From a virus, in the IMG/VR virus record IMGVR_UViG_3300047276_000161, positions 1-34,647 of that record: DNA of 34,647 bases. The stretch is one strand, 5' to 3'. The number at the start of each line of letters is the position of its first letter. Position 1 is the first letter of the stretch. Below, in pieces: positions 1 to 34,647 of this stretch. Both the position numbers and the translations under genes were made by a program. The notes below the pieces were generated by a model, which saw nothing but the letters and a program-made list of their open reading frames with translations, was not told the origin of the DNA and did not search any database.

Positions 1-701
1 TCCAGCAGACCAATCGACTTCACAGGGTTGATGTCGTTGTTGGCGTTGCCAGTACGCAGGACGCTCTTCAGCAGAACTTCAGCCTGGAAGATGTTGCCAG
101 GGGCCACGATCAATTGACGGGGCACCAGACGAATCTTCTTGCCGTTGTTGTCCACAGCCTGACGGACTTGGATCAGCATCTGCTCCAGAGAGGTCTGGGA
201 CAGCACAGCGGCGGTGGCCAACTGGTTGCTGAAAGTACCGTTGACGATGGGGTGAGCCGTGTTGATCAGGGACACACCGTCGCCACCAGGGTAGGACGAG
301 TTGAAGGCGGTGTTCAGCACGTTCGCCGCCAACAGTTCTTTGGTTTCCACCAGAGACTGGGCGAGGTGACGAGCATACACTTGACCGATACGGATATGGT
401 CGCCGTCTTCCACCAAGACTTTGGTCAGGGCGAAAGCCAGACCATATACCTTGTACAGGTAACGCTTGAGGAAGAGCACACCACCCTGCTGATAGGTCAC
501 AGGAGTGCCATCAGGCAGTTGAGGTGCGGCGCCGAATCCATACAGGACGGGCTCTTCATGATAGTTGCGGGGAATGCCGTCTTCTTCACGGAACACTCGG
601 CTCCATTCGTCGGCTCGTTGATCATAGACTCCGTCGAAACACTCGTTGAGGATAGGCTCAACAATCGAACGGAAGTCTGTACTACGCATCGGGGCGGCCA
701 T
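1..701 (-). CDS. Major capsid protein, C-terminus cut by window edge
   Basis: The reading frame opens with ATG at 701 and stays open to base 1, so about 233 N-terminal residues are visible and the C-terminus is missing. The SD sequence GGGAG lies 7 nt upstream. The protein has the look of an HK97-fold or Mu gpT-like major head subunit: an N-terminal segment, a middle with NTAHPIVNGTFSN, then a stretch with RLVPRQLIVAPGN and AEVLLKSVLRTGNANND, typical of capsid proteins that report a long ordered shell domain. It is the last visible gene of the order portal, GroES-like protein, scaffold, two small virion genes and capsid, which is where a major capsid gene is expected. Family assignment is from motifs and synteny, not a search. 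Confidence 0.75.
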   Translation of the reverse strand, partial: MAAPMRSTDFRSIVEPILNECFDGVYDQRADEWSRVFREEDGIPRNYHEEPVLYGFGAAPQLPDGTPVTYQQGGVLFLKRYLYKVYGLAFALTKVLVEDGDHIRIGQVYARHLAQSLVETKELLAANVLNTAFNSSYPGGDGVSLINTAHPIVNGTFSNQLATAAVLSQTSLEQMLIQVRQAVDNNGKKIRLVPRQLIVAPGNIFQAEVLLKSVLRTGNANNDINPVKSIGLL

Positions 702-716
702 GTTGTGACTCCCTTA

Positions 717-1313
717 TCAAGCAATTGCGGTCACAGAACCGAAGAACTGCGACTGCGAGTTAACGACACGAACGATGGTGTAGGCATCGCCCCACGCATT
801 GTCCACATAAGGAGCCAAATCAACAATACGCATCTGACCCTGCGAGCCGTTGCCAACAGCACTGGAGTGATCCAGAGTAGCGGCAGACAGACCCGTGGTG
901 GTCGAGCCAGAAGTGACGTTATTGAAGTTGTACTCGTTACCGATGGCGGTCTGTGCAATCGAGCCACTTGCCTGAATTTCATAAACGATGTTTTGATCGT
1001 TGTAGAAATAGGCAACGCACGAGCCAGTGGTGTAGGCAGTATTGGCAGGCCAATAGTTGCTCACACGGGCACGGCCAGTGGTGTCAGTCCACTGAACGCC
1101 AGCGAAAGCACCAGACCATGCACCAGAGGTGGTAGCAGGGGTGATGGTGCCGAGAGTACCGCCGATAGCGGTGGTTTGGTAGCGAACAGGCTGACCTTTG
1201 AAAATGTCAGTGTTGAACGCCGAGGGGATGCCGTTAGCCAGCGCCTGTGCCCGATCCAGACCAGAGGGATGGAACGCAGGACGCAAACCGAACGGAGCAG
1301 AGGTTGCACTCAT
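717..1313 (-). CDS. Probable head decoration or capsid-associated structural protein
   Basis: A 198-aa protein, start ATG at 1313 with a strong SD (AAGGAG) 5 nt away, stop 15 nt before the capsid gene. It is rich in Gly, Ser, Thr and Ala, has almost no charged clusters, and alternates short hydrophobic and polar segments as beta-rich virion proteins do. The N-terminus (MSATSAPFGLRPAFHPSG) is of the type seen in capsid-neighbour proteins of podo- and siphophages. Its place directly before the major capsid gene favours a decoration or capsid-stabilising role. No catalytic motif is visible. It could instead be a minor head protein. Confidence 0.6.
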   Translation of the reverse strand: MSATSAPFGLRPAFHPSGLDRAQALANGIPSAFNTDIFKGQPVRYQTTAIGGTLGTITPATTSGAWSGAFAGVQWTDTTGRARVSNYWPANTAYTTGSCVAYFYNDQNIVYEIQASGSIAQTAIGNEYNFNNVTSGSTTTGLSAATLDHSSAVGNGSQGQMRIVDLAPYVDNAWGDAYTIVRVVNSQSQFFGSVTAIA

Positions 1314-1322
1314 GTTTACTCC

Positions 1323-1868
1323 TTAACCCGAGAATATCGGGGTTTTGTTGGGTTGCTGTTCAATAGAGCCAAAGCCTTCGCCTTCGACACTCAGCAACGG
1401 GCGACCGTTGGAATCACGCTGACCTTGGAGATTTTCCATTTGGACTTTGATCTTCTCTGCTTCTTCACGAGGTTTGTCGTGATGCATGTGAGTCATGACC
1501 TCTTGGTAGATATCCAGGGGCAACTTGAACAACAGCATCTCATTGCAAGAGATGTAGCCAACATGTTCACCCGACTTCACACGGTAATCTTCATAGCCTG
1601 GTAACTCATCCGCTTTCACGGGAACGTATCCAAGGCGAATCCGTTTATCGATGGAGTCGTAACTGTTGGTTGTCGAGAGCCAGCAAAGGTGCCATCCGTC
1701 CAAAGACGGCAGTTTTGGCAATGCTGATTGCGTCCACTCCTCGCTCCACATCTTGCGACGTTCCTGCGTAGAAATGAACTTATCTTCAGGCGCACGGCGG
1801 CTTGCGTCCTCGTTTGCACGATCTTGGCGACCACCTGCGTTGAGAGATTTTTTAAGACGAGATTCCAT
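1323..1868 (-). CDS. Conserved virion-module protein of unknown function
   Basis: A 181-aa protein, ATG at 1868 preceded by AGGAG with 7-nt spacing. The N-terminal 40 residues are highly charged (KKSLNAGGRQDRANEDASRR) and probably disordered; the middle is a folded region with many aromatics (WSEEWTQ, WHLCWLSTTNSYDS, LGYVPVKADELPGYEDYRVKSG); the C-terminal third contains a Lys/Glu helix. It lies between scaffold and decoration/capsid genes and is clearly part of the head operon. I do not recognise a family with a known role. A minor capsid or assembly factor is plausible from position only. Confidence 0.55.
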   Translation of the reverse strand: MESRLKKSLNAGGRQDRANEDASRRAPEDKFISTQERRKMWSEEWTQSALPKLPSLDGWHLCWLSTTNSYDSIDKRIRLGYVPVKADELPGYEDYRVKSGEHVGYISCNEMLLFKLPLDIYQEVMTHMHHDKPREEAEKIKVQMENLQGQRDSNGRPLLSVEGEGFGSIEQQPNKTPIFSG

Positions 1869-1883
1869 GTCAATGCTCCTAGG

Positions 1884-2876
1884 TTAGTTGCGAACGCCAT
1901 TGCGGCGATCAAATTCGATAAAGTTCTTAATCATTCGGGCTTTGCGCTCGGGGTTATCCCAAGCACCAGCGTCTTTCATTGCTTTCACCCGATCAGGCGA
2001 AAGAACGAACTGGGTACGGTTGGTACCCCCATAAGCCGCTGAAGCCTCACGTCCAGAACTTCCCACAACATTCCTCGGTCGTCTGACTTGACGGTTATCG
2101 TCGTCATTGGTTTCATTGTAGCGATGTGGAAGAACTTTTTGCAAACGGCTATCAAGTTCGTCCCAATAGTCCTCGTCAGCAGGGTTCCAACCCTCGCTTG
2201 ACATCTGCTCGTCGATGCTCTTGGCGACCCGACTGTCGGCGTCCGTAGCGGCAGGGTTGTACCAGCCATTGCGACGCATCCACTGGGCGGCATTGCGCTG
2301 GATGACGGGGTCAATTTGGGGCTGGGACTGCTGGGGGCGCTTCAATTCCTGGTCAGCCTGCTGACGCAGATTGTTCAGGTGGCGTACTTGCTCATGGGCG
2401 TTTTGCCACAGAGTTTGGGCTTCGACCATAGCCTCGCCATCATTGTTCGAGGTGGCCTCTGCCAACTTCATCTTGGCGTATTCCAGTTGAACCTGGGCGT
2501 CCTCCATGCTCTTTTCCAGGCGAGTCACTTGCTCTGCCTTGGTATTGCGCTCCAACTGGCTCAAACGACGCTTGAATTCCTCGTTTTCACGCTGTAGTTG
2601 CTGTAGGCGCAGGTCTTTTTCCTGATTCGTCTTGCGGATCAGGTCTTTTTTGGCCCGACGGCGGTTCCTTTTCGCCGCTCTTAACTCATCATCGTCGTCT
2701 GGATGGTCGTCATCGTCGTCTTTGACGCTTCCACCCTCATTTTTGGCGTCTTGAGAGGCCGATTGACCCTCAAAATCGTCACCTTCAAGCAAATTTTCAG
2801 GCAAATCGACGGTTGCGGAGCCATCTTGGCCCTCCACAACTGCGATATCGTCCTGTTTTTCGTTCGGATCAGCCAT
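1884..2876 (-). CDS. Capsid assembly scaffolding protein
   Basis: A 330-aa, very acidic and helical protein, ATG at 2876 after AAGGAG. Layout: residues 1-60 acidic and disordered with a run of aspartates; about 65-185 a long charged coiled coil (LRLQQLQRENEEFKRRLSQLE); then a linker with Trp-rich patches; and a C-terminal basic helix-turn-helix-like segment (about 296-325). An acidic coiled coil with a small basic C-terminal coat-binding element, immediately upstream of the capsid genes, is the standard scaffold architecture. The N-terminal motif DGSATVDLPE (18-27) is shared with the portal, and the C-terminal AMKDAG segment is shared with the Gp49-family gene at 27.0 kb. Confidence 0.8.
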   Translation of the reverse strand: MADPNEKQDDIAVVEGQDGSATVDLPENLLEGDDFEGQSASQDAKNEGGSVKDDDDDHPDDDDELRAAKRNRRRAKKDLIRKTNQEKDLRLQQLQRENEEFKRRLSQLERNTKAEQVTRLEKSMEDAQVQLEYAKMKLAEATSNNDGEAMVEAQTLWQNAHEQVRHLNNLRQQADQELKRPQQSQPQIDPVIQRNAAQWMRRNGWYNPAATDADSRVAKSIDEQMSSEGWNPADEDYWDELDSRLQKVLPHRYNETNDDDNRQVRRPRNVVGSSGREASAAYGGTNRTQFVLSPDRVKAMKDAGAWDNPERKARMIKNFIEFDRRNGVRN

Positions 2877-2886
2877 TTTTCACTCC

Positions 2887-3354
2887 TTAGACATAGGCTT
2901 TGAAAGAAAGTGGATTGCTCGTGACCTTCGAGATCAGTTCGTGATCGTTCAGAGTCATGAAAAGCACGGGGTCTTCTTTGTCATCCTCGCCTGGGACACG
3001 GATTTCCCAGCGATCACCACCCCATTTGGGCACTCGCACATAGTCTCCAACCTGGGCCCAGGTGCCCTCAGGCCATGGTTGCATGGTGTCTCGGTTCTTA
3101 AAGGCCAGCGGCCCAATTTGAACCACCTTTCCGATCATGTTGTTCCACTTCTCGTTCTCTTTAGTCTCCTCCACTAGGATAATCTTCCCAGCAGTCTTGC
3201 GCTTGATACGACGAAGTTGAATGATGACACGACCACCAAAGGGCTCCATGCCAGGTTGGACATCAGGAAACGCCCACGCCAGTTCTTCTGGGTCGGGCGC
3301 ATCGTACGATGCCTCAAATGCAACAATGTGTTGCTTCTCTTCTACAAGGTTCAC
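2887..3354 (-). CDS. GroES-like (Cpn10-type) co-chaperonin
   Basis: A 155-aa protein starting at GTG 3354 with a good SD (AAGGAG). After about 38 residues of N-terminal extension it shows the Cpn10 pattern: PFGGRVIIQLRRIKRKTAGKI (rigid beta-barrel entry), then IILVEE, then GKVVQIGPLAF, then VGDYVRVPKWGG near residue 115. Known Cpn10 proteins are about 95-110 aa and cap the GroEL folding chamber through a mobile loop; phage versions (T4 gp31 is the classic) adapt host GroEL to fold the capsid protein. Its position between portal and scaffold supports a capsid-folding role. The extended N- and C-termini are unusual. Alternative: a generic beta-barrel virion protein. Confidence 0.65.
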   Translation of the reverse strand: MNLVEEKQHIVAFEASYDAPDPEELAWAFPDVQPGMEPFGGRVIIQLRRIKRKTAGKIILVEETKENEKWNNMIGKVVQIGPLAFKNRDTMQPWPEGTWAQVGDYVRVPKWGGDRWEIRVPGEDDKEDPVLFMTLNDHELISKVTSNPLSFKAYV

Positions 3355-3395
3355 TTTCCTTCTCCTTCAACGCCATATTTCAGGCGCATCGTTAA

Positions 3396-3431
3396 GCACT
3401 TTTCAGTGCGGTCTCGCCCCAGGAGTGGGGC
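3396..3431 (-). other. Tandem RNA hairpins between small gene and GroES-like gene
   Basis: Read on the minus strand, two back-to-back inverted repeats occupy the spacer: GCCCC-loop-GGGGC (3431-3416), then GCACT-GAAA-AGTGC (3409-3396) with a GNRA tetraloop. They follow the stop of the 59-aa gene and precede the GTG-started GroES-like gene. No U-tract follows, so RNA processing or stability, or translational control, is likelier than termination. Stems are short (5 bp). Confidence 0.45.
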
Positions 3432-3611
3432 TCATTCTTGATTTCGTTCTTCTTCCAACATGCTGTCGACCATATCCAGGACATCTTGCAGTCCCTGATA
3501 CTGACCAACCAGGCGCTGATACGCCTCCCAGGTCATACACGACCCAGTAGCCAAGGCAAAACTGATCTCGCCCTGCTTGAGTTTGATCCTGTGGATCAGG
3601 GGCTCAATCAT
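3432..3611 (-). CDS. Small acidic helical protein (59 aa), unknown
   Basis: A 60-codon frame from ATG 3611 to TGA 3434-3432. The start overlaps the stop of the preceding gene by 4 nt (ATGA), a typical translational coupling. The product begins MIEPLIHRIKLKQGEIS and ends in an acidic helix (LDMVDSMLEEER). It looks like the small portal-adjacent helical proteins common in tailed phages, but I cannot assign a function. Support is the tight overlap, full open frame and operon position. Confidence 0.6.
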   Translation of the reverse strand: MIEPLIHRIKLKQGEISFALATGSCMTWEAYQRLVGQYQGLQDVLDMVDSMLEEERNQE

Positions 3612-3760
3612 TTTTTCTTGGCTTGAGAAAGTCCACCTTTAGTGTTACTAGTCTGACTAGTACCGCCACGGGGCTGGTAACTCGTACCGTCAAGTTTCTC
3701 GCCCATGGCGATGCGCTTGTGCTGGGGCACATTGATGCCCTTTTGTTCTTTGTCACTCAT
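3608..3760 (-). CDS. Small basic protein (50 aa) carrying a dispersed palindrome in frame
   Basis: I place the start at ATG 3760 rather than the upstream in-frame ATG deep inside the portal gene, because AGGAG lies 7 nt before 3760 and the overlap with the portal stop is then only 8 nt (ATGAGTGA). The product is hydrophilic, begins MSDKEQKGINVPQHKR and ends QAKKK. Codons for T-S-Q-T-S-N are supplied by the 17-bp palindrome at 3646-3662. It is probably disordered. Function unknown. Confidence 0.55.
   Translation of the reverse strand: MSDKEQKGINVPQHKRIAMGEKLDGTSYQPRGGTSQTSNTKGGLSQAKKK
3646..3662. repeat. Dispersed 17-bp palindrome, copy 1 (in 50-aa gene)
   Basis: TACTAGTCTGACTAGTA, a perfect 8+1+8 palindrome. 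It is intragenic and read in the frame that gives T-S-Q-T-S. Five bases to the left (AGTGT) are also shared with copy 5. Confidence 0.9.
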
Positions 3761-6200
3761 TCGGAACTCCTGATAGTTGGGGTTGTGCCATGTCGCCCAT
3801 GGCAGGGGCTTGAGCACTGGCGATGTCAGTGATCGTCTGGTGCGTCAACTTTGCATTTTCGATGGCAATCTTAGTCTGGTTGTCCATCTGGTGTTCAGCC
3901 ATGTCCTTCTGCAACTTGGCCTGGGCCAACTGCTGGTCAGCCTGGTCTTTGGCCTGCTTGCGCTGGGTCTCAGCCATGCTGGTGTCTTTGACCACCTGGG
4001 CGTCAGGCGGCAACACCTGGCGCTGATTCTGCTGGCGCTGTTGGGCCATTTGGATCAATTGCTGGAAGGCAGGGGCAAACTGCTCAAACACCTGCTGGGT
4101 GTCGAGCATCACATGGGCTCCAACCGTCGTGTACAACTTGTCCAGAGCAGGCGTCATGCTCGGCTCTTCGTAGTTGGTCACAGGCTTGTGCAGGCTGGAC
4201 TCCACATAGCCGTTCGAGCGGTTCAGGTACCACAGCGTCATGTGCTGTTTGATGTGCTCGATCAGATTGTTGAGGTACGACGGATCGGCAAACGGCGACT
4301 GGCCCAGGAACGGGTTCATGCCAAATTGCAGGTGATCCTGGATGTGGGCAATGTGATCCTGCTGTAGGTACGCATAGGCAGGCTGGCCCAGCAACATGGC
4401 GGCGTTCTCGTCTGCCGAGGTGCGCTGTTCGGGCGCAGGGCTGTCCTTGAGCAATTCGTTGGCATTGGGCACCTTCAACTGCTTCAGGAACCGCTGTTCC
4501 ACCGCCGTGCGGTTGTACAGGTCAGGAGCGTCCTTCACTCGAGTCAGCACCGCCTGCATCTGAGCCATACGCTGGGTCTCAGAGAAGATGTGCGGGTCAC
4601 TGACGGGCACCACATCCGTGTTCTTGGCAAAGTCCTCACGGACGATGTCCAGGTCAGCGATGATGTCGCCCTTTTGCATCTCGTCGAAGTGCCAGCGGTT
4701 CAGGCGGCACAGGATTTTGAGCACACGGGCTTGGCTGTCATGCAGTCGGGCATGGATCGCAGAGAACACTGCGGCACCCTGCTCGATCAAGGCTTGGGTG
4801 GTGCCCACAGGGGCGTTGGAAGTGATGTCAGCGATCTTTTCCTCGCTGGTGGTCACTACCCCCTTGGCGGCGGTGTCAAGCCAGCCCAGGAGCCTAAATA
4901 GGGTCTCGCTGGGCGGGTTGAACGGCATGGGCATGGCGATCTGACGGATGTCCTGGACTCCAGGCGCTCCTTCGATCTCCACAATCTGGGTGACATCGAC
5001 CTGCTGGCTTTGACCGCTGATCTTTGCCCCCTTCAACTTCAGCATGGTAGCGGCGTTGTTAATGTGAGCAGAATCAAGCAGAGCACGCAGGCTACCAGTG
5101 AGAGCGGCACTAAGGCCACCAATGAGATGAGGCAGACCAATGGCATAAGCACCTCGCCAGGGTATGAACTTGAACTCCACAACCCAGTCCAACTTGGTCA
5201 TGGTTTTGTCCGACTCTTCCCAGTTGCGATACAGGCCCAGCACCTCGTTCTCGAGTTCGTCGATCATCAGGATGTACGGGGCCATCTTGCCCTTGCTGTG
5301 CTTGTCATCTTCGAGTTCCAGCCAGGTGTAGATGTGGTAGACCTTCCGCAGGCCGTCCTTGTTGTCCTCGAACTGCTTGCCTTCGATCTTGTTGTTGGCC
5401 TGCTCAACCTTGTTTTGATCCAGGGTCTGAGTCGCTTTGATGTAACTAATGTCACGGTACATGCCCGTGCGAACACGGCGTTCCAACTCGTGGGCGGTGA
5501 TCTCATGAACCTCAGCCGCTCTTTGAGCCGTGTAGAAGTTCGTCGCCGCAAAGGGCAGGATCACACGGTCAATGGGCAAGAACTCGACGCATGGTCGCTT
5601 CTTCTCCTCGTCAAACCACAGTTTGAAGTACTGTGAACCACCCAAGGGCAACTGGGTCAGCAACTGCTCCTGCTCGTCACGGAACTCTTCGATCTGCTCG
5701 GTAATCTGCCAGTTCAGGAAGTCACGCTTGCGCTCGGCGGTGTCGGACTTCATCTGATCCATCTTGCCCAGCACCTTGGTCTTCACAGGGCCATCTGGCG
5801 GGAAAAGTTCTTTGATCGCTCGAGCGGCAAAGTCCACGCAACCCTCAGCCATGGCGGGGTGAACGACCTTGCTGGCACCCATGAAGGTCGCACCGCCTGG
5901 GGCGTCGTTGCCCATGCCAGTGCGCTTGATGCCCTCTTCGTACTGCTTGTCACGCAGGCTTCGGGCCTCTTTGTCGGTCTCAATCAGGTCGAGGTAGCGA
6001 AACGCCAGACCAGACAACGTGCCAGGATCGACGATGTCAGCCAGGTTATCGTAGAAGTCAGGATTGAACTCGGGGCCGTCTTCCATCGTGATGATGGCTG
6101 ACCCGTCGGGCTGTTCTTCCGTCTGAATCTCGGGCAGGTCAACTACCGCAGACCCGTCTTCCTGCTCGTCAATCTGTAGTTCGTCTTGGTTCTCTTCCAT
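3753..6200 (-). CDS. Portal (head-tail connector) protein
   Basis: An 815-aa protein, ATG at 6200 overlapping the stop of the upstream gene (TAATG). Size, position between terminase and scaffold, and content fit a large podovirus-type portal: an acidic N-terminus, a wing/stem region with GGSQYFKLWFDEEKKRPCVEFL and DRVILPFAATNFYTAQRA, long helices with LIEQGAAVFSAIHARLHDSQARV, and a Gln-rich C-terminal coiled coil (about 700-790) as in barrel domains. Residues 15-24 and 32-41 hold a tandem acidic motif (DGSAVVDLPE, DGSAIITMED) that recurs in the scaffold. Twelve portal subunits would form the DNA entry channel and bind TerL. Confidence 0.85.
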   Translation of the reverse strand: MEENQDELQIDEQEDGSAVVDLPEIQTEEQPDGSAIITMEDGPEFNPDFYDNLADIVDPGTLSGLAFRYLDLIETDKEARSLRDKQYEEGIKRTGMGNDAPGGATFMGASKVVHPAMAEGCVDFAARAIKELFPPDGPVKTKVLGKMDQMKSDTAERKRDFLNWQITEQIEEFRDEQEQLLTQLPLGGSQYFKLWFDEEKKRPCVEFLPIDRVILPFAATNFYTAQRAAEVHEITAHELERRVRTGMYRDISYIKATQTLDQNKVEQANNKIEGKQFEDNKDGLRKVYHIYTWLELEDDKHSKGKMAPYILMIDELENEVLGLYRNWEESDKTMTKLDWVVEFKFIPWRGAYAIGLPHLIGGLSAALTGSLRALLDSAHINNAATMLKLKGAKISGQSQQVDVTQIVEIEGAPGVQDIRQIAMPMPFNPPSETLFRLLGWLDTAAKGVVTTSEEKIADITSNAPVGTTQALIEQGAAVFSAIHARLHDSQARVLKILCRLNRWHFDEMQKGDIIADLDIVREDFAKNTDVVPVSDPHIFSETQRMAQMQAVLTRVKDAPDLYNRTAVEQRFLKQLKVPNANELLKDSPAPEQRTSADENAAMLLGQPAYAYLQQDHIAHIQDHLQFGMNPFLGQSPFADPSYLNNLIEHIKQHMTLWYLNRSNGYVESSLHKPVTNYEEPSMTPALDKLYTTVGAHVMLDTQQVFEQFAPAFQQLIQMAQQRQQNQRQVLPPDAQVVKDTSMAETQRKQAKDQADQQLAQAKLQKDMAEHQMDNQTKIAIENAKLTHQTITDIASAQAPAMGDMAQPQLSGVPNE

Positions 6201-8449
6201 TATTTCTTCCTCGTCATTTCAAGACGCATGGCGTCCAGGCTTTTGCTCATTGTCACAGGCATTTTGCTCTTGGACTTGTAATGTACCTTTTCGTCATCCC
6301 CAAGGCGCAAAGCCAGATGGCGCTGGGCGGCGACATTTTGCTCAGGGAAAGCATGGAAATCGTCATCGCTGTAGCCAGGATGGCGGGGCTGGTACACCAT
6401 TCCACCTGCGGCCTTCCTGACAATCTTGATGGGCTGGGGAGCCACATACTCTTTGCCACGGGCCTTCTCTTGCGCCATCGGGTTGTCGATCTCGTATTCG
6501 CCCTTGTTTTTCTTGGCATGCTCGATGTCTTTAGGGCTCACGCTGTGGGTGAACGGCGTGTGGTGCCCTAGGTTACTGGTCGACTCTGTCGGCGTGGTCA
6601 TCAGGATGTGCCCAGCCTCTTTGCCGTTCTTGGTCTTGAACCGATTCTTAGGCAGGAACTCGGTGTCCTTGAACCGTGAATCGGTCGGGATCATGTGCTC
6701 AACCGTTTCCATTTCACCCGTCTTTTTGTTCTTTTTACGCACAGGCACATTCACCAGGCGGGGATGCAGGATGTGTTGCTTCTGGTAGTCGTAACGGCGT
6801 CCGTTGACCGTGGTGTGGCCATAGTGAGCCTTTTCTGGCGTCGTGGGATTGCCCTTGCCATCAAAGTGACCTTCGGGCCCTTCTTCCTTCTCTTCTGGAG
6901 ACAGTTTGGATTCTTCTTTACCCCTAGACCAATACTTGGCATGGGTGATGTGCTTTTCCATCTCCTTGGACAGCGGAGAGCCACGCTTGACATCGGTGAC
7001 CATGTACGAGCCCTTGGGCGGGGTCTTTTTGCCGTCTTCGTTTTTGAAGTCCTCGCCGTCCAGATTCGTGGCCGTCACAGTATTGCGAACACGCTGGCCA
7101 TCTCGCTGGATGTTCTCTTTGATTTCTTGACCATGCTTAGTCTTGGGGCCCACGTTGGAGTGGGTCACATAGTAGCCGTTCTCAGGGTCATGTAACTCGT
7201 TGGTCTTGCCGTATGAATTAGCAATGATTGGCGGCTTGTCATCAACCTTACGCTGTTTGTTCAAGTGACGAATCACGTGTCGTGAAGTGGTATCGGTTTC
7301 ATCCACCACGTTGGGACGGAATAGCAGACGCTGATTGTTCTTGTCAGCCAGGTTGGCGGCATGGCGCAAGGAACCCGTGTGAGCCAATATCCAATCTCTG
7401 GTCATGGCGGGGTCGTGTTTGGCCTGTTCATGGGCCGCACGGCGCACAGCCGCCGCAGGGTACTGGGACTCAGCGTTCGGGGCAAAGCACGTGCCACGCT
7501 TGGTGTCCACAATCCCTTCCTCATCCACACCACCACCGCATCCAGTCGTCTGACCAGCGCAAGTATTGATGACGTGACGCTTCATGTTTTTGCCGTGACC
7601 AGAGGTGTACAGAGAATGGCCAGCCACGCCTTTAGCCGCATACCCTTCATGGGGTCGGCCTTGCTCGTCATACTCATGGCGCACCGTGTCCAACTTTTCG
7701 CTCTTGTCCAAAGTATTGGCGGTTTTGCCGATGTGCTTGGCGGCACGAAGGCGCTGAAGAGCCTCCACTTCGTCTTTGGTCTGCTCTTCCAGCGGCTTTT
7801 TGAAGTGCTCTTCCAATGTCGACTTGTGAATGTCACTCATCTGACCAAGGTTCAGCGGCTCACGGTTTTCGCTTCCATAAACTTTGGCCCTGGCTTTGTT
7901 CAACTCATTCATGCCCTCGACGCCAGACTCTTTACTGCCTTCCAGCATGTGTCGGGGCACCACAATACCTTTGACCTTACCTGGCTGGTCTGTCTTGATC
8001 GTGACTCGAGTGCCTTGTGCGCTGACTTCACCACCCTTAGCCATGGCTTGTGCAGGCGGCTTCATGGCGCTCAGGGCCTGCCCTTGGGGCGTCAGGCTCA
8101 GAATGTTGCTCCCGCCCTGAGGCTGGGGCGCTTGTCCAAGGCCACCCAACGGGGCCTGGGGCTGGCCTTGCGGTTGACCTTGGGGTTGGCCCTTCGGCTG
8201 GGGCTGGGCCATGTTCTGGGGCATCAGTTGCTGACCAGGCATGCGGCTCATGTCCACACCGCCCACACCCATGGCAGGAGGCGTCTTGGCCCCGCCAGGA
8301 GGCACATAGTTGCCCGTCTGGATGTCAGGGGGCAGGTAAGCCTTGGGGCTCATGTCAGGGGCTTCATTGGCACCAATGCTCTGAATGTTCAGGGGATTGG
8401 CTTTCATGAGCGCCAACTTCATTTGGGCTGGTGTCGGTTGCACGGTCAC
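6200..8449 (-). CDS. Large portal-adjacent protein with Cys-motif domain, possible Gp88-like
   Basis: A 749-aa protein starting at GTG 8449 in a GTGA overlap with the upstream gene. Residues 1-130 are a Pro/Gln/Gly-rich linker with tandem GQPQ repeats, followed by AMAKGGEV. The folded core (about 290-520) holds NTCAGQTTGCGG, then GTCFAPNAE, then conserved-looking blocks (WILAHTGSLRHAANLADKNNQ, NGYYVTHSNVG). The clustered cysteines followed by CFA recall the 'gene product 88' family of phages (CPGAT...CYA), but this is a weak, by-eye resemblance. The C-terminus is very basic. It probably travels with the virion or is injected; biochemical role unknown. Confidence 0.5.
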   Translation of the reverse strand: MTVQPTPAQMKLALMKANPLNIQSIGANEAPDMSPKAYLPPDIQTGNYVPPGGAKTPPAMGVGGVDMSRMPGQQLMPQNMAQPQPKGQPQGQPQGQPQAPLGGLGQAPQPQGGSNILSLTPQGQALSAMKPPAQAMAKGGEVSAQGTRVTIKTDQPGKVKGIVVPRHMLEGSKESGVEGMNELNKARAKVYGSENREPLNLGQMSDIHKSTLEEHFKKPLEEQTKDEVEALQRLRAAKHIGKTANTLDKSEKLDTVRHEYDEQGRPHEGYAAKGVAGHSLYTSGHGKNMKRHVINTCAGQTTGCGGGVDEEGIVDTKRGTCFAPNAESQYPAAAVRRAAHEQAKHDPAMTRDWILAHTGSLRHAANLADKNNQRLLFRPNVVDETDTTSRHVIRHLNKQRKVDDKPPIIANSYGKTNELHDPENGYYVTHSNVGPKTKHGQEIKENIQRDGQRVRNTVTATNLDGEDFKNEDGKKTPPKGSYMVTDVKRGSPLSKEMEKHITHAKYWSRGKEESKLSPEEKEEGPEGHFDGKGNPTTPEKAHYGHTTVNGRRYDYQKQHILHPRLVNVPVRKKNKKTGEMETVEHMIPTDSRFKDTEFLPKNRFKTKNGKEAGHILMTTPTESTSNLGHHTPFTHSVSPKDIEHAKKNKGEYEIDNPMAQEKARGKEYVAPQPIKIVRKAAGGMVYQPRHPGYSDDDFHAFPEQNVAAQRHLALRLGDDEKVHYKSKSKMPVTMSKSLDAMRLEMTRKK

Positions 8450-11400
8450 TCCTTGTTCTCGGGGAAGAAGTATGACTCAGCGTCACCAACACTTCCACCC
8501 TGCTTAAATCCAAAATCCTTCTTGTTGAAGGGCTCGATGCGAGGCAGGTCAGACACACCCGCCTTTTTGTTGATGCGCTCCACCTCATTGTGACTCAGCA
8601 CCCTGTTGACTTTCATCGACCCGCCAATCAGCCAGTTGCCAGTCATGTTGGGGTTCGTCTTGTAGCGGTAATGACCGCCCTTGGGTATTTGATCAGTGAT
8701 GTGGGCATTTACCGAAACCACTTTGCCCTTTTTGTTCGTGCCACGCTTGTTGGCCTCTGCTTGCCAGTCAACATCGTTGGGCATCTCTACTTCGGCCCAC
8801 ACATGATGTCGGGGGCGATAGTCGGGCTTCTTGAGGCTGTTGTCCGTTTTCTCTCCGATATGGGTGGCAACAGGCAGGTCGCCTGCATGCCAGCCTGGAC
8901 GGTAGGCCAACGGGCCGATCTTAGATTTGACCTTGCCTTTGTCGTTCTGTGCGCCTACCTCGGCGTCCACCCACTTGTTCATCTCGACTGGCTTGTTGGC
9001 GTTGACGAACAGAGGGAACAGTTTTCCTGGTTGCTTTTCGTCAGCACGAAACAGTTTGTAGGCCTTGACGGTGCTCTTAGGTTCTTTGGAGACCCTGCCG
9101 CCTTTGGCCATGCCAGGTTTCAATTTATTAAGTAACAGGTCACTGTGCTCCTGTTTCGTCAGATATTCGCCTTGGCCAACCGCATCCAACTCCTCAGGAG
9201 AAAACTTGTCGATCAAGTCGCTCTTACGCACCAGGTCAGTGTTCTTGAAGTCACCGACACTTGACCATTGACCTTGACGCACAAAGTCCTGCACGAAGGG
9301 GATGTACTTGGCCTTGGGCTTGGCGTTTTGCTTGCCCTTGATCTGCTTGATGGCTGGGGGTTGTGATTTAACCCACCTGTGATATTCAGGCATATCACCA
9401 GGCTTGATACCAGATTCATCAATTTGCAATTGTTGCTCTGGGCTCAATGTATTCAACCAAGCGCCTGGAGACGTGTTGTCTGTTTTGGGCCTGACCTCAA
9501 TGGTCACATGGGGCTCGTTATTCTCGTCACGCAGGCTGAAGATGCGGGTGCGCCCAGCCATGACATCGTCGGTGTACCCGCCAGTCCTGGTGCCATCGGG
9601 TTGCCGTTGCCCACCGACGCAGTGACCCATGATGTCGCTCTCATAGGCCAGGGCGTCTTTAACAGGTTTCTCGAGCCTATCGCTGAGTTTGTGGTCTTTC
9701 TTGTAGGCCATCTCGAGCGCCTCTTGCTTGGTCTCGCCAAGGTGAACACGGCCCCGATCAGGAGCCAGGATGCTCTTGCCAGACAGGCGCTCCAGGCCAG
9801 CCTTAGGCTCGAGCCACTCGTACCCTTCGGGCAGTGGATCGTTGAGATCAGGCTTCTTGGGAGCGATCTCGATCCACTTGAACCCGTTGCCGTAGTCTTT
9901 GTGAACGGGCATGCCCTCGGTGGCTTTGGCGCTTGCCTCCTGCATGGCCTTCTTGTTTGCCAAGTCCACCTCGTAGGCACGGCGCACCGCTCGCTCGATG
10001 CTGACATTGCTCAACTGCTCGGGACTCAGGCGACCAGACGCCAAGTCATCTTTCAGGACATCAACCAAGTGGTCAAACCCAAGTTCTCTAGCCCCATACA
10101 ACTCGTACACATTGGTCTTGGGGTCGGCCTTTTCCATCCAGGGCTCCTGGAGGCCCCTGTACAGGTCTGGGCTGTTGATGATGTCCTCGACGCTGTTGGG
10201 CTCAAAGGTCGAGTCGACGGCGTCTTCCCAAGCCTGGGCGTGTTCACTCTTGCCCAACTTCTCCCCGCCCAACATCTTCCTGCGGTCGTCTCCATGAATG
10301 CCCTGCTCCTCGAGCAGGTCGGGTGACATGTGCAGGATGCCCTGCTCTGCCAGTTTACGCACGGGGTCGTTGGGACTGCCCATCTGCTTGCGGATGTAGT
10401 TCGCCAGGTTGCGCTCGATCCATTGATTTAAATGATGGTGATGGAGAGATCGTTTGTATTCTTGTTGAATTTGTTGTTTGGCCGCTTGACCAAGGTTTGG
10501 GTTTTGCAACGCCCTTTCATACAACTCGGGGGGATCAATGTTTTCGCTGGTGTCTTTCAGCGGATCGACGATCTTCTCCACGGTGCCCTTGAGGAAGTTG
10601 CGGGGGCCCTGCCCACCAATGGCAAAGCGCATCACATCTTGGCTGGGCTGACCGCCATGAGAGAAACCAGGGTAAAAATCAATGCTCCGCTCCCTGGGGA
10701 ACGACCCTTCGGTGACCTCGCCCAGGGCCATGTCAGGGTCAAACGGGCGCTCGAAGGGCTTCAGGCCCACACCACGGCGCATGGCGTTGCGGATGTGGAA
10801 GATGGCGGCGTCAGCATTGCTCTCGCCCACACCGCTCTGGTATCCAGGCTGTGATGTCGTGCGGCGCACATTCTTCTCGAGGGCCTCGACCCCAATGCGG
10901 CCCATCTTGCGAAAGGGCAGGGCCGTGTCAATCGCACGGTCGACCACGGGCATCACCTTCTGTTGGATGCGCTCGGTGACGGTCGGCTCCTTCTGCCCAA
11001 AGCCAAAAGCCTCTTCGGCGCTCATAGAGCCACCTTTGCCCATTTCAATTGACCCGCCATCAGCCTTTACCGCCTTGGCAAACGCTCTGCCAGCAGATGT
11101 CAGGTCAGTGCTGTGCTTGACATCAAAGTCCTGTCGTGCCCTCTCAAGCAATCTCGATGCAATACCTTGACGACGGTTGGCTTCAGCCACATACAGGTTT
11201 TGGATCACGGCCTTTTTGCTTCGTGGCCCCATGGTCTGAATCTGCATGGCCCCAATCGGTTTCTTGTCATCGCCGTGGTACAGATAACGGTACGACTTCT
11301 TGCTCGAGGGGAACTCGGACAGGCCATGCGAAAAGGTATCGTCTTGCGATAGCAAGCGTTCGTCTCCAACCATCTTTGACGATCCGATGGGTTGAAGCAG

Positions 11401-11670
11401 ATCGTTCTCTGGATGCGGCTTCCAGTCTGGGCTACTCCAGGCCAGCCCACCCTTGGCCTTCTTGTCCGTCGGCAACACCACAGGCTGGCCAGATATCCTT
11501 TCGGCGTTCCTGATGGCGGCTTGGCGTTGTGCATCACGCTCTGCACGAATCTTTGCCTCAGCCTTTAACTGAGCAAGTCTGGCTCTGATTTCGGGACTGG
11601 GTTGCGCCACTGTCTGTCCTTGTGGTGGGTTTATCGGATTATGCCCTGAGCATCCTGTTGGGGCAATCAA
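8446..11670 (-). CDS. Multidomain polyvalent protein: GNAT plus PcfJ-like domains
   Basis: A 1074-aa protein starting at TTG 11670, coupled by a TTGA overlap to the previous gene; there is no early in-frame ATG. Domains seen: a charged N-terminal helix (25-60); a GNAT acetyltransferase-type fold (about 125-200) with the acetyl-CoA loop ANRRQGIASRLLERA; a PcfJ-like core at about 675-730 (MGHCVGG, then RIFSLRDENNEPHVTIEV); and a C-terminal domain (866-1035) with AYKLFRADEKQPGKLFPLF and RPGWHAGDLPVATHIG, resembling domains attached to phage and plasmid polyvalent proteins. AKGG-type linkers separate the modules. Polyvalent proteins are thought to be delivered with incoming DNA to counter or modify host factors; that role here is inference. 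Confidence 0.65.
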   Translation of the reverse strand: MIAPTGCSGHNPINPPQGQTVAQPSPEIRARLAQLKAEAKIRAERDAQRQAAIRNAERISGQPVVLPTDKKAKGGLAWSSPDWKPHPENDLLQPIGSSKMVGDERLLSQDDTFSHGLSEFPSSKKSYRYLYHGDDKKPIGAMQIQTMGPRSKKAVIQNLYVAEANRRQGIASRLLERARQDFDVKHSTDLTSAGRAFAKAVKADGGSIEMGKGGSMSAEEAFGFGQKEPTVTERIQQKVMPVVDRAIDTALPFRKMGRIGVEALEKNVRRTTSQPGYQSGVGESNADAAIFHIRNAMRRGVGLKPFERPFDPDMALGEVTEGSFPRERSIDFYPGFSHGGQPSQDVMRFAIGGQGPRNFLKGTVEKIVDPLKDTSENIDPPELYERALQNPNLGQAAKQQIQQEYKRSLHHHHLNQWIERNLANYIRKQMGSPNDPVRKLAEQGILHMSPDLLEEQGIHGDDRRKMLGGEKLGKSEHAQAWEDAVDSTFEPNSVEDIINSPDLYRGLQEPWMEKADPKTNVYELYGARELGFDHLVDVLKDDLASGRLSPEQLSNVSIERAVRRAYEVDLANKKAMQEASAKATEGMPVHKDYGNGFKWIEIAPKKPDLNDPLPEGYEWLEPKAGLERLSGKSILAPDRGRVHLGETKQEALEMAYKKDHKLSDRLEKPVKDALAYESDIMGHCVGGQRQPDGTRTGGYTDDVMAGRTRIFSLRDENNEPHVTIEVRPKTDNTSPGAWLNTLSPEQQLQIDESGIKPGDMPEYHRWVKSQPPAIKQIKGKQNAKPKAKYIPFVQDFVRQGQWSSVGDFKNTDLVRKSDLIDKFSPEELDAVGQGEYLTKQEHSDLLLNKLKPGMAKGGRVSKEPKSTVKAYKLFRADEKQPGKLFPLFVNANKPVEMNKWVDAEVGAQNDKGKVKSKIGPLAYRPGWHAGDLPVATHIGEKTDNSLKKPDYRPRHHVWAEVEMPNDVDWQAEANKRGTNKKGKVVSVNAHITDQIPKGGHYRYKTNPNMTGNWLIGGSMKVNRVLSHNEVERINKKAGVSDLPRIEPFNKKDFGFKQGGSVGDAESYFFPENKE

Positions 11671-11891
11671 GACACCTTGCCTGACACACCCCCAGCGTCT
11701 CGCACCTCTTCCTCTCGGCGCTTGGCAATCCAGGCCCTGAATTCCTGGACGATGTACTGCTCATTGACCTCTGCCCTGTCTTGGCAGATGACCTCGAATC
11801 GGTTCTTGCAGATCGTCGTCTTGACCCCTGCAATGTTCGTGATCCGCTCATAGTCCTCGTCCTTCACCGTCGTCATGATGTAGTCACTCAT
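11667..11891 (-). CDS. Small protein (74 aa), unknown
   Basis: The start is set at ATG 11891, which has the best SD of the region (AGGAGGATGAC-ATG), rather than an upstream in-frame codon at 11915. The product (MSDYIMTTVKDEDYERITNIAG) has a short beta-alpha look, an Ile/Val-rich middle and a charged C-terminal helix (AWIAKRREEEVRDAGG). The stop overlaps the TTG start of the 1074-aa gene, so the two are likely translated together. No known family recognised. Confidence 0.55.
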   Translation of the reverse strand: MSDYIMTTVKDEDYERITNIAGVKTTICKNRFEVICQDRAEVNEQYIVQEFRAWIAKRREEEVRDAGGVSGKVS

Positions 11892-11915
11892 GTCATCCTC
11901 CTGTTGTTCCCACAC

Positions 11916-11932
11916 TACTAGTCAGACTAGTA
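11916..11932. repeat. Dispersed 17-bp palindrome, copy 2
   Basis: TACTAGTCAGACTAGTA in the spacer between the large terminase stop and the 74-aa gene. It is paired with copy 3; the two centres are 29 bp apart, close to three helical turns, so both could face the same side of the DNA. Confidence 0.9.
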
Positions 11933-11944
11933 ATCAATTGTAGT

Positions 11945-11961
11945 TACTAGTCAGACTAGTA
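11945..11961. repeat. Dispersed 17-bp palindrome, copy 3
   Basis: TACTAGTCAGACTAGTA, ending 2 nt before the TGA of the large terminase gene. The flank TAGT on the left is also present at copy 4. Confidence 0.9.
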
Positions 11962-11963
11962 TC

Positions 11964-13400
11964 TCAAGCCGCATACGGATTGCCGTGATCTCTTAGGTTG
12001 TAGATTTCGGCGTCCGTGATGTCCTCCTCAGTGATGTCCTCCCTGGGCGGCGCATCGATGCTGATCCAGCCAGCGTCACGCAGGTAGCGCAGGCCCTGGC
12101 TCATGCAGTCCACATACTCGTCATGCACCGTGCCCTCGGGAAAGGAGCAGATTTGGCTCACCATGCCCTCGGCCCAGTCCCGCACAAATCCCTTCCTCTG
12201 GCTTGACTCGGGCACCCAGACCCGCCCAGCCTTGATGATGTTCGCCACGATGGACAGGCGCTGTATCTTGTCGGCCTTGCCAGGGTTGTAGGCGTGGACG
12301 GGGATGTGGGCCCTCTGCAAGTCCTGGATCAGGCTGATACCCGCCGACTTGTCCTCCACCAGCACCAAGTCGACCAGTTTCCTGGACTTGCCCTCGCCGT
12401 AGACCGTCTCGTACTCGGTGATCACCCTGGGCCGCAGGTCAGGGTACTGAAGATGCTCATTCCAGCAGTCCAGCACCATGACCGACATGCCGCCATCCAG
12501 GGGCTTGAACACACCAAAGGTGATCTGGCCGCTGGGGTCGTTGTAGGTCTTGTCGCTGGTGGCGCAGTCATAGGATTGAAGGATGAACTCGAGCCTGGGG
12601 AAGGGCTTATCAGCAGGCCACAGACGGAACCAGTCCCTCTTGACGATGCCGCCCTCTTCGGGGTCGATGATCTCGGCGTGAATCTCCTGGCGACCGAGTT
12701 TGGTGCCCTCGTACTGGAGAATCTGCTTCTGGAACGACGGCGCCAGGTTGGCCACATTGACATAGGTCGAGGCCTTGGTCACCACGACATCGTCGCCATC
12801 CCTGCCGATCAACTCCATGATCAGGGGCTTGGGCTTCGGGGTCGTCGAGGCGATGATCTTGGTCTTCTTGCCCAGACGGACAGCGAACTGGATCATGTCC
12901 CATGAGTCCTGGAGGTATTCCCAGGCGGCTAACTCGTCCAGCCACGCCCCGTGCCACTGACCGCCACGGAAACGCTCGGGCTCCGAGGCTGGGATGCCCT
13001 TGATGAACGACCCATTGATCAGCCTGAGTTCGTGCAGGCTCTTGTTGTAGTCGGCTATCAGGATTTCGGGGATCACCGCCAGCAGGCCTGAGTCGCCCTC
13101 AAAGCAGGTGCCCCTGATGTCGCCACTGGTAGGGGCCGACACCAGCCAGCGGGTGTTGGGCTGGCTCCAGGCCCACTCAGCCAGGGTCTCTGCCGCCGCC
13201 CTGGTCTTCCCCGCTCCACGGCCTGCCAGCATCAGCCAGATGTTCCACCAGTTCCCTGGGGGCTCGATCTGGTGCTTGTGGGCGGTGTGGTTCCACTTGG
13301 TCTGCCAAGCCACCGTGGCCTGCACCACGGGGTGGTGTCTCGCCAACTCCTCGGTCAGCGCCTTGTCGTCCTGGAGGAACTGCTCGAGGGCTCCCATCAC
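11964..13400 (-). CDS. terL: Terminase large subunit (DNA packaging ATPase and nuclease)
   Basis: A 478-aa protein. The ATPase domain has Walker A AGRGAGKT (59-66), Walker B with the catalytic acid WLDELAAW (153-160) and the coupling motif STTPKP (185-190). The nuclease half has the RNase H-type acidic positions in QSYDCATSDK (Asp278), VEDKSAG (349-353) and HDEYVDC (427, 431). It pumps DNA through the portal into the prohead and cuts the concatemer. The start is GTG 13400 or ATG 13397; both overlap the stop of the upstream small subunit (GTGATG) and coupling is expected either way. The length is usual for the family and no residues appear to be missing. Confidence 0.95.
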   Translation of the reverse strand: MMGALEQFLQDDKALTEELARHHPVVQATVAWQTKWNHTAHKHQIEPPGNWWNIWLMLAGRGAGKTRAAAETLAEWAWSQPNTRWLVSAPTSGDIRGTCFEGDSGLLAVIPEILIADYNKSLHELRLINGSFIKGIPASEPERFRGGQWHGAWLDELAAWEYLQDSWDMIQFAVRLGKKTKIIASTTPKPKPLIMELIGRDGDDVVVTKASTYVNVANLAPSFQKQILQYEGTKLGRQEIHAEIIDPEEGGIVKRDWFRLWPADKPFPRLEFILQSYDCATSDKTYNDPSGQITFGVFKPLDGGMSVMVLDCWNEHLQYPDLRPRVITEYETVYGEGKSRKLVDLVLVEDKSAGISLIQDLQRAHIPVHAYNPGKADKIQRLSIVANIIKAGRVWVPESSQRKGFVRDWAEGMVSQICSFPEGTVHDEYVDCMSQGLRYLRDAGWISIDAPPREDITEEDITDAEIYNLRDHGNPYAA

Positions 13401-13792
13401 TCTTTGTCGCCGTAGGCTTCCATCTGGCGTTGCATCTTCATGGCCCTGAGCAACTCGCCAAACACTGTGACATGGACATCCATCTGCACTGGGTTGTTCG
13501 GGTCTCCCGTCACCTCAGTCCGTGCCAACTTGGGCACATGGTATTCCACCACGCTCTGGAACATGTCGAAGGCCTTCGCTGGGTTCGGCGGCACCACATA
13601 CTCAGTGGTCACCTCCCCAGTCTCGGGGTCTTCCTTCTCCACCTTCACACCCTCAGCCACTCGGTCGAGCCACTCAGTGAGCCTATGAGCGTTTCCATCA
13701 ACGAACTGGGCTATGGCCTGCCGAGCGTCTGCCGTCGCCTTGTTGACGGCTCCTGGGGGCCTTCCTGGGCCCTTCTTGGGTAGGTTGCTCAT
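13397..13792 (-). CDS. Probable terminase small subunit
   Basis: A 131-aa protein with ATG at 13792 and a GGGAGG SD. The N-terminus KKGPGRPPGAVNKATADAR is the basic, AT-hook-like segment commonly seen in small terminase or terminase-associated DNA recognition proteins, followed by a helical middle and a beta-rich C-terminal part (VQMDVHVTVFGELLRAMK). It lies immediately before terL with overlapping stop/start. Small subunits recognise the packaging start site and regulate TerL. Assignment rests on motif and synteny. Confidence 0.75.
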   Translation of the reverse strand: MSNLPKKGPGRPPGAVNKATADARQAIAQFVDGNAHRLTEWLDRVAEGVKVEKEDPETGEVTTEYVVPPNPAKAFDMFQSVVEYHVPKLARTEVTGDPNNPVQMDVHVTVFGELLRAMKMQRQMEAYGDKE

Positions 13793-13869
13793 AGCATCCC
13801 TCCCTTATCTTCAGTTATTTTATTCTGAATGTTAGCGTCAACTAACTTGCTTGTGTGGTTTGATGACAT
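13789..13869 (-). CDS. Possible leader peptide (26 aa) before small terminase
   Basis: An ATG at 13869 with AAGGAC 7 nt upstream opens a 26-codon frame whose TGA overlaps the ATG of the small terminase gene by 3 nt. The peptide is polar (MSSNHTSKLVDANIQNK). Its SD lies in the 3' arm of the hairpin at 13873-13915, so translation could be structure-gated and coupled to the terminase. It is short enough to be chance. Confidence 0.3.
   Translation of the reverse strand: MSSNHTSKLVDANIQNKITEDKGGML
13831..13846. other. Inverted repeat GTTAG-N6-CTAAC upstream of terminase
   Basis: GTTAG-CGTCAA-CTAAC, with a lone TCTAAC half-site at 13925-13930. The half-sites resemble those of the early operator family but face the other way, so I do not count it as a member. 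It may be a variant site in the late control region. Confidence 0.25.
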
Positions 13870-13872
13870 ATC

Positions 13873-13915
13873 TCAGTCCTTTCCGACGCATTCATTTCAG
13901 CGTCATTTGGACTGA
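13873..13915 (-). promoter_or_regulatory. Two-tier hairpin in the small terminase leader
   Basis: On the minus strand a 7-bp stem TCAGTCC/GGACTGA (outer) encloses a 5-bp stem GACGC/GCGTC (inner). The outer 3' arm carries the AAGGAC SD of the possible 26-aa leader. The whole 13793-13947 spacer is AT-rich and gene-poor and is where a late promoter would be expected, but I see no convincing -10/-35 pair. Confidence 0.4.
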
Positions 13916-13947
13916 AGTGTACTCTCTAACTTCCAGGGTTGTCGACT

Positions 13948-14166
13948 CTATTGTTTTATGGGCTCTGATCCATTGATTTGTTTGTCAGACCACTTGAGGG
14001 CTTCTGCGATCTCCAGGTACCGCTCAGGTGGGATGTATTCGGGGTCGGTGCCTGGGCGAAAGACCACCAGGCCTGCACCGTACTTCAGGGCGTCTAAGTA
14101 GGCGTCGATGTACCACTGGGGTGCATCAGGCTCCTGGCTCTTCTTTTGTTTGTGGCTGGGGTTCAT
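13948..14166 (-). CDS. Small hypothetical protein (72 aa)
   Basis: ATG at 14166 overlaps the preceding stop (ATGA). The product starts with a basic stretch (NPSHKQKKSQEPDAP), then WYIDAYLDALKYGAGLVVFRPG and a charged tail. It is the last gene of a run of small, tightly overlapping genes on the minus strand and is followed by the terminase leader region. Function not recognised. Confidence 0.55.
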   Translation of the reverse strand: MNPSHKQKKSQEPDAPQWYIDAYLDALKYGAGLVVFRPGTDPEYIPPERYLEIAEALKWSDKQINGSEPIKQ

Positions 14167-14417
14167 TGTTTCCTCTCTTCCAACATTGCATCAGCCAACC
14201 TATATGCGTCTGCCGCAACAAACGATAAACATTTGTCTTTTTCCCAAGAGGGAATAGGCTCTTTGGTGCAATTGATGATCATCCTGTACTGTTCCATTGC
14301 CAAGGGAAGCGCCTTGGCCGCAAAGTAGTCACGCAGGCTCATGCCTTCCTGAGGTGATCCCCATCCTTCCCAGCGAGGGTTGGGGAATGCTGGCTGTCGT
14401 GGGCGCTCGTCATTCAT
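14163..14417 (-). CDS. Conserved small phage protein with 'MSLRDYFAAKAL' motif (84 aa)
   Basis: ATG at 14417, overlapping the upstream stop by 8 nt. The segment GMSLRDYFAAKALPLA, followed near the C-terminus by AADAYRLADAMLEER, is a widely seen pattern in small hypothetical proteins of proteobacterial phages and prophages. The middle holds a variable Cys/Trp region. No enzymatic motif is visible and its role is unknown in the family as I know it. Confidence 0.65.
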   Translation of the reverse strand: MNDERPRQPAFPNPRWEGWGSPQEGMSLRDYFAAKALPLAMEQYRMIINCTKEPIPSWEKDKCLSFVAADAYRLADAMLEERKQ

Positions 14418-14661
14418 GATCGCTCCTCAGGATGCGGTGCTCTGCCCAGCGTTTGTATGCCTTGAGGTCGGTGTTCTCCTTCTTCAGGCGCTCGACTTCA
14501 CCACGCAGGTGATTGATGGTGCTCATGGCCTGGTCGATCCAGTTGCTGACCTCCAGGGGCATGTCGAACTTCTTCTGGGGTGCCACGCCAGTGCTCTTGG
14601 CCTTCTTCTGCAAAGGTGTGGGTGTCGTCTTCTTGGCTGGTGCCTTCTTTGCGGTTGCCAT
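14410..14661 (-). CDS. Small basic Ala/Lys-rich protein with C-terminal coiled coil (83 aa)
   Basis: The start at ATG 14661 is chosen for its strong SD in the recurring leader AAGGAGAACACCATG; the longer frame upstream has no SD. The N-terminal 30 residues (MATAKKAPAKKTTPTP) resemble histone H1-type tails, then a predicted coiled coil (INHLRGEVERLKKENTDLKAY). A DNA- or RNA-binding accessory protein is plausible, but unproven. Confidence 0.55.
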   Translation of the reverse strand: MATAKKAPAKKTTPTPLQKKAKSTGVAPQKKFDMPLEVSNWIDQAMSTINHLRGEVERLKKENTDLKAYKRWAEHRILRSDHE

Positions 14662-14671
14662 GGTGTTCTCC

Positions 14672-14782
14672 TTAAAACGGTGCTGGTGGTGCCTCATCAA
14701 GGCGTTTGCGTTGATAGGCCTTCTCCTGGGCTGGTGTCCAGGGAATAGGCCCTCCAGGGGGCGGGAAGGGCCAGGTGTTCAT
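14672..14782 (-). CDS. Tiny Pro-rich protein (36 aa)
   Basis: A 37-codon frame from ATG 14782 to TAA 14674-14672. Its start overlaps the stop of the upstream gene (ATGA) and its stop sits just before the SD of the 83-aa gene. The product starts MNTWPFPPPGGPIPW and ends with a basic helix (QEKAYQRKRL). Overlap on one side and tight fit on the other suggest a real gene. Function unknown. Confidence 0.5.
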   Translation of the reverse strand: MNTWPFPPPGGPIPWTPAQEKAYQRKRLDEAPPAPF

Positions 14783-15009
14783 GCGGCCTCCCTCAAGTAT
14801 CGACGGGCCTCACGCCTGTCTGCTTGGCTCATGGGCAGGCCAGCCTGCATCCGAGCCACCATTTGTTTCACCCTGGCGTCAGGGTCACGGTCGGCCCACT
14901 GATCGTCTCCAAAGGCCCTGCGGCGCTCCTCTGGTGTGAGTTCGATGCGGGGAAGACCGAGGGCCTTGCGAACCTCGATCTCATCCAGCATTTGCTGGTG
15001 TGTTCTCAT
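14779..15009 (-). CDS. Small charged helical protein (76 aa)
   Basis: ATG at 15009, in ATGA overlap with the 63-aa gene before it. The product (MRTHQQMLDEIEVRKALG) is rich in Arg, Glu and Asp with an 'LTPEERRRAFGDD' segment, and ends RRYLREAA. Almost wholly helical in appearance. It belongs to the minus-strand small-gene operon. No family recognised. Confidence 0.55.
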   Translation of the reverse strand: MRTHQQMLDEIEVRKALGLPRIELTPEERRRAFGDDQWADRDPDARVKQMVARMQAGLPMSQADRREARRYLREAA

Positions 15010-15197
15010 GCGGCCTCCACAATCTTGGTCAGGGCTTGGATCATCTCTTTGGCCTGGTCAAAGGTCAGGGTGGTACGGGCACTGCCACCATTGACCTGGA
15101 TGGACAACCACACTTCGTTGTCGTCGTATTTGTCCACGAACACCACCTCGTTGCGCTCAGTGGTTTCGATGCGGGTTTGGTAATCGATTTCAGTCAT
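15006..15197 (-). CDS. Small beta-rich protein (63 aa)
   Basis: ATG at 15197 after AAGGAGAACACTATG, the same leader as at three other genes. The sequence alternates polar and hydrophobic residues (NEVVFVDKYDDNEVWLSIQVNGG) and ends in an amphipathic helix (QAKEMIQALTKIVEAA), a compact beta-beta-beta-alpha pattern. The stop overlaps the next start. Function unknown. Confidence 0.55.
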   Translation of the reverse strand: MTEIDYQTRIETTERNEVVFVDKYDDNEVWLSIQVNGGSARTTLTFDQAKEMIQALTKIVEAA

Positions 15198-15207
15198 AGT
15201 GTTCTCC

Positions 15208-15801
15208 TTAAACGGTTGCAGTTGCTTCGATAACTTTGGGGCGCTGGATCACGGTTTGCTTCACACCGTCACGCACACCGTGCTCCTTAACTGTAGCGAT
15301 TACGGTAGCGGTCTCGTCCTTCAGGGGGAAAGCAGATGCCTTACCTTTGTAGATCACGATGTTATGGTCGGCGTCCTCGCAGATGTGGATGTAGTTGGCG
15401 CCATAGATGCTTTCCAGCGTCACGATATGCTTGACGGTGAGGGTGATGGTGATCTTCTCGCCCACGGTGCCCAGGTGCTGACGGTTGGCGTCCAGTGCGG
15501 CCTTCTTGTCGGCCCACTCAGCACGACGAGCATTGCGCTTCTCGATGGACTTGCGAACAGCATTCACTTGCCCTTCGGTCAACTTGCCAAAACTGTCGAA
15601 TGCGTTTGCCAAGTCACCCAGGAACCCTTCTTTGTACCCGACACAATTGCCGTCTTCGTTGTAGATGCGGCCCGTGGCGATGAAGTCCACCACCTCACGA
15701 GCATCAGGATATGTTTTGAAAAATGTTTTGTTGGCGTTCGCCAAGATGTACGCCTTACGGGCGGCTTCGTAACGACCTGGGAATTCGATTGGTGCTGACA
15801 T
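15208..15801 (-). CDS. Early protein with C-terminal OB-fold-like segment (197 aa)
   Basis: The start is placed at ATG 15801 (AAGGAG SD) rather than an upstream codon that would overlap the operator. The N-terminal two thirds is helical. The C-terminal 80 residues contain ITLTVKHIVTLESIYGANYIHICEDAD and ATVKEHGVRDGVKQTVIQR, a block I know as recurrent in phage DNA-metabolism or SSB/primase-associated proteins, with an OB-fold-like beta pattern. It is the first gene after the operator-promoter at 15845-15861, so it is presumably an early gene. Nucleic-acid binding is inferred, not shown. Confidence 0.5.
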   Translation of the reverse strand: MSAPIEFPGRYEAARKAYILANANKTFFKTYPDAREVVDFIATGRIYNEDGNCVGYKEGFLGDLANAFDSFGKLTEGQVNAVRKSIEKRNARRAEWADKKAALDANRQHLGTVGEKITITLTVKHIVTLESIYGANYIHICEDADHNIVIYKGKASAFPLKDETATVIATVKEHGVRDGVKQTVIQRPKVIEATATV

Positions 15802-15842
15802 TTCATTCTCCTTGATAAACCGATCTCGTTGACCGTAGAAGA

Positions 15843-15861
15843 ATTCTAACACGAAGTTAGA
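15843..15861 (-). promoter_or_regulatory. Early promoter/operator site 1 (TCTAAC-N5-GTTAGA)
   Basis: The 17-bp inverted repeat TCTAAC-ACGAA-GTTAGA spans 15845-15861. On the minus strand its right half-site is fused to an extended -10, TGTTAGAAT, and a weak TTGCAT lies about 19 nt upstream. It sits 44 nt before the start of the 197-aa gene. A bound repressor would cover the -10. Confidence 0.65.
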
Positions 15862-15875
15862 GTCTTGATGCAAGA

Positions 15876-15892
15876 CCCCCTGATATAGGGGT
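15876..15892 (-). terminator. Hairpin after the 105-aa gene, just before promoter 1
   Basis: CCCCT-5 nt-AGGGG stem 6 nt after the TAA at 15899. On the minus strand it is followed by GTCTT only, so it is a weak intrinsic terminator. On the plus strand TTTT follows. It separates two transcription units. Confidence 0.4.
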
Positions 15893-15898
15893 TTTCAC

Positions 15899-16216
15899 TT
15901 AGTGCATGGGGCGGCAGGTATCGGGGCCACCAGACATCATTTTGCTGAGTACACCTTCAGCCTTGATTTGGGACGAGCCGACATCGTATTTGTTCTTGAC
16001 CTCGACCATCAGGATTTTGACAAACTGGTCGACATCCCCGCCCCTGGCTTCGATCATGGTGATGGCCTGAGCCATGAAGGTGGTGCCCAGGTTGCTGATC
16101 ACGCTGATCGTTACATTGGCGCCGTCACGGGTTACCAGCCCCTCAATGAATCGATGCAGGATGGGCTCCAGACGCTGGCAGATATCCACCACCCGTTTGA
16201 TCTCTTCGTCTTCCAT
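15899..16216 (-). CDS. Hypothetical helical protein (105 aa)
   Basis: Three in-frame starts exist (GTG 16228, ATG 16219, ATG 16216). I take 16216 because GGAGG lies 5 nt upstream of it. The protein (MEDEEIKRVVDICQRL) is helical with a conserved-looking middle VTISVISNLGTTFMAQAITMIEARGG and ends at TAA near a hairpin. It resembles small phage proteins of no known function. Last gene of its transcription unit. Confidence 0.5.
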   Translation of the reverse strand: MEDEEIKRVVDICQRLEPILHRFIEGLVTRDGANVTISVISNLGTTFMAQAITMIEARGGDVDQFVKILMVEVKNKYDVGSSQIKAEGVLSKMMSGGPDTCRPMH

Positions 16217-16317
16217 CATGACCTCCACACGGATATGTCCAGCCAGAGTACCACGATTGCGATCAGGCAGACCACATACAGCACTTTGTTGAACTGGGGG
16301 ATGTCGTCGTCTCTCAT
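16216..16317 (-). CDS. Tiny single-pass membrane protein (33 aa)
   Basis: A 34-codon frame, ATG 16317 (in ATGA overlap with the upstream stop) to TGA 16218-16216, which overlaps the next gene's start. The product is MRDDDIPQFNK followed by a strongly hydrophobic run (VLYVVCLIAIVVLWL), i.e. an N-in/C-out style single transmembrane helix. Perfect nesting between two other genes makes it credible. Possible small holin-like or membrane regulator, not established. Confidence 0.5.
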   Translation of the reverse strand: MRDDDIPQFNKVLYVVCLIAIVVLWLDISVWRS

Positions 16318-16604
16318 GATTGCACCTGGCTCGGGATGCGGGTCAGAATGGCCTGTGCGGCGTTTTTCAGGGCCGTGCAGGTCTCACCCTCATCTTCCTG
16401 GTCGGCAAGCGCCAGGACGACCTTTGAGCACTCCTCTCGCTCGATGAAGATCGCCTTCTTGGTGGTCTCGATGGCGACCATCATGATCTCGGCTTTTGCC
16501 AGCGCCAGCGCCTCGTCAAATTCAGCCTGGGTGAAGGTGGTGATGTGGCCTGCGCCACTCAGAATGGTCTTAGCCAGTTGGCTCAGTTCTTTCTTCTCGC
16601 TCAT
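16314..16604 (-). CDS. Small helical protein (96 aa)
   Basis: The start is at ATG 16604 after AAAGGAGAAGAACAC; a longer frame to 16625 lacks an SD. The product (MSEKKELSQLAKTILSGAG) is helical, with an FTQAEFDEALALAKAEIMMVAIETTKKA region and a short Cys-containing loop. Stops inside the next start. No recognised family. Confidence 0.5.
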   Translation of the reverse strand: MSEKKELSQLAKTILSGAGHITTFTQAEFDEALALAKAEIMMVAIETTKKAIFIEREECSKVVLALADQEDEGETCTALKNAAQAILTRIPSQVQS

Positions 16605-16780
16605 GTGTTCTTCTCCTTTACGCAAACATAGTTTGGATAGGGTTGCATAAATCCGATGCCCCTGGACACGTCAATCCACTGCCAGACATAGTACCAACCA
16701 TCCTGCACCCAATGGCCTCCACGCTCCTCGCAACTGGGCCCACAGCCCAGCAAAGGCAGGCAAAGCACCAACCATTTCAT
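16601..16780 (-). CDS. Small phage lipoprotein (59 aa)
   Basis: A 60-codon frame from ATG 16780 to TGA 16603-16601. It opens with a signal sequence of lipoprotein type, MKWLVLCLPLLGCGPSC, with a lipobox (LLGC) cutting before Cys13. The mature part is Trp/Tyr-rich (GGHWVQDGWYYVWQW) with a PYPNYVC block near the end. Small phage lipoproteins of this pattern are common; it could be exported and acylated during infection (for example in exclusion or lysis), but its role is unknown. It overlaps both neighbours by 4 nt or less. Confidence 0.6.
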   Translation of the reverse strand: MKWLVLCLPLLGCGPSCEERGGHWVQDGWYYVWQWIDVSRGIGFMQPYPNYVCVKEKNT

Positions 16781-16977
16781 CTGATCCTCGCTACTTTGTT
16801 GCGTTCTAGCAGTTTTTCGTACTGCTCTTTGGATTTATCGTCCAGGTAGCGCATGGGCAGTTCCTGAAAGTGCTTCCACTTGGCCTGGTAAATCGGGTCT
16901 TCACTTGGGGGCACCCAGCCCATCTTGCGCCAGCGAATGGTGATGTCGGTGCCAGTCGGTGTCCAGATGTAGTCCAT
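16777..16977 (-). CDS. Small protein (66 aa), unknown
   Basis: The start is ATG 16977 with an excellent SD (AAGGAGG). The product begins MDYIWTPTGTDITIRWRKMGW and continues with charged segments (LPMRYLDDKSKEQYEKLLERNK). The TGA overlaps the ATG of the lipoprotein gene. Function not recognised. Confidence 0.5.
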   Translation of the reverse strand: MDYIWTPTGTDITIRWRKMGWVPPSEDPIYQAKWKHFQELPMRYLDDKSKEQYEKLLERNKVARIR

Positions 16978-16987
16978 GATTTCCTCC

Positions 16988-17242
16988 TTACAGTTGATAG
17001 ACGCCCAGTTCGCCAGGGTTGATCCACTCGCTGAACAGGCCGTACTTTCTGAGAACGTGGTCGATGGTCGGATTGACCCCAAAGTCCCACCCGTCTCGGT
17101 TATCGGCGTAGTAGTTTGCCCACAGGTATGAATCGGGCTCCTCTGCGCTAATCTGGAACCGACCATCCATGTCGTCCCGCACATACACAGGGACGCCCAT
17201 TTTTTTGAGTGCGTTGTACGCATTACGAAAATCACGTTTCAT
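16988..17242 (-). CDS. Conserved small phage protein (84 aa)
   Basis: ATG at 17242 after CAGGAGTGAACC. The pattern ALKKMGVPVYVRDDMDGRF, then WANYYADNR, then LRKYGLFSEWINPGELGVY is one I have seen repeatedly in small proteins of proteobacterial phages, without known function. It sits within the early operon driven from promoter 2. Confidence 0.55.
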   Translation of the reverse strand: MKRDFRNAYNALKKMGVPVYVRDDMDGRFQISAEEPDSYLWANYYADNRDGWDFGVNPTIDHVLRKYGLFSEWINPGELGVYQL

Positions 17243-17245
17243 GGT

Positions 17246-17431
17246 TCACTCCTGCGCTTGTTCAACTTTGATTTTGTAGGCGTCCAGTTCCAAACTAAGT
17301 GGCAAGCCGACAAGAAAGGCTTCGGCACGAACTTGGCCAATGAAGTGGGGATCTTCCCACTGTTTGACGGTAGCGTGTTCAACGATCTTAAGCAATGCAA
17401 CAACTTCTGCAATGTTTTTTGCTGTGAGCAT
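17246..17431 (-). CDS. Small early protein (61 aa)
   Basis: The start is ATG 17431 with the recurring leader AAGGAGAACACCATG; the longer frame upstream overlaps the preceding gene out of frame. The product (MLTAKNIAEVVALLKIVEH) is mostly helical. A very stable UUCG hairpin lies in the leader. Function unknown. Confidence 0.5.
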   Translation of the reverse strand: MLTAKNIAEVVALLKIVEHATVKQWEDPHFIGQVRAEAFLVGLPLSLELDAYKIKVEQAQE

Positions 17432-17446
17432 GGTGTTCTCCTTGAA

Positions 17447-17460
17447 GGGCCCGAAGGCCC
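17447..17460 (-). promoter_or_regulatory. cUUCGg-capped hairpin before the 61-aa gene's SD
   Basis: On the minus strand GGGCC-TTCG-GGCCC: a 5-bp GC stem with the exceptionally stable C(UUCG)G tetraloop. It lies 6 nt after the upstream stop and ends 3 nt before AAGGAG. No U-tract follows, so an RNA-processing barrier, 3'-end protector or translational element is more likely than a terminator. Confidence 0.55.
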
Positions 17461-17465
17461 GTTGA

Positions 17466-17783
17466 TTAAGCGATGGAAGCAACTTTGATGACGGCGGTGG
17501 ATTCGCCACGGAATTGCTCGGCTTGCTCGGCTGTGATGCCGAAGTGGGCACACAGGGCTTCAAGGTCGATGGAACCTTTGCGGTTCTCGATGGTGATGCG
17601 AACACCGTACTTCTCGCCACGGTGCTTGCCTTCACCGTATTGGTTGGCAAGGCCGTCCTTCAGGACTTTGCACTTGGCGGTCAGGTCTTTGACCTGGCGA
17701 TCCAACACGGCCAGCGTGTCGATGTCGTTGGTGAGGGACTCGACGGTGGCGAGGGCTTGGATGGTGGCTTGAACTTCAGTCAT
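17466..17783 (-). CDS. Conserved early phage protein (105 aa), probable nucleic-acid metabolism
   Basis: ATG at 17783 after AGGAG, the first gene downstream of promoter/operator 2. The N-terminal half is a coiled-coil-like helix (LDRQVKDLTAKCKVLKDGLANQYG); the C-terminal half (YGVRITIENRKGSIDLEALCAHFGI, then FRGESTAVIKVA) matches a block I associate with conserved early phage proteins of unknown activity. It could be a host-nuclease inhibitor or recombination accessory, but nothing in the sequence decides this. Confidence 0.55.
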   Translation of the reverse strand: MTEVQATIQALATVESLTNDIDTLAVLDRQVKDLTAKCKVLKDGLANQYGEGKHRGEKYGVRITIENRKGSIDLEALCAHFGITAEQAEQFRGESTAVIKVASIA

Positions 17784-17824
17784 TTCGATCTCCTAGATAA
17801 ACCTGCGATGTTGCAGTGATGAGA

Positions 17825-17851
17825 ATTCTAACAGAAAGTTAGAGTTGTCAA
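17825..17851 (-). promoter_or_regulatory. Early promoter/operator site 2
   Basis: Inverted repeat TCTAAC-AGAAA-GTTAGA at 17827-17843. On the minus strand a perfect -35 TTGACA (17851-17846) is followed 15 nt later by an extended -10 TGTTAGAAT. The spacing is short for sigma70, but both boxes are good. It drives the 105-aa gene about 42 nt downstream. Confidence 0.65.
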
Positions 17852-17855
17852 AGTA

Positions 17856-17870
17856 TAGGGACTTTCCCTA
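17856..17870 (-). terminator. Hairpin between HNH gene and promoter 2
   Basis: TAGGGA-3 nt-TCCCTA stem (6 bp), read on the minus strand after the HNH gene's stop and directly followed by the -35 of promoter 2. Only a weak T-rich tail (TACTTT) follows. The same hairpin-then-operator order is seen at site 1. Confidence 0.4.
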
Positions 17871-17899
17871 ATATTTCAGTCGGGTATTTTGAAAACAGA

Positions 17900-18172
17900 T
17901 TAGTTACTAGTCAGACTAGTAAATACGTTCTTGAGAGTGATGTTGAGGGCGTCTTGCTCGTCCATCTTGGCGATGGCCCATGCCCTTTTCTCCCCGTGCC
18001 AACCCATCTTGCTCCCCTGATGGCAGGACTTGCACAGGGCCACCACGGTGTAGTGGTTCCCTTGCTTGATGTGGTGGGCGTCAGAGGGCCCAGCGGCCTC
18101 ACAGACCGAGCAGGGCTGTTCTTTGACCAGGCCCACCCACCGCTTCTCCTGGGCGTTCATCTTGGAGTTCAT
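17900..18172 (-). CDS. Ref-like HNH endonuclease (90 aa)
   Basis: ATG at 18172 in ATGA overlap. It has the zinc-and-HNH layout of the Ref/RecA-dependent nuclease group: PCSVCEAAGPSDAHHIKQGNH (Cys21, Cys24, His33-34, His40), then ALCKSCHQG (Cys47, Cys50, His51) and MGWHGEKRAW (His59). Phage P1 Ref is a RecA-stimulated nuclease, which is the family knowledge behind this call. The last six residues (TSLTSN) are coded by a copy of the 17-bp palindrome, so the C-terminus may have been extended by that insert. Confidence 0.7.
   Translation of the reverse strand: MNSKMNAQEKRWVGLVKEQPCSVCEAAGPSDAHHIKQGNHYTVVALCKSCHQGSKMGWHGEKRAWAIAKMDEQDALNITLKNVFTSLTSN
17905..17921. repeat. Dispersed 17-bp palindrome, copy 4 (in HNH gene end)
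   Basis: TACTAGTCAGACTAGTA in the last codons of the HNH gene, read as T-S-L-T-S in the gene's frame. The TAA stop follows 3-5 nt beyond it. Confidence 0.9.
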
Positions 18173-18510
18173 GACACCGCCTTGTCCATCACCCTGTTGG
18201 AGGCCTCATTTGAACGCCAGACATCGATTCTGGCTTGGGCCGATATCAACCCCCACCGCAGTTCCTCTTCACGCTCTACAGCGGCTCCTATGCCCTTGAG
18301 CAGTTCCACATAGGACGAGTCAGCGTAGGCCTCCATCTCGGCGGCGGCTGAGGTCTTTGCCTTGCCATCTGACAGGGCCTTCTTCATCAGCATGGCCTTC
18401 ACGCTCTTGCGGTACTCCTCGAGTTGCACCCGCTGGCCCTTGGCCTCGGCGTACTTGCGACCGTGGGTGTACAGATAGTCCACGGCGTCGTTGATGTCTT
18501 TCTGGTTCAT
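18169..18510 (-). CDS. Conserved early helical phage protein (113 aa)
   Basis: ATG at 18510 (ATGA overlap). Almost entirely helical: GRKYAEAKGQRVQLEEYRKSVKA, then EEELRWGLISAQARIDVWR near the C-terminus. The pattern of an 'Arg-Trp ... Ala ... WR' C-terminal helix is common in conserved phage early proteins, possibly linked to recombination or replication in other phages, but the function is not known to me. Tight overlap with the HNH gene. Confidence 0.55.
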   Translation of the reverse strand: MNQKDINDAVDYLYTHGRKYAEAKGQRVQLEEYRKSVKAMLMKKALSDGKAKTSAAAEMEAYADSSYVELLKGIGAAVEREEELRWGLISAQARIDVWRSNEASNRVMDKAVS

Positions 18511-19319
18511 GATTTTCTTTCTGTTAGTTCACGATCTGGCACATAGTCATGGACGATGAAACCGTTCTCAATCTTCCCTACCCACATCTCAGGAATCCAC
18601 GTAAATCCACCTGAGCGTTTTCTCCTCATGTGCGCTCTGCGTTTATGACGTGCTGGGCTTGCATGCGTACCGCCTTTATGGGGTTGTTTAACTTGCGGCT
18701 CAGGCTTCAACTCAATGGTGTTCCATGAATACATCAAAGGCTGGTGTTTGGCTCGGCGCTTGCGATTGATGAAATCCATACCCTTTGCCATGTGCGCTGT
18801 GACCACTTGCTCAGTGGTATGTGCTCTCAAGTTGACAAGACAGGCATAGTTCACCGCACTAATGCAGGCATCCTCATACAGTTTGATCATCTCTTTTTCG
18901 TCTCTGCCACCCTCTTTTATGACTTTCATCAACTTTTGATGAATGATCACATTTGTGCCTTCTGGAGGGTCATCTTCACTATCAGCCACTCTTACCCGCT
19001 TCTCGGTGACAATCACATAAGGGGTGTTAAATCCATCGTCCCCCCACAACATTGCCGCCGCACCCTCGTATGCTCCAATTTTGATGTATTTATCGTAAGT
19101 GAACGCAATATTGGGCCATGCAGGTTGAATGATTGCCATGTGATCAGAGGGCGTTAAAAACTCATCAAGATGCCGCATTTCTTTGTCCCATCCATGCTGG
19201 CGACCAATCTGAGTCAGTTCTTCTTCAACCCCATTACCCAGGTCTGTGAAATCAAACCATGTGTAGTCAGCGGCATCAAACCCTACTTTTGATGCAAGAT
19301 CAGCAACGACTGGGTTCAT
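18507..19319 (-). CDS. Conserved phage protein with basic C-terminal motif (270 aa)
   Basis: The start is set at ATG 19319, in ATGA overlap with RuvC's stop; the longer frame to 19400 runs into RuvC in another frame. The N-terminal 180 residues are an acidic mixed alpha/beta fold. The C-terminus holds SPARHKRRAHMRRKRSGGFTWIPEMWVG, a basic patch of His/Arg plus Trp that recurs in phage proteins of unknown function and suggests nucleic-acid contact. Flanked by RuvC and a helical early protein, so probably part of DNA metabolism. Confidence 0.5.
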   Translation of the reverse strand: MNPVVADLASKVGFDAADYTWFDFTDLGNGVEEELTQIGRQHGWDKEMRHLDEFLTPSDHMAIIQPAWPNIAFTYDKYIKIGAYEGAAAMLWGDDGFNTPYVIVTEKRVRVADSEDDPPEGTNVIIHQKLMKVIKEGGRDEKEMIKLYEDACISAVNYACLVNLRAHTTEQVVTAHMAKGMDFINRKRRAKHQPLMYSWNTIELKPEPQVKQPHKGGTHASPARHKRRAHMRRKRSGGFTWIPEMWVGKIENGFIVHDYVPDRELTERKS

Positions 19320-19765
19320 GATCCATACCTCGCAATCAGTGCGGCGTCTGCCAGGGCTTGGCCCTCGCCCTTTTTGTCGAGCACACGCCAGTTGGGCCAC
19401 ATCTGAATGGCCAGAGACCTGGCGGCGTCTTTGTCTTTGTTAAGCAGGCCCACATGTTTCTTCCAGGCCTGGGGCGTCACCATCCGCACGGGTATCTCCA
19501 ACGCCCCCAGGACGCCCCTGACGGTGCCTGCGGCATGTCCAAAGGTGAACATCGATGTCACCCCCTGACCAGGCATGGCGTTGACCTGTTCCATGAAAGC
19601 AATGTCAATATTGGCAAACCGCCAGAGTGCCGCCAGGGATGCACCGTTCACACGGTTGTTGGAGCCCTCGACCATGGTGGGCATCAGCCCCCACTCGATG
19701 GGTGTGCCATCTTCCAGCAACACGAATGCGCCAGATAGGCCTGGATCGATTCCAAGAATTCTCAT
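19316..19765 (-). CDS. RuvC-like Holliday junction resolvase
   Basis: A 149-aa protein with the RNase H-fold signature of RuvC: MRILGIDPGLSGAF (catalytic Asp7), AFMEQV (Glu59), and KGEGQALADAALIARYG with the distal acidic residue (Asp140). The glycine-rich MPGQGVTSMFTFGHAAG segment is also typical. It would cut four-way junctions made during phage recombination and replication before packaging. The length is slightly short for bacterial RuvC (about 170 aa) and normal for phage versions. Starts at ATG 19765. Confidence 0.85.
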   Translation of the reverse strand: MRILGIDPGLSGAFVLLEDGTPIEWGLMPTMVEGSNNRVNGASLAALWRFANIDIAFMEQVNAMPGQGVTSMFTFGHAAGTVRGVLGALEIPVRMVTPQAWKKHVGLLNKDKDAARSLAIQMWPNWRVLDKKGEGQALADAALIARYGS

Positions 19766-20028
19766 TTTGTCCCCTTCAATTCAAAGTCATCACACCGTTG
19801 CAAAATGAACCGCAGAGGGATTTGTGGCTTGCCCAGGCGGTCTCTCATCTTCATGCAGTACTTGCCCGTGTAGTTGGAGCACTCAAAGCACACACGACGG
19901 TCGTCTTGTGGGTCTCTGTCTCGCATCATCATGCTGTACGCCAGGTCGAGGGCGTCTTCCTCAGGCAGGCCCTCAGTGACGAAGACTGCCTTGCGCTTCA
20001 TGAATCGTTTGTCTTCTTGTTCAGTCAT
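19762..20028 (-). CDS. Small Cys-rich, probably zinc-binding protein (88 aa)
   Basis: ATG at 20028, in ATGA overlap. The pattern RRVCFECSNYTGKYC (three Cys) then, after about 20 residues, PLRFILQRCDDF gives a four-Cys zinc knuckle. The N-terminal part is helical. This type of small Cys4 phage protein precedes or follows DNA-metabolism genes in other phages. Role unknown. Confidence 0.6.
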   Translation of the reverse strand: MTEQEDKRFMKRKAVFVTEGLPEEDALDLAYSMMMRDRDPQDDRRVCFECSNYTGKYCMKMRDRLGKPQIPLRFILQRCDDFELKGTK

Positions 20029-20480
20029 CGCCGCACCACCACATCGTTTTTTCTTTTCTTGCCCTTGAGCATCGACTGAATGCGCTTCTCAGCGTATCGG
20101 TGGGCACTGATCATGGTTCGGGCAGGGAGTGCGTTGAGGGCCTCGCAGTAGTCCTCCAGGATGCCCCGCATCAAGTTCAGGGCCGATCCATCCAAACGGA
20201 TGTTGGCGCCACCCAGAGATCGATAGCCTGCCTTGCCCATGGCTTGTATGGCGTCCTCGAGGGCGCCGTCAGGGTCTTGCACCGCCCCTATGTCTCGCAG
20301 GGCTTCCATCATGTTGATGGCATCTGCCACAGCCTCCCAGTCATAGACCGTAGGATTGTCGGCCTTCTCGATGTTCTCCAAAGCCTGCCACATGACCTGG
20401 AGTTGGTACATGCGCTTCTCGATGGGCAACGGCTCCGTGGGGCTGGCCATCATCGCATCAAGCATTGTGTATGTCGTCAT
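20025..20480 (-). CDS. Conserved early phage protein (151 aa)
   Basis: ATG at 20480 with SD AAGGAG; the first gene after operator 3. The protein is all helical, with a blockwise pattern (QALENIEKADNPTVYDWEAVADAIN, then LRDIGAVQDPD, then ANIRLDGSALNLMRGILEDYCEALNALPAR, then SAHRYAEKRIQ) that I recognise as a conserved phage protein of unknown function. It continues into the zinc-binding gene and RuvC. Confidence 0.6.
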   Translation of the reverse strand: MTTYTMLDAMMASPTEPLPIEKRMYQLQVMWQALENIEKADNPTVYDWEAVADAINMMEALRDIGAVQDPDGALEDAIQAMGKAGYRSLGGANIRLDGSALNLMRGILEDYCEALNALPARTMISAHRYAEKRIQSMLKGKKRKNDVVVRR

Positions 20481-20515
20481 TCTCTCTCCTTAACCCACAT
20501 CGGCGTGGTGACCTG

Positions 20516-20534
20516 AGTCTAACACAAAGTTAGA
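20516..20534 (-). promoter_or_regulatory. Early promoter/operator site 3
   Basis: TCTAAC-ACAAA-GTTAGA at 20518-20534, with extended -10 TGTTAGACT on the minus strand; no clear -35. The TAA stop of the upstream 75-aa gene lies inside the operator (20532-20530), so termination of one gene and initiation of the next share bases. It precedes the 151-aa gene by about 38 nt. Confidence 0.6.
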
Positions 20535-20757
20535 CAATTGTGATTGTTGATGTTGACCGTTCAATGGCCATCTTTCCTTCGCACTCCATGTTCCAGTCAA
20601 CACCGTTGGGGTCTTGGGCTGTCCTGGCCACGGTTTGGATCACCACCGCCTTGCACAGCCACTCTTTGCCCGTCTCGTCGAACACCCGCCATTTGTGGTC
20701 GATGGTGCCCCGCCCAGGCTGACCCGCCGTCTTGTTGTACCTGATCCTGTACTTCAC
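20530..20757 (-). CDS. Small beta-rich protein (75 aa)
   Basis: The start is taken at GTG 20757, whose GTGA overlaps the stop of the oxygenase gene; the longer upstream frame is inside that gene. The product (MKYRIRYNKTAGQPGRG) has an alternating hydrophobic/polar pattern and one Cys (KEWLCKAVVIQ), and ends CEGKMAIERSTSTITIV. Function unknown. Its stop is inside operator 3. Confidence 0.5.
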   Translation of the reverse strand: MKYRIRYNKTAGQPGRGTIDHKWRVFDETGKEWLCKAVVIQTVARTAQDPNGVDWNMECEGKMAIERSTSTITIV

Positions 20758-21377
20758 ACCACCTCCACCTGGGAGTTCTCCACCAGCATGACGCCCAGAT
20801 TCATGTGGACAAACCGTGTGGGCTCCAGGCTCATGTTTTTGGTAAACGAGTGCGGCAACCAAGCATTTGCAAACAAGATGGTGCCCACCTCGGGCGTGAA
20901 CACAATGTGCGGGGAAGCCTCGCTCACGACCTTGTCGTCTGCCGCAGGCAGGTTGATCATCATCTTGGTCGGGCGGGGGTCATGGATCAGCATCTGGCAA
21001 CCGCCAGGGGGCACATCCAGGAAGTAGAAGGCGCTGATCTGCGAGCCCATGTTGTGGACATGGTAGGGCATGTCCGACACCGTGTTGTGCTCTTGAGTCC
21101 ACATCTCCGTGAAGTAGGTCACCAGGTCGTCCATCTTGTAGCCCTGCGACGCCAGGATGTTCCAGGCGGTCTGAGACACATACTCGGCAAACCCCGCAAG
21201 TTCAGGCTCATGGGCGTAGGTGGTGGTCATCACAGTCATCTGCTTGTTCTCACCGTGCGACTTCCTGGCCTCCTCGAGGTGCCTGTCGGAAACCTTCTTG
21301 ACCGCCTCCAAAAACTCGGGCTTCTTGACAGCGTAAATCTTCGTCTGGAAATACCCCGCCTCTTGCAATTGATCCAT
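20754..21377 (-). CDS. 2OG-Fe(II)-dependent oxygenase
   Basis: A 207-aa protein, start ATG 21377 (AGGAG SD). The double-stranded beta-helix signature is visible: MPYHVHNMGSQISAFYFLDVP (His106/His108 as first iron ligand), MLIHDPRP (Asp133), and VGTILFANAWLPHSFTKNMSLEPTRFV with distal His176 and Arg188 for the 2-oxoglutarate carboxylate. Such proteins hydroxylate or oxidise a substrate using 2OG and oxygen; the substrate here is unknown. The WLPHSF ending matches the prolyl-hydroxylase-like phage proteins. It has its own promoter/operator 4, so it is an early gene. Confidence 0.75.
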   Translation of the reverse strand: MDQLQEAGYFQTKIYAVKKPEFLEAVKKVSDRHLEEARKSHGENKQMTVMTTTYAHEPELAGFAEYVSQTAWNILASQGYKMDDLVTYFTEMWTQEHNTVSDMPYHVHNMGSQISAFYFLDVPPGGCQMLIHDPRPTKMMINLPAADDKVVSEASPHIVFTPEVGTILFANAWLPHSFTKNMSLEPTRFVHMNLGVMLVENSQVEVV

Positions 21378-21404
21378 CTTTTTCTCTCCTGAATTGACCC
21401 AATG

Positions 21405-21434
21405 AGTCTAACACTGAGTTTGATTTCTGTTCAA
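21405..21434 (-). promoter_or_regulatory. Early promoter/operator site 4
   Basis: An imperfect copy, TCTAAC-ACTGA-GTTTGA at 21407-21423. On the minus strand -35 TTGAAC (21434-21429), 18-nt spacer, extended -10 TGTTAGACT. It lies about 28 nt before the oxygenase ATG. The best-spaced of the set. Confidence 0.65.
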
Positions 21435-21717
21435 AAAAAATCGGGCCGCTCACCCCTTTTTTGTCTCTCTCTATCCTTTCACCCAAAGACCCCCCTACCC
21501 CACAGCGTAGGGTAGAGAGGGAAGGTGCTTCACCCCTGTTGAACAGGATCATCATGCGACGGATTGGATACCGTCTGCCCCTCGGCTTGATGATTCGACC
21601 AGCCGCACGGATTATTCGGGAACTGCCCCCTAGCCTTGCGGCATACCGTGTACCCTTTTCTTCCACGCCCCCAGGTTGAGGTCTTACTTTCGTGTGGAGT
21701 ACGGCAGGCCTGGAAAT
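21424..21717 (-). other. Gene-free, hairpin-rich segment beyond the ncRNA
   Basis: No convincing gene on either strand; the only open frames are short, lack good SDs and have unnatural composition. Minus-strand helices include a nested one at 21541-21597 (ATCATCA/TGATGAT outside GACGG/CCGTC), a GCC-GCAA-GGC hairpin near 21637, CCTGTT-G-AACAGG at 21535-21547, and a 6-bp stem CCCTAC/GTAGGG at 21494-21513. A T8 tract lies at 21432-21439. It could be a 3' extension of the ncRNA, or a replication origin. Confidence 0.35.
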
Positions 21718-21844
21718 GCAAAAAGGCTGTTTAGTCTGACCCCGTTGGAACCGCCAGTCCTTTTTGGGGACGGGCCACCCCTCACGGGGTCGGGATCAGG
21801 CTAAACAGCCTTCATGTCTTGCATCGGGTTCCAAGCCTAGCAAT
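21718..21844 (-). ncRNA. Candidate pseudoknotted phage non-coding RNA (about 125 nt)
   Basis: Read on the minus strand from the predicted start near 21844. P1 5' arm TTGGAACC (21834-21827); 14-nt linker; P2 5' arm of 12 bp plus 9 bp (21812-21791) with one C-A mismatch and one G-U; hairpin A ACCCC-GTGA-GGGGT (21790-21777) with a GNRA loop; hairpin B (21775-21753); P1 3' arm GGTTCCAA (21752-21745); P2 3' arm (21744-21723); then a T5 tract. The core is contiguous with no unpaired bases between elements except one G. P1 crossing P2 forms an H-type pseudoknot. A consensus promoter lies just upstream. No known family recognised. Confidence 0.6.
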
Positions 21845-21850
21845 GAGCGA

Positions 21851-21880
21851 ATTTTAAAGAAATCCGAAAAACCTTGTCAA
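21851..21880 (-). promoter_or_regulatory. Sigma70-type promoter for the candidate ncRNA
   Basis: Minus strand: perfect -35 TTGACA (21880-21875), 18-nt spacer, -10 TAAAAT (21856-21851; one mismatch). The -35 overlaps the TGA of the primase gene. It lacks the TCTAAC operator and so would not be under the early-repressor control seen elsewhere. Confidence 0.6.
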
Positions 21881-22749
21881 CTGTGCAAACTCTCCTTTGC
21901 TCGACATTCCATGATCTTGGCGACCACGGCAAACAGGCCCTTCCTGGCATGCAAGTCGTTGGCGTCCATCCCGACCTCGTCAGCCATCGTCCAGGGTAGG
22001 CCAGTGGCCTGGGCCGACTTCTCGCCCGTCTTGCTCTCGTCGTTGTCTGCGAACACAAACCGCTTGCCAGGTATCTGGTCAGCCACCTGGATCAAATTCG
22101 AGGCGCTGAAGCACACCACCACCGACCCAGGCAGTCCGACGCTCCTGAGGGCGTTCCTGACGCTCAGGCCCGTGGCAAAACCCTCCACCAGCCACGCCTC
22201 GCCAGAATCCCTGTTGCCCATATACAACACCGCATTCTTGGCCCTCATGCCCGTGAGCATCTTTTTCTCGTACTTGCGCTCCTCGGGCATCCAGCGGATC
22301 GACTGGTAGCCCTGGAGTTTGTTGGTCACAACATTTCGCATCGGGATCAGCAGGCGGTCGTCCAGCACCAGGCCCTTCTCGTCTTTGAACCCCTTCATCT
22401 CGAGGTAAGGATGGTGGTCAGGCTTTGCCGAGCGCAGGGTAGCGTCAGCCTGGATGGCGGCTTGCTGGTAGCGGTGCTCCTGCTCAGTGGCCGCAGAGGC
22501 CCTTTTTGCGGCCCACAGGCGCTTTTCGTCCTCAGTCCAAGGTTTGGCATTGGGATCGTTGTACCAAACGACCCTGGCCTCTCCTGACCAGTCCATGACC
22601 CAGCCACGCTGACCGTCCCAGAAGTAGGCCCCGTTGCCCGAGCGAGGCTTCTCGACGGTGCCGCACCGCTTGATCTTGTCGGACGGGTACAGGCGGCTCG
22701 GATCGATCTCGACATTGTGGGCCCGTGCAAAGGTGATGAAATCAGTCAT
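21877..22749 (-). CDS. DNA primase with Toprim domain
   Basis: The start is placed at ATG 22749, 7 nt from GGAG; GTG 22755 and ATG 22752 are alternatives. The 290-aa protein has an N-terminal region with FWDGQRGWVMDWSGEARV, a middle helical segment, then a Toprim core: AWLVEGFATGLSVRNAL (catalytic Glu near 189), VVVCFSASNL, and RFVFADNDE (Asp235, Asp237). This matches phage/plasmid primases of the Toprim type that lay down replication primers. No C-terminal helicase domain is present. It lies between the helicase/HTH cluster and the ncRNA locus. Confidence 0.75.
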   Translation of the reverse strand: MTDFITFARAHNVEIDPSRLYPSDKIKRCGTVEKPRSGNGAYFWDGQRGWVMDWSGEARVVWYNDPNAKPWTEDEKRLWAAKRASAATEQEHRYQQAAIQADATLRSAKPDHHPYLEMKGFKDEKGLVLDDRLLIPMRNVVTNKLQGYQSIRWMPEERKYEKKMLTGMRAKNAVLYMGNRDSGEAWLVEGFATGLSVRNALRSVGLPGSVVVCFSASNLIQVADQIPGKRFVFADNDESKTGEKSAQATGLPWTMADEVGMDANDLHARKGLFAVVAKIMECRAKESLHS

Positions 22750-22906
22750 CATCACTCTCCATTTCTTTGAGCATCTGGTTCAACGCCATCATCTGTTTGC
22801 TCTTTTCCATGCATTGTGCATGAAGTATGTTCATTGCCTCGTTCAAGGCTTGCGTAGCCCCATACAATTCAATGATTTCTTCTTTAATTTCCTGTTTGGT
22901 TTTCAT
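22742..22906 (-). CDS. Small coiled-coil protein (54 aa)
   Basis: A 55-codon frame from ATG 22906 (AAGGAAAGTAC SD) to TGA 22744-22742, overlapping the primase start by 8 nt and the HTH gene's end by 23 nt in another frame. The product (MKTKQEIKEEIIELYGATQAL) is a regular amphipathic helix with Met-rich repeats (SKQMMALNQMLKEM) and an acidic tail. It could oligomerise or modulate the adjacent regulator; unproven. Confidence 0.5.
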   Translation of the reverse strand: MKTKQEIKEEIIELYGATQALNEAMNILHAQCMEKSKQMMALNQMLKEMESDDD

Positions 22907-23126
22907 GTACTTTCCTTAGTACAAGTCGTTTTGACACACGCTCATTAGGGCGTTCTTCCACGCCAAAAATGTTTGCCTGAATTGCCATGCTGAACAGTTG
23001 AGGTGGTTCTTTGTGACCGCTAAACCACATCCGCATCGTTCTGGTGTCAACACCAATAAACCTTGCAACCTCACGCTGACTCACACCCTTTGCCTCAAAG
23101 TAGGCACGGATTTCATCTGTGGTCAT
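22884..23126 (-). CDS. Helix-turn-helix regulator (80 aa)
   Basis: ATG at 23126, in ATGA overlap with the upstream gene. It is a small Cro/CI-type HTH protein: MTTDEIRAYFEAKGVSQREVARFIGVDTRTMRMWFSGHKEPP, where VSQREVARFIGVDTRTMRMW is a classic HTH with recognition helix. The C-terminal 30 residues are basic and lack an obvious oligomerisation domain. A candidate for binding the TCTAAC operators or the 17-bp palindrome; which is not decidable from sequence. Confidence 0.7.
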   Translation of the reverse strand: MTTDEIRAYFEAKGVSQREVARFIGVDTRTMRMWFSGHKEPPQLFSMAIQANIFGVEERPNERVSKRLVLRKVHENQTGN

Positions 23127-23407
23127 GCTTGTCCCCTTGCTCGGATGGCGTTAGCAAAGTGCCCACCAGGGCGGGAGTCGGGTGTCCAGTCATCCGCTCG
23201 GTTTTCGTCTTGTTCACACACCTTTGCACATGCTTCACGCTCTGCGGCAATCGCCAGATCAACCATCTTTTTCATGCCGTCCACCAATGTGCCTTCGTAG
23301 TTTGGCTTCATGAGCGCTGGACTGCTTCCATACACACACAGACGGCCTTCAGCATCCACTTCAAATCCTGCTCGCCGTGCAAGGTCAATGTACTCTTCTC
23401 GTTTCAT
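23123..23407 (-). CDS. Conserved small phage protein (94 aa)
   Basis: ATG at 23407, in ATGA overlap with the helicase stop. The last third has AIAAEREACAKVCEQDENRA and ends AIRARGQA, a pattern extremely common in small phage proteins without known function. The N-terminal part (MKREEYIDLARRAGFEV) is an amphipathic helix. Confidence 0.55.
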   Translation of the reverse strand: MKREEYIDLARRAGFEVDAEGRLCVYGSSPALMKPNYEGTLVDGMKKMVDLAIAAEREACAKVCEQDENRADDWTPDSRPGGHFANAIRARGQA

Positions 23408-24939
23408 TTCAGCCCCTTTGTTGCGGCACGGTAGGCCATGTTCATCTGCTGGATTTTGTTGTAGACCGTGTTCAGGATTTCCACCTGGGGCGCAGTCGTG
23501 AACCTCCAGATCGGGTCTTGGCCCGTGATCTTCTTGAACAGGTGATATGCCCGTCCCTGTTGGCTCTCAGGCTTGCTGTAAATCCTAGCGTACGAACAGC
23601 ACTGGTTCCACAGGTGCTCGGCGTTGTCAGCCATCTTCTTTTTGTTCTTGCCCTCACCCATGTAAATCTCCCGCATGTCGCCAGGGCGCACATCGGTGAT
23701 CGTGGTGACTTGCTTTTCATACCCGCAGGCCATGCACCGCTTGTGAAACGGCGTGTACCCACAGCGAGGGCAACCCTTCTTCTCGAACTCTTCTTTTGTC
23801 CTGACTTTTTTATCCAACTTCTCGCCATCGTTCAGCGCATCCAGGCCGTTGAAGTAGATGTCGTTGAAGTCGTCAAAGAATCGGATGATGTTGCCGCTGA
23901 AGTCCAGCAGGTGGCAGTCCTTCTTGCCAGTCTCGGGTGACGAGCGCAGGCCACGGCCCCACATCTGGATCGCCGTCGACAGCGATTTACGCAAGGGACG
24001 GGCGTCGCAGATGCAACCCACATCAGGCACATCAAAACCCTTCGCCAGGGCCTCCACACTGATCAGCACCTTCAGCATCGAGTCAGGCTTGCGGTACTCA
24101 GCCAAGAGGGCTTCACGCTCCTTCGCAGTGGTCTCAGAGGTGAACACCGCCGCCATCACGCCGTTGGCGATGAACTGTCGGGCCAACTCTTCGCAATGCT
24201 TGATCGTGGCACCGAACACAATGGTCTTGCGGTTATCGCCATAGGTGAGCCAGTCGTTGACCACATCACCCACAATCGCCATCTCCCGCTCTTCGGCGGC
24301 TTTATCAGTCCACTCGCCCTGTTTGCCCTGGGTCTCTGCGCCAGTCATATCGGGCTTGCGGCACGAGAAAATCCGCATGGGCACCAGCACCCCCAACTGA
24401 GTCAGGTCGTGCATCGTGGTGGCGTTTACCAGGTTGGTAAAGATTTTTCCCAGCCCTGGGGTGAAGGGCGTGGCAGACAGGCCAATCACGACCGCCTTGG
24501 TCTCTTGGGCAAACTTTGTCCAGGCCTTGTAGGTCGTATGGGCCTCGTCGACCACCAAGACATCGACCTGCGGCCAGAACTGGCGCTTTGCCACCGTCTG
24601 CACGGATGCGATCTGGAGCAACTCGTCAGGGCGGCGACGCCAGTGGTTGGCCTGGATGATGCCGTGATCCACCAGCCCGTAGCGGTCAGCCACGGCAGAG
24701 GTCTGGTCAATCAGGGTGGTGCGGTCGCACAGAAACACCGTGCGTTTGCCCTTTTGCATGGCCTCGTTGCACACACGCAAGCCCAGGTAGGTCTTGCCAG
24801 CCCCTGTGGGGGCCATGATCAGTTGGTTCTTGTGACCGTCTTTGAACCCCCTGCGGAGTTCGTTGTGGGCGTCGATCTGGAATTGCCGAGGGGCGGGGAA
24901 TCCATCATCACGCTCATCTGGCGCTAGGACTTGGTTCAT
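23404..24939 (-). CDS. SF2 DEAD/DEAH helicase with zinc ribbon
   Basis: A 511-aa protein; ATG at 24939. Motif I APTGAGKT (43-50), Walker B DEAH (131-134), motif III SAT (155-157), and motif VI QMWGRGLRSS (325-334) are all present, so it is an active-looking SF2 ATPase of the type III restriction/UvsW-like group. A C4 zinc ribbon (CPRCGYTP, then CMACGYE; Cys390, 393, 402, 405) follows. It likely unwinds DNA in replication or recombination; phage replication with a primase, SSB, RuvC and an SF2 helicase but no polymerase in view suggests reliance on host polymerase. Confidence 0.85.
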   Translation of the reverse strand: MNQVLAPDERDDGFPAPRQFQIDAHNELRRGFKDGHKNQLIMAPTGAGKTYLGLRVCNEAMQKGKRTVFLCDRTTLIDQTSAVADRYGLVDHGIIQANHWRRRPDELLQIASVQTVAKRQFWPQVDVLVVDEAHTTYKAWTKFAQETKAVVIGLSATPFTPGLGKIFTNLVNATTMHDLTQLGVLVPMRIFSCRKPDMTGAETQGKQGEWTDKAAEEREMAIVGDVVNDWLTYGDNRKTIVFGATIKHCEELARQFIANGVMAAVFTSETTAKEREALLAEYRKPDSMLKVLISVEALAKGFDVPDVGCICDARPLRKSLSTAIQMWGRGLRSSPETGKKDCHLLDFSGNIIRFFDDFNDIYFNGLDALNDGEKLDKKVRTKEEFEKKGCPRCGYTPFHKRCMACGYEKQVTTITDVRPGDMREIYMGEGKNKKKMADNAEHLWNQCCSYARIYSKPESQQGRAYHLFKKITGQDPIWRFTTAPQVEILNTVYNKIQQMNMAYRAATKGLK

Positions 24940-25763
24940 TTTTTGTCTTTCAGTTTGTCGAGTTGTTTCTGTAGGTCTTTGACCATCTTCACTGCGGCAG
25001 ACTTCTCGTTCATGAGTTCCTTGATCCGCAGGTCTTTCATCACCACCAAGTGGTTCAGGCGCTCGTTCTCCTTGTACAGGTGAGCCATCTTGTCGTCAGC
25101 GTCGAGGAACTTGCCCAGGGTCTCCAGGTCAGCCTCGTGCTTGCGCTGGTTTGCCAGCAACTCAGCCTCATCGGGCTCCTCACCACCCGCTGGAGCAGGC
25201 ATGGAAACAGAAGTGTTACTAGTCTGACTAGTAGTCTCCTCCTCTTTTTTATTATCGTTTTCCCTAATTTCTTGGGCTTTTTTGACGATGTGTTGTTTTT
25301 TCGCCTCTTGCTGACGCTCACGGGCCTTGGGGTCACGAATGGCGGCAACAAAGGACTGGGACACCTCGCAAATCTTGGCAATGGCGTAGTTGCTCTTGTC
25401 TTCGATCAGGGGGTTCGCCAGGGCTTGCTCTACGGCATTTTGCTTGTCTGCCCTGGTGCGGGGCTTGCCGTGCTTGGCGTTGGCCTTGTACGAGTCCAAT
25501 TGGGCGTCGAATTGGGTACCAGGCAGGTACGACACCTCGATGTTCTTGATGCCCAGTTGCATGTAGGCGTGGTACCGATGAAAGCCATCGGTGAGCCAGT
25601 AGCAGACACCGTCGAACCTGGCTTCAATCGGTGGGTACTCGACTTCATTTTTCATGTTGTCGACCATCTCATGAACCCAGTGCGGATCGATGTCCACCCT
25701 GGACTGTGTGCCACCATCGATGCGAATCTCGGTGGCCTTGACAGCCTTGATTGCTCTCTTCAT
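24936..25763 (-). CDS. ParB-domain protein with HTH and coiled coil (275 aa)
   Basis: The start is set at ATG 25763, 6 nt from AGGAG; ATG 25769 sits flush against the SD. The N-terminal ParB/Srx-like domain has GGTQSRVDIDPHWVHEMV, YPPIEARFDGVCYWLTDGF and the DGFHRYHA motif (59-66); then an HTH-like element (about 123-143, DKSNYAIAKICEVSQSFV); a Lys/Glu linker with T-T-S-Q-T-S-N coded by the palindrome; and a long C-terminal coiled coil. ParB-family proteins bind palindromic sites. It could bind the dispersed 17-bp repeat, act as a transcription regulator, or act as a nuclease. Confidence 0.7.
   Translation of the reverse strand: MKRAIKAVKATEIRIDGGTQSRVDIDPHWVHEMVDNMKNEVEYPPIEARFDGVCYWLTDGFHRYHAYMQLGIKNIEVSYLPGTQFDAQLDSYKANAKHGKPRTRADKQNAVEQALANPLIEDKSNYAIAKICEVSQSFVAAIRDPKARERQQEAKKQHIVKKAQEIRENDNKKEEETTSQTSNTSVSMPAPAGGEEPDEAELLANQRKHEADLETLGKFLDADDKMAHLYKENERLNHLVVMKDLRIKELMNEKSAAVKMVKDLQKQLDKLKDKK
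25217..25233. repeat. Dispersed 17-bp palindrome, copy 5 (inside ParB gene)
   Basis: TACTAGTCTGACTAGTA, intragenic, read as T-S-Q-T-S in the ParB-domain gene's frame, in its probably disordered linker. The left flank AGTGT matches copy 1. Confidence 0.9.
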
Positions 25764-25780
25764 CTTCATCTCCTATAAAA

Positions 25781-25797
25781 ACCCAACATCGGGTCAG
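25781..25797 (-). terminator. Weak terminator/attenuator after the Cro-like gene
   Basis: Minus strand ACCC-6 nt-GGGT followed by TTTT, starting right at the stop of the small HTH gene and 15-20 nt before the SD of the ParB gene. The stem is short (4 bp) and partial read-through is expected. Confidence 0.3.
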
Positions 25798-25994
25798 TCA
25801 AACAAATCGGGTCGCAGTTCTCTTGCAGTCACGAGGCCTTGTGTGGCCTTCTCAATTTTCTTTGCCAATGTCGCAGACGGTCGTCGTGCCTTTCGCAACA
25901 GCAGGCCCAGCCATGTCGGCGTGATTCCCAGGTACTCTGCCATTTCCTTTTTTGCTCCGTACGGCTCGTCTTTGAAGTAAGTCTTCAAATCCAT
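25794..25994 (-). CDS. Small Cro/YdaS-like HTH repressor candidate (66 aa)
   Basis: The start at ATG 25994 (AAGGAC SD) is preferred over the longer frame, whose extra 40 residues cover the leader of the divergent promoter. The product MDLKTYFKDEPYGAKKEMAEYLGITPTWLGLLLRK contains an HTH (GAKKEMAEYLGITPTWLGLLLRKAR) in the YdaS/Cro style. It lies next to the divergent operator 5 and reads away from the SSB operon, the classic place for a self-controlling early repressor. The best candidate for the TCTAAC operator binder, unproven. Confidence 0.65.
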   Translation of the reverse strand: MDLKTYFKDEPYGAKKEMAEYLGITPTWLGLLLRKARRPSATLAKKIEKATQGLVTARELRPDLFD

Positions 25995-26104
25995 AGTCGT
26001 CCTTTCTTGTGGTGGGCTACTCGCTACTTCTGTGATCATGAAACGGGGTGGAGTTGCACCACGACCTGACACCCGCACAGCATCCGCTTTTGCCCATGAA
26101 AAAA

Positions 26105-26136
26105 ATTCTAACACACTTCTAACTTTGTGTTATAGT
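26105..26136. promoter_or_regulatory. Divergent promoter/operator site 5
   Basis: An operator TCTAAC-TTTGT-GTTATA at 26118-26134 fused to a plus-strand extended -10 TGTTATAGT (TATAGT at 26131-26136) for the SSB operon. A second TCTAAC at 26107-26112 gives a minus-strand -10 TAGAAT (26110-26105) with TGT before it, for the HTH gene. The two promoters overlap within 32 bp, so one bound repressor could block both. 26000-26104 is the HTH leader and 26137-26182 the SSB leader; no other gene is seen there. Confidence 0.65.
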
Positions 26137-26182
26137 TCTTCCACGGTCAAGTTGATCGGGTAATTTGTCCAAGGAGGACGAC

Positions 26183-26839
26183 ATGGGTTTTTATGCAGAA
26201 GACACGGGTGGCTCATTCGAGCGTTGCCCACCTGGTATGCACCTGGCACGGTGCTACCGCATCATCGATCTTGGCACTCAGCGCACTGAGTACATGGGCC
26301 AGACCAAGTACCTTCACAAAATCATGATCGGCTGGGAGATTCACGGCACTCGTGATGACGGCTCACCCCTCAAGATGCAAGACGGTCGACCCTTCGCCAT
26401 CTTCAAGAACTACACCCTCTCTTGGTCGGAAAAAGCCAACCTGCGTCTCGACCTCCAATCGTGGCGTGGCAGACAGTTTACACAAGAGGAGATGCGCCGC
26501 TTCGACCTCACCAATGTGCTGGGTGCATGGTGCATGCTCAACATCATCGAGCGCCCCGCCAAGACGGGCAACAAGGTCTACAGCAACGTCGACGGCGTCA
26601 CACCTGTGCCTGCCATGCTCAAGCAAAACGGCTTGCCCCAGGCTGTCAACAAGAACGAGATGTTCAACTTGAACGAGCCCGACTTCGCTCTGTTCGAGAC
26701 CTTCAGCGACAACCTCAAGACGAAGATTCAGTCTTCGCCTGAGTGGCAAAAACTCGCTGGTGTCAAGCAAGGTCAGTCTCAGTCCAGCCCCGCAGGTTCG
26801 CCTGGTGGTGTGGACGAAGATGACGATATCCCCTTCTGA
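26183..26839 (+). CDS. Phage single-stranded DNA-binding protein (SSB-like)
   Basis: ATG at 26183 after AAGGAGG. A 218-aa protein with a beta-rich N-terminal two thirds consistent with an OB-fold (PPGMHLARCYRIIDLG, then LHKIMIGWEIHG, then VLGAWCMLNIIER, GNKVYSNVDGVTPVPA), a Gln/Ser/Gly linker, and the C-terminal tip DEDDDIPF (211-218). That tip is the universal SSB peptide that recruits host and phage partners (RecO, PriA, ExoI, helicases). First gene of the plus-strand early operon. The family OB-core itself I cannot confirm by search. Confidence 0.8.
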   Translation: MGFYAEDTGGSFERCPPGMHLARCYRIIDLGTQRTEYMGQTKYLHKIMIGWEIHGTRDDGSPLKMQDGRPFAIFKNYTLSWSEKANLRLDLQSWRGRQFTQEEMRRFDLTNVLGAWCMLNIIERPAKTGNKVYSNVDGVTPVPAMLKQNGLPQAVNKNEMFNLNEPDFALFETFSDNLKTKIQSSPEWQKLAGVKQGQSQSSPAGSPGGVDEDDDIPF

Positions 26840-26851
26840 CGGGAGATGTAG

Positions 26852-27028
26852 ATGACGAAATTCTTCGATTGGATCGGAGAAGTGACGCCCATGATCCTGT
26901 GGGCGCTCATCTGGGTGTTGGTAGCACCCGTACGCATCGTGATCCTGCTTTGCCTGCCGACAAATGCCCACAAGAGGTATCACTGGGCAAACGCAGTTCA
27001 CGAGTTTGTGGCATTTGAATGGAGATGA
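26852..27028 (+). CDS. Small membrane protein (58 aa)
   Basis: A 59-codon frame, ATG 26852 after GGGAG, TGA 27026-27028. It has a hydrophobic stretch MILWALIWVLVAPVRIVILLCL consistent with one or two membrane helices (about 14-35), then a charged loop (NAHKRYHWAN). It lies between the SSB and Gp49 genes with tight spacing. Function unknown; membrane location inferred. Confidence 0.5.
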   Translation: MTKFFDWIGEVTPMILWALIWVLVAPVRIVILLCLPTNAHKRYHWANAVHEFVAFEWR

Positions 27029-27030
27029 TC

Positions 27031-27483
27031 ATGGAAAACACAGTGACTCTGGAGCACATCAAATCAAAGATCAAGGGCGAGATGTACCTCGTCTTACCCG
27101 ATGGTCGAACTACTGTCTGTCAACTGACGCTCGAGAACGGATACACCGTCAACGGCTTTAGTGCCTGCGTGGATGCATCCAACTTCGATATGAACATCGG
27201 ACGCAAGATTGCATTCGATGACGCCATCCGTCAGATTTGGCCCCTCGAGGGCTACCTGCTGGCTGAGAAACTGTACTGGGATCGTGCGGTGCCCGTCGCC
27301 ACCAACCCACCGAAGAAAATCACTCTTCGCAGTCAGCAAGTCCAGGCCATGAAGGATGCTGGCGTGTGGTCGGCTAAGACCAAGCGCAACAAGATCATCG
27401 CCAAGTACACAAAAGCCAATGCACCGCACGGCCTGAAGAAGGACGGCACACCCAAAGCCAAGCCTGGGAGGAAAACAGCATGA
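27031..27483 (+). CDS. Gp49-family phage protein (N4 gp49 / Sf6 gene 66 type)
   Basis: ATG at 27031 with GGAG SD. The N-terminal 80 residues match the phage Gp49 pattern: VTLEHIKSKI, then TTVCQLTLENGYTVNGFSACVD, then NFDMNIGRKIAFDDAIRQIWPLEGYLL. That family is of unknown function and common in podo- and siphophages. The C-terminal 50 residues are a basic extension with QAMKDAGVW and a Lys/Arg-rich tail (PKAKPGRKTA). The AMKDAG-Trp element is shared with the C-terminus of the scaffold. Confidence 0.75.
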   Translation: MENTVTLEHIKSKIKGEMYLVLPDGRTTVCQLTLENGYTVNGFSACVDASNFDMNIGRKIAFDDAIRQIWPLEGYLLAEKLYWDRAVPVATNPPKKITLRSQQVQAMKDAGVWSAKTKRNKIIAKYTKANAPHGLKKDGTPKAKPGRKTA

Positions 27484-27647
27484 GCGAACTTCTTCCTATC
27501 CTTTTGGTTGCATGGGTTGGTCTGGCATGGCTCACCCATGTGGTGGTTTGCATCAATACCGCATCGTGGCTGTTCCTACTGGCTGGGGCGATCTTCTTCC
27601 CAGTCGGTTGTGTTCACGGCACTGGCATTTGGTTGGGGATGTTCTGA
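27480..27647 (+). CDS. Small two-helix membrane protein (55 aa)
   Basis: A 56-codon frame, ATG 27480 in ATGA overlap with the Gp49 stop; TGA 27645-27647. Two hydrophobic stretches (LLPILLVAWVGLAWL, and SWLFLLAGAIFFPVG) separated by a short loop, then a HGTGIWLGMF tail. The WLTH...FFPVG pattern is familiar from conserved small phage membrane proteins without known role. Could be a holin-type or envelope protein; unproven. Confidence 0.55.
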   Translation: MSELLPILLVAWVGLAWLTHVVVCINTASWLFLLAGAIFFPVGCVHGTGIWLGMF

Positions 27648-27964
27648 TGGACGACTTCAACAAACTTCCCAAGATGGCCTCGTGGAATGACGAAGCCACA
27701 AAGCCAGCACCCAAAAAGTTCCGCAAGAAGCCCGTGGTCATCGAGGCCGTCCAGTGGTTCAAGGACGGCGATCACCCCGCTGTCAAGATGACCAACGGGG
27801 GCAAAGACCCCCTCATCCAAACGCTAGAGGGGCCGCTGTTTGTCACTCCAGGCGACTGGATCATCACTGGCGTGAAAAATGAAGTCTACTCCTGCAAGCC
27901 CGACATCTTTGAAGCCACCTACGAACCCGTTGAAATCGAATTCAAACACACAAATTACCCATAA
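27647..27964 (+). CDS. Conserved phage protein with 'PGDWIITG...CKPDIFEATY' motif (105 aa)
   Basis: ATG at 27647 overlaps the previous stop (TGATG); the much longer frame beginning at 27512 is a shadow. The core KKPVVIEAVQWFKDGDHPA, then LEGPLFVTPGDWIITGVKNEVYSC, KPDIFEATYEPVEIE is a highly recurrent pattern in phage proteins of unknown function. No active-site motif is obvious. Confidence 0.65.
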   Translation: MDDFNKLPKMASWNDEATKPAPKKFRKKPVVIEAVQWFKDGDHPAVKMTNGGKDPLIQTLEGPLFVTPGDWIITGVKNEVYSCKPDIFEATYEPVEIEFKHTNYP

Positions 27965-27973
27965 GGAGAACAC

Positions 27974-28762
27974 ATGGCAACGATCATTGCTCGGTCAGCC
28001 GAGTCAGTCCACTGGTACCGCCAAGACGGTGGCCCCCAGTACACCGTGAAGGCCAAGGACGGCTCAGACCGCCCCACGACCCTCAGGGACGCACGAAAGA
28101 TGAACCTGGTACCCTCGGTCACCACGGTCATGAAAATCGCCGCCAAGCCTGGTTTGGAGGCCTGGAAGCAGGAGCAAATGCTCCTCGCCGCCCTGACCCT
28201 GCCACGCTTGCCTGGTGAGTCCGAAAAAGACCTGATCGCCCGTATCGTGGCTGACTCGAAAGAGACCGCTAAGCAGGCCGCAGAACGGGGCACTCGCATC
28301 CACGAATCCATCGAGGCATGGTTCGAGGGTGTGCGCCCTGTCCACCACGAAGACATCGCCATGGCCTTCGAGGAGTCGATCTTTAACCACTTTAAGACTC
28401 ACCCATTCCAGACCTGGAAAACGGAGACGGCCTTTGCCAGCCCCCTGGGGTTTGGCGGTAAGGTCGACCTGTGGTGCTCACCCGACGAAAGTTGCCCTGT
28501 GGGCATCGTGCTCGACGCCAAGACAAAAGAGTTCACTGAGGACGACGATGTTGTGGCATACGACGAACACCTGATGCAACTCGCCGCCTACCGCAATGGC
28601 CTCAATGTGCCCCATGCACGGTGCGCCAACGTGTTTGCATCGGTCACGGTTCCTGGTCTTATCAAGATCGTGGAATGGTCTGAACAAGACCTGCAACGGG
28701 GCTGGGAGATGTTCCAGTGCCTACTGAATTTCTGGAAACTAAAAAACAACTTTGGAGCATAA
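27974..28762 (+). CDS. PD-(D/E)XK exonuclease (RecB/Cas4-like)
   Basis: ATG at 27974 with leader AAGGAGAACACATG. A 262-aa protein with the RecB-nuclease layout: AAERGTRIHESIEAWFEG (catalytic-helix entry), GFGGKVDLWCSPDE (Asp of motif II), IVLDAKTKEF (motif III D-x-K), and LMQLAAYRNGL (Gln-Tyr motif). It would resect DNA ends in phage recombination, alongside the SSB in the same operon. Not accompanied by other CRISPR genes, so a Cas4 role is not suggested. Confidence 0.8.
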   Translation: MATIIARSAESVHWYRQDGGPQYTVKAKDGSDRPTTLRDARKMNLVPSVTTVMKIAAKPGLEAWKQEQMLLAALTLPRLPGESEKDLIARIVADSKETAKQAAERGTRIHESIEAWFEGVRPVHHEDIAMAFEESIFNHFKTHPFQTWKTETAFASPLGFGGKVDLWCSPDESCPVGIVLDAKTKEFTEDDDVVAYDEHLMQLAAYRNGLNVPHARCANVFASVTVPGLIKIVEWSEQDLQRGWEMFQCLLNFWKLKNNFGA

Positions 28763-28764
28763 AG

Positions 28765-29001
28765 ATGATTGCCAAGAAACCAATCCTCACAGCGCAAGAG
28801 ATTGCCGAGGTCTTCATCAACACCAAACTGGAGGAAAACTACAACTTCCTCCAGGATGACCTAGTGAAGTTGGCCAACGCATTCATCAATGCGGCAAAGC
28901 CCAAGATCGAAAAAGGGGAACGAGACCTGTGCGTTGATATCGCTCGTAGCGTGAACTCTTTGGTGGCTGACAAGATAGTGTCAGTGCGAGGGCAAATCTG
29001 A
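28765..29001 (+). CDS. Small hypothetical protein (78 aa)
   Basis: ATG at 28765 just after the nuclease stop, SD TTGGAG. The product (MIAKKPILTAQEIAEVFINTK) is helical with an acidic middle and an ERDLCVDIARSVNSL segment. The TGA overlaps the next start by 1 nt. Function unknown. Confidence 0.55.
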   Translation: MIAKKPILTAQEIAEVFINTKLEENYNFLQDDLVKLANAFINAAKPKIEKGERDLCVDIARSVNSLVADKIVSVRGQI

Positions 29002-29060
29002 TGCACGTCTTGATCATCTTCATCGTCCTGATGTGGGTGCTATTCGAGATGGAAGACTAA
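29001..29060 (+). CDS. 19-aa transmembrane micro-protein
   Basis: ATG 29001 shares its A with the preceding TGA (TGATG), a strict coupling arrangement; stop TAA 29058-29060. The peptide has a hydrophobic stretch (VLIIFIVLMWVLF) with an acidic end (EMED), so a single membrane-spanning helix. It is the last gene of the plus-strand operon and directly precedes the terminator hairpin. Small for any confident call, but the overlap is suggestive. Confidence 0.4.
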   Translation: MHVLIIFIVLMWVLFEMED

Positions 29061-29090
29061 AAAAGACCCCCCGCCGTGAGGCAGGGGGGC
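29061..29090 (-). terminator. Strong intrinsic terminator between convergent operons
   Basis: The stem CCCCCCGCC/GGC-A-GGGGGG (29067-29075 with 29080-29089) has loop GTGA on plus. On the minus strand it is followed by TCTTTTTT (29066-29059), a good intrinsic terminator for the leftward virion operon; on plus no T-run follows. A second weaker hairpin (GGGCA/TGCCC) lies at 29095-29111. 29061-29138 contains no gene. Confidence 0.75.
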
Positions 29091-29138
29091 AAAGGGGCAA
29101 CTGCAATGCCCTCATGCGGGGGAGACGGCCCACATGAC

Positions 29139-30767
29139 TCAAGGTGCTGTTATGGTTGGAGCGAGTGCTCGACGCCGCTTCAACTCTTCTTCTTCACCCT
29201 TGTTCAAACTTGGCGAGTAAAAGATAGCACCGAGTGGGCCTAACCTTCTCGGGGCCAACATCACTGCGCCAGTCAACCCCGACTCAGCGGCAGACTGTCG
29301 GTCACCTCTTCCAAGATCACCCAACACCTGACCCGTGGTAGTCAGCGCAATCGCCGCAGGATTGGCTCGAGCGGCATAACTGGGCACCAGGGTCAGGCCA
29401 CTGGCTCCAGCCGCACCCAGAGACGCCAAACCAGCAGGGATGTTGCGCTCACGCCCCCCTTGTGGGAACAGGTTCTGGTAGGCGTCCTCGAGGTTGTAGC
29501 CGATGCCTGCGCCAGCAAGACCGTACTTCACGGGCGACGAGCCCATCACATACTGGAAACCCTTTTGCACCTTGTCAGGGGCGCTCATGGGCGTGGGAAC
29601 CTGGATTGGAGGCGGCAGGCCCGTGGCAATCGGCTGGCGGGGAGGCAACTGTCTGGTGCCCTCAGGGGTAGATACATACGATGCTCGGGGCCCACTGCCA
29701 ACGCCAGGATCGGTCGTGATCAAGCCACCATACAGCGGGTTCTCACGCCAAGTCTCAGTCGGGAACAACCTTTCGATTTTCTGAGTTGCCGCACGACGTT
29801 GGGTGGTGAGATCATGCACCCCACCCTCACCCTTGGTCATGTCCAGCGCCCTCTGGGCCTCAATGTCGGTCAGCCCAAAGGCCTTGCCATAGTTGAAGGT
29901 GCCAGAGCCGCCCTGGGGTTGCACACGAACCACGCTCTGAGGCGCTCCAGGGGCCCCAGGAGCCGCTGTAGGTGTACCAGGGGCACCAGCGGTAGGCACT
30001 TGCCCCGTGGCGACCTTCTCAGCCAGTTTGGCGGCATCTTCCACGGACACTTTGCTCCCAGGCAAAGCCTTTGACAAACGGTGCAGGATTTTCAGCGTTG
30101 GAACCTTGACGGCCCCAAAACCAGCGCCAGTCAGGCCCAGGGTGGCGGCGGCTTGCTTACGCTCCCAAGCGTCTTGCTCGGCATCTATTGCGGCCTGCTC
30201 CTGGGGATTTGCCGCACCCAAAGGTTTTGAGCCCATGTCGAGGTCGGATTCGGCGGTGTCACGAGACTCGTCTGCACGGGCCTGAGGCGCTTCCTGAGAC
30301 TTTTCCTCTTTGGGCTTGGTGTAGACCGTGGCTGGGAACTCTTCGTTGGGGAAGTGCTCCAGGGCGCTTGCAAGGTAACCAGCGAGGGTCTTGTCGATCT
30401 TCGAGATGTCGCCAGTCTTGGCATAGTCGGAGTTCTCGCCATAGCGGTGGGCGGCGGCAATTCGGAACGGATCGCCCTCGAACTGAGGATTGTTGGCGTG
30501 ACGAGCGATGTTCATGATCCCCGCTTTGATCGCAAGTTCGGGGCTTTCTTTCATTTTGTCGTAGTCGACGCCATTGGCTTCGGCAGTGGCTCGGTTGACC
30601 TGGAACGGCCCAAACGCAGTGGACTTCTTGTCATCCGCAGGCACATGACGGAAACCGCTCTCGAGGTTTGCTAGGGCCACAGCAAAGTCGGGATCGACTC
30701 CAGCCCTGATCGCCTCTGCCTCGATGATCTTGATGAGGCGCTTTTGTTCCGCAGTCAACTTAGCCAT
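29139..30767 (-). CDS. Internal virion protein with lytic transglycosylase domain
   Basis: A 542-aa protein, ATG at 30767. The N-terminal 120 residues form an SLT-type lysozyme fold: IEAEAIRAGVDPDFAVALANLESGFRHVPADDKKSTAFGPFQVN with catalytic Glu36 and a conserved GPFQ. A Lys/Glu/Ala/Pro-rich linker and Gly/Ala-rich C-terminal part with a hydrophobic region (LGYNLEDAYQ, then ALTTTGQVLGDLG) follow. Such proteins are ejected with the DNA and locally cut peptidoglycan (cf. T7 gp16). It is the last gene before the terminator. Confidence 0.75.
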   Translation of the reverse strand: MAKLTAEQKRLIKIIEAEAIRAGVDPDFAVALANLESGFRHVPADDKKSTAFGPFQVNRATAEANGVDYDKMKESPELAIKAGIMNIARHANNPQFEGDPFRIAAAHRYGENSDYAKTGDISKIDKTLAGYLASALEHFPNEEFPATVYTKPKEEKSQEAPQARADESRDTAESDLDMGSKPLGAANPQEQAAIDAEQDAWERKQAAATLGLTGAGFGAVKVPTLKILHRLSKALPGSKVSVEDAAKLAEKVATGQVPTAGAPGTPTAAPGAPGAPQSVVRVQPQGGSGTFNYGKAFGLTDIEAQRALDMTKGEGGVHDLTTQRRAATQKIERLFPTETWRENPLYGGLITTDPGVGSGPRASYVSTPEGTRQLPPRQPIATGLPPPIQVPTPMSAPDKVQKGFQYVMGSSPVKYGLAGAGIGYNLEDAYQNLFPQGGRERNIPAGLASLGAAGASGLTLVPSYAARANPAAIALTTTGQVLGDLGRGDRQSAAESGLTGAVMLAPRRLGPLGAIFYSPSLNKGEEEELKRRRALAPTITAP

Positions 30768-30775
30768 GACTCACC

Positions 30776-32338
30776 TCAATCTTCTTTGTTGGCCTGCTCA
30801 CGCAACTCTTTGGCAGTCGGTCGCTTTCTACCCTGCTCCTTCTTCTGACCGCCTTTGAACGCCACCTCGTCGATGGAGCCACGCATGAAGGCGGGGCGAT
30901 CCTGGGTGCCAGGGTTTTGCACAATGGCGTTACGACGCACGGTCGAGTTGTGCAACACATTCTGGAACGGTGTGCTTTGAGTCCAGTAGTTCGGGTCGAA
31001 CTGAGGGGTCTTGCTGGCGTTTTGCAGAGCAAACTGGTTCTCGTACTTGGTCAGGCCTTCGTTGGCGATGTAGCGAATGCTTCGCAAGAAGGCGTCTTGA
31101 GTGTTGCGAAGACCAGGCAAGGATGCAAACTCAGCCATGGTGCGCTCGTTGGTCGGGTTGATCACGGCGTTTTGCATCTCGGTCTGCAAAGAGCCCATCA
31201 AGGTTTCCAACTGGTTCAGGCGAGTGAGTGCGTCTTTCTTCTCGCTGGCACCCAGACGAGCCTTTTGCACATACTCACGCATGTTCGCAAGGGTCGACGA
31301 CACGCTCTGGCTCTCGAGCATTTTTCCAATGATGCCTGCGGGGTTGCCCTTCTCGAACTGAGCAAAAATCGGCGTTAGAGTGGGACTGCTGGCGACATCG
31401 TGAATTTGCTGTGCAGTCTCGAACACCTTCTGACCACCAGTGGCCTGCTTGCTCACATCAGAAGTGAGTTTCTGATACTTCTCTTGCTGAAGGGTGTTGT
31501 AGTCCTTCAGTGCAGAAAGGTACTGTGCCTCGGTTAATGAGTCCACATCCACGCCAGGAATCTGGATGCGACCACTTGCCGTTTTAGTTTCTGAAGCGGC
31601 GGCGGGTGTGGCAGGAGCGGCGGCGGGTGCTGTAACAGGTGCTACAACAGGCTCCCCACCAGGAGCGGGAGCACCACCCAGACCAGTAGCGCCAGCACCA
31701 GAATAACCAGGAGGCGGTTTGATGCCAGGGATGGTCAACATGCCAGGGAGTGTTCTGTCGACGAATTCCTTGCCGAATTCTTTCACAAGGTCGAGATAAT
31801 TTCGGTTCTCGCTCAAGGCTCGGATGAAGTCACCGATTTGAGCAGTTTGGATTTCTTGACCAGTCTTTGCTTCGGTAGCGGGGCCTCCCGTCAAGCCAGC
31901 CACTTGAGCGGCTTCAGTGGGCGATTGAATGCGACCCTGACCACGAGCCTTACCAGCGATATCAGCGGCCTTCAGGCCTTGCTGAAGAGCAATCTGACCC
32001 ATGGCGGTCTCTGCCCTCATCTGTGCGATGGTGGGTGCAATTGCACGGGCCTGCTCTTGCCAGTCGCCCAGGGCTTGGCTGGCGCTTCCCATCGACGCCA
32101 GGAAGCCACCCAGTTGAGGCTTGGCGAAGCCTGCGGCAACCTTGAACCAGTTGGGTTGTTGGTAGCGTTTCTCGAGTTCTTCGGTGTACTTGTCACGAGC
32201 GGCAAGGGCTCGTTTGTACTCCTCTTGCAACTGGGGATCGGTAGCAATGTCAGTGGGGTTAATACTTTTGAGATTAACCTGCGGCACATTGAACATCACA
32301 GTGTTCAACGGCGATGTCATCGTTTCTTTTTCAGCCAT
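30776..32338 (-). CDS. Probable internal virion / DNA ejection protein (520 aa)
   Basis: ATG at 32338. The N-terminal half is largely helical with a coiled-coil segment (EEYKRALAARDKYTEELEKRYQQ), then a Pro/Ala-rich linker (about 225-255: PAPGGEPVVAPVTAPAAAP), then a second helical half with a Lys/Arg-rich C-terminus (GGQKKEQGRKRPTAKELREQ). Between a Gln/Ala-rich virion protein and the transglycosylase, this fits an ejection-apparatus component, though no family is recognised. Confidence 0.55.
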   Translation of the reverse strand: MAEKETMTSPLNTVMFNVPQVNLKSINPTDIATDPQLQEEYKRALAARDKYTEELEKRYQQPNWFKVAAGFAKPQLGGFLASMGSASQALGDWQEQARAIAPTIAQMRAETAMGQIALQQGLKAADIAGKARGQGRIQSPTEAAQVAGLTGGPATEAKTGQEIQTAQIGDFIRALSENRNYLDLVKEFGKEFVDRTLPGMLTIPGIKPPPGYSGAGATGLGGAPAPGGEPVVAPVTAPAAAPATPAAASETKTASGRIQIPGVDVDSLTEAQYLSALKDYNTLQQEKYQKLTSDVSKQATGGQKVFETAQQIHDVASSPTLTPIFAQFEKGNPAGIIGKMLESQSVSSTLANMREYVQKARLGASEKKDALTRLNQLETLMGSLQTEMQNAVINPTNERTMAEFASLPGLRNTQDAFLRSIRYIANEGLTKYENQFALQNASKTPQFDPNYWTQSTPFQNVLHNSTVRRNAIVQNPGTQDRPAFMRGSIDEVAFKGGQKKEQGRKRPTAKELREQANKED

Positions 32339-32347
32339 GACTGCTCC

Positions 32348-33574
32348 TTAACTGGGAAGACCGCCACGAGTGCGGGTTGACTTGCATCCGATTGACCCGC
32401 CAGCCTTGGTTTTCACCAAACCGCCTTCTTTGAATCCTTGGCAATACACAAGATTGCCGTTGGTATCGTAGTAGCAAGTAACAGGAGGAGGATTGATCCC
32501 ACCGCCACCACCGCCACCGCCGCTGAACCAGCCTTTGACGGTGCAGAAGACAGAATTGATCGGGGCTACACCACCAGCAGTGGTCGGGGTGAACATGCCC
32601 AGAGTGCCTGCGCCAATTGCGGCGGCGGCAGACAGCGGCGACATGCACAGGGTGGTCTGCGTGGTCGTCGGGATGTTGTAGCCCTGGAGGATCGAGGCCA
32701 GGTTCGACAGCGTGGTCATCGGGAACATCTGCTGGTTCTGACCGATGGTCTGCTGTTGACCGCCCAAGGTAGCCAGGGCGTTGATGTCAGCCAGGTTGAT
32801 GTTCTGGCCCTGGGTGCCCAGGGTGCCCATGCCCAAACCAGCCTGCTGGAGCGCATTGGCCTGTTGAGTTGCGGCGCTTGCGGCAGTCTGACCAGCGGTC
32901 AACTGAGCCTGATTCTGAGCCTGCTGGGCGGCAGAGGTGGTGCCTGCGAGTTGGCTCAGGATGCCTTGCTTTGCCTTAGCGGCACACAGGGCAGTGGTGT
33001 AACCCGTGTTCAGCATGTTGGCGATCTGGCTGTTCAAGTCCTGCATGGCGTTGGCCTCGACTTGACCCAACACCTGAGCACCACGCTGGGAGCCAAACTG
33101 ACCCGAGCCGACAGCCGCCGCAGTGGCCTGGGGTGCCAGGTTCTGACGGATGTTTCGCATGCCGATGTCGGACATTCTCTGCACCGCACACTGGATGTAC
33201 GGGCTCATGTATTCGCCAGCGAGTTGTGCAAGGTTCAGACCACCAGCCTGGTTAATCAAAGGCTGTGCGGCAGATAGGGGACTTGCAGTGGTGCCTGCTT
33301 GCAAGAAAGGTTGTGCGGCCCCAGTGATGTCTTGACCAGCGGCCTGACCGATGAAGCCCGTGCCTTGTTGCACGAAAGGCTGGTAAGTGCCAGAACTCTG
33401 GCAGGCGCTCTGAAAGGCTTTGGTTTGGAGCGGCTGGGCACCAACATACTGCGGAGCGCATGGCTGACCAGGCAAAAAATTGCCTGCCTGAGAGGCGATG
33501 TTACTCAGGTAGTTGGTATAAAAACTCGGAGCCTGTGTGGCTTGAGTTTGTGAGGACTGGAGCATGTTTGCCAT
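32348..33574 (-). CDS. Ala/Gln-rich virion protein with many cysteines (408 aa)
   Basis: ATG at 33574, preceded by AGG at weak spacing. The protein is dominated by Ala, Gln, Gly, Thr and Ser (ATQQANALQQAGLGMGT, NINLADINALATLGGQQQ), consistent with internal virion or ejection proteins of the T7 gp14 type. It is odd in having about a dozen cysteines (e.g. PGQPCAPQ, QSACQSSG, ALCAAKA, TTLCMSP, PVTCYYD, LVYCQG) and a run of eight glycines at about residues 352-359 (GGGGGGGG). It ends with FKEGGLVKTKAGG, a short motif seen in neighbouring proteins. Confidence 0.6.
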   Translation of the reverse strand: MANMLQSSQTQATQAPSFYTNYLSNIASQAGNFLPGQPCAPQYVGAQPLQTKAFQSACQSSGTYQPFVQQGTGFIGQAAGQDITGAAQPFLQAGTTASPLSAAQPLINQAGGLNLAQLAGEYMSPYIQCAVQRMSDIGMRNIRQNLAPQATAAAVGSGQFGSQRGAQVLGQVEANAMQDLNSQIANMLNTGYTTALCAAKAKQGILSQLAGTTSAAQQAQNQAQLTAGQTAASAATQQANALQQAGLGMGTLGTQGQNINLADINALATLGGQQQTIGQNQQMFPMTTLSNLASILQGYNIPTTTQTTLCMSPLSAAAAIGAGTLGMFTPTTAGGVAPINSVFCTVKGWFSGGGGGGGGINPPPVTCYYDTNGNLVYCQGFKEGGLVKTKAGGSIGCKSTRTRGGLPS

Positions 33575-33576
33575 GG

Positions 33577-34647
33577 TTAACCTTTCACACCCTTGAGATA
33601 CTCAAGTGGAGATTTCGCCTTAGGAGGGATTTTACTGTTGGGAGCCGATCTTTTGTGTTCTCTCAGGCGCTGGCGCATCTCGTCCAGCATCCTAGCCCCA
33701 CGCTTGTTGTCGCCGCCTCCCAGGGCGGTCACAAAGGATTCGGGCAAAACCACCTCGCCGTCAGCGATCTTGGCGGGTACGGGGTTGCCAGAACCGACCT
33801 CTTTGCGGTGGGGAACCTGGTGCATGAAGCGCATCAAGGCCTCGTTTCCAGCCTTGCTGGAGCCGTCTCCCAGGGCAGAAACGGCCTCGGCGTCGATCAC
33901 ATAGTCGCCGTCATGGAGCATGGCAGGGATGTCGTCCGACTGGCCCGTGCCCCGACCGCCAGCGTAATAACCCGTCAGTCCCGTGATGAACTCGGGTTTA
34001 TGGCCGTCTGGAGCGGCTTCCTGGTACTTAGCAGGCAGGCCACCCTTTGCCATGCCGCCCATGTTGCCAGCGGAGGAAATATGGGATTGCATCTGCTTGA
34101 GGGCGGCAAGGGCCAGAGGGCTTCTCTTTACAGCAGGGGAAGTCAGCATATTGCACTTGACGCTGTAGAACTTCGGGGTGTACTGAGAAGACAGCCCATA
34201 AGACTGGCAGAAGGTTGCCGAGGAGCCGTCAGCATAGCCAGGAACACCGCCACCAGTAGCAAAACCGCCTAGGTTGAAGCCCCGATCCGACAGAACAGAA
34301 GACAACTCAGGGGTAAAAGCGTGGAATTGGGGCACCGCCTCGTATTTGGTTTGGGGCCCAGGCATAGCACCCGAAGTGCCAGAGATGCCGCCCGTGATGG
34401 GGGTATCGTCAGGTAGTTTGCCCTCGAGCATCTGAGCCCTAGTATCGAGCCAGGGCACATTCATGTCGCCAAAAGCCAACCCCAGGGCCCGTCGGCGCTG
34501 GAAAGGGTTCGCCATGTTAAGCAGTGACTGCATCGTCTGAACGCTCGGGGCGTCGACATTGTAGGCGCAGGCAGGCACGGGGACGATGGGTTGGCCCGTC
34601 ACATCGGGGTTGTTGATGAAAGACGACGGATCACCCAAAGCAGGCAG
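33577..34647 (-). CDS. Virion protein with duplicated 'IPAMLxDGDYVI' repeat, N-terminus cut
   Basis: The frame is open to base 34647, so the N-terminus is outside the window; the first in-window TTG (34638) is not a credible start. Visible part about 356 aa. Residues 237-272 (IPAMLHDGDYVIDAEAV, SALGDGSSKAGNEAL) and 287-321 (VPAKIADGEVVLPESFVTALGGGDNKRG) are an internal tandem duplicate. The 'PA-x-[LI]-x-DG-[DE]' pattern is common near the ends of phage tape-measure-like and ejection proteins. Several xGG motifs (FATGGGVP, MAKGGLPA) are present. Possibly a tail-associated or minor virion protein. Confidence 0.55.
   Translation of the reverse strand: MPALGDPSSFINNPDVTGQPIVPVPACAYNVDAPSVQTMQSLLNMANPFQRRRALGLAFGDMNVPWLDTRAQMLEGKLPDDTPITGGISGTSGAMPGPQTKYEAVPQFHAFTPELSSVLSDRGFNLGGFATGGGVPGYADGSSATFCQSYGLSSQYTPKFYSVKCNMLTSPAVKRSPLALAALKQMQSHISSAGNMGGMAKGGLPAKYQEAAPDGHKPEFITGLTGYYAGGRGTGQSDDIPAMLHDGDYVIDAEAVSALGDGSSKAGNEALMRFMHQVPHRKEVGSGNPVPAKIADGEVVLPESFVTALGGGDNKRGARMLDEMRQRLREHKRSAPNSKIPPKAKSPLEYLKGVKG

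Follow-up and report, generated by a model that had tools for sequence, protein, structure and literature searches.

The window analysed here is the whole 34,647-nt stretch of an IMG/VR virus record (IMGVR_UViG_3300047276_000161). On its minus strand a DNA primase gene is followed by a promoter, a small RNA of about 125 nt that ends in an intrinsic terminator (RNA1), and a second structured RNA (RNA2), as listed in Table 1. An earlier note on this DNA had described the first of these as a candidate phage non-coding RNA in a gene-free gap, and each element that it named lies on the minus strand where it had been placed. The gap does hold no recognisable protein genes, but it is not otherwise empty, as it contains RNA2. 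The promoter matches the consensus at 11 of 12 positions and is the sole promoter-like site within 3.5 kb; shuffled sequences average 1.4 such sites, so the match alone is little proof. The exact TTGACA is, however, kept in 26 of 27 relatives, with spacers of 16–19 nt.

Table 1. Features of the RNA1 locus in the window.
Feature	Position	Strand	Basis or remark
DNA primase gene, immediately upstream of RNA1	21877..22755	-	PHROG DNA primase, E 4.5e-28
Promoter of RNA1, sigma-70-type, TTGACA-N18-TAAAAT	21851..21880	-	motif match and conservation in relatives; -35 TTGACA 21880-21875, -10 TAAAAT 21856-21851
RNA1 (family A), ~125-nt pseudoknotted small RNA	21720..21844	-	folding, covariation, covariance model
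P0, 5' hairpin	21819..21843	-	TTGC 21843-21840 with GCAA 21822-21819; loop bears pseudoknot 5' arm
Pseudoknot 5' arm TTGGAACC, the P0 loop	21827..21834	-	exact complement of 3' arm
P2 5' arm, 12+9 bp, one conserved mismatch	21791..21812	-	covariation
P3 hairpin ACCCC-GTGA-GGGGT (GUGA loop)	21777..21790	-	96% paired, nearly invariant
P4 hairpin, variable, A-rich loop	21753..21776	-	all 7 modelled pairs covary, 86% paired
Pseudoknot 3' arm GGTTCCAA	21745..21752	-	directly abuts 3' arm of terminator helix
P2 3' arm, the terminator helix	21723..21744	-	covariation
U-tract (T5) of intrinsic terminator	21720..21724	-	T5 or longer in relatives
RNA2 (type 2a), structured element after RNA1	21450..21704, ends approximate	-	covariation; not in Rfam

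Further along the window, a promoter-like element, TGTTAGACT (21400-21440), lies ahead of a 2OG-Fe(II) oxygenase gene and occurs in relatives too. It shares TCTAAC/GTTAGA-type sequences with a palindrome, GTCTAACA-CAAAG-TTAGAC, at 20517-20535. A GroES-like co-chaperonin is encoded among the structural genes (2887-3354, minus strand; PHROG, E 4e-9).

The fold of RNA1 is largely as previously drawn. The two 8-nt pseudoknot arms are exact complements, the 12+9 bp stem closes around a single mismatch and encloses two hairpins, one with a GNRA loop, and the RNA ends at T5. What had been overlooked is the 5' hairpin P0, whose loop is the pseudoknot 5' arm. RNA folding of the 129-nt stretch with RNA1 gave -60.9 kcal/mol (z = -5.3), a value matched by none of 200 shuffled sequences.

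To place RNA1 among its relatives, viral contigs were searched with the window primase, which returned 67 loci, many with a diverged RNA1 copy directly downstream on the same strand. A covariance model (R1) built from 27 family-A relatives gave expected-strand matches of 85–121 bits in 40 of 70 sequences searched, training members matching by construction; the window RNA1, itself in the training set, scores 97.4 bits with cmsearch. A DNA pattern of the terminator arm found 43 stretches, different phage lineages included, and about 47 family-A instances were read in all. In an alignment of 47 sequences, two-sided, compensatory changes occur at 33 of the 47 base pairs, which is the support that had been named in advance for this RNA. 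Two-sided cells number 323 against 103 in shuffles. Of all cells, 92.8% are paired; shuffling lowers this to 78.6%, and sliding the partner to 52% or less. In the same sequences P2 (20 pairs, 13 with two-sided changes) is 99.9% paired, the pseudoknot 93.9% and P4 85.8%; in relatives, P0 has two-sided changes at all 6 outer pairs. As this alignment was fitted only to the nested helices, with the pseudoknot left out, the pseudoknot count is independent of the fit. With an independent MAFFT alignment, pairing was 99.8% in P2 and 93.1% in the pseudoknot. When 27 RNAs were parsed separately, pseudoknot loops scored a mean of 7.8 with their own partner and 6.0 with swapped partners, and the own-partner pseudoknot was clear in 26 of the 27, that of L031 being weaker. 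Since relatives maintain the fold by covariation and keep TTGACA, RNA1 lies far beyond chance, as had been claimed.

Selection acts on the minus-strand RNA, because P2 holds 39 G-U against 4 A-C pairs, the latter confined to one position that is mismatched in 26 of 27 RNAs. This mismatch (window 21800 with 21735), which itself looks conserved, is mostly T-T, with four C-A, and could perhaps block RNase III or bind a protein. A MITE or plain inverted repeat is excluded by the kept promoter, pseudoknot and U-tract together with the RNA-strand G-U bias. A small ORF was likewise rejected: among the relatives compared, indels break the frames and none is shared. With its own promoter and terminator, no ORF and a covarying fold, RNA1 has the features of a stand-alone structured phage small RNA, as judged from sequence comparison.

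We found no support for the switch that had been suggested, in which ATGCAA (21824-21819) would pair with TTGCAT beyond the terminator. ATGCAA includes the GCAA that serves as the 3' arm of P0, whose equivalent covaries in relatives, and TTGCAT is not conserved, relatives mostly having TTTGTTTTCC or similar. Nor is any alternative pairing of the terminator arms better than in shuffled sequences: the longest helix of the 5' segment measures 5.0 with P2a (5.5 shuffled) and 6.6 with P2b (6.7 shuffled). RNA1 thus lacks the conserved terminator-breaking pairing that defines a riboswitch or attenuator. An antisense role, also among the functions first listed, looks unlikely, as there is no conserved unpaired seed.

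Database searches assigned RNA1 to no known family, as the earlier note had expected of what appears to be a discrete new phage RNA gene with promoter, pseudoknot and intrinsic terminator. Rfam 15 gave no match in the window at the gathering score; permissive matches were noise, the best at the locus being mir-662 (14.9 bits, where the gathering score is 88). The Betaproteobacteria-1 RNA model (RF02932) matches neither RNA1 nor the RNA2 of the window, and no tRNA or tmRNA was found in the window. With a family-A relative as blastn query, the only DNA relative in phage and plasmid collections was MW202545; RNA1 families B and C (below) had none there. A match to a Massilia genome (L117, 32 bits) proved to be just a CCCCGG inverted repeat, and opposite-strand R1 matches (about 16–45 bits) are a product of the palindromic helix. 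A ToxI-like type III toxin-antitoxin RNA was set aside, RNA1 being present in a single copy in the window with primase and 2OG-Fe(II) oxygenase as neighbours, and RNA1's own terminal terminator speaks against a put-type cis antiterminator of the HK022 kind.

Shortly past the RNA1 U-tract, on the same strand and with no evident promoter of its own, comes RNA2, which follows RNA1 in 234 of the 240 loci where sufficient sequence was available. For type 2a, 18 sequences gave 52 consensus pairs, 98.6% paired and 17 with two-sided changes, with G-U outnumbering A-C by 157 to 7. RNA2 falls into five clusters of recurrent sequence, single linkage merging types 2a and 2b, and each cluster is found behind more than one RNA1 family. 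In nine relatives tested (L009, L016, L019, L021, L025, L031, L036, L055 and L057), RNA2 is Betaproteobacteria-1 RNA, matches among the relatives' RNA2 scoring 91–107 bits. Three distant relatives, Acidovorax phage AP1, L061 and L063, carry an RNA2-like sequence right after the primase with RNA1 absent, so that the two RNAs need not occur together.

Several further structures accompany these RNAs. In some RNA2a copies (L044 ~1990-2190, L075 ~8755-8930) a GATGATGG/CCATCATC stem closes off a large additional domain, which in L044 looks tRNA-like. The gap between primase and RNA1 holds a recurrent hairpin like CCAACACGCATGGGGA...TCCCCAGCCGTGTTGG, sometimes in multiple copies, in L023, L012, L038 and L040, and several tRNA-like sequences in L070 (7090-7720). 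ARAGORN identified tRNA genes in L066 and L068.

Sites that lack family A hold other RNA1 families, B, C, D and E, which also occur in the replication regions of other phages. These have little or no sequence similarity to family A and follow the same plan. Each has a promoter and a 5' hairpin, a loop whose complement lies close to the 3' end, and a helix that forms the terminator. In D and E, represented by very few sequences, the plan was judged by eye. Family B (~147 nt) was found by pattern scans in 84 stretches, with about 82 instances read, and family C (about 95–130 nt) in at least 120. Among the family C matches listed there are 104 distinct RNAs with 24 different loop sequences, and in 102 of the 104 the loop forms 7 bp with its own partner; with swapped partners the figure is 3.4%. 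By eye, family B RNAs (L044, L012, L019) show an apparent second pseudoknot after P0 (CACAG/CTGTG, CTAGG/CCTAG and CAGTG/CACTG). The shared plan could partly reflect distant homology instead of replacement by unrelated RNAs. Weak R1 matches to families B and C (21–34 bits) were not accepted as proof of homology, and the scores of about 30 bits that bear on kinship between A and C compare with the 45 bits that palindromy alone reaches on the wrong strand.

The most direct view of how these RNAs replace one another comes from closely related phages. L025 and L026 are ~97% identical across primase and promoter, diverge from the transcription start, just after the -10, for ~390 nt, and return to 96% identity beyond RNA2; the divergent part holds a family-B RNA1 with a Betaproteobacteria-1-type RNA2 in L025 and a family-A RNA1 with RNA2a in L026. 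Divergence begins at the same point in L035 and L044, while in the pairs L055/L057 and L068/L002 RNA1 differs and RNA2 is kept. On the primase tree the RNA1 family requires 14 changes, where the minimum possible is 5 and shuffles average 18.7, which indicates that RNA1 is inherited over short spans and often swapped. Genome comparison thus establishes that phages replace RNA1 together with RNA2, or only RNA1, by RNAs that are unrelated in sequence but built to the same plan, a pattern that by analogy resembles immunity, incompatibility or counter-defence determinants. The earlier observation was right but understated: RNA1 is one of several interchangeable families, with a second RNA downstream.

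In other lineages the cassette precedes a ParB-helicase-primase operon (L093, L097 and L099) or, in L116, two genes named by eye from sequence, one HNH-like and one for a TOPRIM primase-helicase-like protein. Neighbours that recur across all loci are primase, helicase, a ParB-like protein, Sak annealing protein and replication initiators, and further PD-(D/E)XK and YqaJ nucleases, RusA and another Holliday junction resolvase. Given that the nearest isolate relative infects Paracidovorax and that two MAG relatives are betaproteobacterial, the hosts are probably betaproteobacteria.

These data allow us to propose a model for RNA1. Sequence comparison shows it to be a stand-alone small-RNA gene of freshwater phages, which the sigma-70 polymerase of the host would transcribe from the gene's own promoter to its own terminator. 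In the compact fold the loop of the 5' hairpin docks on the strand beside the terminator helix, so that both ends of RNA1 are locked. RNA1 comes first and RNA2 second in a cassette of the replication and recombination region. We infer that RNA1 is expressed as a discrete RNA and that its shape lets it act in trans, most probably by engaging a protein as ligand or decoy, either a phage replication protein or a nucleic-acid-binding protein of the host. The reasons are that neither a conserved unpaired seed nor an alternative fold is seen, and that the exchange is like that of immunity or counter-defence determinants. The chances that this swappable cassette acts through RNA1 in trans, as a likely protein ligand or decoy, seem to us about evenly balanced. 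We would advance with more reserve, as a rather unlikely extension, that the several RNA1 families and few RNA2 types make up an RNA-based specificity system of the replication region, diversified by cassette exchange, which might serve superinfection immunity, incompatibility or counter-defence.

The position of RNA2, on the same strand shortly after the U-tract and without an evident promoter, would fit an attenuated leader equally. Here RNA1, a strong promoter plus terminator, would be a terminated leader made constitutively, and a phage antiterminator or leaky termination would let transcription run on through RNA2 and further, an arrangement like that of the lambda late promoter. This is a serious possibility though not the probable one: no conserved alternative pairing would release the arms of the terminator, RNA1 is swapped without RNA2 (L055/L057, L068/L002), RNA2-like sequence occurs without RNA1 in AP1, L061 and L063, and a plain terminator needs neither P0 nor a covarying pseudoknot. 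The cassette could also be a replication origin or control element, with RNA1, or its transcription, regulating or priming initiation and RNA2 serving the neighbouring primase as a structured origin or as a signal for single-strand initiation. It adjoins primase, helicase, ParB-like or replication-initiator genes, upstream or downstream, in different phages, and we count in favour of such a role that the lambda pO promoter affects replication (PMC12197685). The promoter, U-tract and strand-specific G-U pairs nevertheless point to a function of RNA1 as RNA; a primase-specific signal should not tolerate the free swapping seen beside near-identical primases, and three distant relatives do without RNA1. 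We therefore consider an origin improbable, and both of these readings weaker than a cassette acting in trans. Known phage small RNAs work by base pairing (PMC12197685), and the size, promoter and terminator of RNA1 are typical of such regulators. A regulator of the oop, sar or c4 type that base-pairs with an mRNA of phage or host is nonetheless very doubtful, with no recognisable coding gene opposite RNA1, long conserved stretches only inside helices, and a loop that pairs with its own RNA and varies among relatives.

Near-identical phages that swap RNA designs at the same promoter provide a natural experiment on RNA1 function, and the selection behind the swap should reveal its role. RNA1 is an uncatalogued phage RNA that is common and very well supported by covariation, and the RNA2a of the window, a strongly covarying RNA outside Rfam, is a finding in its own right.

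Among known systems, the lambda PR' leader (6S) RNA combines a strong promoter, a short RNA, a terminator and further transcribed DNA. The RNA1 locus is similarly a strong promoter, a short RNA and a terminator followed by more DNA, but we know of no conserved pseudoknotted fold or cassette swapping for the PR' leader. STAXI motifs are repeated pseudoknots in tandem near DNA-handling genes, whereas RNA1 has no Rfam match and occurs once, with a promoter and a terminator. The c4 antisense RNA (RF01695) is, like RNA1, a structured phage small RNA; RNA1 differs in having no Rfam match and no indication of an antisense mechanism. Lambda oop is a short, terminated small RNA with its own promoter in the replication region (PMC12197685), and RNA1 is likewise; oop is antisense to cII, whereas no recognisable gene lies opposite RNA1, whose defining feature is its covarying pseudoknot. 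RNA1 does not match Betaproteobacteria-1 RNA (RF02932), and the RNA2 of the window is a different, uncatalogued type, but in many relatives this RNA is the RNA2 behind RNA1, so that RNA1 adjoins a catalogued motif. Betaproteobacteria-1 RNA is in turn placed in a phage cassette, as its second RNA, and the two can be tested together.
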